From IMG/VR virus record IMGVR_UViG_3300019458_000064, positions 1-40,762 of that record: DNA of 40,762 bases. One strand, 5' to 3'. The notes beneath the pieces are model-generated. The model was not told the origin of the DNA, did no database searches, and saw only the letters and a list, made by a program, of their open reading frames with translations. Within the stretch, counting starts at the first letter, position 1. Every line of letters starts with the position of its first letter. The position numbers and the translations under genes are program-made. The DNA is from a virus. Shown here one piece after another: positions 1 to 40,762 of the stretch.

Positions 1-345
1 ACGGTCCGACTTCCACTTCGGGGATTCGGCCGGAACCCGTATCTCTGGAATGCCGCGCAAGACTTAAGCTTCGTCGAGCCGCGGGACCTGCCGCACCGTC
101 TCGTGCGGATTCCCTACAAGGCGTTTGGGCGCAACCCATACCTTTGGAATACCGCCCAGGATGAGAGTTTTGTCACTCCGCCGGAAGCCGACATCTTCAC
201 ACCGTTCCTGGTGCGGCGCAACATTCGCGGGGTCATGAAAGTTGTTCCCGCGTACCTCGTTCTCGCCCCACAGGATTCCGACGCGCCCGAGCCCCCGCTG
301 ACTGCGATAGCCGACTGGCTCATCACCTACAGGAGACGACGTTAG
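1..345 (+). CDS. Structural protein upstream of tail tubular A, C-terminal part (5' end missing)
   Basis: The frame is open from base 1 to the stop at 343-345, so only the last 114 residues are here. They contain two copies of a repeat 33 residues apart (GFGRNPYLWNAAQD from residue 8 and AFGRNPYLWNTAQD from residue 41). I do not recognise the family. The gene sits directly before tail tubular protein A, where neck or head-completion genes lie in related phages. If the window ends are joined, the open gene at 40304-40762 runs into this one in frame and gives one protein of about 267 residues. A GTG at 103 would give an 80-residue product, but it would split the repeat pair and has no clear ribosome binding site. 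Confidence 0.75.
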   Translation, partial: TVRLPLRGFGRNPYLWNAAQDLSFVEPRDLPHRLVRIPYKAFGRNPYLWNTAQDESFVTPPEADIFTPFLVRRNIRGVMKVVPAYLVLAPQDSDAPEPPLTAIADWLITYRRRR

Positions 346-984
346 ATGGCAACAAGCCCCGTCGAAGTTTGCAATATCGCCCTGAAGCGTCTGGGCGCGG
401 ATGCCATCGTCGCCTTCGACGAGGGCAGCAGCCGAGCGTCGCTATGCGATCAGTTGTACCAGACGACGGTGGATCGCGCGCTGCGTGAACACGAGTGGAA
501 CTTCGCGCAGTTCCGTCGAACCCTCGCCCCTCGCACGACGACTCCGGCGTTCGGCTACTCGACCCAGTACACGCTTCCGACGCTGCCGCTCTGTCTGAAG
601 GTCAACGAGACCGATCCCCACGATGCTGAATTCGACATCGAGAATACCATCGACTCGGCCGGCGTGGTACAGGGCCGAGTCATCGTCACCAACGAGACCA
701 GCCTCAGCATCCGGTACACCGGGCGCGTTGACGACTGCACGCTCTGGGACGCAAGCTTCACCGACTACGTCGCCCTGTCGCTTGCCGCACAGATGGCGTA
801 CCCGCTGACCGAGAGCGCGTCATTGGCGCGGGTCATCGGGGACGAGGCTCGCAACGCGCTTCAGCACGCCCGTAGCGTTGACTCCCAGGAAGGCTCCGCC
901 AAGCAGGCGGACATCAACGTGCTGGTCGATGTTCGTCGTCACGGGTTCCGCGAAGCCTTCAACCGAAACCAAAACAGTATCTAG
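346..984 (+). CDS. Tail tubular protein A-like (neck/gatekeeper)
   Basis: 212 residues. The start (SPVEVCNIALKRLGADAIVA followed by RALREHEWNFA) is the typical beginning of T7 gp11-like tail tubular protein A, which forms the ring between portal and nozzle and helps keep DNA in the head. The ATG follows a strong ribosome site (AGGAGA) that overlaps the end of the preceding gene. The next gene, the tubular B-like protein, starts right after the stop (TAGATG), the usual A-B pair order. The length fits the family. Confidence 0.85.
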   Translation: MATSPVEVCNIALKRLGADAIVAFDEGSSRASLCDQLYQTTVDRALREHEWNFAQFRRTLAPRTTTPAFGYSTQYTLPTLPLCLKVNETDPHDAEFDIENTIDSAGVVQGRVIVTNETSLSIRYTGRVDDCTLWDASFTDYVALSLAAQMAYPLTESASLARVIGDEARNALQHARSVDSQEGSAKQADINVLVDVRRHGFREAFNRNQNSI

Positions 985-3225
985 ATGTCGCGCGTCCATC
1001 CTATCTTTCCCTCGTTCACGACCGGAGAGCTATCTCCGCTCATGTACGGGCGCGTTGACTTCGCCAAGTTTTCGTCTGGGCTTCGCACGCTGCTGAACTA
1101 CATCATCCGCCCGCACGGGCCGGTCTACCGCCGCCCTGGCACGCACTTTATCGCGGAGGTGAAGAACAGCGCCAACTTCACGCGGCTCCTGAAGTTCGAG
1201 TTCAGTACGGAGCAGGCGTACCAAATCGAAGCCGGGAACCTCTACTTCCGCTTCTACAGAGATGGCGGGCGCATCGAGAGCCCGCCCGGCACGCCGGTCG
1301 AAGTCGTGACCCCGTATCTCTCCGCCGACCTGCCCCTGCTGAAGTACGTGCAGAACGCGGACACGGTCTACTTCGCGCACCCGTCGTATCCGGTCTACAA
1401 GCTCGTTCGCCTGAGTCACACCTCCTGGACGATGGCGGAGGTGAACTGGCTCCCACCCGCGACATACGAGGCCGGGTTCAAACCTGCGACGACGTTAACC
1501 CTAGGTGCGACATCTGGCCTCAACGTCACGGCGACGGCTGCGGCTGCGGCCTTCGAGGCCGGCGACGTGGGCCGGCTTATTACGGTCGGTACGGGACGCG
1601 CCTCAATCCGCACGTTCACGAGCACGACCGTCGTCAACGTTGACATCGTCAATACCTTCGCCTCGGCTGGCCCTCACGCCTCGCAGGCGTGGACCATCGA
1701 GGGCTCGCCCAACACGAGCCTTACGCCGTCGATCTCGCAGCCCGCGCACGCCATCGTCTCGCTGACCTTGGCCGCAGCCGGCTGGCGCTCGACCGACGTG
1801 GGCCGCTACGTCCGGGTCAACAAGGGCGTTGCCAGGATCATTGAGTTTACGTCCACCACCGTCGTCCGGGCGGAGCTTCTGACCGTCCTGACGAACGTGA
1901 CAGCCTCGCCGGGCGGCTCGTGGAGCGTGGAAGACCCCGAATGGACGGCAGCGCGCGGCTACCCACGCGCCATCGCGTTCATGGAGCAGCGGCTCGTTCT
2001 GGGGGGCACGCTGGTTAAGCCGCAGGCGTTCTGGGGCTCTAACACCAGCGCCTACGAGGTGATCGCGCTCGGTCCCGACGACGATGACGCCTACAGCTTC
2101 ATCGTCGCGACAAACGACGTCAACACAATCAACTGGATGCTTCCGACGCGCGCCCTGCTCATCGGGACGGCGTCCTCCGAGTTCGCGATCACCGGCAGCA
2201 CCGGCGCAACCAACGCGGCCATCAGCCCCAACAACGTCGACGTGAAAGCGTCGACCTTCTGGGGCTCCAGCGACCGCATCCAGCCGCTTCGGATAGGCGG
2301 CGCCGGGCTATTCGTCTCGCGGACCGAGAGCGAGCTTCGGGAGATGGTCTTCTCCCTACAGCGCGACAGCTACATCGCGGACGATCTGCTGCTCCTGGCG
2401 GAGCATCTCACCAAGGGCGCAGGGGCGACCATTACCGACATAGCTTACCAGCGACACCCGAATAGCGTCGTGTGGGTCGCGCTCTCAACGGGTGTTCTGC
2501 TTGGCCTGACCTATCAGCGCGAGCACGACGTCGTCGGCTGGACCCGACATATCACAGGCCCCGACGCACAGACGGTTACCCCGGTCAAGGGGAAGTTCGA
2601 GGCTGTCGTCGTGACCCCGCACTGGCAGCGTGACCGCGACGTCGCTTTCTTCATCGTGAAGCGAGTCATCAACGGTGTGACGAAGCGGTACGTCGAGTAC
2701 ATGGACGACGTCAACGGCTATTACGGCGGGCTCGGCATGGACTCCGCGCTCACGTATACGGGCGTGGCGACCAATTCCATCAGCGGTCTCAATCATCTGA
2801 TCGGTGAGACGGTGACGATCCTCGGCAACGGTGCGGTGTACCCCGACGCGGTCGTAGATGGCACTGGGACGGTGACAATTGCGGGGCTCGCGGTGACCCT
2901 GGCGGAGATTGGTCTCGGCTTCGGCTCGAAGCTGGAGACGATGACCGTCGAGGTGCCGCAGCAGGGCACGAGTCAAGGTCGGACGAAACACTGGGCCGAG
3001 ATTATCGTCCGGGTCTATCAGACCATCGGGATGCACATTAACGGCGACGCGATACCGTTTCGCACTCCGCAGCACGACATGGATACGGCGGTGCCACGGC
3101 AAAGCGGCGACTTCAGGCGCAAAGGCACCGGCCGCGATACATCTGGCATCATCACCGTCGAGCAACGCCAGCCGCTCCCACAGACCATCTGTGCCATCTT
3201 TGGCACGTTGGACGTAGGCGAGTAG
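985..3225 (+). CDS. Tail tubular protein B-like (tail nozzle)
   Basis: 746 residues. The N-terminus (FTTGELSPLMYGRVDFAKF, then RPHGPVYRRPGT) is characteristic of T7 gp12-like nozzle proteins of podoviruses. Two related stretches around residues 170-235 and 250-315 (each with a pattern like DVGR followed by FTSTTVV) look like repeated beta domains inserted in the nozzle fold. It forms the tail tube through which DNA and ejection proteins pass. It starts two codons' width after tail tubular A and shares one base with the next gene (TAGTG). Confidence 0.85.
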   Translation: MSRVHPIFPSFTTGELSPLMYGRVDFAKFSSGLRTLLNYIIRPHGPVYRRPGTHFIAEVKNSANFTRLLKFEFSTEQAYQIEAGNLYFRFYRDGGRIESPPGTPVEVVTPYLSADLPLLKYVQNADTVYFAHPSYPVYKLVRLSHTSWTMAEVNWLPPATYEAGFKPATTLTLGATSGLNVTATAAAAAFEAGDVGRLITVGTGRASIRTFTSTTVVNVDIVNTFASAGPHASQAWTIEGSPNTSLTPSISQPAHAIVSLTLAAAGWRSTDVGRYVRVNKGVARIIEFTSTTVVRAELLTVLTNVTASPGGSWSVEDPEWTAARGYPRAIAFMEQRLVLGGTLVKPQAFWGSNTSAYEVIALGPDDDDAYSFIVATNDVNTINWMLPTRALLIGTASSEFAITGSTGATNAAISPNNVDVKASTFWGSSDRIQPLRIGGAGLFVSRTESELREMVFSLQRDSYIADDLLLLAEHLTKGAGATITDIAYQRHPNSVVWVALSTGVLLGLTYQREHDVVGWTRHITGPDAQTVTPVKGKFEAVVVTPHWQRDRDVAFFIVKRVINGVTKRYVEYMDDVNGYYGGLGMDSALTYTGVATNSISGLNHLIGETVTILGNGAVYPDAVVDGTGTVTIAGLAVTLAEIGLGFGSKLETMTVEVPQQGTSQGRTKHWAEIIVRVYQTIGMHINGDAIPFRTPQHDMDTAVPRQSGDFRRKGTGRDTSGIITVEQRQPLPQTICAIFGTLDVGE

Positions 3226-3650
3226 TGCTCATTCGTCCGATGGAGTCGGCCGACGAGCCCGAGGTGCGGGCTATCTTCGCGGAGTGCTATCCCAATCGAC
3301 CCGTATACCCGGCCATGTGGTACGTGGCACACCCGACCCTGGTCGCCGTTGACGACGACAACGGAGAAGAGATCCTAGGCTTCCTGTCATTTTCTATCGA
3401 CATGAATAACGTCATGGTGCTGTGGGACATCGCGCTACGCGCATCAGCGCGAGGACAGGGCATCGGCAAGAAGATCTTCGAGGAGTATCTGATGATCGGC
3501 CGGTCGCTCGGCTACACGTTCTTCGGCACCGTCGCTCCCGACAATCATCCGATGGTCAAGCTGCTGACGAGTCACGGCTTCCACGCCTGCCAGCGGTCAC
3601 ACGACAACCGGATCATCTACGTCAACGCAGGAGATCCTCATGCAGTTTAA
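3225..3650 (+). CDS. GNAT family N-acetyltransferase
   Basis: 141 residues, GTG start overlapping the previous stop by one base. The acetyl-CoA motif A is clear (RASARGQGIGKKIFEEY, about residues 73-89), followed by a GNAT-like C-terminal half (FFGTVAPDNHPMVKLLTSHGF). The fold and acetyl-CoA binding are well supported; the substrate is unknown. Several podoviruses carry such a gene among tail genes, so modification of a virion or host protein is possible. It overlaps the next gene by 11 bases, which suggests translational coupling. Confidence 0.8.
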   Translation: MLIRPMESADEPEVRAIFAECYPNRPVYPAMWYVAHPTLVAVDDDNGEEILGFLSFSIDMNNVMVLWDIALRASARGQGIGKKIFEEYLMIGRSLGYTFFGTVAPDNHPMVKLLTSHGFHACQRSHDNRIIYVNAGDPHAV

Positions 3651-4212
3651 GAAGCTGCTCGCCCGCTTCGCGTGCCCCCAGTGTGACCGGATCTTCCGGT
3701 GCGAGTGCGGGTATGTCGTCGCTGCGATAATCGCGATTGCCGTTGCCGCTGCGGCGGCGGGCTACTCAGCGTACGCCGCCTCTGAGGCCCAGGCGCAGCA
3801 GAACGATATGGCGAAGCGCGCCGCTAAGATATCGGCGGAGGCGGAAGAGGCGGCTGGTATAGCGAGGGCGAACCAAATCGCGTACGACGCCAAGAAGAAG
3901 CAGCGGTCGTTTCTCTCGCGCGCGGCTGCGGCCGGGGTTGACACGTCCAGCGGCTCGCTTCTGGAGACCGAGGAGGAGTTCGCCGCCGAGGCGAGCTACG
4001 CCCAGCAGCTGGCCAAGTACCCGTATCAGATCGCAGGCTTCTCGGATGAGTACAAGTCCAAACTCTTCGGGTTCCAGGAGAAGCAGGCGCGGAGCGGGAT
4101 GGCGAAGAACATAGGCATCGCGGCGGGCTCGACCCTCGCGACCGGCGCGGCTAAGATGTACGGCAGTGGTTACACCGGCCCCAGCAACACGGGCGGAGGC
4201 ACCTGGACCTAA
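3640..4212 (+). CDS. Probable internal virion (DNA ejection) protein, small
   Basis: 190 residues. Starts with a short Cys motif (CPQCDRIFRCECG, about residues 12-24), then a strongly hydrophobic Ala/Ile-rich segment (about residues 25-45), then a coiled-coil-like Ala/Glu/Lys region and a Gly-rich tail. The position (after tail tubular B, before two larger proteins) and the architecture match the T7 gp14 slot, the membrane-inserting member of the ejection trio. Ribosome site GGAGATCC precedes the ATG. The Cys motif before the membrane segment is unusual for this family, and the ATG could be too far upstream. Confidence 0.6.
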   Translation: MQFKKLLARFACPQCDRIFRCECGYVVAAIIAIAVAAAAAGYSAYAASEAQAQQNDMAKRAAKISAEAEEAAGIARANQIAYDAKKKQRSFLSRAAAAGVDTSSGSLLETEEEFAAEASYAQQLAKYPYQIAGFSDEYKSKLFGFQEKQARSGMAKNIGIAAGSTLATGAAKMYGSGYTGPSNTGGGTWT

Positions 4213-5963
4213 TGCCGATCATCCCTCGTAACGAGAGCATCCAAGGCAACATCCCAACCGTCAACACGCCGGTGCCGGGCATCGAGTCGTTCGCGGGCTA
4301 CAACAACGCGAGGATCGCTGGACAGATTGGGGCGGTGGGCGAGGCGATCTCCTCTGCCGCGCTCCGCCGCCAGGCAGTCAAGGACTACCTGACCGACGAG
4401 AGCTTGAAGTCTGAGCTCGCGATCCGCCTCGATGCGGCCAAACAGGAGGCAGAGTCGACGCCACAGCGGGCCCGTACGGGCGTCACTCCCGGCCCGGACA
4501 TGGGTGAGACCCAGATGGCGACGACTACGATGGTCCCGCGCTCGGAATCCTTGCTGTCGGACTACCTGAAGCGGCAGGACGCGATCGTCGCAGATATTCG
4601 CAAGCGTGGGGCGACCAAGAACCTCGACGTCGCCATCGAGCGGTTGACCAGAGGCGGCATGATTCAGGTCCAGCAGCGCGCCGCTGCGCTTGACGAGGAA
4701 GAGAATGTCGCTCTAGTCCTGGAACGTAATCATGTCCTGGCGCGCCGGTTGGGCACGATTCAGCCCGCGAGCCCCGTCGAGGACTACAGCGGCGTGCCCG
4801 TCTATGATCCTGACGGAGATCGCTCGTACGCGATTACCCGCGCCGGGATTGCGCGGAGTTTCGACGATGCCGTCGCGGTGGGCGGCATGAAGCCCAACGT
4901 AGCCGAGAAGGCCAAGATCTCCGCCCTGGCGAAGCTCGACCACGGGCGCGCGGTCCAGACGATGAGCGCTAATCCGGAGAAGTGGATCGCGTCGTCGAAC
5001 GCTGGAACAAACGGCTGGAGCGGGCGGCTGACGATGGAAGCGATGGAGAAGCTCGACGCCAAGGCCGAGTCCATTATCCGCCGTGGCGAGGAGAGCAAGA
5101 ACCAGCGCCGCCTGGAGATCGAGCGCGAGACCGAGGCCGGCTTCTTCGAGCGTGTGCAGCCGGGCGCGACGAATCCTCTCACCAACGAGGACATCGTCAA
5201 GGCGGTCAGTACCGACCGCTCCATCGGCCGCGAGAAGGGCGAGCACTGGAAGACCGTCGTCCAGAACTTGAAGATCGGCGGCTGGGACGACGTAGCCGAG
5301 GTGTCGATTCCGATGCGCCTGGAAGCCGGGAACTTCAACGTGCAGGAGAGCTTCCTTTCGCGCGTGGACGCGCTGGTTCGCAACAAGCAGTTGTCGCTGA
5401 AGACCGGCGAAGAGATCAAGACCACCGCCCGCACCATCATCCAGAAGCGCAACGACGTAACTCAACAAGAGGACTACAAGATCTTCTCGGCGACGCAGAC
5501 GGCGATGAATACCATGCTCACGACATCGCCGCTCCTGGGCGTCGCCAGGATCGACCAGGAGTCGCAGACGCTCCGGGCGAATGCGCAAGCTGCGCTGCTC
5601 GACAACGCGCAGAAGAACGGCTGGGGCACCTCGTTCGAGTGGTGGAAAAAGAACCAGGAGCGGTTCGTGGGCGTCTTGGCCGACCGCGTCGACTCCCAGG
5701 TGGACGTCTTAAACTTCGGGCTACCGAAGCCGCTGCCGAAAGATCCCAAGACGCGCCAGATCCTTCCCGAGACGATTGACCAGGCTCGGTCGGATGCCTT
5801 CGAGCGCCACAAGATCGACCCGACGCAAGCCCTTGGCCTGAAGCGCGCCGGGAAGCTGCCCGCTGGGCTGATGAATGAACTGAAGACCCTAGACGAGCTT
5901 GAGAAGTGGACTGGATATCAAGCCGAGTACCGCGCGAAGCGCTTCACCCCAGGAGCCAAGTAG
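4212..5963 (+). CDS. Probable internal virion protein, middle (gp15-like slot)
   Basis: 583 residues, mostly helical and charged, without signal peptide or membrane segment. I see no catalytic motif. It starts on the last base of the previous stop (TAATG) and is followed at once by the giant ejection protein, so the three genes form one block like T7 genes 14-15-16. By position and length it probably forms part of the ejected channel that extends the tail across the periplasm. Function is inferred from synteny. Confidence 0.55.
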   Translation: MPIIPRNESIQGNIPTVNTPVPGIESFAGYNNARIAGQIGAVGEAISSAALRRQAVKDYLTDESLKSELAIRLDAAKQEAESTPQRARTGVTPGPDMGETQMATTTMVPRSESLLSDYLKRQDAIVADIRKRGATKNLDVAIERLTRGGMIQVQQRAAALDEEENVALVLERNHVLARRLGTIQPASPVEDYSGVPVYDPDGDRSYAITRAGIARSFDDAVAVGGMKPNVAEKAKISALAKLDHGRAVQTMSANPEKWIASSNAGTNGWSGRLTMEAMEKLDAKAESIIRRGEESKNQRRLEIERETEAGFFERVQPGATNPLTNEDIVKAVSTDRSIGREKGEHWKTVVQNLKIGGWDDVAEVSIPMRLEAGNFNVQESFLSRVDALVRNKQLSLKTGEEIKTTARTIIQKRNDVTQQEDYKIFSATQTAMNTMLTTSPLLGVARIDQESQTLRANAQAALLDNAQKNGWGTSFEWWKKNQERFVGVLADRVDSQVDVLNFGLPKPLPKDPKTRQILPETIDQARSDAFERHKIDPTQALGLKRAGKLPAGLMNELKTLDELEKWTGYQAEYRAKRFTPGAK

Positions 5964-8900
5964 ATGACCGTCGCAAGCCGTCTCGGCATCGAGACGCAGG
6001 ACTCGGAAGACGAGCGGATTCTCCTGAACGCGGTCAAGCGGGCAACCGCGCCTAAGGCTGCGGCGGCGCCTGCGGTGCCGGAGACGCCGGAGAAGAAGGA
6101 GCCCAGCTACAAAGGCTCGCTCACCGCTGGCAAGGAAGCACTCGGCGCGGCCGGGAGTAAGATCAAGGGCGCGTTCACCGGGGCCGAGGTCGGCACCGTG
6201 GCGGAGCGCGGCTTCGCGGCCGGTGAGGGCGTCGCGGAACTCGGTGGTGCACTCTTCGCCCCCATCCAGCAGTTGATTCATAACGTGGTCGCGGCTCAGG
6301 GCGGCGACGCAGAGATGCCTAAGGACGTCGCGCGGGTGTTCAACGCGGCGCTTCATCTCTTCTCGCTCCCTAAGCAGGTCGTCAAGGAGATATTAGCCGG
6401 CTCGCCAGAGGCGCAGGCCGCGCTGCGCGCGGAGCGCGAGAAGCAGACCGAAGAGGCGCTGGAGCGCCCGCTGTCTTGGGCGGAGGGCCTGAGCTTCCTC
6501 GGGGCCACGGCCACCGGCGGCAAGATGGTGACCAAGCAGCGCGGGGCAGCGGCCGAGAAGCCGCTGACCGCGAAGCAGGTGAAGGCCGCTGCCGGCAAGG
6601 CCGCGTTCGAGAAAGCGTTGAGTGAGGCCGGTGCCAAGGACGTGAAGGCGGCGGAGGCGCGTGCGGCGCGTCGGGCAGCGGAGCAAGCGGTATTCGACGC
6701 AACCCGGAACACCCCTAAGACGGAGATCGTCTCTGACACGGCGTCGGTCGTCCCTGACGCGGCGATGCCTGCCGATGTTCCGACAACGCTGTACCGCCAC
6801 GGGAAGCCGCAGGGGGAGTTCTCCAATTTCGGCGAGTCCGCGGGAATGGTGTCGCCGTTCCGCGACGCCGGGCCGTTGTATTCGCTGGAGCTGACCGCCG
6901 CGCAGGCGGAGAAATACCGCAAGTCAACCATCCTGAAAGACCCCAACGCCGATCCGCTCATTAAGGCGGAGATTGAGAAGCAAGGCGGGTTGGTCGACCG
7001 CGAGTTCCTCGTGTCCGCTGACGACGCAAAGGGCGCGAAGGAGGTCTACGCGGACAGGCCCGAGAAGGGTCTGGAAATGCCCATCAAGCCCGACGAAGTC
7101 GTAGCCAAGACTGAGGGCATGCCCGGTGACAAGGCTGAGGCGCAGATCAACGCAGAGCTTGGCATTGCGCCCAGCGAAGTCGTCATCAAGCCTGCGGCGG
7201 CGGAGCTACAACCGGTACGGCCGGAGCCAATCGTCGAGCCTGCCGCAGAAGTCAAGCCGGTTCCGCAGATCCAGAACCTATCCGAGGCGCATGCCATCGC
7301 GGAGTCTGTTACGAGTGACGCGCTGTCGTTCGAGCCGTCCTCGCGCATGGCGTGGGAGTTCGTGAAGGCACTCCGGACTAGCACCGGCTTCAGTCGAGAG
7401 CAGCTTCGCGCACAAGGCAGCGAAGTCATCAAGTTCTTGGAGAAGGAAGCGACGAAGGGCGATATGGAACTGGCCGAGATCCAAGCCGAAGCCACGAGAA
7501 TCAGCGCCAGGCTGGCGGAGATCGAAGCCCAGCTTGGTGACACGCCCGGCACGCTGTCAGCCGATCTAGCCGGAGCCCTCGCACGCCGGGTGACTGCGGC
7601 ACTCCTGGACCTGGACCCACTCAAAGGCGAGGACCCAGCCGCCTGGGGCGTCAAGGCGCTGACCGACGTCGGGGTCAGCAAGAAGCGGGCATCGGGCATC
7701 GTCGAAGGCATCCTCGACGCTTACGAGCAGAGCGGCCTGTCTGGCGAAGAGGGCGCCTTCTACCCGGGCCTGTTCTGGGGCAAGGACGCCAACAAGACGC
7801 AGCCGGTCTTCGACGTGAAAGCGGCGGAGGTGAAGCTAGGAGAGCGAGCAAGAGCCGCCGGCCTGCGCGGGCCCCTGCGTCTCGACTCGAAGAAGCTGCC
7901 TACTGACGAGCAGATGGTGGCCATCGCGGCGGCGCGCGACACTTCGACGACGGCGATGAACGCCACGCTCCGGCGTGTGAAGGAAGGCGCGAAGCTGGAG
8001 CCGGGCGACTTATTCGACTCCGCCACCCTGGCGGGCGCTGCGGCCGACAAGGCGCGCGTCGTCGAAGGCCGTTGGGGCAAGGAAGCCGACCCTTCGCGCC
8101 AGCACGGGGGGCATGCTCCTATCCGCGAGAAAGAGTTGGCCCGCTTCGCGGACTACCTCCAGCGCGAGATGACGGAGCCGGAACTGTACGCGAAGCTCCA
8201 GACCTTGGAGCCATACCAGCAGCAGCAATGGCTTGCGAACCTGTACCGCGCGTCCTCTGTGAAGGGCCTGTCGGGTGGCTACATGGCCGCCTACGTCATG
8301 GCGAAGCTCTCCGGCCCGTACACATTGGCCCGTGCCACGATCGGCGATCTCATCATGCTGCCGATGGACCTGTCGTCGCACGCGCTAGGCGCCCAGATCG
8401 GCAAGCTGCTGCCCGGTGACGCCCATATCCTGCCGGGCGAGGCGGCGATCCGCGCAAAGGCCATGTGGCAAGCGTTTTCAGAACAGGCCACACTATTCGC
8501 GCGACGCGACTGGGACGGCATCAAGACGCAGATGGTCACTGAGGGCGAGTGGAACCCTATCGTCTCGAACCCGACGAACCTCATATCAAACGTCGTCAAC
8601 GCCACCGCAGGATGGCCCGCCTATGCGCTCGGCGCGGAACGCGCCTCGACGAGGATCATCAACCGCCACGTCGAACTGGTGACCCAGGCGCACCTTCAGG
8701 CGTTGAGGGAGTACCCAAATGACCAAGCGGCTTATGCGAAGTCGGTCGAGTTCTACAAGCGCAACCCGACCGCCGAAATGATGAAGCTTGCGGATGAGCA
8801 CGCAGACGCGCAGGCATTCACCAAGCGGTTTGGACCGGACGATCCGATGGGCATGCTGCAAGATGCCGGTCGGTCAAACATCGTCAAGGTGCTTGTCAGC

Positions 8901-10148
8901 CCGTTCCCGCGCATCGACGTCGGTATCCTTGACATGACGCTCCAGGGTACGCCAGGTCTAAACTTCTTATCGAAGACGTGGCGTGACGCGGTGGCAGAGG
9001 GCGGTAGGGCGCGCGACAAGGCCATCGGTCGTACGGCGACCGGAACGCTCGTCATCGGCGTCGGGATGGCTGCTGCGATGCAGGGCCTAGTGACCGGCGA
9101 CGGTCCCAGCGATCCCGCGCAGCGGAAGGTCTGGGAGTTGGCGGGCGGGCGTCCCAACACGATTTACTCCCCCTTCACCGGCAAGCCGCTCGTCAGCCAC
9201 GCGTCACTCGGACCGATATCCGGCTGGCTCGCGATGGGCTCGGATCTAAGCTTCATGCTCCGACACGCGAGCGAGCAGAGCGGCAGGCAGTTGGTCACAG
9301 GGGCGCTGCAAGCCCTCGGAGAGCCGATCACGCACGCAGGGTACCTCAATGCGTGGAGCGAAGTCTTCGGTATGATAAAATCCGGCCTTGCGGACAACGA
9401 CTGGCTCCGCTACATGCGCCGCAAAATCGCGGATATCTCGTTGTCGAAGCCCGCACTGGTGACCTTCATCGACCAGCAGACGACGCCCGAGGGGCGCCCG
9501 GATCTGGCGACGCCGCGCGGCGATCTCATCGACCGCGAGTGGAAGCTGCTCAAAGACGAGATCACCTCCGGCTGGCCCGGATGGTCGAAGGGCTTCCCTA
9601 CGTTTAAGAACTTCCTCACCTACGAGGCGATCCCGCGCGACGGACTGGCACCGTGGAACAAGGAAGTCACCAAGGACGTCGTCGCCATCGAACTGAACCG
9701 CCTTGGGAACAAGGTCGGCGGGCAGTTCACGATTTTCTCGCCGCCCGACCACATAGGGGGCGAAGCCCCCGCCGAAGGGCTGGCCGACGACAAGCCGACG
9801 CAGGGCGTCCGTCTCGAAGCGTGGGAAAAGGACCGTCTGCTCCAGATCATGGCGACCGAGATCGAGGTGAAGGGGCGCACGCTTCACGCCGCTATGTTGG
9901 CCGAGATGAAGTCCGATCGTTACGCCAGCGCGGAGACCGATGAGAAACGCGCACTGTACCTCTTCGGCCTCTACACCGCGTTCAAGGTCGGCGCGCAGGC
10001 CAAGCTCTTGCAGGAAGACCCGTACCTCAAGTGGCTCGTGGTCCAGCAGAAGATCGAACAAGCCGCTGCGTTAGGCGTTGTCAAAGACAATCCGCTCGGA
10101 CCGAAGCCCGCCCCGACTAAGTACCCCCGACCCAGCCAAACGCGCTAG
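5964..10148 (+). CDS. Giant internal virion / ejection protein with large-polyvalent-protein features
   Basis: 1394 residues. An N-terminal Lys/Ala-rich region is followed at about residues 270-370 by a compact segment (TLYRHGKPQGEFSNFGESAG, then LYSLELTAAQAEKYR) that resembles the ART-like or LPD-type domains of phage polyvalent proteins. The long helical middle leads to a C-terminal region with a membrane-like stretch (about residues 1030-1050) followed by GLVTGDGPSDPAQRKVWE, a pattern shared by giant proteins of many podoviruses. It occupies the T7 gp16 slot. I see no clear transglycosylase Glu motif. Its expected role is delivery into the cell with the DNA; any enzymatic activity is a guess. 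Confidence 0.6.
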   Translation: MTVASRLGIETQDSEDERILLNAVKRATAPKAAAAPAVPETPEKKEPSYKGSLTAGKEALGAAGSKIKGAFTGAEVGTVAERGFAAGEGVAELGGALFAPIQQLIHNVVAAQGGDAEMPKDVARVFNAALHLFSLPKQVVKEILAGSPEAQAALRAEREKQTEEALERPLSWAEGLSFLGATATGGKMVTKQRGAAAEKPLTAKQVKAAAGKAAFEKALSEAGAKDVKAAEARAARRAAEQAVFDATRNTPKTEIVSDTASVVPDAAMPADVPTTLYRHGKPQGEFSNFGESAGMVSPFRDAGPLYSLELTAAQAEKYRKSTILKDPNADPLIKAEIEKQGGLVDREFLVSADDAKGAKEVYADRPEKGLEMPIKPDEVVAKTEGMPGDKAEAQINAELGIAPSEVVIKPAAAELQPVRPEPIVEPAAEVKPVPQIQNLSEAHAIAESVTSDALSFEPSSRMAWEFVKALRTSTGFSREQLRAQGSEVIKFLEKEATKGDMELAEIQAEATRISARLAEIEAQLGDTPGTLSADLAGALARRVTAALLDLDPLKGEDPAAWGVKALTDVGVSKKRASGIVEGILDAYEQSGLSGEEGAFYPGLFWGKDANKTQPVFDVKAAEVKLGERARAAGLRGPLRLDSKKLPTDEQMVAIAAARDTSTTAMNATLRRVKEGAKLEPGDLFDSATLAGAAADKARVVEGRWGKEADPSRQHGGHAPIREKELARFADYLQREMTEPELYAKLQTLEPYQQQQWLANLYRASSVKGLSGGYMAAYVMAKLSGPYTLARATIGDLIMLPMDLSSHALGAQIGKLLPGDAHILPGEAAIRAKAMWQAFSEQATLFARRDWDGIKTQMVTEGEWNPIVSNPTNLISNVVNATAGWPAYALGAERASTRIINRHVELVTQAHLQALREYPNDQAAYAKSVEFYKRNPTAEMMKLADEHADAQAFTKRFGPDDPMGMLQDAGRSNIVKVLVSPFPRIDVGILDMTLQGTPGLNFLSKTWRDAVAEGGRARDKAIGRTATGTLVIGVGMAAAMQGLVTGDGPSDPAQRKVWELAGGRPNTIYSPFTGKPLVSHASLGPISGWLAMGSDLSFMLRHASEQSGRQLVTGALQALGEPITHAGYLNAWSEVFGMIKSGLADNDWLRYMRRKIADISLSKPALVTFIDQQTTPEGRPDLATPRGDLIDREWKLLKDEITSGWPGWSKGFPTFKNFLTYEAIPRDGLAPWNKEVTKDVVAIELNRLGNKVGGQFTIFSPPDHIGGEAPAEGLADDKPTQGVRLEAWEKDRLLQIMATEIEVKGRTLHAAMLAEMKSDRYASAETDEKRALYLFGLYTAFKVGAQAKLLQEDPYLKWLVVQQKIEQAAALGVVKDNPLGPKPAPTKYPRPSQTR

Positions 10149-10157
10149 GAGATCCTC

Positions 10158-12341
10158 ATGGCTGTTACGTCCACGCTCAACCGCGTCAGCTACACCGCTG
10201 ACGGCGTCCTCACGTCATTCGCGTATCCCTTCGAGATCTTCCTCAACACCGATCTCCAGGTATTCGTCGCGGGAGTGCTGAAGACGCTCACAACCGACTA
10301 CACGGTCTCGGGTGTCGGGAGTCCCACAGGCGGAAACGTCACGTTCACCTCGGCTCCGGCGAACGGGGCAGCCGTGATCTTCATCCGCGTGCTGCCGATC
10401 ACCCAGTTGTCGGAGCTCCCGGCGAATGACCCGTTCCCCAGCACCACGGTTGAGACGGCCCTCGACAAGCTCACCCTGCTAGCCCAGCAGTTAAACGAGG
10501 TCGATCAACGGACGCTGAAGCTGGCCGTGACCTCGCTGTTCCAGAACCTCACGTCACCCGATCCGGTTGCAGGGCGCTTCCTTCGCTGGAATGCCGGACT
10601 CACCGGACTTGAGAACGCCACCATTGCCGCGCTTGGGGCGCTGGGCTTGCCGGTTTCCATCGCCGATGGCGGCACCGGCGCGATTACGGCTGTCGCGGCG
10701 CGGGCGGCGCTGAACCTGGACGGTCAGGTGCCGAAGGATCTCACCAACCGGACGGGCGGCGCATCGGCGGTCGGTGACGTCGTAACACTTTCGACAGCGA
10801 ACGACTCCTCGGTGGTTCTGGGCGACACGGTCTCCTCGAAGGCGACGTTCGTTTTCGCGGACGCGGTCATCAGCGACCTGTCCTCGGGTCGCTACATCCT
10901 CTCTGGTGTCGTATCCGCGAAGTCAACCGGTACCATCGGGCGCGGCGAGTACGTCCGCAAGTCAGCAACGACCAAGGCCATTGAAGGCACCGGTACCACT
11001 ATGAACGCGACGAACGACCCGCCGCAGGGCGCCCTCGGCGTCGCGCTGGCCCCCGCTGGGGGCGGCTTCTGCCTCATCTACTCCTTCGGCAAGACCTTCC
11101 CTGGCACGACGGCGGTGGTGGTGACCAACGACCGGGCCTCGTTCCGCAGCCTCCGCGTCTTCAACGACGTGGACGATCTCGCCCAGCGCATCCGCATCGT
11201 CGCTGATGAAGTGGTCCTCAGGGACCCCACGACTGGCGATCCGAAGAGGTTTACTGCCGTCGACGTCACGGCTGATCTCGGCGACTCCGGCGCTGGTGGA
11301 CTCGACACCGGCTCCATCGCCGCCTCAACCGAGTACGACGCCTATTTGATCGGGAAGTCGGACGGCACGATCAGCGCCGTCTGGTCGAAAGGACTTCAGT
11401 GGACCAAAGACCAGGACTACGCGGATTCTAACCGGGACGCTACGCTGGCGCTCCGCGATGCAACCGCGCGCACCAGGATCGCGCAAGGCTTCCAAGTCGC
11501 GGCGTCGGCCACGCTGCACAGCGTCGAGGTGAGTCTCATCAAAGTCAGCGCGCCCACGGGAACCCTATGGGCGGAGATCCAGACTAATAACGCCGGCGTC
11601 CCGTCAAATACGATGGTCACGGGCGGGCGATCCATGCCGATCCCCGTGGATGACCTCGATCCCACCAACCGGCTGAGGATGCGGTTCGTATTCCCGCAGC
11701 GTCCGTCGCTGACGTCGGGCACCCAGTACCACGTCGTTCTCAAGGGCGACTTCACGATTGGCGCGAACTACGTCACGGTCGGCGTGGATGCCTCGTCGCC
11801 TGCCTACGCCAATGGCGCCGTGTCGACATTCGACGGCACGTCGTGGGCGGCGGACGCCACGCGCGACTTCGCGCTTTTCACCGTCAATACGTTGGTTGGG
11901 ACGGAGGCAGTGACCTTCCCCACCGGCTATACCTTCGCGGGCCGCGTGTCCTGGAATAGGACAAACGGCTCCAGCCTACTCATGCGCTTCATGCAGCAAG
12001 ACGACTACTGGCAGAAGCTCGACCGCACGGACATAGCGGTCTCGGGTGCGACGTGGGTCGCCTACGATCTCGCCGGGGTCGTCCCGGCCGCGTGGGCTAA
12101 GGAGTACGAGCTAGTCGGTGAGACGAACGGCGGAAATATCACTGCCGTAGCGGACCCGCTGCCGCTTGGCCCGGCGACGATAACGACGGTGCAGACGAAA
12201 TGGCACAGCGCGGTCGCCGGAAACGGAGTAGGCCGAATGTACGGCAAGCACCGCATCCCGGGCTGGACGGGCCCAATGGTGTGGCTCTACACCAGCGCCG
12301 CCTCGAACATCGAGCCGACTGCTGCACGACTTCTCTTGTAA
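10158..12341 (+). CDS. Tail fibre protein with T7-fibre-like N-terminus
   Basis: 727 residues. The first about 130 residues (VSYTADGVLTSFAYPFEIF, later PFPSTTVETALDKLTLL) match the N-terminal tail-attachment domain of T7-type fibres. A short linker (ADGGTGAITAVAARAALNLD, about residue 170) of the kind common in fibres follows, then beta-rich repeats and a carbohydrate-binding-like C-terminal half with no recognised family. It should bind the host surface. Ribosome site AGGAGATCC lies before the ATG. The next gene starts on its stop codon. Confidence 0.85.
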   Translation: MAVTSTLNRVSYTADGVLTSFAYPFEIFLNTDLQVFVAGVLKTLTTDYTVSGVGSPTGGNVTFTSAPANGAAVIFIRVLPITQLSELPANDPFPSTTVETALDKLTLLAQQLNEVDQRTLKLAVTSLFQNLTSPDPVAGRFLRWNAGLTGLENATIAALGALGLPVSIADGGTGAITAVAARAALNLDGQVPKDLTNRTGGASAVGDVVTLSTANDSSVVLGDTVSSKATFVFADAVISDLSSGRYILSGVVSAKSTGTIGRGEYVRKSATTKAIEGTGTTMNATNDPPQGALGVALAPAGGGFCLIYSFGKTFPGTTAVVVTNDRASFRSLRVFNDVDDLAQRIRIVADEVVLRDPTTGDPKRFTAVDVTADLGDSGAGGLDTGSIAASTEYDAYLIGKSDGTISAVWSKGLQWTKDQDYADSNRDATLALRDATARTRIAQGFQVAASATLHSVEVSLIKVSAPTGTLWAEIQTNNAGVPSNTMVTGGRSMPIPVDDLDPTNRLRMRFVFPQRPSLTSGTQYHVVLKGDFTIGANYVTVGVDASSPAYANGAVSTFDGTSWAADATRDFALFTVNTLVGTEAVTFPTGYTFAGRVSWNRTNGSSLLMRFMQQDDYWQKLDRTDIAVSGATWVAYDLAGVVPAAWAKEYELVGETNGGNITAVADPLPLGPATITTVQTKWHSAVAGNGVGRMYGKHRIPGWTGPMVWLYTSAASNIEPTAARLLL

Positions 12342-12589
12342 TGGCTCGCTCACAGCCGCGCAGCGACGCGAAGCTTGCCGCGCTCGACGCCAAGGTCGAG
12401 GAACGTCACCGCGAAAACAAGCAGTGGCAGGTGGCGATGGACGGGAAGGTCGACAATATCACCGCAAAGATCGACTCGCTGCTCGCGTCTCGGTCGTTCT
12501 CGAAGGGGATCTGGAAGGCGGTGACGGTTCTCGCCCTCTTGGTCTCGGCGGTTGGTACCGTCATCGCTCAGTGGTTGTGGAAGAGCTAA
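12341..12589 (+). CDS. XhlA-like holin / lysis-associated membrane protein
   Basis: 82 residues. The N-terminal half is a charged coiled coil with a KVxxI heptad pattern; one transmembrane segment near the C-terminus (about residues 56-78, rich in VLALLVSAVGTVIA) ends in WLWKS. This is the layout of XhlA-type hemolysin/holin accessory proteins. It lies between fibre and endolysin, and the ATG overlaps the fibre stop (TAATG). It may make or assist the membrane lesion that releases the endolysin. The small hydrophobic protein at 13231 is the alternative holin. Confidence 0.65.
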   Translation: MARSQPRSDAKLAALDAKVEERHRENKQWQVAMDGKVDNITAKIDSLLASRSFSKGIWKAVTVLALLVSAVGTVIAQWLWKS

Positions 12590-12608
12590 AGACTCCCGAG
12601 GAGCATGC

Positions 12609-13031
12609 ATGCCCAGCACGTCGCTCCAGGACGTTGACAAGAATCTCCGGGACAAGTATCTCGCCCTGCGGGCGGAGTTTCAAGAATCGTCTGAGGGCCG
12701 CTCCCTCGTGGTGACCTGCACCAAGCGCAGCCCCGAGGAGCAGATGGCTGCCTACAAGCAAGGTCGGGCGTTTCGCGACGGCACGTGGATCATCGAGGAC
12801 GCAAGCCGCATCGTCACGCAGCTATCCGGGAAGCCAGGCAGCCAGAGCAACCACAACCTGACGCCCGCACGCGCCCTTGACGTGGCTGTCTGCATCGGCG
12901 GCAAGGTCACGTGGGACCATCGCGAGTACCTGCCCATCGGTCCACTCGCAACGAAGCATGGCCTCGTCTGGGGCGGTAACTGGACGACCTTGAAGGACTA
13001 TCCCCACCTCGAATTGCCCAAGGAAGGCTAA
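12609..13031 (+). CDS. Endolysin, M15 (VanY-like) L-Ala-D-Glu peptidase
   Basis: 140 residues. Zinc-peptidase motifs of the M15 family are visible: SNHN with His82, Asp91 in ARALDVAV, and YPHLE with His133 after GLVWGGNW. The gap between His82 and Asp91 is slightly longer than in the classic SxHxxGxAxD signature. There is no cell-wall binding domain, as expected for a Gram-negative host. It cleaves peptide cross-links of peptidoglycan. The ATG at 12609 is preceded by GGAG; a longer frame from a TTG at 12552 would overlap the holin-like gene and has no support. Confidence 0.85.
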   Translation: MPSTSLQDVDKNLRDKYLALRAEFQESSEGRSLVVTCTKRSPEEQMAAYKQGRAFRDGTWIIEDASRIVTQLSGKPGSQSNHNLTPARALDVAVCIGGKVTWDHREYLPIGPLATKHGLVWGGNWTTLKDYPHLELPKEG

Positions 13032-13033
13032 CC

Positions 13034-13234
13034 ATGTTCTTGTCTGATGTCGCAGCACTCATCCTGTGGGTCGCGTTCGCCTTCGTCCCCGGAGAGGACT
13101 ACCCCCGCATGGCCCACTTCAGCACCAAGCAGGCGTGCGAAAGCGCGGTTGAGGACGGCCGAGAGCGCGGCCTGCTCATCACGGACTGCCAGCCGGTGGA
13201 GATTAAGGGCAAGCCGAAGGGGTCGGGCGCATGA
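13034..13234 (+). CDS. Small membrane-anchored or exported protein
   Basis: 66 residues. A hydrophobic N-terminus (LSDVAALILWVAFAFV) could be a signal peptide or anchor. It is followed by a soluble part with the pattern FSTKQACESAVEDGRE, then TDCQPVE, with two Cys likely to form a disulfide. A related layout is seen in the protein at 36873. It follows the endolysin by two bases and overlaps the next gene (ATGA). By location it may belong to lysis (spanin-like), but no spanin signature is visible. Confidence 0.65.
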   Translation: MFLSDVAALILWVAFAFVPGEDYPRMAHFSTKQACESAVEDGRERGLLITDCQPVEIKGKPKGSGA

Positions 13235-13383
13235 GCAAGCTCAGGGCCCTCGCCAAGAACCCAAAGGTACAGACCGTGGTCTTGTCCGGGGCTGCATCGG
13301 CTGCGGCGGTTTACGGCGGTCCTCCGGCCGCGAACGCGGTCATGGTGTACTTGCCGAAGCTCGCCGCACTCCTCGGGCTGTAA
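13231..13383 (+). CDS. Small hydrophobic protein in the lysis cassette
   Basis: 50 residues, start ATG overlapping the previous stop (ATGA). A basic N-terminus (MSKLRALAKNPKVQ) is followed by two weakly hydrophobic stretches (VVLSGAASAAAV and VMVYLPKLAALLGL). It could be a small holin or antiholin with two membrane passes, but I recognise no family. The tight coupling to both neighbours supports that it is translated. Confidence 0.6.
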   Translation: MSKLRALAKNPKVQTVVLSGAASAAAVYGGPPAANAVMVYLPKLAALLGL

Positions 13384-13385
13384 CC

Positions 13386-13775
13386 ATGGCGCAACCCCAG
13401 TTTCTCTCACCCCTACAGGTCGAAGAGATCTCCAAGGATAACTGGCAACTGCTGGCGCCACTCCGGTTCTACAGCGCGGTCCTCGACCGTGAGATCACGG
13501 TGCCGGAGGGGTTCGTCACCGACTTCGCCTCGGTTCCTAGACTTCCGTTCATCTACTGGTTCGCGGGCGACACGGTGCGCAAGGCCGCAGTCATCCACGA
13601 TTGGCTCTACCGCACCGCTGCCGTGCAGGTGACCCGCGCCGAAGCTGACGCTGTGTTCGCAGAAGCCATTGAGGCGCTCGGCTACTGGAAGGCGCGACAG
13701 TGGTTCATGTGGGCTGGTGTCCGCGTCGGCGGATACTGGAGCTACGCGCCTCGAGCCGCCGCCGTTCAGTCGTAA
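13386..13775 (+). CDS. DUF1353 family protein
   Basis: 129 residues. The family pattern is clear: GFVTDFASVPRLPF around residue 41, then AAVIHDWLYR around residue 65 and a C-terminal AxxW-rich helix. DUF1353 proteins are common at the end of phage lysis or structural operons; their activity is not established, although the conserved Asp/His residues suggest metal binding. The gene begins two bases after the previous stop. It is the last gene before the terminator. Longer upstream frames (from 13047) overlap three better-supported genes and are discarded. Confidence 0.85.
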   Translation: MAQPQFLSPLQVEEISKDNWQLLAPLRFYSAVLDREITVPEGFVTDFASVPRLPFIYWFAGDTVRKAAVIHDWLYRTAAVQVTRAEADAVFAEAIEALGYWKARQWFMWAGVRVGGYWSYAPRAAAVQS

Positions 13776-13783
13776 GACACACT

Positions 13784-13828
13784 AAAGCCCCGGTCACGAC
13801 GTGTCTCGATGTCCTGAGCCGGGGCTTT
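13784..13828. terminator. Intrinsic terminator between convergent operons
   Basis: A perfect 10-bp stem (AAAGCCCCGG at 13784-13793 and CCGGGGCTTT at 13819-13828) encloses a 25-base loop. It lies exactly where the rightward tail/lysis operon meets the leftward replication operon. A-rich and T-rich stem ends on both sides suit bidirectional termination, although the T tract is short. Confidence 0.75.
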
Positions 13829-13865
13829 CGTCTGTCTGCTTTGGCGGGCTAGACAATCTTCCGCT

Positions 13866-13997
13866 TCATCGCCAGTTCACCCCTGTGGTCTTGCCGATGG
13901 AATCGGCTAACCGCTCGCGCTCCTGCGGCGTCGGCATCGCCATGCAGACCCAGCTCACCGCTACTAAGATCGCGAGTACGCTTATGACGTAGCTCAC
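13866..13997 (-). CDS. Small exported or membrane protein, last gene of leftward operon
   Basis: 43 residues from a GTG preceded by AGGAAA. The N-terminus is hydrophobic (VISVLAILVAVSWVCMA) with a Cys at the end of the hydrophobic stretch, followed by a charged tail (TPQERERLADSIGK). It could be a membrane peptide or a lipoprotein-like product. I recognise no family. It is separated by 25 bases from the DUF5664 gene and is the final gene before the terminator. Confidence 0.5.
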   Translation of the reverse strand: MSYVISVLAILVAVSWVCMAMPTPQERERLADSIGKTTGVNWR

Positions 13998-14022
13998 CGA
14001 CCGTTTTCCTGATCCCGCCGGG

Positions 14023-14499
14023 TCACGGCCTGTCGTGCCCGCCTTCCATACGCTGAACGCGCCTCAGCACTTCCTCCGGCGTCGGCAGCATCGCCGTCCG
14101 CCCGTTCATCTGCACCGGCTCACGCACTTCGTGGGTCTCTTCTTTAGCCTCTTCCTCAAGCTCGGTTTGCAGCAGCGCGAGCGCGCGCCACGCGAGCTTG
14201 GCCGAGTGCCTGCCGCCGTCCACGTCGATGCTGCCGCGCTCGACAAGGTGGCGCGCGATGCAATCGGCGTGGTCCTGGGACTTGCCCCGTGCCCAGTGAA
14301 GCTCCTCGCCAATGTTGTGCTGCTTGTTGCCCAGCAGGCTGATCTCCGCGACGGCAGCCAGGGCAGCGGGAAAGTAGTCGAGCACTCCACGCGCGATAGG
14401 CGTGCGCTTGCGCGCCGCCGCGTCCTGCGGCAGCCCGAGGCGTGGACCCCTGGCGGCGTCCATGCGGAACTTCTGGCTCTGTACGCCCCTTTGATTCAT
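14023..14499 (-). CDS. DUF5664 / dATP-dGTP diphosphohydrolase N-terminal-like protein
   Basis: 158 residues. The conserved pattern is strong: TPIARGVLDYFPAALAAVAE (about residues 33-52), GNKQHNIGEELHWARGKSQD, ADCIARHLVERG, then DGGRHSAKLAWRALALLQ. This matches the phage family labelled DUF5664 or dATP/dGTP diphosphohydrolase N-terminal domain, thought to act on nucleotide pools. The ATG at 14499 overlaps the stop of the deoxyribosyltransferase-like gene (ATGA), so the two are coupled. The substrate cannot be read from sequence. Confidence 0.8.
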   Translation of the reverse strand: MNQRGVQSQKFRMDAARGPRLGLPQDAAARKRTPIARGVLDYFPAALAAVAEISLLGNKQHNIGEELHWARGKSQDHADCIARHLVERGSIDVDGGRHSAKLAWRALALLQTELEEEAKEETHEVREPVQMNGRTAMLPTPEEVLRRVQRMEGGHDRP

Positions 14500-14909
14500 G
14501 CGTTCCTCCGCTGCACAATCAACTGCTCCAGTACATCGGGCCACGAGGCGAAGTGTCGAGCGAGCTCATGGAACACGTTCCGCTTAGGGCCGACGACCCA
14601 TACCGGAATCCCGGTGGCGAGCGCAAAACCAAACTCCACTTCGCGCCCCCCGCGCAAGTTGTCGTCGAAAGTGTCTAGGATCAACAGATCCGCTGTCTGG
14701 ATCTCATACAGGTCCCGCTTCGCGTACGTGCGCCCTTCTTCGGCGGAGAGCCCGGTCCCCTTCGTTCGCGTCTCGTCGGGAGCCGCCGTCTCCTCGTCGA
14801 GCCAGAGCGAGATCACGTGCCCCGCCTTCAAGGCACAGATGCGGTCGCGCTCGATGCGGAGCCGGTCCTTAGCGTCGAACTTCCCGGCGATGTAGATGTC
14901 TGGCAACAT
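14496..14909 (-). CDS. Nucleoside 2-deoxyribosyltransferase-like protein
   Basis: 137 residues. It starts with DIYIAGKF and has an ExRTYAKRDLYEIQTADLLIL segment and a GGREVEFGFALATGIPVWVVG motif. These are the phosphate/ribose-binding pattern and the conserved Glu of the nucleoside 2-deoxyribosyltransferase (DUF4406-like) fold. Such enzymes exchange or remove bases from deoxynucleosides or deoxynucleotides. It is coupled upstream (TAATG) and downstream (ATGA), in a short run of nucleotide-metabolism genes at the end of the replication operon. Confidence 0.75.
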   Translation of the reverse strand: MLPDIYIAGKFDAKDRLRIERDRICALKAGHVISLWLDEETAAPDETRTKGTGLSAEEGRTYAKRDLYEIQTADLLILDTFDDNLRGGREVEFGFALATGIPVWVVGPKRNVFHELARHFASWPDVLEQLIVQRRNA

Positions 14910-15142
14910 TACCTCGTGCCTTCCTTCTTTCTCTTGCGCGCCGCCGTGATGGCGGCGGGCAGGTAGTCTAGCATCATGTCGTTGAAAAAGTGCGCCTGCG
15001 GGGCCAGTATCAAGTCGTACGGGCCGATCAGCATCTCGACGACGGTGTGCCCTTGGTCCGCGAGCGCCTTAATCTCCGGGCGGTTGCCCCAGCCCTCGGG
15101 CACCGCAATGGTAATCGGCTGGCTCGTCTTGCCCTTAGCCAT
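14909..15142 (-). CDS. Hypothetical protein
   Basis: 77 residues from the ATG at 15142 (MAKGKTSQPITIAVPEG), which overlaps the end of the preceding gene by 8 bases. A four-codon longer GTG version is possible. It has a mixed alpha/beta look (GHTVVEMLIGPYDLILAPQA) with a C-terminal basic helix. The YDLIL segment recalls nucleotide-binding proteins like its downstream neighbour, but I cannot place it in a family. Confidence 0.65.
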   Translation of the reverse strand: MAKGKTSQPITIAVPEGWGNRPEIKALADQGHTVVEMLIGPYDLILAPQAHFFNDMMLDYLPAAITAARKRKKEGTR

Positions 15143-15533
15143 TAGATACCCCACGCTCCCCGTACTGCGGGCCTGGACTGCCGCTTCGGAGCGCCTGGAG
15201 CCGGGCGGAGATCCTAGCCGCCTCGCCGGGCTCCAGCCCCGGGTTCACGATCTCAATAGCCGGGCGATTGCTCTCGGTCTTCTTGGCTTCTAGCGCCTGC
15301 TGGGCTTCCAGTGCCGCCTGCGCCGCGCTCCGCAGCCCTTCGCTCAGCAGCTCGACGAGGAAGTCGTTATGGAAGGGGAACTCCTTGGCGACGAAGTCCG
15401 AAAGACTGTTAATCGCCTCGTTCATCTGCCTTGGGATCAGGATGGTCAACTGCATCGGGTCGACTGCGGGCGTCGGACCCGGATAGGGCAACCCGTTCGC
15501 CAGGTACAGTGCACGTCGGATGCTCTGTGACAT
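15135..15533 (-). CDS. Hypothetical protein
   Basis: 132 residues. The ATG has a GGAGGG site 9 bases upstream. The middle (about residues 30-60, MQLTILIPRQMNEAINSLSD then FPFHNDFLVELLSEGL) reads like a helical, ribbon-helix-helix-like or oligomerising region. It is followed by an Ala/Gln-rich coiled coil and a charged tail. A small DNA-binding or replication-accessory protein is possible. No family recognised. Confidence 0.65.
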   Translation of the reverse strand: MSQSIRRALYLANGLPYPGPTPAVDPMQLTILIPRQMNEAINSLSDFVAKEFPFHNDFLVELLSEGLRSAAQAALEAQQALEAKKTESNRPAIEIVNPGLEPGEAARISARLQALRSGSPGPQYGERGVSNG

Positions 15534-15537
15534 GTGG

Positions 15538-16092
15538 TTAGGCCCTCCATATCGTGGGCGTTGAGAGTAGGTTGCGAGCTACGAGCGCTTTCCGGAGCTG
15601 CATGTGCTGGATCACGTCCCCGATGACGCGCTTCGCGGCGAGCTTTAGACCCACGTCGGTGAGGCGGTTGGCCTCGCGCCATAGCACGGTATTCATGTGG
15701 ACCTTCGGAGCCGTTAGACCCAGCATAGCGCAAAGGTTCTCCTGCGACGCGGAGAAGACCGGCCCCTTCTTCACCAGATCCAGCTTGGTGTCGCAGGTGA
15801 GCTTGTCTTCCAGCGTCCGCATCCTGCGCTCCACGAGCGAGCCATTGATGATCGGCAGATCGTGCATGCGGATGTAGTGCCCGGTCACCATGTCGGCGGA
15901 CTCATACGCCGCAAGGAAGCACGACAATATCTTACGCGGGTCATCGCGGCCCAGGAGCATGCACGTCATGGTCTTCGGCTCGTCTACGAAACACCACGCC
16001 ATGGCGGTGATCTCGGCCGTCGTGTAGTCCTGGCCCAGATACGACAGCGGCCGGTTCTCGGTGTCAAAATCGAGGATGCGAAGCTTACGCAT
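15538..16092 (-). CDS. DnaQ-like (DEDD) 3'-5' exonuclease / RNase H-like nuclease
   Basis: 184 residues. Exo I is LDFDTENRP near residue 8 (D-x-E), Exo II is MVTGHYIRMHDLP near residue 68, and an Exo III-like Asp lies in RVIGDVIQHMQL near residue 160. It is a stand-alone exonuclease encoded downstream of a polymerase that has its own exonuclease domain, so the phage carries two proofreading-type nucleases. A repair, RNA-primer removal or DNA-end role is possible. It overlaps the upstream gene by 8 bases. Confidence 0.75.
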   Translation of the reverse strand: MRKLRILDFDTENRPLSYLGQDYTTAEITAMAWCFVDEPKTMTCMLLGRDDPRKILSCFLAAYESADMVTGHYIRMHDLPIINGSLVERRMRTLEDKLTCDTKLDLVKKGPVFSASQENLCAMLGLTAPKVHMNTVLWREANRLTDVGLKLAAKRVIGDVIQHMQLRKALVARNLLSTPTIWRA

Positions 16093-16279
16093 GCTTCGCC
16101 TCTATAGCGATAGGGCCGGGCTGCTTCCCGTTCTGCACACTCTTGAAGTAGCGTTTCCTTTCCGCGTCGATCATCTCGTTGATCTCATTGTCGGCGGCGA
16201 TGGAATGCTTGAGACGGATCGCGGCGCGAAGCACCTTCACCCGGTTGGCCCAGCCCTGCTCGATCTGCCCCTTCTTCAC
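16085..16279 (-). CDS. Small helical protein
   Basis: 64 residues from a GTG that overlaps the previous stop (GTGA), with GGAGAGGC upstream. Basic and helical (NRVKVLRAAIRLKHS, then MIDAERKRYFKS). I recognise no family. Coupling on both sides supports expression; it may be an accessory factor of the replication operon. Confidence 0.55.
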   Translation of the reverse strand: MKKGQIEQGWANRVKVLRAAIRLKHSIAADNEINEMIDAERKRYFKSVQNGKQPGPIAIEAKHA

Positions 16280-16431
16280 TTAGCGCCTCTCCTGTTGGCG
16301 TTGCTGTTAGTGTCGTGTTTGGCGCGCGTGGTGATCCCCTTCATGGTTGTCCGGTACCGCTGAATTCGAGCCTTGCCTTTCTCGGATGCATTATAACGTC
16401 GGTACTTGTCGAATCGGCCGAGTAGGCTCAC
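16276..16431 (-). CDS. Small basic protein with RYNASEKGKAR motif
   Basis: 51 residues, GTG start overlapping the previous stop (GTGA). The core RRYNASEKGKARIQRYR is a short basic repeat motif seen in phage proteins near HNH-type endonucleases; nucleic-acid binding is likely. Its 5' half lies in an 86-bp segment that is duplicated right after the polymerase gene (16942-17027), where the copy has a premature stop. The frame can be extended upstream to 16533, but this overlaps two other small genes and has no ribosome site. Confidence 0.55.
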   Translation of the reverse strand: MSLLGRFDKYRRYNASEKGKARIQRYRTTMKGITTRAKHDTNSNANRRGAK

Positions 16432-16437
16432 GCCGCC
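16352..16437. repeat. 86-bp direct repeat, copy A
   Basis: Matches 16942-17027 without gaps at 77 of 86 positions by eye. It covers the gene start of the small basic protein (GTGAGCCTACTCGGC read leftward) and the end of the gene before it, including the same GCGGCGTGA stop/start junction that ends the polymerase. Confidence 0.9.
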
Positions 16438-16529
16438 CAGATCGGTTGTCCTGTTCGATGATACAGCACCTTGAGATAACGCCCGGGGCCCAGCCGCACG
16501 GCCACGTTGGGGGCGAAGATGCGCCACAC
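16428..16529 (-). CDS. Small hypothetical protein
   Basis: 33 residues from a GTG at 16529. The sequence (VRLGPGRYLKVLYHRTGQPI) looks like a short beta-hairpin protein. It ends in AA and a TGA that overlaps the next GTG (GTGA), the same junction as after the polymerase. No family recognised; support comes from coupling to both neighbours. Confidence 0.4.
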   Translation of the reverse strand: MWRIFAPNVAVRLGPGRYLKVLYHRTGQPIWAA

Positions 16530-16631
16530 TCACTTACTCCGTTTATGACACTGACAACGGCAGTATTCGCCGCCTTCCTTCCAGCACTTCGGATCTCCCG
16601 GACACGCAGGGTCATCGTGACAAGTTCTCAT
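16530..16631 (-). CDS. Small Cys-rich protein
   Basis: 33 residues with six Cys and two His (CHDDPAC, then KCW, then CRCQCHK), starting at an ATG that overlaps the preceding stop (ATGA). The spacing suits a zinc- or disulfide-stabilised knuckle. It is one of several tiny Cys-rich proteins in the leftward operon. No family recognised. Confidence 0.5.
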   Translation of the reverse strand: MRTCHDDPACPGDPKCWKEGGEYCRCQCHKRSK

Positions 16632-16864
16632 CGCTTCCTCCCTTTAATAACACCGCTTTGACCTACGGCGACTCCAGACAACCAGGCGAGCTTAATCGCC
16701 TTGAATTTCTCCTCATCATTTTGACCAAGAGCCTCTTGAGCGTCCTGCATCCATTGAGGAGGAGAAAAATACCGCCCTCTCTTTCCCCGGGGTTTCCCTT
16801 GCGCAATCCATTCCGCATGGGCAGCTTGTTCCAGCCATTTCTGTCCAGAAGCCTGCCAGCTCAT
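16628..16864 (-). CDS. Hypothetical helical protein
   Basis: 78 residues. The ATG has AGAGGAAG just upstream. Aromatic/charged helices (SGQKWLEQAAHAEWIAQGKP, then FSPPQWMQDAQEALGQ) end in a basic tail. A 16-residue basic frame ends on its start (ATGA) but I do not list it. Codon use and coupling to the Cys-rich gene support a real gene. Function unknown. Confidence 0.6.
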   Translation of the reverse strand: MSWQASGQKWLEQAAHAEWIAQGKPRGKRGRYFSPPQWMQDAQEALGQNDEEKFKAIKLAWLSGVAVGQSGVIKGRKR

Positions 16865-16941
16865 CGCTTCCTCTTCCGGGAGACTCCGCGCCGTAGGTCG
16901 GCCCGCTGCATCACGCTAGGCGCGCTCTTGATCTGGTAATA

Positions 16942-17027
16942 CGGTATCGCTGAACTAGGGCCTTGCTCTTCTAGGATGCATTATAACGTCGGTACTCGTC
17001 GAGTCGGCCGAGTAGGCTCACGCCGCC
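16942..17027. repeat. 86-bp direct repeat, copy B, at the polymerase 3' end
   Basis: Second copy of 16352-16437, about 590 bp away in the same orientation. It includes the last codons of the polymerase and the GTGA junction. The nine differences include the change that creates a TAG in the reading frame of the small basic protein. Confidence 0.9.
16971..17021 (-). pseudogene. Truncated copy of the RYNASEKGKAR small protein
   Basis: GTG overlapping the polymerase stop opens a 16-codon frame (VSLLGRLDEYRRYNAS) that matches the start of the protein at 16276-16431 and then hits TAG where that protein reads Glu. Beyond the TAG the frame still resembles the intact copy (SKALVQRYR). This indicates duplication followed by decay, or a short peptide still made by coupling. 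Confidence 0.7.
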
Positions 17028-18895
17028 ACGTCCTTGAACTTGTAGTCGGCAGGGAAGCTCACCTGCTGCCCGTTGATCGTGAACTCGCGCTCGACGATAG
17101 GCGCGTACCGCGCCAAAAATTCCAAGCGACGGCTGATCGGCACCTGCCACCACTGAGCGTCATGCGCCCCGAAGACGAGCCGCGCCCATGGGGCTGTCGC
17201 CTTCACCAGTAGTGCAGTCGTAGAGTAGATATCCGCCACACCGCCCTGCATCGGATGGTTACACGCTTCGCGGGCTCGGGCGTTCTTCCACGGCGACGTG
17301 AGCCGCCTCGGAGTACCCATGAACGTACGGACCATACCGGTGCGCTCCGCCTCGGCCGCGATCCGCGCCCAGTATACCGGCAGCGCCGGATGCTTGGCTA
17401 GGTATCGCTCGCTCGCGTCGACGAGCCCATCCGCGTTGAGTCCTAACGCCCTGGTACCGGGAATGTCGCCAGCGTTCTCGGGCTTGCCCTGGTAATGGAG
17501 CCGGAAGACAAAGGCCTTGATGAACCGCCGCCGGAGTTCCTCGAGCTCTTTGTTGCCCACGGCCCCGAAAATGTCCCGGGTGTTGATGCTGTGAATGTCC
17601 TTGCCCTCGCGGAACGCTTGCAGATACGACTCATCCCTTGCCTCGAACGCAAGGATGCGGACCTCGATCTGTTTCCAGTCGTGGCCAACCCAGCAGGTGC
17701 TCGCGTCGGGCTGGATGAGGGTGAGAAGCTCGCCCTTCATCTGCTGCAACGCGGGTCCGACGTAACTGTGTCGCCCGCTCGCCTGCACATGCTGCCGAAG
17801 CTCGGGGTAGATCCGAGTGCGGACTCCGACCACGCGCTTCTTGTCTTTCTCGCCTTCAGTCACGCAGCACGGGAGCACGTAGTGCGACACCGCCTGCTGG
17901 GCGCCCATGAACAAGTACCGAGCCTCCAGCGCCGAGTTGCCGCCCGCCTCGATGTTCTCCCACGCCTGCTCCATCGTCGGCGACTCGCTTTCGTCCCACT
18001 CAGTCTCAACGTGGCGACGCAGCGTCGCAATGGCATTTTTGTCGGCAGTAGCCTTTTCTTCTTCCCAGTATGCCGCACCAGTGTTGTCGCGCTGGATGGG
18101 CAGCCGTTCCAAGTTGTAGAGAACGTGCTTCATGTCGTCGGGGCTGTTGATGTTCGCGGGCCATCCGGTGTAAGCCTGTAGCAACATGCGCGCCTGCCGG
18201 CGCTTGCCGTCGAACTTCTCGTAGAGGGGGACCGGCGTAGTCGGGCACACGGCCACGCCCGCCTCCTCGCTCTCGATGGCAAGCCAGATGAACGGCAGCC
18301 GCTGCGTGCGGTACGTGCGCTCCGCCTGGATGTCCGCGATCAGCTCCTCCGCGAGTACGTCCCAGACCATGCACGTCGAGACTACATCGGCTGCATTGTA
18401 CTCACGTGGTGCGATCTTACGGAGGTGCTTGTAGTTAGGCAGCGGGCCCATCGTCGCGTTCAGATAACCCAGATCGTGATCTTCCTCCGAGTGCAGCACC
18501 GCATGTGCCAGCATCGGATCTTCCAGTTTTAAAAAATCGGCAGGACCCGAAATCCGAAACGCATTAGCCCTCAGCTTTCGGATGTCGCCATCCGCATTCT
18601 GGATAATGACCACCGTAGACGCGAGCGTTGAGAGCAGCGCCTTGCGGAGCCGCTCCCGGCTCTGCTCGTTCAGCGTCTGCCACGCCCATTGGCAGACCCA
18701 CTTCTCGTTGCCAAAGCCGATGATCTCCAGCGCGCCCGTATCCTCGTCCCACTCCAGGTCAAGGCAGATGCGGGAGCCGTCGATGATGCCAGCCGAAGGC
18801 CACGCGTTCTCGTAGATCGGCGGCAGGACCGCGCGCAGCCGGTTCAGCATCTCCTGATCTTCGCGACTAGTCATTTCGCCATTGATCTGATCCAT
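17018..18895 (-). CDS. DNA polymerase I family (family A) with 3'-5' exonuclease domain
   Basis: 625 residues from the ATG at 18895, which has GGAGGGAG upstream; a GTG at 18928 overlapping the previous stop would add 11 residues. Exo motifs: ICLDLEWDED (D-x-E, near residue 42), VIIQNADGD, and YNAADVVST. Polymerase motifs: A, HDWKQIEVR (about residue 403); B, RRFIKAFVFRLHYQG (about residue 450) with Phe at the O-helix position that discriminates sugars; C, GAHDAQWW (about residue 575), where the usual HDE is HDA. The catalytic Asp residues of A and C are kept. It is the phage replicase. Confidence 0.9.
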   Translation of the reverse strand: MDQINGEMTSREDQEMLNRLRAVLPPIYENAWPSAGIIDGSRICLDLEWDEDTGALEIIGFGNEKWVCQWAWQTLNEQSRERLRKALLSTLASTVVIIQNADGDIRKLRANAFRISGPADFLKLEDPMLAHAVLHSEEDHDLGYLNATMGPLPNYKHLRKIAPREYNAADVVSTCMVWDVLAEELIADIQAERTYRTQRLPFIWLAIESEEAGVAVCPTTPVPLYEKFDGKRRQARMLLQAYTGWPANINSPDDMKHVLYNLERLPIQRDNTGAAYWEEEKATADKNAIATLRRHVETEWDESESPTMEQAWENIEAGGNSALEARYLFMGAQQAVSHYVLPCCVTEGEKDKKRVVGVRTRIYPELRQHVQASGRHSYVGPALQQMKGELLTLIQPDASTCWVGHDWKQIEVRILAFEARDESYLQAFREGKDIHSINTRDIFGAVGNKELEELRRRFIKAFVFRLHYQGKPENAGDIPGTRALGLNADGLVDASERYLAKHPALPVYWARIAAEAERTGMVRTFMGTPRRLTSPWKNARAREACNHPMQGGVADIYSTTALLVKATAPWARLVFGAHDAQWWQVPISRRLEFLARYAPIVEREFTINGQQVSFPADYKFKDVAA

Positions 18896-18924
18896 GGTCT
18901 TACAGCTCCCTCCGGTGGGGGAAG

Positions 18925-19107
18925 TCACGCGGCCTCGGCCCGGGCGGCGTCGCGCTCGGCTTTGCGTCGGATGTTCTCTAGAATAGTGTCAAGTATCTCC
19001 CACAGCCGTGCGACCTCAGCCCGGGCGGCCTTAAGTTCGTCTTTCGCCCCTGGGGATAACTCAAGCGCCTGTCCACAAGTCGGACACGGCGTGTAACAAT
19101 CAGTCAT
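18925..19107 (-). CDS. Small coiled-coil protein with CPTC motif (paralogue of 19100-19402)
   Basis: 60 residues, ATG overlapping the previous stop (ATGA). A CPTCGQ knuckle near residue 8 is followed by a coiled coil (KDELKAARAEVARLWEILDT) and ends in RRKAERDAARAEAA. The last part is nearly identical to the protein encoded just upstream, because the DNA is duplicated. Function unknown. Confidence 0.6.
   Translation of the reverse strand: MTDCYTPCPTCGQALELSPGAKDELKAARAEVARLWEILDTILENIRRKAERDAARAEAA
18934..18966. repeat. 33-bp perfect direct repeat, copy 1
   Basis: Identical to 19145-19177 (211 bp away). Encodes the KAERDAARAE stretch at the end of the 60-residue coiled-coil protein. Together with the second repeat pair (19012-19041 and 19268-19297, 28 of 30 identical) it shows a tandem gene duplication with a later length change. 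Confidence 0.9.
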
Positions 19108-19402
19108 AGGGCGTCTTCTTGCGGGCCATCCAACTGGCCAAGAACTCGGCCCGGGCGGCGTCGCGCTCGGCTTTGCGCCGAACGCACAGCTCAGTCTGCG
19201 ACTCGGCTATCCCCTTCCACATGTCGCGTTCGGCCTCGACCGCCCGGAGGCGGGCCAAGAGGGGATCGACCTCGGCCCGGGTGGCCTTAAGTTCGTCAGC
19301 AATGCGCCTCTCCAAGTCTTCCATCTTCGGAGATTCTGCGTGCGTAGGACTTGAGAACCATTCCACGATATCACGCGCCATTTCCTCTATGTCATGAGCC
19401 AT
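19100..19402 (-). CDS. Coiled-coil hypothetical protein
   Basis: 100 residues. The ATG at 19402 has AAGGAG 7 bases upstream. Acidic N-terminus (DIEEMARDIVEWFSS), then a long coiled coil (LKATRAEVDPLLARLRAVEA) and a tail RRKAERDAARAEFLASWM shared with the next gene. A longer frame from 19528 overlaps two small genes and is not supported. Function unknown. Confidence 0.65.
   Translation of the reverse strand: MAHDIEEMARDIVEWFSSPTHAESPKMEDLERRIADELKATRAEVDPLLARLRAVEAERDMWKGIAESQTELCVRRKAERDAARAEFLASWMARKKTPYD
19145..19177. repeat. 33-bp perfect direct repeat, copy 2
   Basis: Identical to 18934-18966; lies in the 100-residue coiled-coil gene. See copy 1. Confidence 0.9.
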
Positions 19403-19470
19403 CGAGCGACTCCTTCTGCCGCATATTCGGCTAGTGCCTCCCGCAGCTGCGGGAGCTCTGGTGGGATCAT
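19387..19470 (-). CDS. Very small hypothetical protein
   Basis: 27 residues (LPQLREALAEYAAEGVARWL is the core), starting at an ATG directly on the previous stop (TGATG) behind GAGGAGG. It overlaps the next gene by 16 bases. Coupling and a good ribosome site are the only support; no family recognised. Confidence 0.4.
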   Translation of the reverse strand: MIPPELPQLREALAEYAAEGVARWLMT

Positions 19471-19628
19471 CACTTAACCTCCTCCCGCTGCACCGACTTC
19501 CGGGTGCTATCGGCCTTTGCACCCGCAAGCCGTTCCTGTATAACCGCGGCTACTGCGCCCCGTTCGAGTGACGTAAGCCGTGACATAAGCCGTGACATAT
19601 CGTTCCCCCTTTCGTCGCTCATATTCAT
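19470..19628 (-). CDS. Small hypothetical protein
   Basis: 52 residues from an ATG overlapping the previous stop (ATGA). Contains a short repeat (MSRLMSRLTSLERG) and a helical VAAVIQERLAGAKADSTRK segment, ending in REEVK. A longer frame to 19682 runs into the upstream gene and is not favoured. Function unknown. Confidence 0.5.
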   Translation of the reverse strand: MNMSDERGNDMSRLMSRLTSLERGAVAAVIQERLAGAKADSTRKSVQREEVK

Positions 19629-19780
19629 CCCAGACCACCAGGCAATCGCAAAGCATCCGCGCCCGAATCCAACGAGCAACACGGATCGTGGGCTACGTCA
19701 TTCGAGGCGACCGTAAATGCCCAGGCTGCCGGGTAGTCCATGACGCGCTTTGGCTCGCCCGCCGGGGGCTTGAGGGTCAT
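19625..19780 (-). CDS. Small hypothetical protein
   Basis: 51 residues, ATG overlapping the stop of the endonuclease VII-like gene (ATGA) and its own stop overlapping the next ATG (ATGA). Features: DYPAAWAFTVASNDVAHDPC and a C-terminal GADALRLPGG. I recognise no family; the double coupling supports translation. Confidence 0.5.
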   Translation of the reverse strand: MTLKPPAGEPKRVMDYPAAWAFTVASNDVAHDPCCSLDSGADALRLPGGLG

Positions 19781-20208
19781 AGCTGCCGTCCATCGAAGGA
19801 GGAGCGCACGTATGCCGCTGCCTCGTCGTGGAGGATCGCCTCCTCCTTACCGCGTCCCAGGACGTGCTGGTTGCAGAATCCACAGAGCAGCCCGCGCACG
19901 CGCAAGGACCTATGGCAATGGTCAACATGCAGCCGCCGCCCCGGCGTGGGTTCGCGTCCGCAGATGGCGCAACAGCCGTTCTGCATCGTCATCATCTTGT
20001 CGAACTGCGCGACGGTGATACGGTAGAGCCGCATGTAGCGCGCAGCGCGGACCTTCTCCTTCCGCACATTACGGTCGGCGGCGTAGCGGGCCGCCGCAGC
20101 AGCCGCGATCTTCGCGGCGTTCTTCTTCGCCCACACGCGCTGGTTATGCTGCTGACGCTCGCGGTTGGCTTTACGCCACGCGCGCACCTTCTCAGTGCTG
20201 GTCCCCAT
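19777..20208 (-). CDS. Endonuclease VII-like (HNH) recombination nuclease
   Basis: 143 residues from the ATG at 20208. The N-terminal half is basic and helical. The C-terminal half has YRITVAQFDKMM, then CCAICGR, RLHVDHCHRS and LCGFCNQHV, the paired CxxC zinc site and the His/Asp cluster of the T4 endonuclease VII family. Such enzymes resolve branched DNA before packaging; free-standing HNH homing nucleases of the same fold are the alternative. It starts on the stop of a small membrane peptide (TGATG). Confidence 0.8.
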   Translation of the reverse strand: MGTSTEKVRAWRKANRERQQHNQRVWAKKNAAKIAAAAAARYAADRNVRKEKVRAARYMRLYRITVAQFDKMMTMQNGCCAICGREPTPGRRLHVDHCHRSLRVRGLLCGFCNQHVLGRGKEEAILHDEAAAYVRSSFDGRQL

Positions 20209-20297
20209 CACTTCACCAGCCCGAAGACACGCATCACGCAGTACGCGAGCGCGGAGATGACCAACTGGGACGCAAACCACCTCAGACAGAACTCCAC
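20208..20297 (-). CDS. Small transmembrane peptide
   Basis: 29 residues from a GTG with GGAGG 8 bases upstream: one hydrophobic helix (FASQLVISALAYCVMRVFGL). It sits between primase-helicase and endonuclease VII-like genes and is coupled to the latter (TGATG). One of several single-helix membrane peptides in this operon; function unknown. Confidence 0.5.
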   Translation of the reverse strand: MEFCLRWFASQLVISALAYCVMRVFGLVK

Positions 20298-21857
20298 CTA
20301 CTTAGCCTCCTTGAAGGTGACGCGAGGACCGTCGAAGGCCATGTGGAAGTTCCCCACACTGCCGTCCCGCTGCTTCGCGAGGATAAATTTCGTCTCGGGC
20401 TTGTTCAAATCCGGCCGGTGAAGAAACCACACAGTGTCAGCGTCATGCTCTAGCTCGCCGCTCTCACGCAAATCCGCAAGGCCCGGCTCCCAATCCTTGT
20501 CCCGAGGCGGGCGTGACAGTGATGACAGCACGAGGAACGGCAGACTGTACTTCAGCGTGAGTCGCTTCAGCGCCGAGGAAACCTGCTCGACTCGGGCGCG
20601 GCTGTCTCGCGTGTACTCGTCAGCGGAAAGGATCTGAAGGTAGTCCACGATTACCAACCCCAACGAGCTCATCTGGTATGTCTCCAGGAGCGCGTCAAGT
20701 TGTCCAGGCGTATTCACGGCTGTCGTGAGCCACATCTGCACCGGGAGCAGTGACTTGGCACCCTGCTCCAGTACCCGCTTGGTGACGTCGTTCAGCGGCT
20801 CCTTGGCCGCGCGCTTCAGAGCCTTGAGCGGGACGCCCGACTCTTGTACGAGCAGCCGGCGCACGAGCGCATCGACCGTCATCTCGCGGGATATGTAGAG
20901 CACACCGGCTTTACGGCCGACCGACGCCCCGACTTGAAGGGCCAACGCGGACTTGCCGACGCCGGGACGGGAACCGAGGTAGGTCAACTCCCCGTTTCTG
21001 AAGCCACCGTCCATCAGCTCATCGAGTCGCGCGAAGCCGGTCTCCTCGAAGTCGCCACCGCTGACCGGTTTCTCGAGGTGACTCATGACTCGTGCCAGAG
21101 CTTCCGCAAGCGGCTGCGGCGGGCCATCCGGCACGCCCTCCCGCTTCGCGATGCTAGCGACGCACTTGGAAACCTGCTCGGAGGGGAAGGGTGGCGAGCA
21201 ACGCTCGGCCCAGGCTTGCAGGATGAGTTCGGCTGCATCCTGCGGGATGCCTTTGCCAAGCAAGTATCCGGCGAGCCTTGTACAGGTCGCGTCTCGACCG
21301 CCCTCCGCCACTCCGATCAGCGCCTGCGTAAACCAGTCGGTGCCCCCCGGCCCCGGCGCGATCTTCGCCTGCGGTCTGCGAATCAGGTCATACAGCCGTT
21401 CCGGTCCTGCGGGGAGAGCGCCCTCGATGGGCTTCTCCCATGTGTAAATGTGCCCGCTCTCATGGATGCTAGGTGGCGCGACGACGTAACCAACGCCGCG
21501 CACGTCCACCTTGGGCACGATGCCGATGCGGTCGGGGATCTCCTGACCGGACAGGAAGACGTGGAAACCCCGGCTCGTTCGCGAACGAGGATAGGCGGAA
21601 AGATCAATCCCCGCCCCGGCGAGCGCTTGCTCGCCCTCTGGGCCGTCGACATCGACCGCGAACACGCCGTGCCCCATGATGAGCGCGAGGTTGGCGTTGG
21701 GGCAAACGGCAAACCAGCCTTGGATCTCCTCTTCACTCGCCATCCGATCCTGGTACTCTTTCCAAGGAACCAGTGGCTGCTTGCTGCGTGGGCGAAGCGC
21801 GACGACATGGAGCCCAGCCTCCCGATAGGCTAGGGCTGCTTCAAGAATAGGATTCAT
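20298..21857 (-). CDS. PrimPol-DnaB-type bifunctional primase-helicase
   Basis: 519 residues. The N-terminal archaeo-eukaryotic primase (Prim-Pol) domain has catalytic Asp69-x-Asp71 (FAVDVDG), SRGFH at 95-99 and Asp118 (KVDVRGVGYVVAPPS). A helical primase C-terminal segment covers about 180-240. The C-terminal RecA-like helicase domain has Walker A GSRPGVGKSA (295-304), Walker B LVIVDYLQIL (401-410) and an ELEHDADTVWFL arginine-finger region typical of DnaB/gp4 helicases. It unwinds the fork and makes primers for the polymerase encoded downstream. Confidence 0.9.
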   Translation of the reverse strand: MNPILEAALAYREAGLHVVALRPRSKQPLVPWKEYQDRMASEEEIQGWFAVCPNANLALIMGHGVFAVDVDGPEGEQALAGAGIDLSAYPRSRTSRGFHVFLSGQEIPDRIGIVPKVDVRGVGYVVAPPSIHESGHIYTWEKPIEGALPAGPERLYDLIRRPQAKIAPGPGGTDWFTQALIGVAEGGRDATCTRLAGYLLGKGIPQDAAELILQAWAERCSPPFPSEQVSKCVASIAKREGVPDGPPQPLAEALARVMSHLEKPVSGGDFEETGFARLDELMDGGFRNGELTYLGSRPGVGKSALALQVGASVGRKAGVLYISREMTVDALVRRLLVQESGVPLKALKRAAKEPLNDVTKRVLEQGAKSLLPVQMWLTTAVNTPGQLDALLETYQMSSLGLVIVDYLQILSADEYTRDSRARVEQVSSALKRLTLKYSLPFLVLSSLSRPPRDKDWEPGLADLRESGELEHDADTVWFLHRPDLNKPETKFILAKQRDGSVGNFHMAFDGPRVTFKEAK

Positions 21858-21881
21858 GCCGCACGCCGCGTGACACGACTC

Positions 21882-21980
21882 TCACAAGATCCATACCGCT
21901 CTGGAGAACCAGCCTGCGAAGAAGCCCAAGACAAACACCAGCAAACCGAATAGCGCCAGTACAATCTCGTCTCTCGTCAC
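21882..21980 (-). CDS. Small transmembrane peptide
   Basis: 32 residues from a GTG: EIVLALFGLLVFVLGFFAG is a clear membrane helix, followed by WFSRAVWIL. It lies between the methyltransferase and the primase-helicase. The ribosome site is weak. No family recognised. Confidence 0.45.
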   Translation of the reverse strand: MTRDEIVLALFGLLVFVLGFFAGWFSRAVWIL

Positions 21981-22026
21981 TCGCGCGACCCCCGCAGCGG
22001 TCCTAAAACGGGAAAACTTATTCCGA

Positions 22027-22911
22027 TTACGAGGCGTTGTTTAAATCGCACTGAAGCCCCGTCCATGCTGTCGCGGCCACGTCTGGTACGACCGCGTTGC
22101 CAAGGGCTTTAAGTCGGTGTGTCCGATGGGGAACCCCATGAGCCATTCTACGAAGAGGGGGTTGAGTCGCAGGGGCCAACTCGGGCCATCTGGCGAGGAC
22201 GGCAGTCCACTGATTCCGCTCCTCGGGGCCCGGTGGCCAAACAGGCCATTCGTCAGAGCCTTCTCGCTCAAGGTCCAGCGTGCTACCGCATTGTGCAGAC
22301 CCACCTGCCGTTTCTTCCCGTCGGGTGTCAAGCCGGTTGGTGACATTCCGCCCTTCGGCTGACAGCCGCCATTTGGAACATTCGGCGTCGGCCACACCCA
22401 CGCCGTTCTCTTCGTATCGTCGGGCGAGAATGTAGAGCCGCTGCCTGCGGTGTGGCGCGCCGACTTCAACCGCCGTAAAGAGTCCTGCCGACACGCGGTA
22501 ACCCAGACCTTCCAGGTCTCGGGCGATCTCTCGAAATCCGAGGCTGAGATGACCGCTGACGTTCTCAAAGAAGCCGTACGTCGGCCGGCACTCGGCCATG
22601 ACGCGGGCCACATGAGGCCACAGGTGCCGGGAGTCAGCGGCTCCGGCACGCTTGCCGGCGACACTGAACGGTTGGCACGGATACCCGCCATGTACGATGT
22701 CAACGAGCGCACTCCAAGGTCGGGCGTCAAAGGTTGCGATGTCGCCCCAGATAGGAGCCTGGTCAAGGACTCCATCCGCCATCCGAGCGAGGAGGACGTC
22801 TTGGCAGAACGGTTCTTTTTCGACGTAGCAAACGGTCCGGTATCCGGGGACGACGAGATGGAGCCCGAGATCGAGCCCACCGATTCCGGCGCATAAGGAA
22901 AGCCCATTCAC
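22027..22911 (-). CDS. C5-cytosine DNA methyltransferase
   Basis: 294 residues from a GTG overlapping the stop of the nuclease gene (GTGA). Motif I LSLCAGIGGLDLG (4-16), motif IV GGYPCQPFS with the catalytic Cys near residue 79, motif VI ENV (about 117), motif VIII RQRLYIL (about 156) and motif X GNAVVP (about 273) are all present. It transfers a methyl group from AdoMet to C5 of cytosine. No cognate restriction enzyme is visible, so self-protection against host restriction is likely. The recognition sequence cannot be read. A second long frame on the same strand (22041-22907) is a shadow. Confidence 0.92.
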   Translation of the reverse strand: MNGLSLCAGIGGLDLGLHLVVPGYRTVCYVEKEPFCQDVLLARMADGVLDQAPIWGDIATFDARPWSALVDIVHGGYPCQPFSVAGKRAGAADSRHLWPHVARVMAECRPTYGFFENVSGHLSLGFREIARDLEGLGYRVSAGLFTAVEVGAPHRRQRLYILARRYEENGVGVADAECSKWRLSAEGRNVTNRLDTRREETAGGSAQCGSTLDLEREGSDEWPVWPPGPEERNQWTAVLARWPELAPATQPPLRRMAHGVPHRTHRLKALGNAVVPDVAATAWTGLQCDLNNAS

Positions 22912-23786
22912 CGGGATCCTCGCATCGGGTCGACCAACTGCGGGCGGCAGAACACGTACCACTTACAGCGCGGCTCGTAGTTCCACTTCACCTGCTCGGG
23001 CGTGACCGTGTGCCCGGCCCCGCCCTTGGTCTTCGTATGCTTGCTGGCCCATGGCTCTGCCAGTTCTTTCATGCACTCGACGCACCACGCGGGCTTCACG
23101 ACCTCCTTCCGGTTCTTGCCGCACTTCCAGGCGGAGCATAGCGGCAACGACTGCGCCGCTTCAACCGTGCCCGCCTCGAGCGCCTCTTCAAATGCCGTCT
23201 TACGCTTTATGATAGTGTCGAGCATCTGGCTCAGGTCGCCCGGCGAGAATACCACGTCATAGATCGCAAGCTCCGGATGCGTTGGATTCAGAGGATCGTT
23301 GCTGCGCCCCTCCAGGAGCGAAAACACCACGAGTACCCCCTTGGGCTGCTCGTCTAGCGCACAGTACTCGTTCAACTGCTCCAGATAGGTATTGTAGACG
23401 AGCGCCTCCTCGCCCTGCTTGGCGAGGTTTTTTCGCCGTGTCTTGAACTCGGTCGGACGCCCGTCCCAGCGGAAGTCGGGCCGATAGCTGATGCCGTGCT
23501 TGAAGCGCTGCTCCCCGGCGACAAAGCCCGGCACCTTCACGGTCTTCACTTCGGATGCACCCGCTTGCACACCCACAAGCCGCGCGAAGACTTCCTCATG
23601 CCCGCGTCCCGCCAAGAAGTAGAGGATCTCGGAGTGCGTCAGCGGCATCGGCATGATACGGCTGAAGTATGCGAGGCGCACCGAGAGCAAATCGCTCCCG
23701 TGGATATCCCTGCGTACCTCGTCGAAGCTCGCGCGTAGCGCGTCGAGGATGATGTGCTCACGGTCAGGGTTGCGAGTGATTACCAC
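22908..23786 (-). CDS. PD-(D/E)XK nuclease (Cas4/RecB-like)
   Basis: 292 residues from a GTG with GGGAGG 5 bases upstream; it overlaps the DUF6197 gene by 23 bases. The nuclease core is RPDFRWDGRPTEFKTRR (Asp...Glu-x-Lys, about residues 102-118), followed by a QLNEYCALDEQP helix that matches the QxxxY motif. Several C-terminal Cys (CSAWKCG, CVECM, and later) could hold an iron-sulfur cluster or zinc as in Cas4-type exonucleases. Likely a recombination or end-processing exonuclease of replication. Confidence 0.8.
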   Translation of the reverse strand: MVITRNPDREHIILDALRASFDEVRRDIHGSDLLSVRLAYFSRIMPMPLTHSEILYFLAGRGHEEVFARLVGVQAGASEVKTVKVPGFVAGEQRFKHGISYRPDFRWDGRPTEFKTRRKNLAKQGEEALVYNTYLEQLNEYCALDEQPKGVLVVFSLLEGRSNDPLNPTHPELAIYDVVFSPGDLSQMLDTIIKRKTAFEEALEAGTVEAAQSLPLCSAWKCGKNRKEVVKPAWCVECMKELAEPWASKHTKTKGGAGHTVTPEQVKWNYEPRCKWYVFCRPQLVDPMRGSR

Positions 23787-24093
23787 GGTAACCTCCCGCC
23801 AGTTGGATGGCCCTCTTCAGCACCGCGATCACCTGCGGCTTGGTGCGTCTCGGCATGTCATTCCAACGAACAATTTGACGGTCGCTACGGGGGTGGACCG
23901 GAGAGAGGATGTAGCCGACCGCGCGTAACGAGATCCACCGCACCTTCGGTGGCGCGCCAGCCGCCCATATCGCGCCGGTGAGGCAGTAAGACGCGCGGGA
24001 ACCACGCATCTTCTTGTCGCGACCGCGCGTCCAGCCGATCTCGATGAGCCGCAGGGCGCGAAGCAGGGTCTCGCGCGCCGTGGTGGGAGGCAT
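23764..24093 (-). CDS. DUF6197 family protein
   Basis: 109 residues. The family pattern is visible: RLIEIGWTRG near the start, ASYCLTGAIWAAG around residue 34, and IVRWNDMPRRTKPQVIAVLK near residue 74. Such proteins are widespread in phages and actinobacteria; their role is unknown. The gene starts directly after the previous stop. Confidence 0.75.
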   Translation of the reverse strand: MPPTTARETLLRALRLIEIGWTRGRDKKMRGSRASYCLTGAIWAAGAPPKVRWISLRAVGYILSPVHPRSDRQIVRWNDMPRRTKPQVIAVLKRAIQLAGGYRGNHSQP

Positions 24094-24684
24094 TTAGCCG
24101 TCTACCTTGATACCCTGATGCACCAAGGTCTCCTTTAGCTTGCCCAGGCGCTCAGACTCGGGATACATCGCCTCCAGCGCGCCCTTGATAGCAGCAGCGC
24201 CCTTAGGGTTACTGGCGTGCAGCACCGCGAGCAGCCGGTCGTACTCAGACGCGGGGGGAGCCGGCTCCGTCGGCCTGTCGAGTCCGGCGAGCATCGCCTT
24301 CGCGGCCTCGATCTCGGCGGGTGTGGGGCCGGTCACGTTCTGTTGAGCAGCCGGTGGAACGGGCTCCGAGTTATCATCGATCTCCAGCTTGAACGCTTTG
24401 TACTCCATGCCGTTCTTGCCGGTCTCCTTGCCCGTGAACGTAATGCGGAGCACGTTGCCGGGCGCGAGGTTGTTCTCGATGAAGCGCGACTCCAGAACGG
24501 TTGTCAGCGGAATGGTGATGTCCACGCCGTTCTCTTGCTTGATGATGGCGAGCGTAGTCGTCCGACCATTGAAAACCTTCCCGCGCTTCGTCGCCACGAG
24601 GCGACCCTGAACCACCTGTCCGGGCGTTTGCCACTTCAGAACCGTTCCTATTCCACCGCTGCCGACCAACTCTTTAAATGCCAC
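24094..24684 (-). CDS. OB-fold-like protein, probable ssDNA-binding
   Basis: 196 residues from a GTG with AGGGG upstream. The N-terminal about 105 residues are beta-rich with an OB-fold look (QVVQGRLVATKRGKVF, then NNLAPGNVLRITFTGKE and KAFKLEID). A Pro/Ala/Gln-rich linker and a C-terminal helical part follow. Small phage SSB-like proteins have this layout and lie close to recombination nucleases and primase-helicases. The assignment is by pattern and context only. Confidence 0.55.
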   Translation of the reverse strand: MAFKELVGSGGIGTVLKWQTPGQVVQGRLVATKRGKVFNGRTTTLAIIKQENGVDITIPLTTVLESRFIENNLAPGNVLRITFTGKETGKNGMEYKAFKLEIDDNSEPVPPAAQQNVTGPTPAEIEAAKAMLAGLDRPTEPAPPASEYDRLLAVLHASNPKGAAAIKGALEAMYPESERLGKLKETLVHQGIKVDG

Positions 24685-24744
24685 CGTGTGACCCCTTAGT
24701 TGTGGGTTGTGAGCTGCATGCGCGCTGAGCGGCCGCGGTCCGGC

Positions 24745-24906
24745 TCATTGTGTACCGTCGCCTTGGCACTCCTCTGGAGCGCTAATTCTCGCTTCCTTCC
24801 TCTCCGGAAGTCGCACAGTGGCGACGTAGCCCGCCATGTCGATCGGGTTACGGTTGTCGGTAGTGCGGCTATCTAGCCGCGCGAGTAGTCGGTAATTCGT
24901 CGTCAT
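24745..24906 (-). CDS. Small hypothetical protein
   Basis: 53 residues from an ATG overlapping the stop of the membrane peptide upstream (ATGA). Polar; contains NYRLLARLDSRTTDNRNPID and VATVRLPERKEARI. No family recognised. A 60-base untranslated gap with a GC-rich palindrome (GCGGCCGC) separates it from the SSB-like gene. Confidence 0.5.
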   Translation of the reverse strand: MTTNYRLLARLDSRTTDNRNPIDMAGYVATVRLPERKEARISAPEECQGDGTQ

Positions 24907-24995
24907 CGGCCGTTCATCCCAGCAAGCGTGATGACAATGCCCAGCAGTCCTAGACTGATAAGCGCCACGCCGATCAGGCCGAGCAGCTCCCACAT
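24903..24995 (-). CDS. Small transmembrane peptide
   Basis: 30 residues: WELLGLIGVALISLGLLGIV is a single membrane helix. The ATG has GGAGG 7 bases upstream, one of the best ribosome sites of the operon, and the stop overlaps the next start. Function unknown; a membrane-acting early protein or superinfection factor is possible. Confidence 0.55.
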   Translation of the reverse strand: MWELLGLIGVALISLGLLGIVITLAGMNGR

Positions 24996-25219
24996 ACGAC
25001 CACCTCCAACCGCGCTACAAAGTTGAGATGCTCGCGCTTTAGGTCATCCTGCCATCGTTCTCTGAAGTCCGTGAACCATGCGGCATGGAACAGCCGCTCC
25101 ATATCCGGGATGCGGTGGTATAGTGCCTGGCTGTCAACCATATGGTCTTCCCCCAAGCTGCGGAGGTAGTGGCCACCTGCTGCCTGCTCGCCACGCTGCT
25201 GTGGGGTCAGCTTATTCAT
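24974..25219 (-). CDS. Hypothetical protein
   Basis: 81 residues, ATG overlapping the stop of the sigma-like gene (ATGA). An internal Met at residue 27 begins MVDSQALYHR, a stretch whose DNA recurs inverted at 30485-30511. The rest (MERLFHAAWFTDFRERWQDD) is helical and the end has CGSC. No family recognised. It overlaps the next membrane-peptide gene by 22 bases. Confidence 0.55.
   Translation of the reverse strand: MNKLTPQQRGEQAAGGHYLRSLGEDHMVDSQALYHRIPDMERLFHAAWFTDFRERWQDDLKREHLNFVARLEVVVCGSCSA
25115..25141 (-). repeat. 27-bp dispersed inverted repeat, copy 1
   Basis: Read leftward it begins ATGGTTGACAGCC and matches 30485-30511 on the other strand at 26 of 27 positions; it encodes MVDSQALYH in both places. 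It lies inside the 81-residue gene. Confidence 0.9.
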
Positions 25220-25515
25220 TTGAGGTCTTCCTGTATATGAAGTGCTCCGGCATGCCGAATTATTTTTTCGGTGCGAAGGGCTTCCTTCTGCCGGTCAGCG
25301 CTACGGCGGGCGTTAGCGGCTACGCTTCGTACCGCACCGACCGCCCAAGGCCACGCCATAGAGACCGGGCGCACGGCCAACTCGGGACTCGCCAGCATCC
25401 GGGCTATAGCCGTATGGGCTACATCCTCGTATCCGGTCCGCACTCGGCGCCTTGCTACGGCGATTAGCTGCTCGTAGTGCTCCTCGATCCACGCGTCAAA
25501 TTCAGCTCTCGTCAT
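25216..25515 (-). CDS. Stand-alone sigma-70 region 2-like protein
   Basis: 99 residues. FDAWIEEHYEQLIAVARRRV, then YEDVAHTAIARML and WPWAVGAVRSVAANARRSAD follow the pattern of ECF sigma region 2 (core-binding and -10-binding helices). There is no region 4. A single-domain protein of this kind could bind host RNA polymerase and redirect or block transcription. In a phage without its own polymerase it is a candidate for the early-to-late switch. The family assignment is by pattern only. Confidence 0.6.
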   Translation of the reverse strand: MTRAEFDAWIEEHYEQLIAVARRRVRTGYEDVAHTAIARMLASPELAVRPVSMAWPWAVGAVRSVAANARRSADRQKEALRTEKIIRHAGALHIQEDLK

Positions 25516-25533
25516 GGCGCGGCTCTCGTACCG

Positions 25534-25629
25534 CTAGTACTCATATGGTGACGAGTAGAAGGCTAACGCCAGTAGTGCGATGAGAGCTAGGACGTTAAGC
25601 CAAAACTCTAAGCGCGAATTACGTTTCAT
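25534..25629 (-). CDS. Small transmembrane peptide
   Basis: 31 residues: basic start MKRNSRLEFW, one membrane helix (LNVLALIALLALAFYSS) and a short tail. The ATG overlaps the end of the zinc-ribbon-like gene and has GGAGG 9 bases upstream. Function unknown. Confidence 0.5.
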   Translation of the reverse strand: MKRNSRLEFWLNVLALIALLALAFYSSPYEY

Positions 25630-25774
25630 CTCCCTTATCCTCCGTGTCGACTAGCAATTGAACAATCGCGCGCCTACAAGGCGCGCAGTAGTACGCAAGC
25701 GTGATGCGGTCGTCCTCACCCCGCTTCGCGACTGCGCGGCACTTCGTAACTTTCTTGCACTCGTAGCACTTCAT
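25619..25774 (-). CDS. Small zinc-ribbon-like protein
   Basis: 51 residues with CYEC near the start and CAPC near residue 30, the two CxxC knuckles of a zinc ribbon, joined by a basic loop (KKVTKCRAVAKRG) and followed by an acidic tail. GGGAGG lies about 16 bases before the ATG. Likely binds nucleic acid or protein. One of several such tiny proteins here. Confidence 0.6.
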   Translation of the reverse strand: MKCYECKKVTKCRAVAKRGEDDRITLAYYCAPCRRAIVQLLVDTEDKGDET

Positions 25775-25815
25775 GCTAGGCACGCCATCCTCCCTAAGCG
25801 GCGACTGAGAGAACC

Positions 25816-26079
25816 CTATACCGCAGTAACGGCATCGGAAATGGGAGAGGAAGCCGAGACGGCCGACTCGCCATAGGCCTGTGCATCCTCACTAAGGGCC
25901 AATACGTCAGGACCGTCGACGTCTAGACTTATGTCCACAAGGTCACCATTGCGCTTGTCAAACTGGAAAGCAATGCTCTTGTCAGGAAGTTCCGAGCATG
26001 GCCACCTTCTCTTGAACGCTTCCACTTCACGCTTTGAAACCGACACCGTGTAATAACGACCGTTGTCGTAATAACGCAT
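25816..26079 (-). CDS. Hypothetical protein
   Basis: 87 residues from the ATG at 26079, which stands in the recurring start cassette GGAGGCTAAGTGATG. A beta-rich N-terminus (YYDNGRYYTVSVSKREVEAF) is followed by FQFDKRNGDLVDISLDVDG and an Ala/Ser-rich end. No family recognised. Confidence 0.6.
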   Translation of the reverse strand: MRYYDNGRYYTVSVSKREVEAFKRRWPCSELPDKSIAFQFDKRNGDLVDISLDVDGPDVLALSEDAQAYGESAVSASSPISDAVTAV

Positions 26080-26082
26080 CAC

Positions 26083-26256
26083 TTAGCCTCCTTGATAATA
26101 GTTTCGCTTGCGGTGGTAGCAGCCGTAACAAGCGCACGTCCGAGGAATCCTGCACTTCGTATGCTGGCCGCGTGCGCAAAACCAGCAGAGGACGTCGCGC
26201 GGAATGCTTGTGTATTCCTTGTCCAACACTTTAATGTTACCGCCATGCTTCTTCAT
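26083..26256 (-). CDS. Small Cys-rich (zinc finger-like) protein
   Basis: 57 residues from the ATG at 26256 behind GGGGAGACAAGTG. CWFC, then CRIPRTCACYGC gives six Cys near the C-terminus plus His, suggesting one zinc site. The basic tail (YHRKRNYYQGG) suits nucleic-acid binding. A longer frame to 26289 overlaps the upstream gene. Confidence 0.6.
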   Translation of the reverse strand: MKKHGGNIKVLDKEYTSIPRDVLCWFCARGQHTKCRIPRTCACYGCYHRKRNYYQGG

Positions 26257-26530
26257 CACTTGTCTCCCCTGGCTTCCCTTCCACGCCACATGCCTCTAGG
26301 AAACGGGCGTAATTGAAGCGGGGGTTAGCCTTTGCGCAGGTTTGGGCTACCGCGTTGACGCAGCCATACCACGACTCCCATTGGTTGATACTAGGCACGG
26401 CTCTCAATGCTGCCGCAAGCGCTTCGAAGCCTTTCTTCGTTATATGGTGGTTACCTTTCCGCGGCGACTCCGGCGCGGTATCGTCCGTGGGATCGTCGGG
26501 ACAACACGGCTCGGAAGACACCGATCGCAC
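26237..26530 (-). CDS. Hypothetical protein, start uncertain
   Basis: The C-terminal part (ITKKGFEALAAALRAVPSIN, then AVAQTCAKANPRFNYARFLE) reads like a genuine helical phage protein. The start is unclear: GTG at 26530 gives 97 residues and GTG at 26521 gives 94, both with weak ribosome sites. A different frame starts at the ATG at 26544 coupled to the upstream gene (ATGA) and gives a 34-residue CDRC-containing peptide ending at 26440. A frameshift joining the two is conceivable. Confidence 0.5.
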   Translation of the reverse strand: MRSVSSEPCCPDDPTDDTAPESPRKGNHHITKKGFEALAAALRAVPSINQWESWYGCVNAVAQTCAKANPRFNYARFLEACGVEGKPGETSDEEAWR

Positions 26531-26540
26531 CGTACGTCGT

Positions 26541-26921
26541 TCATGACCCGTACTCCTTCCGCTTACGCTCCAGGGCGGCTCGCACAATGTCGGCGGTCAC
26601 CTCGTGGATCGGCAAGCTCATGGTAGACTTGGTGACCGGATCGGTGAACCGGGCCAGCACCACGTCCGGGAACCACTGGATGCCGTTCCAGATGGCCCCC
26701 GCGTCGGCCACGGCGGCGATAATGGCGGCGGGGGTCAGCATCACGAGCACTGGACGGTAACCTTCCTCGTGGCCGTCTGGCTTAAGCCGGGACGTCTCGA
26801 AGGTGGTCATGGCGCGATAGACTGCAGTATGAGGCGTGGTCGCAGCGATGGCGTAGTGCGCGTCGAGCACGAGCCCTTTGTGCGACGTGGAGGTAATATG
26901 GACATGGTATATGTGCTTCAT
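26541..26921 (-). CDS. Hypothetical protein
   Basis: 126 residues from the ATG at 26921 (MKHIYHVHITSTSHKGLVLD). It reads as an alpha/beta protein with VLVMLTPAAIIAAVADAGAI and a later IQWFPDVVLARFTDP. The start overlaps the stop of the zinc-ribbon frame upstream (ATGA). No family recognised; a longer frame to 27020 is not supported by a ribosome site. Confidence 0.6.
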   Translation of the reverse strand: MKHIYHVHITSTSHKGLVLDAHYAIAATTPHTAVYRAMTTFETSRLKPDGHEEGYRPVLVMLTPAAIIAAVADAGAIWNGIQWFPDVVLARFTDPVTKSTMSLPIHEVTADIVRAALERKRKEYGS

Positions 26922-27085
26922 TTTGTCGCCTCCTGGTGTTGGGTATCTGACCGCACGTCCCTCCTCTTTGACGGTCTCTGACATTTGGCTGCGCATCCGT
27001 ATCTTCGACAGTAGACACAAATTTCGCTCCCGTTCTCTAGGTCATGCTTTAACCACGTGTTGCTTGATACCTTCCGTTTGCAACA
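26918..27085 (-). pseudogene. Zinc-ribbon copy without its own start (paralogue of 27708-27851)
   Basis: This frame reads CCKRKVSSNTWLKHD, then GSEICVYCRRYGC, closely matching the protein at 27708-27851, and ends in an ATGA overlap with the next gene. Upstream the first Cys of the knuckle and any ATG/GTG/TTG start are missing, because a different gene (27049-27288) runs through in the frame one base away. It is a decayed copy, or it is made by a -1 frameshift from the upstream gene. Confidence 0.6.
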
Positions 27086-27288
27086 CTCTTCCGGTAGTGT
27101 CGGATGAGATGGTGGAACGTCACGCGCTGCTCCGGTGACTCGAACCTGCCCGATTGCAAGCCGAGCCCGGGCCGGTACCCCGCGAGTACCAGACGGGACA
27201 GGATACGGTAACCCCGGCTACTCTTGCCGGAGTGGTAGTGGCTGCAAAACGCCCAGAGGGCCCCGTATAGGTCAAATCGGTGTCTCAA
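27049..27288 (-). CDS. Hypothetical protein
   Basis: 79 residues from a TTG preceded by GAGGGAG. Basic and aromatic (MRHRFDLYGALWAFCSHYHS, then SSRGYRILSRLVLAGYRPG). The sequence around its start is shared with that of the gene at 27450 (GTCTAAACG, then a G-rich site). Its last 37 bases overlap the zinc-ribbon copy in another frame. No family recognised. Confidence 0.55.
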   Translation of the reverse strand: MRHRFDLYGALWAFCSHYHSGKSSRGYRILSRLVLAGYRPGLGLQSGRFESPEQRVTFHHLIRHYRKSVANGRYQATRG

Positions 27289-27449
27289 GTGTTATCTCCC
27301 TCGTTTAGACGTGATGCCGCCTGGGATACTAGCGCCCGCTGGACCTCCGCAGAGCACTATAAGCTTGCGCGTCCCGGCTCAAGGCTGATGCAGCAGGCCC
27401 CTCGAACGAACGCGCGGCACGTTCCGGTGAAATGTCAACGAGGTCCCCA

Positions 27450-27680
27450 TTACTTGTCTCCACACGCGCGGTACATGGTCTCCCCTTTGGCCACGCGAAG
27501 ATCACTCGGCTTAACTACGTTCAGGGGTTCCGGCAGTTCGGCAAGGCGAACCCAAATGCGCTTGTAGTGGCGGTCCGGGAAGATTGATTTGACCGTGAAC
27601 ACTTGCGTCGGGTCCATTCCATAGCGTTCGGCCGCTTCTGTCGTGAACCTTACTCGTTGCCCATCTTGAATGTATTGCAT
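27450..27680 (-). CDS. Hypothetical protein
   Basis: 76 residues from the ATG at 27680 (MQYIQDGQRVRFTTEAAERY), beta-rich with a WVRLAELPEPLNVVKPSDLR segment that resembles a small SH3-like or KOW-like barrel. An ATG at 27704 would add 8 residues and has GGAAGAAG upstream. I prefer 27680 because the bases before it parallel the start region at 27288. Between this gene and the next (27290-27449) I see only a decayed-looking frame at 27292-27357. Confidence 0.6.
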   Translation of the reverse strand: MQYIQDGQRVRFTTEAAERYGMDPTQVFTVKSIFPDRHYKRIWVRLAELPEPLNVVKPSDLRVAKGETMYRACGDK

Positions 27681-27707
27681 GTGGTCGCGCCCCCGTTTAG
27701 ACATGAG

Positions 27708-27851
27708 CTACTTCTTCCGCCGGCACTCAGCATCCCGGCATCCAGCCCAACGGCAGTAGACGCAAATCTCACTCCCGCCGTCCGGGTCATGCTTCGCCCA
27801 TGTGTTGCTTGATCCTTTGCGCTTGCAGCACGGACAGGTAATCCAGAACAT
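27708..27851 (-). CDS. Small zinc-ribbon protein, first gene of the leftward operon
   Basis: 47 residues: CPCCKRKGSSNTW, then ICVYCRWAGC and a basic tail with one more Cys. Cys spacing suits a single zinc ribbon. The ATG stands 7 bases after GGAGG in the recurring start cassette. As the first gene behind a strong promoter it should be made very early; a transcription or host-takeover role is likely but unproven. Confidence 0.65.
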   Translation of the reverse strand: MFWITCPCCKRKGSSNTWAKHDPDGGSEICVYCRWAGCRDAECRRKK

Positions 27852-27919
27852 CACTTGGCCTCCATTCTGTGGTTGATGTTGGGGATCATTTTGTTGTTCC
27901 TCTCTTCTCGCATACACCC

Positions 27920-27948
27920 ATCATAAGCACATTCTAAGCCAATGTCAA
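27920..27948 (-). promoter_or_regulatory. Leftward sigma70 promoter PL1
   Basis: Read leftward: TTGACA (27948-27943), 17-base spacer, TATGAT (27925-27920). This is a near-consensus host promoter, about 70 bases before the first gene of the replication operon. A second copy of its -35 region lies at 29339-29344. Confidence 0.85.
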
Positions 27949-28074
27949 GCCCCATATAAAATAGTTGTAACGAGCGGATAAGAAAGACTTCATTAGACCG
28001 GGCCCCACAATTGGCTAGGCAGTAGTTTGTCTCATTTGGATACAGGTGTCACCAACATGTGTCATTTGGTTGAC
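27938..28074. repeat. Duplicated leader block, copy A
   Basis: Direct repeat with 29334-29503. Shared parts include GCCAATGTCAAGC at the left, GTTGTAAC and AGAAAGACTT in the middle, and a fully identical right end (28047-28074) holding TGTCACCAACATG and TTTGGTTGAC. The right end has an imperfect dyad ACCAA/TTGGT. It overlaps the leftward promoter and looks like a shared operator/promoter cassette. Confidence 0.85.
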
Positions 28075-28132
28075 TGGCCTCGGGCCCCTACCTACTGAAA
28101 ATAGTTTCGCGTGCCGGAGCACTTCTAGTATA

Positions 28133-28160
28133 GGGAGAGGTAATGCTCTCCCACCTCTCC
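28133..28160 (+). promoter_or_regulatory. Overlapping alternative hairpins in the leader
   Basis: GGGAGAG (28133-28139) can pair with CTCTCCC (28146-28152). GGAGAGGT (28134-28141) can instead pair with ACCTCTCC (28153-28160). The two stems exclude each other, a layout used in attenuators. No T tract follows. Confidence 0.45.
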
Positions 28161-28207
28161 GTCTATAGGCCGCAGATACCACGCTACTAGTCTGTCTACT
28201 CATAAAT

Positions 28208-28223
28208 TGGCATGAAACTTGCC
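28208..28223 (+). promoter_or_regulatory. Sigma54-like -24/-12 element
   Basis: TGGCATGAAACTTGCC has GG and GC exactly 10 bases apart and fits TGGCAY-N5-TTGC closely. It points to the gene at 28559. It could be chance; phage use of sigma54 is rare and no activator or upstream enhancer was found. Confidence 0.3.
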
Positions 28224-28278
28224 TAGAAGCAGTAACAATTACTGAGTTATTAGTTACTTAAGTTACGTATCCGATGCT

Positions 28279-28317
28279 CGTAACTAAAGCTGCTCGAAGA
28301 GCAGCCTTTTAGTTTAC
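28279..28317 (+). terminator. Near-perfect hairpin with T tract (bidirectional terminator-like)
   Basis: GCTGCTC (28289-28295), loop GAA, GAGCAGC (28299-28305), then CTTTT. The stem extends outward through AACTAAA and TTTAGTT, giving A-tract and T-tract on the two sides. It would end transcription running toward the gene at 28559 or, read the other way, toward PL1, or act as a structured origin element. Confidence 0.65.
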
Positions 28318-28374
28318 GTAGCCAATGATCGGTAAACTAGTAACGATAACTAGTACTTACAGTAACTAATGCTC

Positions 28375-28405
28375 GTTTACCTGCCGTAAGGCAGAGCAGG
28401 TAAAC
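28375..28405 (+). promoter_or_regulatory. 10-bp stem hairpin with competing inner stem
   Basis: GTTTACCTGC pairs with GCAGGTAAAC around an 11-base loop. Inside it CTGCC and GGCAG can form a smaller stem with a GTAA tetraloop, excluding part of the outer stem. Followed by no T run. Confidence 0.5.
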
Positions 28406-28558
28406 ATAGCCATCTAGCAGTAACAGTTATTGAGTTACTAGGTTATCGAAGCTGTTACGGGAGTCGCGCTGGTCGCGCTCCCCCCATCAACTTCTGTAAC
28501 TCCCCTACTGCTACTGTTACCGTATACTCCTACCAGGAACGACATAACGACTCCATTG

Positions 28559-28795
28559 GTGCAGTGTCCCCGGTGCGGCGCCGACTACCCGTTACCTGTG
28601 GAGCCTCTGTATTCCCGTGAGACCGTCTGTGCGCTGGTACCTATCAACCCCAACACCTTGGCCAGCTGGTTGACTCGTCACAAGGGTATCCTCAGCCCGG
28701 CCCAGTACACGGGGAAGGCTCGCCGTCGCCGGAGACTGTACACGGCCCAGGATATCCGAGTGCTGCGTGCGGCGCTGGTCAGTCCCAAGCGGTAG
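28559..28795 (+). CDS. Zinc-ribbon plus MerR-like HTH DNA-binding protein
   Basis: 78 residues from GTG (a TTG directly before it would add one residue). The N-terminal knuckle CPRCGADYP is followed by a helix-turn-helix-like part (YSRETVCALVPINPNTLASW, then RRRRRLYTAQDIRVLRAAL) of MerR/excisionase type. A ribosome site is not evident; GGAA lies far upstream, which suggests regulated translation or a leaderless-like start. It is the only gene in the repeat-rich control region and is the best candidate regulator of it. Confidence 0.6.
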   Translation: MQCPRCGADYPLPVEPLYSRETVCALVPINPNTLASWLTRHKGILSPAQYTGKARRRRRLYTAQDIRVLRAALVSPKR

Positions 28796-28831
28796 CGGTC
28801 GCACCGTAGCCACGGCACAGGCCCTCCAGAT

Positions 28832-29104
28832 CTACTTTCTCCTGGCACTCCTGGCACTCCTAGCCGCGCGGATTACACGGATAGTGGTCTTCACTGGCGC
28901 ATCGGTCTCAACCCACAATCGCGCGCCATGGGGTAGCGGGTTGTTAGCGTCATACCGAAACGTAGCAAACCCACGAATCTGGGCGCTATGTGCGTAGCGA
29001 ACCTTGCCGTACCGGCCGTGACTCACGCGGATAGGTGGTTGGTTCGTACCTCGTTTTCGGTTAGAGTCGATAACTCCGCGATTAACCGTGATGTAGGTTT
29101 TCAT
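28832..29104 (-). CDS. Small basic hypothetical protein
   Basis: 90 residues from the ATG at 29104, overlapping the previous stop (ATGA). Rich in Arg, with KTYITVNRGVIDSNRKRGTN, then IRVSHGRYGKVRYAHSAQIR and a C-terminal RAARSARSARRK. A basic beta-rich nucleic-acid-binding protein is likely. It and the gene before it form a two-gene leftward operon from the second promoter copy. Confidence 0.65.
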   Translation of the reverse strand: MKTYITVNRGVIDSNRKRGTNQPPIRVSHGRYGKVRYAHSAQIRGFATFRYDANNPLPHGARLWVETDAPVKTTIRVIRAARSARSARRK

Positions 29105-29271
29105 TGCCGACGCTTCTGATCGCGTTCGATGATCGCGATACGCTCCCTCAATTCCTCGACTACATCCGGGAACGAATCGCTGGTGCAGAGCAGTGAGAGC
29201 AGAGCCTTCGCGTCCGGCATGGAAAGGGTAACTTTTACTTCTGAGTACCTCGTCTGATGACTCTTGTTCAT
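29101..29271 (-). CDS. Small helical hypothetical protein
   Basis: 56 residues from an ATG with AAGGAGA 7 bases upstream. Polar start (NKSHQTRYSEVKVTLSMPDA) and helical end (VVEELRERIAIIERDQKRRQ). It is the first gene behind the leftward promoter at 29315-29344. The EVKVTLSMPDAKALLSLL part resembles ribbon-helix-helix-like or small regulatory proteins but I cannot assign it. Confidence 0.6.
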   Translation of the reverse strand: MNKSHQTRYSEVKVTLSMPDAKALLSLLCTSDSFPDVVEELRERIAIIERDQKRRQ

Positions 29272-29314
29272 TGCTGGGTCTCCTTGGCTTTACCGGTCTA
29301 TGTTGATGTTGTGT

Positions 29315-29344
29315 ATTATAAAGCATATCCCGGGCCAATGTCAA
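29315..29344 (-). promoter_or_regulatory. Leftward sigma70 promoter PL2
   Basis: Read leftward: TTGACA (29344-29339), 18-base spacer, TATAAT (29320-29315), both perfect consensus hexamers. It serves the two-gene operon 29271-28832. Its -35 region is part of the duplicated leader block. Confidence 0.85.
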
Positions 29345-29503
29345 GCTCCGACAAGCTCCGACATAAAAGAGGTTGTAACCAGCGGAGAAGAAAGACTTTA
29401 TTAGACTGGGCCAGTCTGGGCCCAGCAAAACCCTGCACGTGAACTAGGTAGTAATTTGTCCCATTTAGGTACAGGTGTCACCAACATGTGTCATTTGGTT
29501 GAC
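29334..29503. repeat. Duplicated leader block, copy B
   Basis: Second copy of 27938-28074, about 1.4 kb away in the same orientation, with two short insertions (a doubled AGCTCCGACA and a GC-rich piece around 29410-29450). Again the right end carries the identical TGTCACCAACATG ... TTTGGTTGAC, suggesting the same protein controls both leftward promoters. Confidence 0.85.
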
Positions 29504-29538
29504 AATCGTGGAGCCCGGTATCGGCCAGAGGACTATAG

Positions 29539-29579
29539 AGCCACTGTCGGAGCCACTGTCTGTTATCGGTAGCCACTGT
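29539..29579. repeat. Three AGCCACTGT direct repeats
   Basis: AGCCACTGT at 29539, 29551 and 29571, in the otherwise gene-free stretch 29272-29631. Spacing 12 and 20 bases. They may be binding sites for a regulator. Confidence 0.6.
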
Positions 29580-29631
29580 GAGGCCGTAGGCCGCCATCCT
29601 ATCCCTCGCTCGGTGCTGAAGTCTCGGCTCC

Positions 29632-30123
29632 GTGGCGCGCAGGAGCCTTCTCATCGCTCGAAAGCAGTCCCCGGCCGCTATGATCCGGTCCGCAGCTGCG
29701 CTTGCCTCTCCTGACGCTGTCGGTGGCCCGCTCGGGCTCCGGGAGCGGATGCTGGAGATGGCCGGGGTCACGGAGGCTGAGCAAGCCGTCGTGGTGCGAC
29801 TGGCGATCACTAAGCTGGTTGAGTTGACCAAGGCCAAGCGGACGCAGCGCCTAGTGGTCAACGTCGGTCTGAACACGAGCGAGGTCCAAGAGTTTGTGGA
29901 CGACGACGGTGCCCTGCAAGCGAGAGCCGCTTCGGAACTCCTCGATCGTTTCGGCGTCGTAGTGTCTAAGGCGCAGGCTTCACTGACCGGTGGCGGCGAT
30001 CTGGTGGTGCATGTCCACAAGGTCCAGCCTCCGGCACCCGCTACCATCGTGGTTAACGAAGCGCCATCGGCTCGACCCGAAGCAGACACCTCCGCTTCGA
30101 CGCTAACCTCTTATAATCGTTAG
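29632..30123 (+). CDS. Possible small terminase subunit
   Basis: 163 residues from a GTG (an in-frame stop lies 15 bases upstream); an ATG at 29680 is an alternative. Basic N-terminus, then LGLRERMLEMAGVTEAEQAV, a helical core (AITKLVELTKAKRTQR), and ALQARAASELLDRFGVVVSK, a pattern found in small terminase subunits before their C-terminal region. The tail is Pro/Ala-rich. It lies upstream of the large terminase and next to the 10-bp repeat array. Family assignment is tentative. Confidence 0.4.
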   Translation: MARRSLLIARKQSPAAMIRSAAALASPDAVGGPLGLRERMLEMAGVTEAEQAVVVRLAITKLVELTKAKRTQRLVVNVGLNTSEVQEFVDDDGALQARAASELLDRFGVVVSKAQASLTGGGDLVVHVHKVQPPAPATIVVNEAPSARPEADTSASTLTSYNR

Positions 30124-30131
30124 CGATTACA
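30110..30131. promoter_or_regulatory. Dyad operator-like element
   Basis: TAATCG-TTAG-CGATTA (30113-30128) is a perfect 6-bp inverted repeat with a 4-base centre, over a TATAAT-like sequence at the end of the preceding gene and immediately before the decamer array. Confidence 0.45.
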
Positions 30132-30136
30132 AGGTG

Positions 30137-30302
30137 TGTCATTCGTTGTCGCCTGCTGTCAATCGCTGTCACTAGCTGTCACTCATTGTCACCTGCTGCT
30201 AACCGCTGTCACTCGTTGTCACTTACCGTCATATAGTGACACTATTTGTCACTCTGAGCAGCGCGTCAGCGGTGTCACAGCGGTGTCACGGCGCGTCAGA
30301 GG
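30137..30302. repeat. 10-bp-periodic TGTCACT array
   Basis: Starting at 30137 the decamer TGTCACTNGY recurs with exact 10-base spacing for 12 units to 30256; units at 30197, 30227 and 30237 are degenerate. Four more TGTCAC or CGTCA units follow at 30264, 30273, 30284 and 30294. One unit per helical turn places all contacts on one DNA face. The same TGTCAC core occurs in the leader blocks and at 30804 and 31163. Candidate packaging (pac) or initiator-binding site. Confidence 0.85.
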
Positions 30303-30410
30303 GTGCCATGTGCCCCGGCGATGCGCACTGTGGCATATGCTAAGTAATTGTTATACAAGCGTTTTCGCCCGGCCGTCGGGGGCATACCCCAAAATTGACG
30401 CACTGTCTCA

Positions 30411-30438
30411 TTGAGTTCGGGACCTATTTGGCTATAGT
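30411..30438 (+). promoter_or_regulatory. Possible rightward sigma70 promoter
   Basis: TTGAGT (30411-30416), 16-base spacer, TATAGT (30433-30438), pointing to the genes before the large terminase. It lies in the gene-free stretch 30124-30475, after the decamer array. Confidence 0.45.
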
Positions 30439-30475
30439 ACCAAAAATCCGAAATACATTAACCACTTAGCCTCGT

Positions 30476-30796
30476 ATGATCTCCATGGTTGACAGCCAGG
30501 CACTCTACCACAGAACGAAGGAGGCAAGGTGGGCCAATACAGCTCACCACACACAACACAAGTCGCGATTCGCTACGCCGTTACGGACTAACAGACTACA
30601 CACTTCCACACACTCTACTGAGGTCACTGACTTGACCGAGCGTACCGGATGGACAGCTGACGAGTGGGTTGACGAACAGGCGGAGTTCTACACTAGCATC
30701 GCGGACTCCACCGCCGCGTATCTGCTCGACGGACCTGGGGGTGACGACGATGACGAACCGTCGGTGCTCCTCGTACCGCTGAAACATGCAGCCTGA
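30476..30796 (+). CDS. Hypothetical protein, start uncertain
   Basis: 106 residues if read from the ATG at 30476. The second half (LTERTGWTADEWVDEQAEFY, then LLDGPGGDDDDEP) looks genuine; the first half is low in hydrophobic residues and contains the dispersed MVDSQALYH segment, so it may be non-native. A TTG at 30632, 6 bases behind GAGGT, would give a 54-residue acidic protein and may be the true start. A separate 20-codon frame begins with GTG after GGAGG at 30529. Confidence 0.45.
   Translation: MISMVDSQALYHRTKEARWANTAHHTQHKSRFATPLRTNRLHTSTHSTEVTDLTERTGWTADEWVDEQAEFYTSIADSTAAYLLDGPGGDDDDEPSVLLVPLKHAA
30485..30511 (+). repeat. 27-bp dispersed inverted repeat, copy 2
   Basis: ATGGTTGACAGCC ... 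CTACCAC matches the opposite strand of 25115-25141 at 26 of 27 positions. Just before it (30456-30475) the opposite strand also carries GAGGCTAAGTGG, like the start cassettes of the leftward operon. Confidence 0.9.
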
Positions 30797-30815
30797 CAAG
30801 GCGTGACACATAGTG

Positions 30816-31028
30816 ATGCACATTCTGGAGCCGACGTTCCGCACATTGAAGGACGCCGGCTACACTGAGTGCAAGCATCCTAGACAGGAGATCCTGCTCA
30901 GCGTGCCGTACGGGTCCCAGGCCCTGCCCGGATTGCGGTGCATGGACTGCGGCGCCTTGAACCAGAAGGACGGGGGCTGGGCCCATGGCGTTCTCGACTA
31001 CCCCCGGAAATGGTTGCTGGTCCCATGA
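30816..31028 (+). CDS. Small zinc-ribbon-like hypothetical protein
   Basis: 70 residues from ATG (a GTG just before it would add one). Helical start (HILEPTFRTLKDAGYTECKH), then CMDCGALNQKDGGWAHG; the single C-x-x-C with the earlier Cys and His could bind zinc. No family recognised. Its stop overlaps the next ATG (ATGA). Confidence 0.6.
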   Translation: MHILEPTFRTLKDAGYTECKHPRQEILLSVPYGSQALPGLRCMDCGALNQKDGGWAHGVLDYPRKWLLVP

Positions 31029-31165
31029 CCTTCTTGCATCCGGAGTTCGCGATGGACACCTTGAAGACGCTAGGCCTGCTCCTCGTGGCTGGAATATGTC
31101 TCGGGGTGGCGCTGATCGCCCGGGACGTTCGAGATTGCTGCGGCTGTAATCGCCCCAAGCGATGA
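31025..31165 (+). CDS. Small membrane peptide with C-terminal CCGC
   Basis: 46 residues, ATG overlapping the previous stop. One membrane helix (LGLLLVAGICLGVALIA) followed by a cytoplasmic-looking RDVRDCCGCNRPKR tail with three Cys. Function unknown. Downstream lies a 15-bp perfect palindrome. Confidence 0.5.
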   Translation: MTFLHPEFAMDTLKTLGLLLVAGICLGVALIARDVRDCCGCNRPKR

Positions 31166-31177
31166 CACGTCGTGTCA
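31163..31177. promoter_or_regulatory. 15-bp palindromic operator-like site
   Basis: TGACACGTCGTGTCA is a perfect odd-centred palindrome made of two TGTCAC-type half sites, the same core as the decamer array. It lies between the membrane peptide and the terminase leader. Confidence 0.5.
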
Positions 31178-31220
31178 CGTCGTGCTGCACACCCCGTCAA
31201 CCCTGTAACCCCGTAGCTCA

Positions 31221-31238
31221 GGCCTCCGCTCGGAGGTT
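31221..31238 (+). promoter_or_regulatory. Hairpin covering a Shine-Dalgarno
   Basis: CCTCC (31223-31227) pairs with GGAGG (31232-31236) around a GCTC loop, extended by two G-U pairs. GGAGG is the ribosome site of the GTG at 31242, so this hairpin could limit translation of the gene before large terminase. Confidence 0.5.
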
Positions 31239-31241
31239 CGC

Positions 31242-31436
31242 GTGGACGAAGAGTACGACCGACCGGATCCCTGCCCGCACTGCACGGACCCCACGAATAC
31301 CGCCTCTAGCTACGCCCGCGGAGAAGCACACTGTCACCTGAGATCTCGCTCCAAATCCCGAGGTACTTCAAGCCGCGCTCGTATCAGTGGGAGTTCATTC
31401 GTGCGATGCGCGCCGGGGCGAAGCGCGCCGCGCTAG
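31242..31436 (+). CDS. Small CPHC-containing protein overlapping the terminase start
   Basis: 64 residues from a GTG with GGAGG 5 bases upstream. The first about 31 residues (EEYDRPDPCPHCTDPTNTAS, then HC) look like a small zinc-knuckle protein. From 31331 on it overlaps large terminase in another frame and becomes Arg/Ser-rich, the mark of an out-of-frame reading. It may be a leader gene coupled to terminase; a -1 shift would fuse it to terminase. Confidence 0.4.
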   Translation: MDEEYDRPDPCPHCTDPTNTASSYARGEAHCHLRSRSKSRGTSSRARISGSSFVRCAPGRSAPR

Positions 31437-32794
31437 TCTGGCATCGACGCGCCGGGAAGGACGACACCACGCTGAACTGGGTGATCGAGGCCATGCTGGA
31501 ACGCGCCGGCACCTACTACTACTTCCTGCCAACATACGCCCAAGCAAAGAAGGTCATCTGGGACGCGCAGCGGCAGCCCTCGGGGCAGCCGTTTCTCGAT
31601 CACTTCCCGACGGAGCTGATCGTCGCGAAGAACGAGACGGAAATGAGGATCACGCTGGCGCTGCCTAACGGGCGGCACAGCACCTTCCAATTGGTCGGCG
31701 CCGACAACATCGATTCGATCGTCGGCACGAACCCGGTCGGCGTTGTCTTTTCCGAGTACAGCCTCATCCCGCCATCGTCGTGGGACCTGGTCCGCCCGAT
31801 CCTGGCGGAGAACGGCGGCTGGGCCGTCTTCGTGTTCACCCCGCGCGGTCGGAACTGGGCGGCGGAGTTGTGGGCTCACGCCCGCAAGTCGCCCGAGTGG
31901 TTCACGAGCTTGAAGACGATCCGCGATACCCGGCGCGATTCGCCCGATGAAGACGGCAGTCCCGTGATTACCGACGAGGCCGTCCAGCAGGAGCGCGACG
32001 GCGGGCTGATGGAAGAGCTGGTGCAGCAGGAGTTCTTCTGCTCCTTCGAGGGCGCCATGCAGGGCTCCTACTACGGCGACCTGATCGAGCGAATGCGGAA
32101 AGAGGGCCGGATCACCGCTGTTCCGCTTGACCGCGACGTACTCGTCGACACCGCCTGGGACTTAGGCGTGGACGACGAGACGGTCATCGGATTCTTTCAG
32201 AACGTCACGGACCGCGTGCGCGGGCGCAAGATCATCACGCTCATCGACATCGAAGTCGGCGGCGGCGCCGGGCTCGAGCACTACTGGCGCTTGATGCAGT
32301 CAAAGCCCTACACCTATGGGCGCCACTACGGTCCCCACGACTTGAAGGTGCAGGAGTGGGGCTCCGGCAACACGCGACTTCAGTCCGCCGCGCGGATGGG
32401 GCTTCACTTCGAGGTGGTCCCGAAGATCTCGCTCCCGGACGGCATCAACGCCGTGCGCCGCATGCTGCCGCACCTCTGGGTCGACGAGGACGTCGCCAAC
32501 CGGAAGTACGGAAAGATGGCGACGTGGATCGACGCGATGACTGGCTACCGGCGCGAGTTCGACGAGAAGACGCAGACGTTCCGGCTCCAGCCACACCATG
32601 ACTGGACGTCGCACTACGCGGACATGACGCGCTATCGCGCGGTCCTCTACAGCAGCGCGAGCGGGCTGTTCGCGACGCGCGAGTCGCAGCGCCCCACGCA
32701 AGGCGACACGCACTGGAGCGTCTTCGACGAGCCACATAGCCCGGCCGGTAGGCCGCAACACTCGCACACGAGGTGGTCGGTCTTTGGCGACTAG
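31331..32794 (+). CDS. terL: Terminase large subunit
   Basis: 487 residues if started at CTG 31331, 7 bases after GGAG. The conserved N-terminus (LQIPRYFKPRSYQWEFIRAM) begins before the first ATG (31406) and no ATG, GTG or TTG lies in frame between the upstream stop (about 31308) and it. ATPase: Walker A-like VWHRRAGKDD, Walker B region VGVVFSEYSLIPPSSW. Nuclease: VLVDTAWDLGVDD with the metal-binding Asp residues, then HYGPHDLKVQEW. The C-terminal tail has two WSVFD/G motifs. It packages DNA through the portal and cuts it. The CTG start is inferred. Confidence 0.85.
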   Translation: MSPEISLQIPRYFKPRSYQWEFIRAMRAGAKRAALVWHRRAGKDDTTLNWVIEAMLERAGTYYYFLPTYAQAKKVIWDAQRQPSGQPFLDHFPTELIVAKNETEMRITLALPNGRHSTFQLVGADNIDSIVGTNPVGVVFSEYSLIPPSSWDLVRPILAENGGWAVFVFTPRGRNWAAELWAHARKSPEWFTSLKTIRDTRRDSPDEDGSPVITDEAVQQERDGGLMEELVQQEFFCSFEGAMQGSYYGDLIERMRKEGRITAVPLDRDVLVDTAWDLGVDDETVIGFFQNVTDRVRGRKIITLIDIEVGGGAGLEHYWRLMQSKPYTYGRHYGPHDLKVQEWGSGNTRLQSAARMGLHFEVVPKISLPDGINAVRRMLPHLWVDEDVANRKYGKMATWIDAMTGYRREFDEKTQTFRLQPHHDWTSHYADMTRYRAVLYSSASGLFATRESQRPTQGDTHWSVFDEPHSPAGRPQHSHTRWSVFGD

Positions 32795-33227
32795 CCGACT
32801 CGGCGGCGCTATCGACACGCTCTCACCGCGTGACGCGCTGGCGACGATCGCGTCGATGGGCAACCCTCGGGGACGCAACGGCGGCTACCTGAAGTCACCC
32901 CTCGCTGGTTCGATGGTTGGTCTCCGCCAGCTGAACCACGCGAACCTGCCGAAGAATGACTCGGTCGACCCATTAGGTGAAGACCCAGACGCGCAAGACG
33001 CCCTCGTGACGGTCCTGCCGACCGCGTCGATCATCGCGGTCACGGTCGCGGAATTGTCGGCGTTCGATCCCGGCGGTGGTGGTGGTGGTGACGGCGGCGG
33101 AGGCGACGGGGGTGGCGGAACGGGCAGCGGCGACGGGGGTGGCGGAACGGGCAGCGGTGGCGGTCCCTCCGGTGACGGCGGCGGCGGCGGCGCTGGTCCT
33201 GGTGGCGTGGGCGATGGTGCATTCTGA
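32784..33227 (+). CDS. Hypothetical protein with Gly-rich C-terminus
   Basis: 147 residues from a TTG behind GAGGTGG, overlapping the terminase end by 11 bases. The N-terminal about 90 residues are unrecognised (GGAIDTLSPRDALATIASMG). The last about 50 are almost only Gly with Asp, Ser and Thr in repeats such as GGDGGGGTGSG. A Gly-rich tail suggests a flexible structural or host-adhesive part. Repeat expansion in the DNA (CGGCGGNGGT type) is visible around 33070-33200. Confidence 0.6.
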   Translation: MATSRLGGAIDTLSPRDALATIASMGNPRGRNGGYLKSPLAGSMVGLRQLNHANLPKNDSVDPLGEDPDAQDALVTVLPTASIIAVTVAELSAFDPGGGGGGDGGGGDGGGGTGSGDGGGGTGSGGGPSGDGGGGGAGPGGVGDGAF

Positions 33228-33619
33228 TGATGAACTACGAGATCCGCCTCATGCACCTCGAACATATCCACGCTGAAGTGGGTCTCCCGGAGCCCTTTGT
33301 CTGGGTCCACCATGAAGGCTGGTTTGTCGCCGGGCTCATCGAGGGCTGGATTCAGGACGGGTTCTGCGCGGTCGATCACCTGATCGTACGGCCGACCGCG
33401 AAAAGGAAGTTCCATACGATGATGCAGATGTCCCGCGACGCGACGCGCGCGGTTCACGCGCGCGGTCTCGACGCCGTTATCAAGATCCGCACGAGTGACA
33501 AACGCTTCGATGCTCTGGAGTCTTGGGCCAAGCGGTGCGGCTACGGGCCATACGCCAGGACCGACGATTTTCAGTGGTACATCAACCGAAAGGACACCTC
33601 CTCCGATGGGCAAGTCTAA
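33227..33619 (+). CDS. GNAT-like fold protein
   Basis: 130 residues; starts at an ATG on the previous stop (TGATG), with a second ATG directly after. EIRLMHLEHIHAEVGLPEPF, then GFCAVDHLIVRPTAKRKFHT and WAKRCGYGPYARTDDFQWYI follow the strand-helix order of GNAT acyltransferases, but the RxxGxG acetyl-CoA loop is replaced by RPTAKRKF. It is probably a diverged, possibly inactive, relative. It overlaps the next gene by 14 bases. Confidence 0.55.
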   Translation: MMNYEIRLMHLEHIHAEVGLPEPFVWVHHEGWFVAGLIEGWIQDGFCAVDHLIVRPTAKRKFHTMMQMSRDATRAVHARGLDAVIKIRTSDKRFDALESWAKRCGYGPYARTDDFQWYINRKDTSSDGQV

Positions 33620-33824
33620 GCCGCCCGCTCCATCTGCTGTTCCGAAGCCGCCCGAGAATCCCGACGCCAACGAAGAGGCGAAGGCCGCAGCCGGAGCCGC
33701 TGCGACCAACGCGAAGCGACGGTCACTCGCGGCCCAGTCCGAGGGGAGCTTCGGCACCTCGAAGGCCGCGCTCGGCGCAGCCCCGACCAACGCACCGACT
33801 CTGAAGCCTACGCTCGGCGCGTAA
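33606..33824 (+). CDS. Small Ala/Pro-rich protein before portal
   Basis: 72 residues, disordered and Ala/Pro/Lys-rich (GKSKPPAPSAVPKPPENPDA, then AAATNAKRRSLAAQSEG). Small proteins of this type stand before the portal gene in many podoviruses; function unknown. The ATG is inside the previous gene's end. Confidence 0.6.
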   Translation: MGKSKPPAPSAVPKPPENPDANEEAKAAAGAAATNAKRRSLAAQSEGSFGTSKAALGAAPTNAPTLKPTLGA

Positions 33825-33831
33825 CGCCCAC

Positions 33832-35538
33832 GTGGCTGCGATCCTTTCGTCCGTCGACAAGACGGCGGAGTCGGCGCTCCAGCGGTGGGGCGACCTTGAG
33901 CAGGAGCAACGTCTCTGGCTCCCGCTCTGGCAGGAGCTTGCCGACTTCATTCAGCCGCGCAAAGGGAATATCTCCTTCAAGCGTAGCTCCGCCCAGCAGC
34001 AGACGGACCGGATGTTCGACTCGACCGCCGCGCACGCGAATGAGCTGCTCGCGGCCTCGATGCAGGGTTCACTGACGTCGAGCGCCTTCCGCTGGTTCGC
34101 GCTCCGCATCAAAGGCGTGGAAGTCGGGCGAGACAGCCAACTGGCGGCAGACCTCGACTGGTGCGGCGCCGATATGTACGACGCATACAATGCATCGAAT
34201 TTCTCGTCTGAAACACACGAGATCTACCTCGATACCCCCTGCTTCGGGACGTCGGCCATCGCGGTTGAGGAGAAGACGCCAGACCGCACCACGGGCCCGG
34301 GCGCGCTGCGCTTCACGGCGTTCCCGCCCGGCAGCTTCGCCATCGACGAGGATGACGAGGGCTACGTCGACACGTTCTACCGCAAATTTTCGTTGTCGGC
34401 CCGCGCTGCGGCGACGCAGTTCAAAGACCGGGTCGGCGCCCAAGTCAAGGCGGCACTGAAGCAGAACTCAAGCGAGAAGTTCGATTTCTTGCAGTGTGTG
34501 TACCCGCGCTCGGACGCGGCGCTTAACCTCGGGCGCGCGATGCCCTCGACAAAGTATCCCATCGCGCACGTCACGGTGGACGTGCAGGGACGGTGCACGG
34601 TCGCAGAGACGGGTTACCACGAGCAGGCGATTATGGTGCCCCGCTGGACGAAAACGTCCGGCGAAGTGTACGGCCGTGGGCCGGGGGTCATCGCGCTCCC
34701 CGATATCAAGACGCTGAACAAGGCCGTTGAGCTGAAGCTGAAGGCGTGGGCGAAGGTCGTCGACCCCCCGATGATGGTCCGCGACGAAGGGGTGATCGGC
34801 ACGGTGCAGTTCCGGTCGGCGGGCATTACGTACGTCCGCGACATGGACGCCATCAAGGCGCTGACCGATTTGGGCGGCAATCTGAACATCGCGGACATGG
34901 AAGAGGAGAAGGTCCGGGAGTCAATTCGCCGGATGTTCTACTCCGACCAGCTACAGATGGCGCAGGGCGGGCCACAGATGACCGCCTACGAGACTCAGGT
35001 CCGTTTCGAGCTAATGCAGCGTGTGCTGGGTCCGACGCTTGGCCGCATGAACGTCGAATGGTTGAACCCCTGCACGAACCGCGTGTTTTGGATTCGCCTC
35101 CGCGCTTCTGAGAAGAACAGCCCGTACCGGCGCATCCAGGAGTGGTGCACAAAGAACAACGTCGCGATGGACGTGGAGTACGAGGGGCCACTCGCCAAGG
35201 CGCAGCGACTCGCGGAGTCTACGGCGATGCAGCGGTACTTCCAGATCATCCTGCCGGTGACCGAGATCCAGCCCGAAGTGCTCGACAACGTCGATCTGGA
35301 CTTCGTCGCGCGCGAGCACGGATCGAGCGTCGGGACGCCTGCTAGGATGATGCGCCCGATGGAGGACGTGAAGAAGATGCGCGACGAGCGCGCGGCGCAG
35401 GCGCAGCAGAAGGCCGCGCAAGAGAAGGCGGAGTCGATGGCTAAGTCCGCGCAAGGTGTCGCCCCGCTAGTGAAGGCGCTGTCCGGCCGGACGGAAGGCA
35501 CGCTCCCGCAGGCGTCCAACATCCTTCAGGCCGGGTAA
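33832..35538 (+). CDS. Portal (head-to-tail connecting) protein
   Basis: 568 residues from a GTG. Matches the T7 gp8/BPP-1-type head-tail connector: ALQRWGDLEQEQRLWLPLWQ, then FDSTAAHANELLAASMQGSL near residue 60, GRGPGVIALPDIKTLNKAVE near residue 285, and a C-terminal Ala/Gln/Lys-rich coiled coil. It forms the dodecameric ring at the special vertex, binds terminase during packaging and later the tail. The ribosome site is weak; the gene begins 7 bases after the previous stop. Confidence 0.88.
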   Translation: MAAILSSVDKTAESALQRWGDLEQEQRLWLPLWQELADFIQPRKGNISFKRSSAQQQTDRMFDSTAAHANELLAASMQGSLTSSAFRWFALRIKGVEVGRDSQLAADLDWCGADMYDAYNASNFSSETHEIYLDTPCFGTSAIAVEEKTPDRTTGPGALRFTAFPPGSFAIDEDDEGYVDTFYRKFSLSARAAATQFKDRVGAQVKAALKQNSSEKFDFLQCVYPRSDAALNLGRAMPSTKYPIAHVTVDVQGRCTVAETGYHEQAIMVPRWTKTSGEVYGRGPGVIALPDIKTLNKAVELKLKAWAKVVDPPMMVRDEGVIGTVQFRSAGITYVRDMDAIKALTDLGGNLNIADMEEEKVRESIRRMFYSDQLQMAQGGPQMTAYETQVRFELMQRVLGPTLGRMNVEWLNPCTNRVFWIRLRASEKNSPYRRIQEWCTKNNVAMDVEYEGPLAKAQRLAESTAMQRYFQIILPVTEIQPEVLDNVDLDFVAREHGSSVGTPARMMRPMEDVKKMRDERAAQAQQKAAQEKAESMAKSAQGVAPLVKALSGRTEGTLPQASNILQAG

Positions 35539-35838
35539 ATGAGAAAACGCGCCGACCGGAGTCAGCTTGGTCTGACGGAGCAACACGGCGTCACGGGTGA
35601 AGTGCTGCTGACGCCCATCGAGAAGCTGGCTGAGGAGTACCGCCGCTGCTTCATCAGCGGCCCCGGCGCTGCGGTTCTTGACGATCTGAAGAAGCGGTTT
35701 GGGAATCGACGCAGTTTCGTGCCAGACTCCAATGCGACCGCATTTCACGAGGGGCAGCGAGACGTCTACCTGATGATCCTCAACTATATGGAACGCGACG
35801 AGAAGACAACCACCACGAACGAGGAGAGCAACGACTAA
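35539..35838 (+). CDS. Bbp19-like phage protein
   Basis: 99 residues starting directly after the portal stop. FISGPGAAVLDDLKKRFGNR followed by ATAFHEGQRDVYLMILNYME is the conserved core of the Bbp19 family, found next to the portal in BPP-1-like podoviruses. Its function is not known. Its stop overlaps the scaffold ATG (TAATG). Confidence 0.75.
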   Translation: MRKRADRSQLGLTEQHGVTGEVLLTPIEKLAEEYRRCFISGPGAAVLDDLKKRFGNRRSFVPDSNATAFHEGQRDVYLMILNYMERDEKTTTTNEESND

Positions 35839-36662
35839 TGGCAGACGACAAGGCACCAGCGGCCCCGGCAGGAGACGCGGGAGAACCGAAGGGCACCGAT
35901 CAGGGCAAGCCGATTACCGCCGCGTGGCGTGAGTCATTCGACGACCCGGACATCAAGGCAAGTCAGTCGCTCGACAAGTTCAAGGGCGCAAACGACAAGG
36001 AACTGCTAGGTCACGTCGCGAAGGCGTACGTGAACCTGGAGAAGATGCCTCGCGGTGTGACGCCTCCGAAAGAGGGCGCACCGAAGGAGGAGTGGGACAA
36101 GTTCTACAGTGCGCTCGGCCGGCCGGAGAAGCCGGAAGACTACAAGATCGAGTTGAAGGTGCCTGAGGGCATGCCGTGGAGTAAGATCGGCGAGTCGCTG
36201 ATGTTCAAGAAGGCGCACGAGCGGGGGCTGACGCGGTCACAGGCTGAGGGGTTGATGAACGACTACCTTGCGATGTCGGCCGAGGGGCTCCAGATCATGA
36301 AGCGGGCGCAGGCTCGGGATACCGAGGTTGCGTTTGACGAGATCCAGAAGGAGTGGGGCGGTATGACCGACCGGAACCTGGCCCTGGTCAACCGCTGCGT
36401 CCACGAGTTCGGCGGCGAGGAGTTCAAGGCGTACCTCGACGAGACCAACCTGGGCAACGATCCGCGCTTCTTGAAGTTCTGCCTGAAGATGGGCGCCCCG
36501 ATGGTCGAGACCAACCTCATCAAGGGCGAGGGCCTCGGGATGAAGTCGGCTGAAGCCAAGGCTGAGATCGACCGCCTCATGGCGTCGAAGGAATGGGCGG
36601 CAGGCGATAAGGCCACGATCAAGCGCATCAACGATCTGTACCCCATCGCTCACAGCGGCTAA
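35838..36662 (+). CDS. Scaffolding / capsid assembly protein
   Basis: 274 residues. Acidic, disordered start (DDKAPAAPAGDAGEPKGTD), helical middle with AVNLEKM-type repeats and LGRPEKPEDYKI, and a basic C-terminal helix (EIDRLMASKEWAAGDKATIK), which is the expected coat-binding end. PEKPEDY is typical of podovirus scaffolds. It guides capsid assembly and leaves before DNA entry. Located between Bbp19-like and capsid genes. Confidence 0.78.
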   Translation: MADDKAPAAPAGDAGEPKGTDQGKPITAAWRESFDDPDIKASQSLDKFKGANDKELLGHVAKAYVNLEKMPRGVTPPKEGAPKEEWDKFYSALGRPEKPEDYKIELKVPEGMPWSKIGESLMFKKAHERGLTRSQAEGLMNDYLAMSAEGLQIMKRAQARDTEVAFDEIQKEWGGMTDRNLALVNRCVHEFGGEEFKAYLDETNLGNDPRFLKFCLKMGAPMVETNLIKGEGLGMKSAEAKAEIDRLMASKEWAAGDKATIKRINDLYPIAHSG

Positions 36663-36674
36663 GGAGGCCGACTC

Positions 36675-36872
36675 ATGGAATACAACAAGAAGATGCGGTG
36701 CAGCGCCGTCGCGGCGACCACCGCCACACTGGTCCCCGCCACCGATGACAATCTCAAGGGCGACCTGTCGGACACGATCGTCAACGTCGTGGTGACGTTT
36801 ACCACGGCGCGCGACACGAACATGTTCGACGTGACTAACCGGAACTTCCAGGTTCGCATCAACAGGCTGTAA
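36675..36872 (+). CDS. Small beta-rich hypothetical protein
   Basis: 65 residues with AAGGAGG 8 bases before the ATG. Thr/Val-rich (CSAVAATTATLVPATDDNLK, then TIVNVVVTFTTARDTNMFDV). Could be a small capsid-associated protein given its place between scaffold and capsid. No family recognised. Confidence 0.6.
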   Translation: MEYNKKMRCSAVAATTATLVPATDDNLKGDLSDTIVNVVVTFTTARDTNMFDVTNRNFQVRINRL

Positions 36873-37097
36873 TTGGACATCGCGTTCTTCGTCCTGCTCT
36901 GGATTGCTTCGCCGCAAGGCGGGTTCTCCGAGATCTTCGGGGCGAAGGAAGACTGCATCGAGGCGCACAAGGCGGTCGTCGAGGCGTCGAACACCCTCTA
37001 CGCCAGCGAATGCATCGAGGTGCAGATGAAGTTCATCAAGTCCGTGAAACAGGAGTACCAGCGGCCGTCTGATATTCCCCCCTTGTGGCGCAGGTGA
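36873..37097 (+). CDS. Small secreted or membrane-anchored protein
   Basis: 74 residues from a TTG directly after the previous stop. Hydrophobic N-terminus (IAFFVLLWIASPQGG), then FSEIFGAKEDCIEAHKAVVE and ASECIEVQMK with two Cys. The layout resembles the protein at 13034. A signal sequence in a head-gene cluster is odd. No family recognised. Confidence 0.55.
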   Translation: MDIAFFVLLWIASPQGGFSEIFGAKEDCIEAHKAVVEASNTLYASECIEVQMKFIKSVKQEYQRPSDIPPLWRR

Positions 37098-37165
37098 AGA
37101 AGACACCGAAGCCGAAGAAGCCGAAGCCGCCGCGAACGCTTGCGACGCGGGGTGTTGGCTACTGA
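37094..37165 (+). CDS. Lys/Pro-rich micropeptide
   Basis: 23 residues from a GTG overlapping the previous stop (GTGA); KKTPKPKKPKPPRT makes up most of it. Its stop overlaps the next ATG (TGATG). It fills a gap exactly, so translation is likely; it could instead just keep ribosomes coupled. Basic and disordered, it could bind DNA. Confidence 0.45.
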   Translation: MKKTPKPKKPKPPRTLATRGVGY

Positions 37166-37395
37166 TGATCCGTCGCTACATCTACGACTCGCGGATGGGA
37201 TCCGTGGTCGAGTTGTCTCGGACGGTCCGCACCACTACGGCTCCCGGCGACCGCTACGCGGATGCCGAAGGCCATTGGAGACAGAAGCAAGACGACTCAT
37301 CGGGTCAGACGCTCCGCCATGCTGCGCTCGAACGCGCCGAGAGGCGCCAATTCGCGCATAGAAAGTATGGCGATGAAGGCCGCTGGGCCGAGTAA
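37165..37395 (+). CDS. Hypothetical protein
   Basis: 76 residues, basic (RRYIYDSRMGSVVELSRTVR, then LERAERRQFAHRKYGDEGRW). The short YDSRMGSVVEL start resembles small phage proteins found near capsid genes. No function known. Confidence 0.6.
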   Translation: MIRRYIYDSRMGSVVELSRTVRTTTAPGDRYADAEGHWRQKQDDSSGQTLRHAALERAERRQFAHRKYGDEGRWAE

Positions 37396-37471
37396 CACCG
37401 TTCGCGTTTCACCTTGGTTCATGTCCCGTGAACAACGACAAGACCTGAACACGCTAGCCGCGACAGGCTAG
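37373..37471 (+). CDS. Very small hypothetical protein
   Basis: 32 residues from an ATG inside the previous gene (VRVSPWFMSREQRQDLNTLA). The sequence looks protein-like but the ribosome site is weak (GAAAG). Listed with low confidence. The 63 bases that follow lead to the capsid gene. Confidence 0.35.
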   Translation: MKAAGPSNTVRVSPWFMSREQRQDLNTLAATG

Positions 37472-37534
37472 GCAGGGTCCGCAAGGGCAACCCTCCGACC
37501 GCAGTGAAAATCCAACTTCCCAGGAGGGAATTTC

Positions 37535-38467
37535 ATGTCGTTCCAAGTCGACACAGCATTCGTCAAGCAGTTCAACGCCACTGTGGCGTTGCTTACGCAG
37601 CAGAAGGGTAGCAAGCTCCGTTCCGCCGTCACCGAAGAGACGATGAACGGTGAGGAGCAGTTCTTCGAGCAGATCGGGACCGTCGCCGCGCAAGAGGTGA
37701 CTACGCGGCACGGTGATAGCCCGCTCATCAGTACCCCGCACGATAGGCGCCGGATCACCCTGCGCTTTTTCGACTGGGGTGACATGATCGACAACTTCGA
37801 CAAGGTGCGGATGCTGATCGATCCCACCTCGCCCTACACCACCAGCGCCGTCAACGCCCTAGGGCGCGCGGTCGATGACGTGCTGATGGGCGCGGGCACC
37901 TCGGGCGAGGGTACCATCACCTACCCGACCGATGGCGGCGTCAACTTCGGCGTCTTCTACGGTACGGCGTTCACCGGCAAGGCGGGCGCGACCAGCGTCA
38001 TCTTTCCGGCTGCGCAGAAGGTCGCGTCGAACTTCGGCGGCACGGCGGTCGGTCTCACGGTGCCGAAGATGATCGACTCCCGGCGCATCCTGAAGAAGGG
38101 GAACGTCGATATGGATGTCGAGTCGCTCTACATGGCGGTCTCCTCGAAGGGTGAGGCGGATCTCCTGAACACCACGCAGGTCACCTCGCAGGACTTCAAC
38201 GGCGTCAAGGCCCTCGTAGGCGGAGACGTCGACTCGCTGCTCGGGTACTCGATCCGTCGCACGGAGCGTCTGCCGCAGAACACGACTGACTGGCTCTACC
38301 CGGTCTGGGCGAAAAGCGGCGTGAAGCTCGGCGTCGCCAAGGACATCCAGACCGAAGTGGCCCAGCGCCCTGACAAGCGGTTCTCCTGGTACGTGTACGC
38401 CTGCATGGGTATCGGCGGGGTCCGCATGGAGGAGTCGAAAGTCGTGCAAATCGCAGGGCTGCTGTAA
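37535..38467 (+). CDS. Major capsid protein
   Basis: 310 residues with the strong site AGGAGGG before the ATG. The pattern TAFVKQFNATVALLTQQKGS, then RFFDWGDMIDNFDKVRMLID and the C-terminal FSWYVYACMGIGGVRMEESK follows the HK97-fold coat proteins of BPP-1-type podoviruses. It builds the icosahedral head. It is followed at once by a strong hairpin. Confidence 0.88.
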   Translation: MSFQVDTAFVKQFNATVALLTQQKGSKLRSAVTEETMNGEEQFFEQIGTVAAQEVTTRHGDSPLISTPHDRRRITLRFFDWGDMIDNFDKVRMLIDPTSPYTTSAVNALGRAVDDVLMGAGTSGEGTITYPTDGGVNFGVFYGTAFTGKAGATSVIFPAAQKVASNFGGTAVGLTVPKMIDSRRILKKGNVDMDVESLYMAVSSKGEADLLNTTQVTSQDFNGVKALVGGDVDSLLGYSIRRTERLPQNTTDWLYPVWAKSGVKLGVAKDIQTEVAQRPDKRFSWYVYACMGIGGVRMEESKVVQIAGLL

Positions 38468-38470
38468 GCA

Positions 38471-38487
38471 GCTCGCGACACGCGAGC
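38471..38487 (+). promoter_or_regulatory. Hairpin after the capsid gene
   Basis: GCTCGCG pairs with CGCGAGC around ACA, four bases after the capsid stop. No T tract follows, so it more likely stabilises the 3' end of capsid mRNA or pauses transcription than terminates it. In the rest of the 38468-38653 gap I see only a weak AGCAG/CTGCT hairpin near 38613. Confidence 0.5.
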
Positions 38488-38653
38488 CGGGCTCCGGCGC
38501 AAGCCGAGACGTACAGCGGGGTTGGCGGGTCCCCGATAAACAAACTGCCACCAAATCTAACCCTTCGACATTTCCCCCAACCCTTTGCTGCCGTTACGCT
38601 GGGTGAGCAGTTTGATCCTGCTACTCGGGCCTGCACGGTGAAGGAGTTTCAAG

Positions 38654-39130
38654 ATGGCTTCTTTCGATTCAGTCCAGATGGCGAAGTTGAACGCGGTGCC
38701 CGTCCAGCATATCAAGTCGGACGAGCACGGTCGCGTGCGTCGGGCGTATTTCGCGTGGGAGAACGCGACGGCCACTCCGGCTGCCGCTGACACAATCAAC
38801 CTCTGCAAGTTGCCGCCCGGCGCTCGTATCATGGGGGGCGAGATGTATTGGGAAGCGAACACCGCCACCGCGACGTTCAACGTCGGCATCGCGGGATCTG
38901 CATCCAAGTACAGCCCGACCAACGCCCCGCTCCTGACGGCTGCGACCGTCGGTACGGCGGCTGGCGGCGGCGGGCCGTACAAGTTCGGTGGGTCAGGCGG
39001 GACGAACGCCGCGCCTATCGTCGGGGAAGTGCTTGCCGGTCCGGTGACCGTCATCGGGACCGTTGGTGTCGCCACGTTGATCGCCAACAGGCGGATCACG
39101 GGCTACATCGATTACCTTGGCATGGAGTAG
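38654..39130 (+). CDS. Probable capsid decoration or minor head protein
   Basis: 158 residues with AAGGAG upstream. KLNAVPVQHIKSDEHGRVRR, then INLCKLPPGARIMGGEMYWE and later GPVTVIGTVGVATLIANRRI indicate a beta-sandwich virion protein, the kind found directly after the capsid gene in BPP-1-like phages. Assignment by context and composition. Confidence 0.6.
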   Translation: MASFDSVQMAKLNAVPVQHIKSDEHGRVRRAYFAWENATATPAAADTINLCKLPPGARIMGGEMYWEANTATATFNVGIAGSASKYSPTNAPLLTAATVGTAAGGGGPYKFGGSGGTNAAPIVGEVLAGPVTVIGTVGVATLIANRRITGYIDYLGME

Positions 39131-39141
39131 AACCCGCACAC

Positions 39142-39357
39142 ATGGCTACCTTCCGCGCAGACTCGATGGACTTGTTCGACTCGTGGACCGATGCGGACCT
39201 TGTTCGCGCGGTCGATCTCGACCCCGGGAGCAAGGACGAATACGTCGCTGAGCTGGCTGCGCGGGCGGTAGCCCGTGCGGAGCTGCAGGCACAGACCGAC
39301 AAACTACAGGCCGACGTTGCGGCCAAGATAAGGGAGCTTCTCCATGGCCGTACGTAA
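39142..39357 (+). CDS. Small helical protein
   Basis: 71 residues from the ATG at 39142. FDSWTDADLVRAVDLDPGSK, then AELAARAVARAELQAQ and the C-terminal DKLQADVAAKIRELL. The end resembles that of the coiled-coil protein at 39742 (KKLEADIAAKIAKLL). It overlaps the next gene by 14 bases. Possibly a neck or head-completion factor; no family recognised. Confidence 0.6.
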   Translation: MATFRADSMDLFDSWTDADLVRAVDLDPGSKDEYVAELAARAVARAELQAQTDKLQADVAAKIRELLHGRT

Positions 39358-39745
39358 CCATACCAACCAACAGGCTCGGGGGCACAACCCTGACACCTTG
39401 CGGGTCATCCAATGGACCGGGCTGCTGACGACTGACACGGGGGACTGGATAGCGGTGCCTGATGGCACGGACTACTCGGTCCAGCTGGTCATCAACTCAG
39501 GCACAACCCTCGCCGCGCTCTCTATCGAGGGAAGCAGCGAGACGTTCCCCACGGCGCCGGTCGCGAAGAATATCGGCATCCTGAACGATTCGCGCGGCTA
39601 CGGCAACCCCATGACGTACGCGTTCGCGGACGGCAACAAGTGGAAGCAGGGCTTGGAGTGCCCCGTCCAGATTCGACCCAATTTCTCAGGCGCGGGCGAC
39701 TCCAGCGCTACTGTCGTCATCGTCTTCCGGCGAAGGGGTGCATGA
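39344..39745 (+). CDS. Virion structural protein (beta-rich)
   Basis: 133 residues; HNPDTLRVIQWTGLLTTDTG, then SIEGSSETFPTAPVAKNIGI and VQIRPNFSGAGDSSATVVIV suggest a beta-sandwich. Likely a minor head or neck component. Its stop overlaps the next ATG (ATGA). Confidence 0.6.
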   Translation: MAVRNHTNQQARGHNPDTLRVIQWTGLLTTDTGDWIAVPDGTDYSVQLVINSGTTLAALSIEGSSETFPTAPVAKNIGILNDSRGYGNPMTYAFADGNKWKQGLECPVQIRPNFSGAGDSSATVVIVFRRRGA

Positions 39746-40194
39746 TGGATCTCAGAGAGTCCCTCAAGAAAGAAGTCGAGCGCAGCGACGAGCTGCAGAA
39801 GCTCTACGGCCTGGCGGTGGACCGCGAGGGGATTCAAGCCGAGATCTCCGCGAATCACAAACGGATCGCGGAGGCGACGGCGCGCTGGGAGCAGCTTCAG
39901 GGCGACATCGCCGCGTCCGAGGCGGGCGTCAGAGCCGCAGCGGAGCAGTACCAGCAGACGGTGCGCGACGCGGCGCAGAAGGAGCAGGCCTTGTCGGCGC
40001 ACTACGCGCAGTTGGACTATAATCTAGCTCAGCAGTACGAAGCGCGGAAGGCGGAGCTAGAAGCTACGCTTATCGTGGTCGAAGATAAGGTGCGCAAGCA
40101 TGAGGCGGTGGTCGCGGACTACGACGAGAAGGTGTCGCTGGTCAAGAAGCTCGAAGCAGACATCGCAGCGAAGATCGCCAAGTTGTTGGCCTGA
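39742..40194 (+). CDS. Coiled-coil protein
   Basis: 150 residues from the ATG at 39742 (a second ATG follows at once). Heptad-rich throughout (LKKEVERSDELQKLYGLAVD, then ISANHKRIAEATARWEQLQG) and ending in KKLEADIAAKIAKLLA. Its coupling to a structural gene suggests a virion or assembly role. Longer frames upstream run through the previous gene. Confidence 0.6.
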   Translation: MMDLRESLKKEVERSDELQKLYGLAVDREGIQAEISANHKRIAEATARWEQLQGDIAASEAGVRAAAEQYQQTVRDAAQKEQALSAHYAQLDYNLAQQYEARKAELEATLIVVEDKVRKHEAVVADYDEKVSLVKKLEADIAAKIAKLLA

Positions 40195-40303
40195 TAAGAT
40201 ATTATTCACGTTTTTGTCACCTCGGCGTCGGAATCAAATCAAAATAGCATTAGCCCGGACGGGCGCTTGGCGGCGTTCTAAGGCCACATAAGGAGAGACT
40301 ACC

Positions 40304-40762
40304 ATCCCGTTCTACTACGACGTGACGAGGGAAACAACCACGAACGGTACGACTCAAACCCTCTCGACGCACCTGCGCGCCGCGACTGCGGCGCAGGTGA
40401 GTGCGGGGATCGTGGGTCTATACGCAAACGCCCGACACGGGACGGCTGGGGGCGGCGTGGTCTACTTGATCCGCCCCGGGGCTGCTGGGTCCGGCGGGAC
40501 CGGCTCAACCGAGAACAAGAAGCATCCTGATAATCCGGTCGCCTCCACGACCTGGTTCGACGATGCTTCGGCCATCACTCCCGGAACCTCGCCGCAGGTG
40601 CAGGCCACGGTGGGAATCGCACAGACCGGCGGGCAGGGGGGCTGGGTCGCCCTGGAACGCGACATGGCGCTCCAGATGAAGGCGAACGGCGGGGCGAACG
40701 GGAACGCCGAGGTTGGCAGCAAGGCGATCGGGACGTCGGTTCCGGTCAACGTCACTGTCGAT
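40304..40762 (+). CDS. Structural protein, N-terminal part, non-ATG (ATC) start, runs off the right end
   Basis: An open frame of 153 codons runs from 40304 to the last base. Its natural start is ATC, 6 bases after AAGGAGAG; no ATG, GTG or TTG stands near it. The first in-frame GTG (40322) would cut the FYYDVTRETTTNGTTQTLST start. The protein is Gly/Thr/Ala-rich and beta-like. Frame and position allow it to continue at base 1 of the window, giving a 267-residue neck protein. Bases 40195-40303 hold no other gene. Confidence 0.65.
   Translation, partial: MPFYYDVTRETTTNGTTQTLSTHLRAATAAQVSAGIVGLYANARHGTAGGGVVYLIRPGAAGSGGTGSTENKKHPDNPVASTTWFDDASAITPGTSPQVQATVGIAQTGGQGGWVALERDMALQMKANGGANGNAEVGSKAIGTSVPVNVTVD

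Follow-up and report, generated by a model that had tools for sequence, protein, structure and literature searches.

The region between a small-terminase-like gene (TerS) and the large terminase gene (TerL) of this phage contains twelve copies of the ten-base unit TGTCACTNGY, which occupy positions 30137-30256 on the + strand in exact 10-base phase. The array is best read as a helically phased multi-site operator near the packaging genes. That it serves as the operator of the packaging and late-gene region is a tentative assignment, to which we give a probability of roughly 0.38. The window, that is, the whole stretch of 40,762 nucleotides that was analyzed, is a podovirus sequence from a metagenomic IMG/VR virus record. 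Its gene order is T7-like, with the early genes running leftward and the packaging, head and tail genes running rightward. No tRNA or Rfam elements were found in the window.

The slots of the array start at 30137, 30147 and so on to 30247, with a constant step of 10 bases, and read in order TGTCATTCGT, TGTCGCCTGC, TGTCAATCGC, TGTCACTAGC, TGTCACTCAT, TGTCACCTGC, TGCTAACCGC, TGTCACTCGT, TGTCACTTAC, CGTCATATAG, TGACACTATT and TGTCACTCTG. TGTCA is perfect in eight of the twelve slots and TGTCAC in six, the deviant slots being 2 (TGTCG), 7 (TGCTA), 10 (CGTCA) and 11 (TGACA). In the count-based consensus, TGTCACTCGC, the TGTCA part is strong and the linker is weak. The twelve decamers in exact phase had been reported in an earlier, sequence-only reading of this DNA and were confirmed here: the array has a score of 21.0, whereas the highest score was 5.0 among 2000 dinucleotide shuffles of the local region and 4.5 among 60 shuffles of the whole window. 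Mismatches are found at 5 of the 60 positions of the TGTCA halves and at 25 of the 60 linker positions (Fisher p=3.8e-5). The TGTCA core thus appears to be selected, because duplicates that were merely decaying would vary evenly across the unit. Judged by these features, the array looks like a protein-binding array rather than a decaying minisatellite. The same difference between core and linker supports binding, in agreement with the earlier description: many short sites in phase over a long stretch, as would be expected if a protein binds the DNA at multiple sites. The array also has a higher-order period of 40 bases (82% match), showing that past duplications shaped it and that its slots are not fully independent.

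Four weaker cores, CGTCA, TGTCAC, TGTCAC and CGTCA, follow at 30264-30303 (+), and an 11-bp array is reported by TRF at 30267-30293. They start at 30264, 30273, 30284 and 30294. These cores had been described as continuing the array at a spacing of 9-11 bases, which is correct for the later steps (9, 11 and 10 bases), but the first step, from slot 12, is 17 bases. Just 5' of the array, at the end of the TerS gene, the sequence reads as a perfect inverted repeat, TAATCG-TTAG-CGATTA (30115-30130).

The proposal that the units present one face of the DNA holds only approximately. With 10.0 bases per unit and 10.5 bp per turn, the sites drift by about 17° per unit and by about 190°, or about half a turn, over the twelve units. 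To touch all of the sites, a protein therefore has to bend the DNA into a curve or overtwist it. Each unit of the array also brings TG and CA steps into phase, and because these steps are flexible, such phasing favors bending.

The core had also been thought to recur elsewhere. The palindrome TGACACGTCGTGTCA is indeed present at 31163-31177, but the wider recurrence is weaker than claimed, since TGTCA/TGACA is found 60 times in the window outside 30130-30310, which is at chance level (58 expected). The single notable local excess, in one among several stretches tested, is in the TerS leader at 29300-29640 (4 compared with 0.7, p=0.005). The TerS leader also has three copies of AGCCACTGT at 29538-29585, with steps of 12 and 21 bases. 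The overlapping ORF 30136-30414 is unsupported, and a coding repeat was rejected because the step of 10 bases is not divisible by three and because relatives have no array there. CRISPR was likewise rejected, the units being 10 bases long and without long spacers; the earlier judgment that the array is neither CRISPR nor a set of 20-22-bp iterons was borne out, as was its placement between a small-terminase-like gene and TerL.

The small-terminase core-like gene (29632-30123, +) encodes a protein of 163 aa and is conserved in L003-L006, L008, L013 and L206. Its homologues precede TerL in the relatives. The product has no Pfam or PHROG match. An AlphaFold2 model was built from eight sequences, with a pLDDT of 80-90 in the core and 64 overall. 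Foldseek ranks 1-7 and VIA ranks 1-4 for this model are the oligomerization domain of SF6/SPP1-like TerS, with weak scores (E 0.04, Z 4.9), and the resemblance covers the oligomerization part only (residues 65-140) of SF6 TerS. The model thus suggests that the product resembles the ring core of the SPP1/SF6 small terminase. It had been put forward as a binder of the array, a role that is not supported, as no DNA-binding domain is recognizable in it.

Another candidate is a 79-aa protein with a Zn ribbon and a MerR-like winged helix (wHTH), encoded at 28556-28795 (+). It matches PF13411 with an E value of 0.0017, which is below the cut-off, and phrog_4745 (DNA binding) with an E value of 9e-4. 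The wHTH gene is situated directly 5' of TerS in relatives and 0.8 kb upstream of it in the window. Its product may be a regulator, or else the DNA-binding part of the small terminase as a separate subunit; a split small terminase, consisting of a ring core and a separate wHTH protein, is a reasonable inference. The two genes are separated by an insertion of 836 bases (28796-29631) that is absent in relatives. The insertion holds a two-gene operon on the minus strand, composed of an orphan gene for 56 aa (29101-29271) and a phrog_8676 gene (28832-29104), with a perfect sigma70 promoter, TTGACA-18-TATAAT, at 29344-29315 (-). TGTCA sites are found within the insertion at 29476, 29489 and 29500. 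The orphan gene has a strong SD and the phrog_8676 gene overlaps start/stop, while the genes flanking the insertion touch in relatives.

TerL is encoded at 31406-32794 (+) and matches phrog_2472 (E 3e-28) and phrog_2 (E 1e-22). Its true start is probably further upstream, near 31334, as the frame is homologous upstream of the ATG. Between the array and TerL lies a non-coding block, GGGGGCATACCCCAAAATTGACGC...GGGACC...GGCTATAGTACCAAAAATCC (30377-30460, +), found by alignment of relatives and conserved in L003, L005, L006, L206 and L208. The block was also read as CCCCAAAATGACGC..GGGGACC..GTACCgAAAATCCGG in relatives, some with and some without the -10 box. A promoter scan places a sigma70-like promoter, TTGAGT-16-TATAGT, in this block at 30411-30438, from which the TerL, portal and capsid genes are fed. 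This is the + strand promoter nearest to the array, the gap between the end of the array at about 30303 and the -35 box at 30411 being about 110 bases. The block is a candidate cleavage site or promoter.

The array and the 836-base insertion are peculiar to this phage. When the sequence upstream of TerL (up to 3 kb) was scanned in 45 relatives for phased repeats with periods of 9-12 bases, whatever their motif, none was found, whereas the array of the window stands out in such a scan. The array is thus specific to the present lineage and lies in a variable spacer, which in relatives extends over roughly 30 to 130 bases from the TerS stop to the block (about 30 in L208). Retention of the phase in close relatives had been set beforehand as a check that could refute the sequence-only reading, and here the outcome was negative: none of the phages that have TerS, the wHTH gene and TerL in common with this one, together with the adjacent block, carries the array, although these relatives are distant, with a TerS identity of only 36-49% (L003, L004, L005). 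Searches for close sister phages with TerS, MCP and TerL gave only distant relatives. YGTCR is found 14 times in the spacers of relatives, compared with 7.8 (p=0.02), an excess too weak to use.

Similar arrays are found in other phages. In IMG/VR, five TGTCA words with a step of 10 bases were found in 32 stretches, corresponding to 27 independent loci. The proteins encoded within 1.3 kb of these arrays include TerL of the families PF03237 (4), PF05876 (3) and PF04466 (3), as well as HNH and Terminase_2 proteins, and there are seven matches to the Alt-related transcriptional regulators of phrog_36. The ACTGT control (19 loci) has fewer TerL matches, one phrog_36 match and three TerS matches to phrog_4102. 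It is an imperfect control, as its sole phrog_36 locus is an ACTGTCA array beside DUF1492 (L253). The 11-base control (15 loci) has few terminase neighbors, with one array before HNH-TerS-TerL. Because both controls include terminase neighbors, the association of TGTCA arrays with packaging genes is suggestive only. A DNA-similarity search for similar arrays in named phages gave nothing significant.

The association is strongest in the layout of single loci. Several of the 10-base TGTCA arrays are situated directly 3' of an Alt/Ltr-like activator gene and 5' of HNH/TerS/TerL, the activator genes matching phrog_36, phrog_2198 ("Alt-like"), DUF1492 or sigma70-r4. At four loci (L212, L214, L184 and L234) the last unit is 18-21 bases 5' of the -10 box. 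The Streptococcus phages 315.3, Javan451, Javan578 and phiSS12 have TGNCAGT units at 10-base steps between the DUF1492 gene and HNH, ending at a promoter. In 315.3 and its relatives there are five TG(A/T/G)CAGT units, whose sequence varies while the phase is largely kept in most loci read; Javan263 has degenerate units only and Javan190 has none. In L222, a GC-rich phage, a gene with a C-terminal winged-helix-like domain (HTH_17, weak) stops inside an array of eight TGTCACT-type units, which is upstream of TerS/TerL. TGTCAC at 10-base spacing is also found inside replication-gene-like ORFs in one cluster of 48 contigs (L179) and in L098, L105 and L150, where the repeats are probably origin iterons.

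The operator assignment is favored because the array is far beyond chance and its core is kept over its linker, because it lies upstream of a conserved promoter block that feeds the TerL, portal and capsid genes, and because 10-base TGTCA arrays elsewhere adjoin Alt/Ltr-like activator genes and promoters, and the L222 array adjoins a gene with a winged-helix-like domain upstream of TerS/TerL. In the proposed mechanism, a single phage DNA-binding protein, for which the wHTH protein (28556-28795) is the most plausible candidate, would occupy the TGTCA cores in adjacent copies, with one copy for each helical turn. The bound copies would cover about 120-170 bp as a nucleoprotein filament which, being beside the block promoter at 30411-30438, would control transcription of the packaging and head operon.

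The Ltr of phage phi13 requires upstream direct repeats, the Alt of TP901-1 binds four imperfect direct repeats between -76 and -32, and Ltrs in general bind four repeats (PMC13123087). The Streptococcus-phage and TGTCA promoter arrays fit these published Alt/Ltr operators (PMC13123087). The present array shares with the operators of TP901-1 Alt, S. aureus phi13 Ltr and phrog_36/DUF1492 phages such as 315.3 the position of short direct repeats upstream of a packaging/head operon. Its 10-base step is also found in the Streptococcus phages examined, whose core, TGNCAGT, is related. However, those operators have four to five units that end at the -35 region and an activator gene directly upstream, whereas the present array has twelve plus four units and a promoter more than 100 bases away. 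No Ltr, Alt, RinA-type or sigma-r4 activator was found by matches to phrog_36 or PF08281 in the record, which may be incomplete. The missing Ltr gene and the lack of a promoter at the edge of the array argue against a plain Ltr operator. Furthermore, relatives without the array still have the wHTH gene and the promoter, showing that regulation there does not need it.

It is possible, though doubtful, that the array is instead a cosB- or pac-like packaging-initiation site for a split small terminase. Eight to twelve wHTH subunits on the TerS ring would bind the phased cores, the DNA would wrap around it, and TerL would cut in the adjacent block. The array touches the TerS gene and is 75-240 bases from the conserved non-coding block, the TerS model matches the oligomerization part only, and the wHTH gene is a constant neighbor. 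In the lambda and SPP1 layouts, repeated sites are likewise found near the terminase genes, and the cosB R sites of lambda are bound by the winged helix of gpNu1. The present array resembles lambda cosB and SPP1 pacL/pacR in this respect, in its winged-helix candidate binder and in its distance of 50-250 bases from a possible cleavage block. It differs in having twelve sites at exactly 10 bases, compared with three R sites without exact helical phase in lambda, and in that a gene of its own encodes the candidate DNA-binding subunit. Among the TerL family L002-L081, 18 of the 38 ends of long contigs lie 0-3.6 kb upstream of TerL, where 8.8 are expected (p ~0.001), and five lie downstream, hinting at a physical genome end. 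The known TerS rings of 8-12 protomers (PMC11331095) are also in accord with a packaging site. However, relatives with the same TerS, wHTH and TerL have no array (45 loci), only the downstream block being conserved, and the fold assignment of TerS is weak (pLDDT 64, E 0.04). Known cos and pac sites are short or single, such as the 22 bp of P22 and the 20 bp of PaP3 (PMC9611059), and HK97 TerS threads DNA through its channel (PMC11331095), both of which count against this function. The pac site proposed in the sequence-only reading also loses ground, as TGTCA arrays elsewhere go most clearly with late-promoter activator sites and replication-gene iterons and with no shown pac site. It is distinctly unlikely that about twelve sites, one per helical turn, are matched to a TerS ring with separate winged helices around which the DNA wraps, as in the disputed "nucleosome" model.

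A replication origin, in which an initiator would bind the array as a set of iterons and the DNA would unwind in the AT-rich sequence that follows directly (30341-30380 or 30421-30460), is improbable. The TGTCAC core and the 10-base spacing recur inside replication-gene-like ORFs of many unrelated contigs, but those iterons (L179 cluster, L098, L150) comprise 3-7 units in the coding sequence of these ORFs, whereas the present array is non-coding and without such an initiator. Neither a lambda-O-like (PF04492) nor a DUF1376 (PF07120) initiator was found in the window, the PF07120 search being weak even in controls. The minimum of the cumulative GC skew, at 28-33 kb, and its maximum, near 8-10 kb, are separated by about half a genome, but the divergent order of the genes is reflected in the skew as well. 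The stretch 30421-30460, with 33% GC compared with 62% for the genome, is AT-rich and beside the repeats, though it is also the promoter, and relatives lack the array. It is unlikely, but less so, that the array has no direct role in the phage's own control, being either a tandem repeat that expanded recently or a decoy for a DNA-binding protein of the host or a competitor. Its lineage specificity, its location in a spacer of variable length and the 40-base period, which points to past duplications, would be explained in this way. Simple decay, on the other hand, would not keep the cores so much better than the linkers, even though the slots are not fully independent. The plasmid centromeres parC of R1 and pB171, which are bound by RHH proteins, contain short direct repeats, at least ten in number, with a step of 10-11 bp. 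The array resembles them in the number of its repeats, but the nearby small orphan protein (29101-29271), considered as an RHH binder, gave no structural match to RHH proteins, and homologues of it were found neither in phages nor in genomes.

The way in which small terminases recognize DNA, by wrapping or by threading, is under open debate (PMC9611059, PMC11331095), and a binding test on the array would therefore be informative either way. A phased array beside a terminase with a seemingly detached DNA-binding part would make a clean test substrate. In other phages, packaging genes are known to be switched on through shorter repeat arrays, and the present array resembles these. If it is a late-gene operator, the Alt/Ltr repeat architecture extends to a podovirus without Ltr, and phased TGTCA-type arrays recur at the packaging operons of unrelated phages.

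The ORF after TerL (32784-33227) ends in a glycine-rich stretch of GGT/GGC tandem repeats at 33075-33192. A search for T7-type RNA polymerase (PF00940) gave no match in the window, and none in the control genomes either. A 99-aa protein encoded at 25216-25515 (-) has a sigma-70 region 2-like domain (PF04542, E 9e-5, below the cut-off) without region 4; judged by this match, it is a possible phage transcription factor. Four other loci, L238, L239, L251 and L248, have 10-base arrays of another word, AACTGTTNNN or ACTGTTAGAT, near small-terminase genes (phrog_4102 being matched in the set), and phased arrays near TerS may be general.
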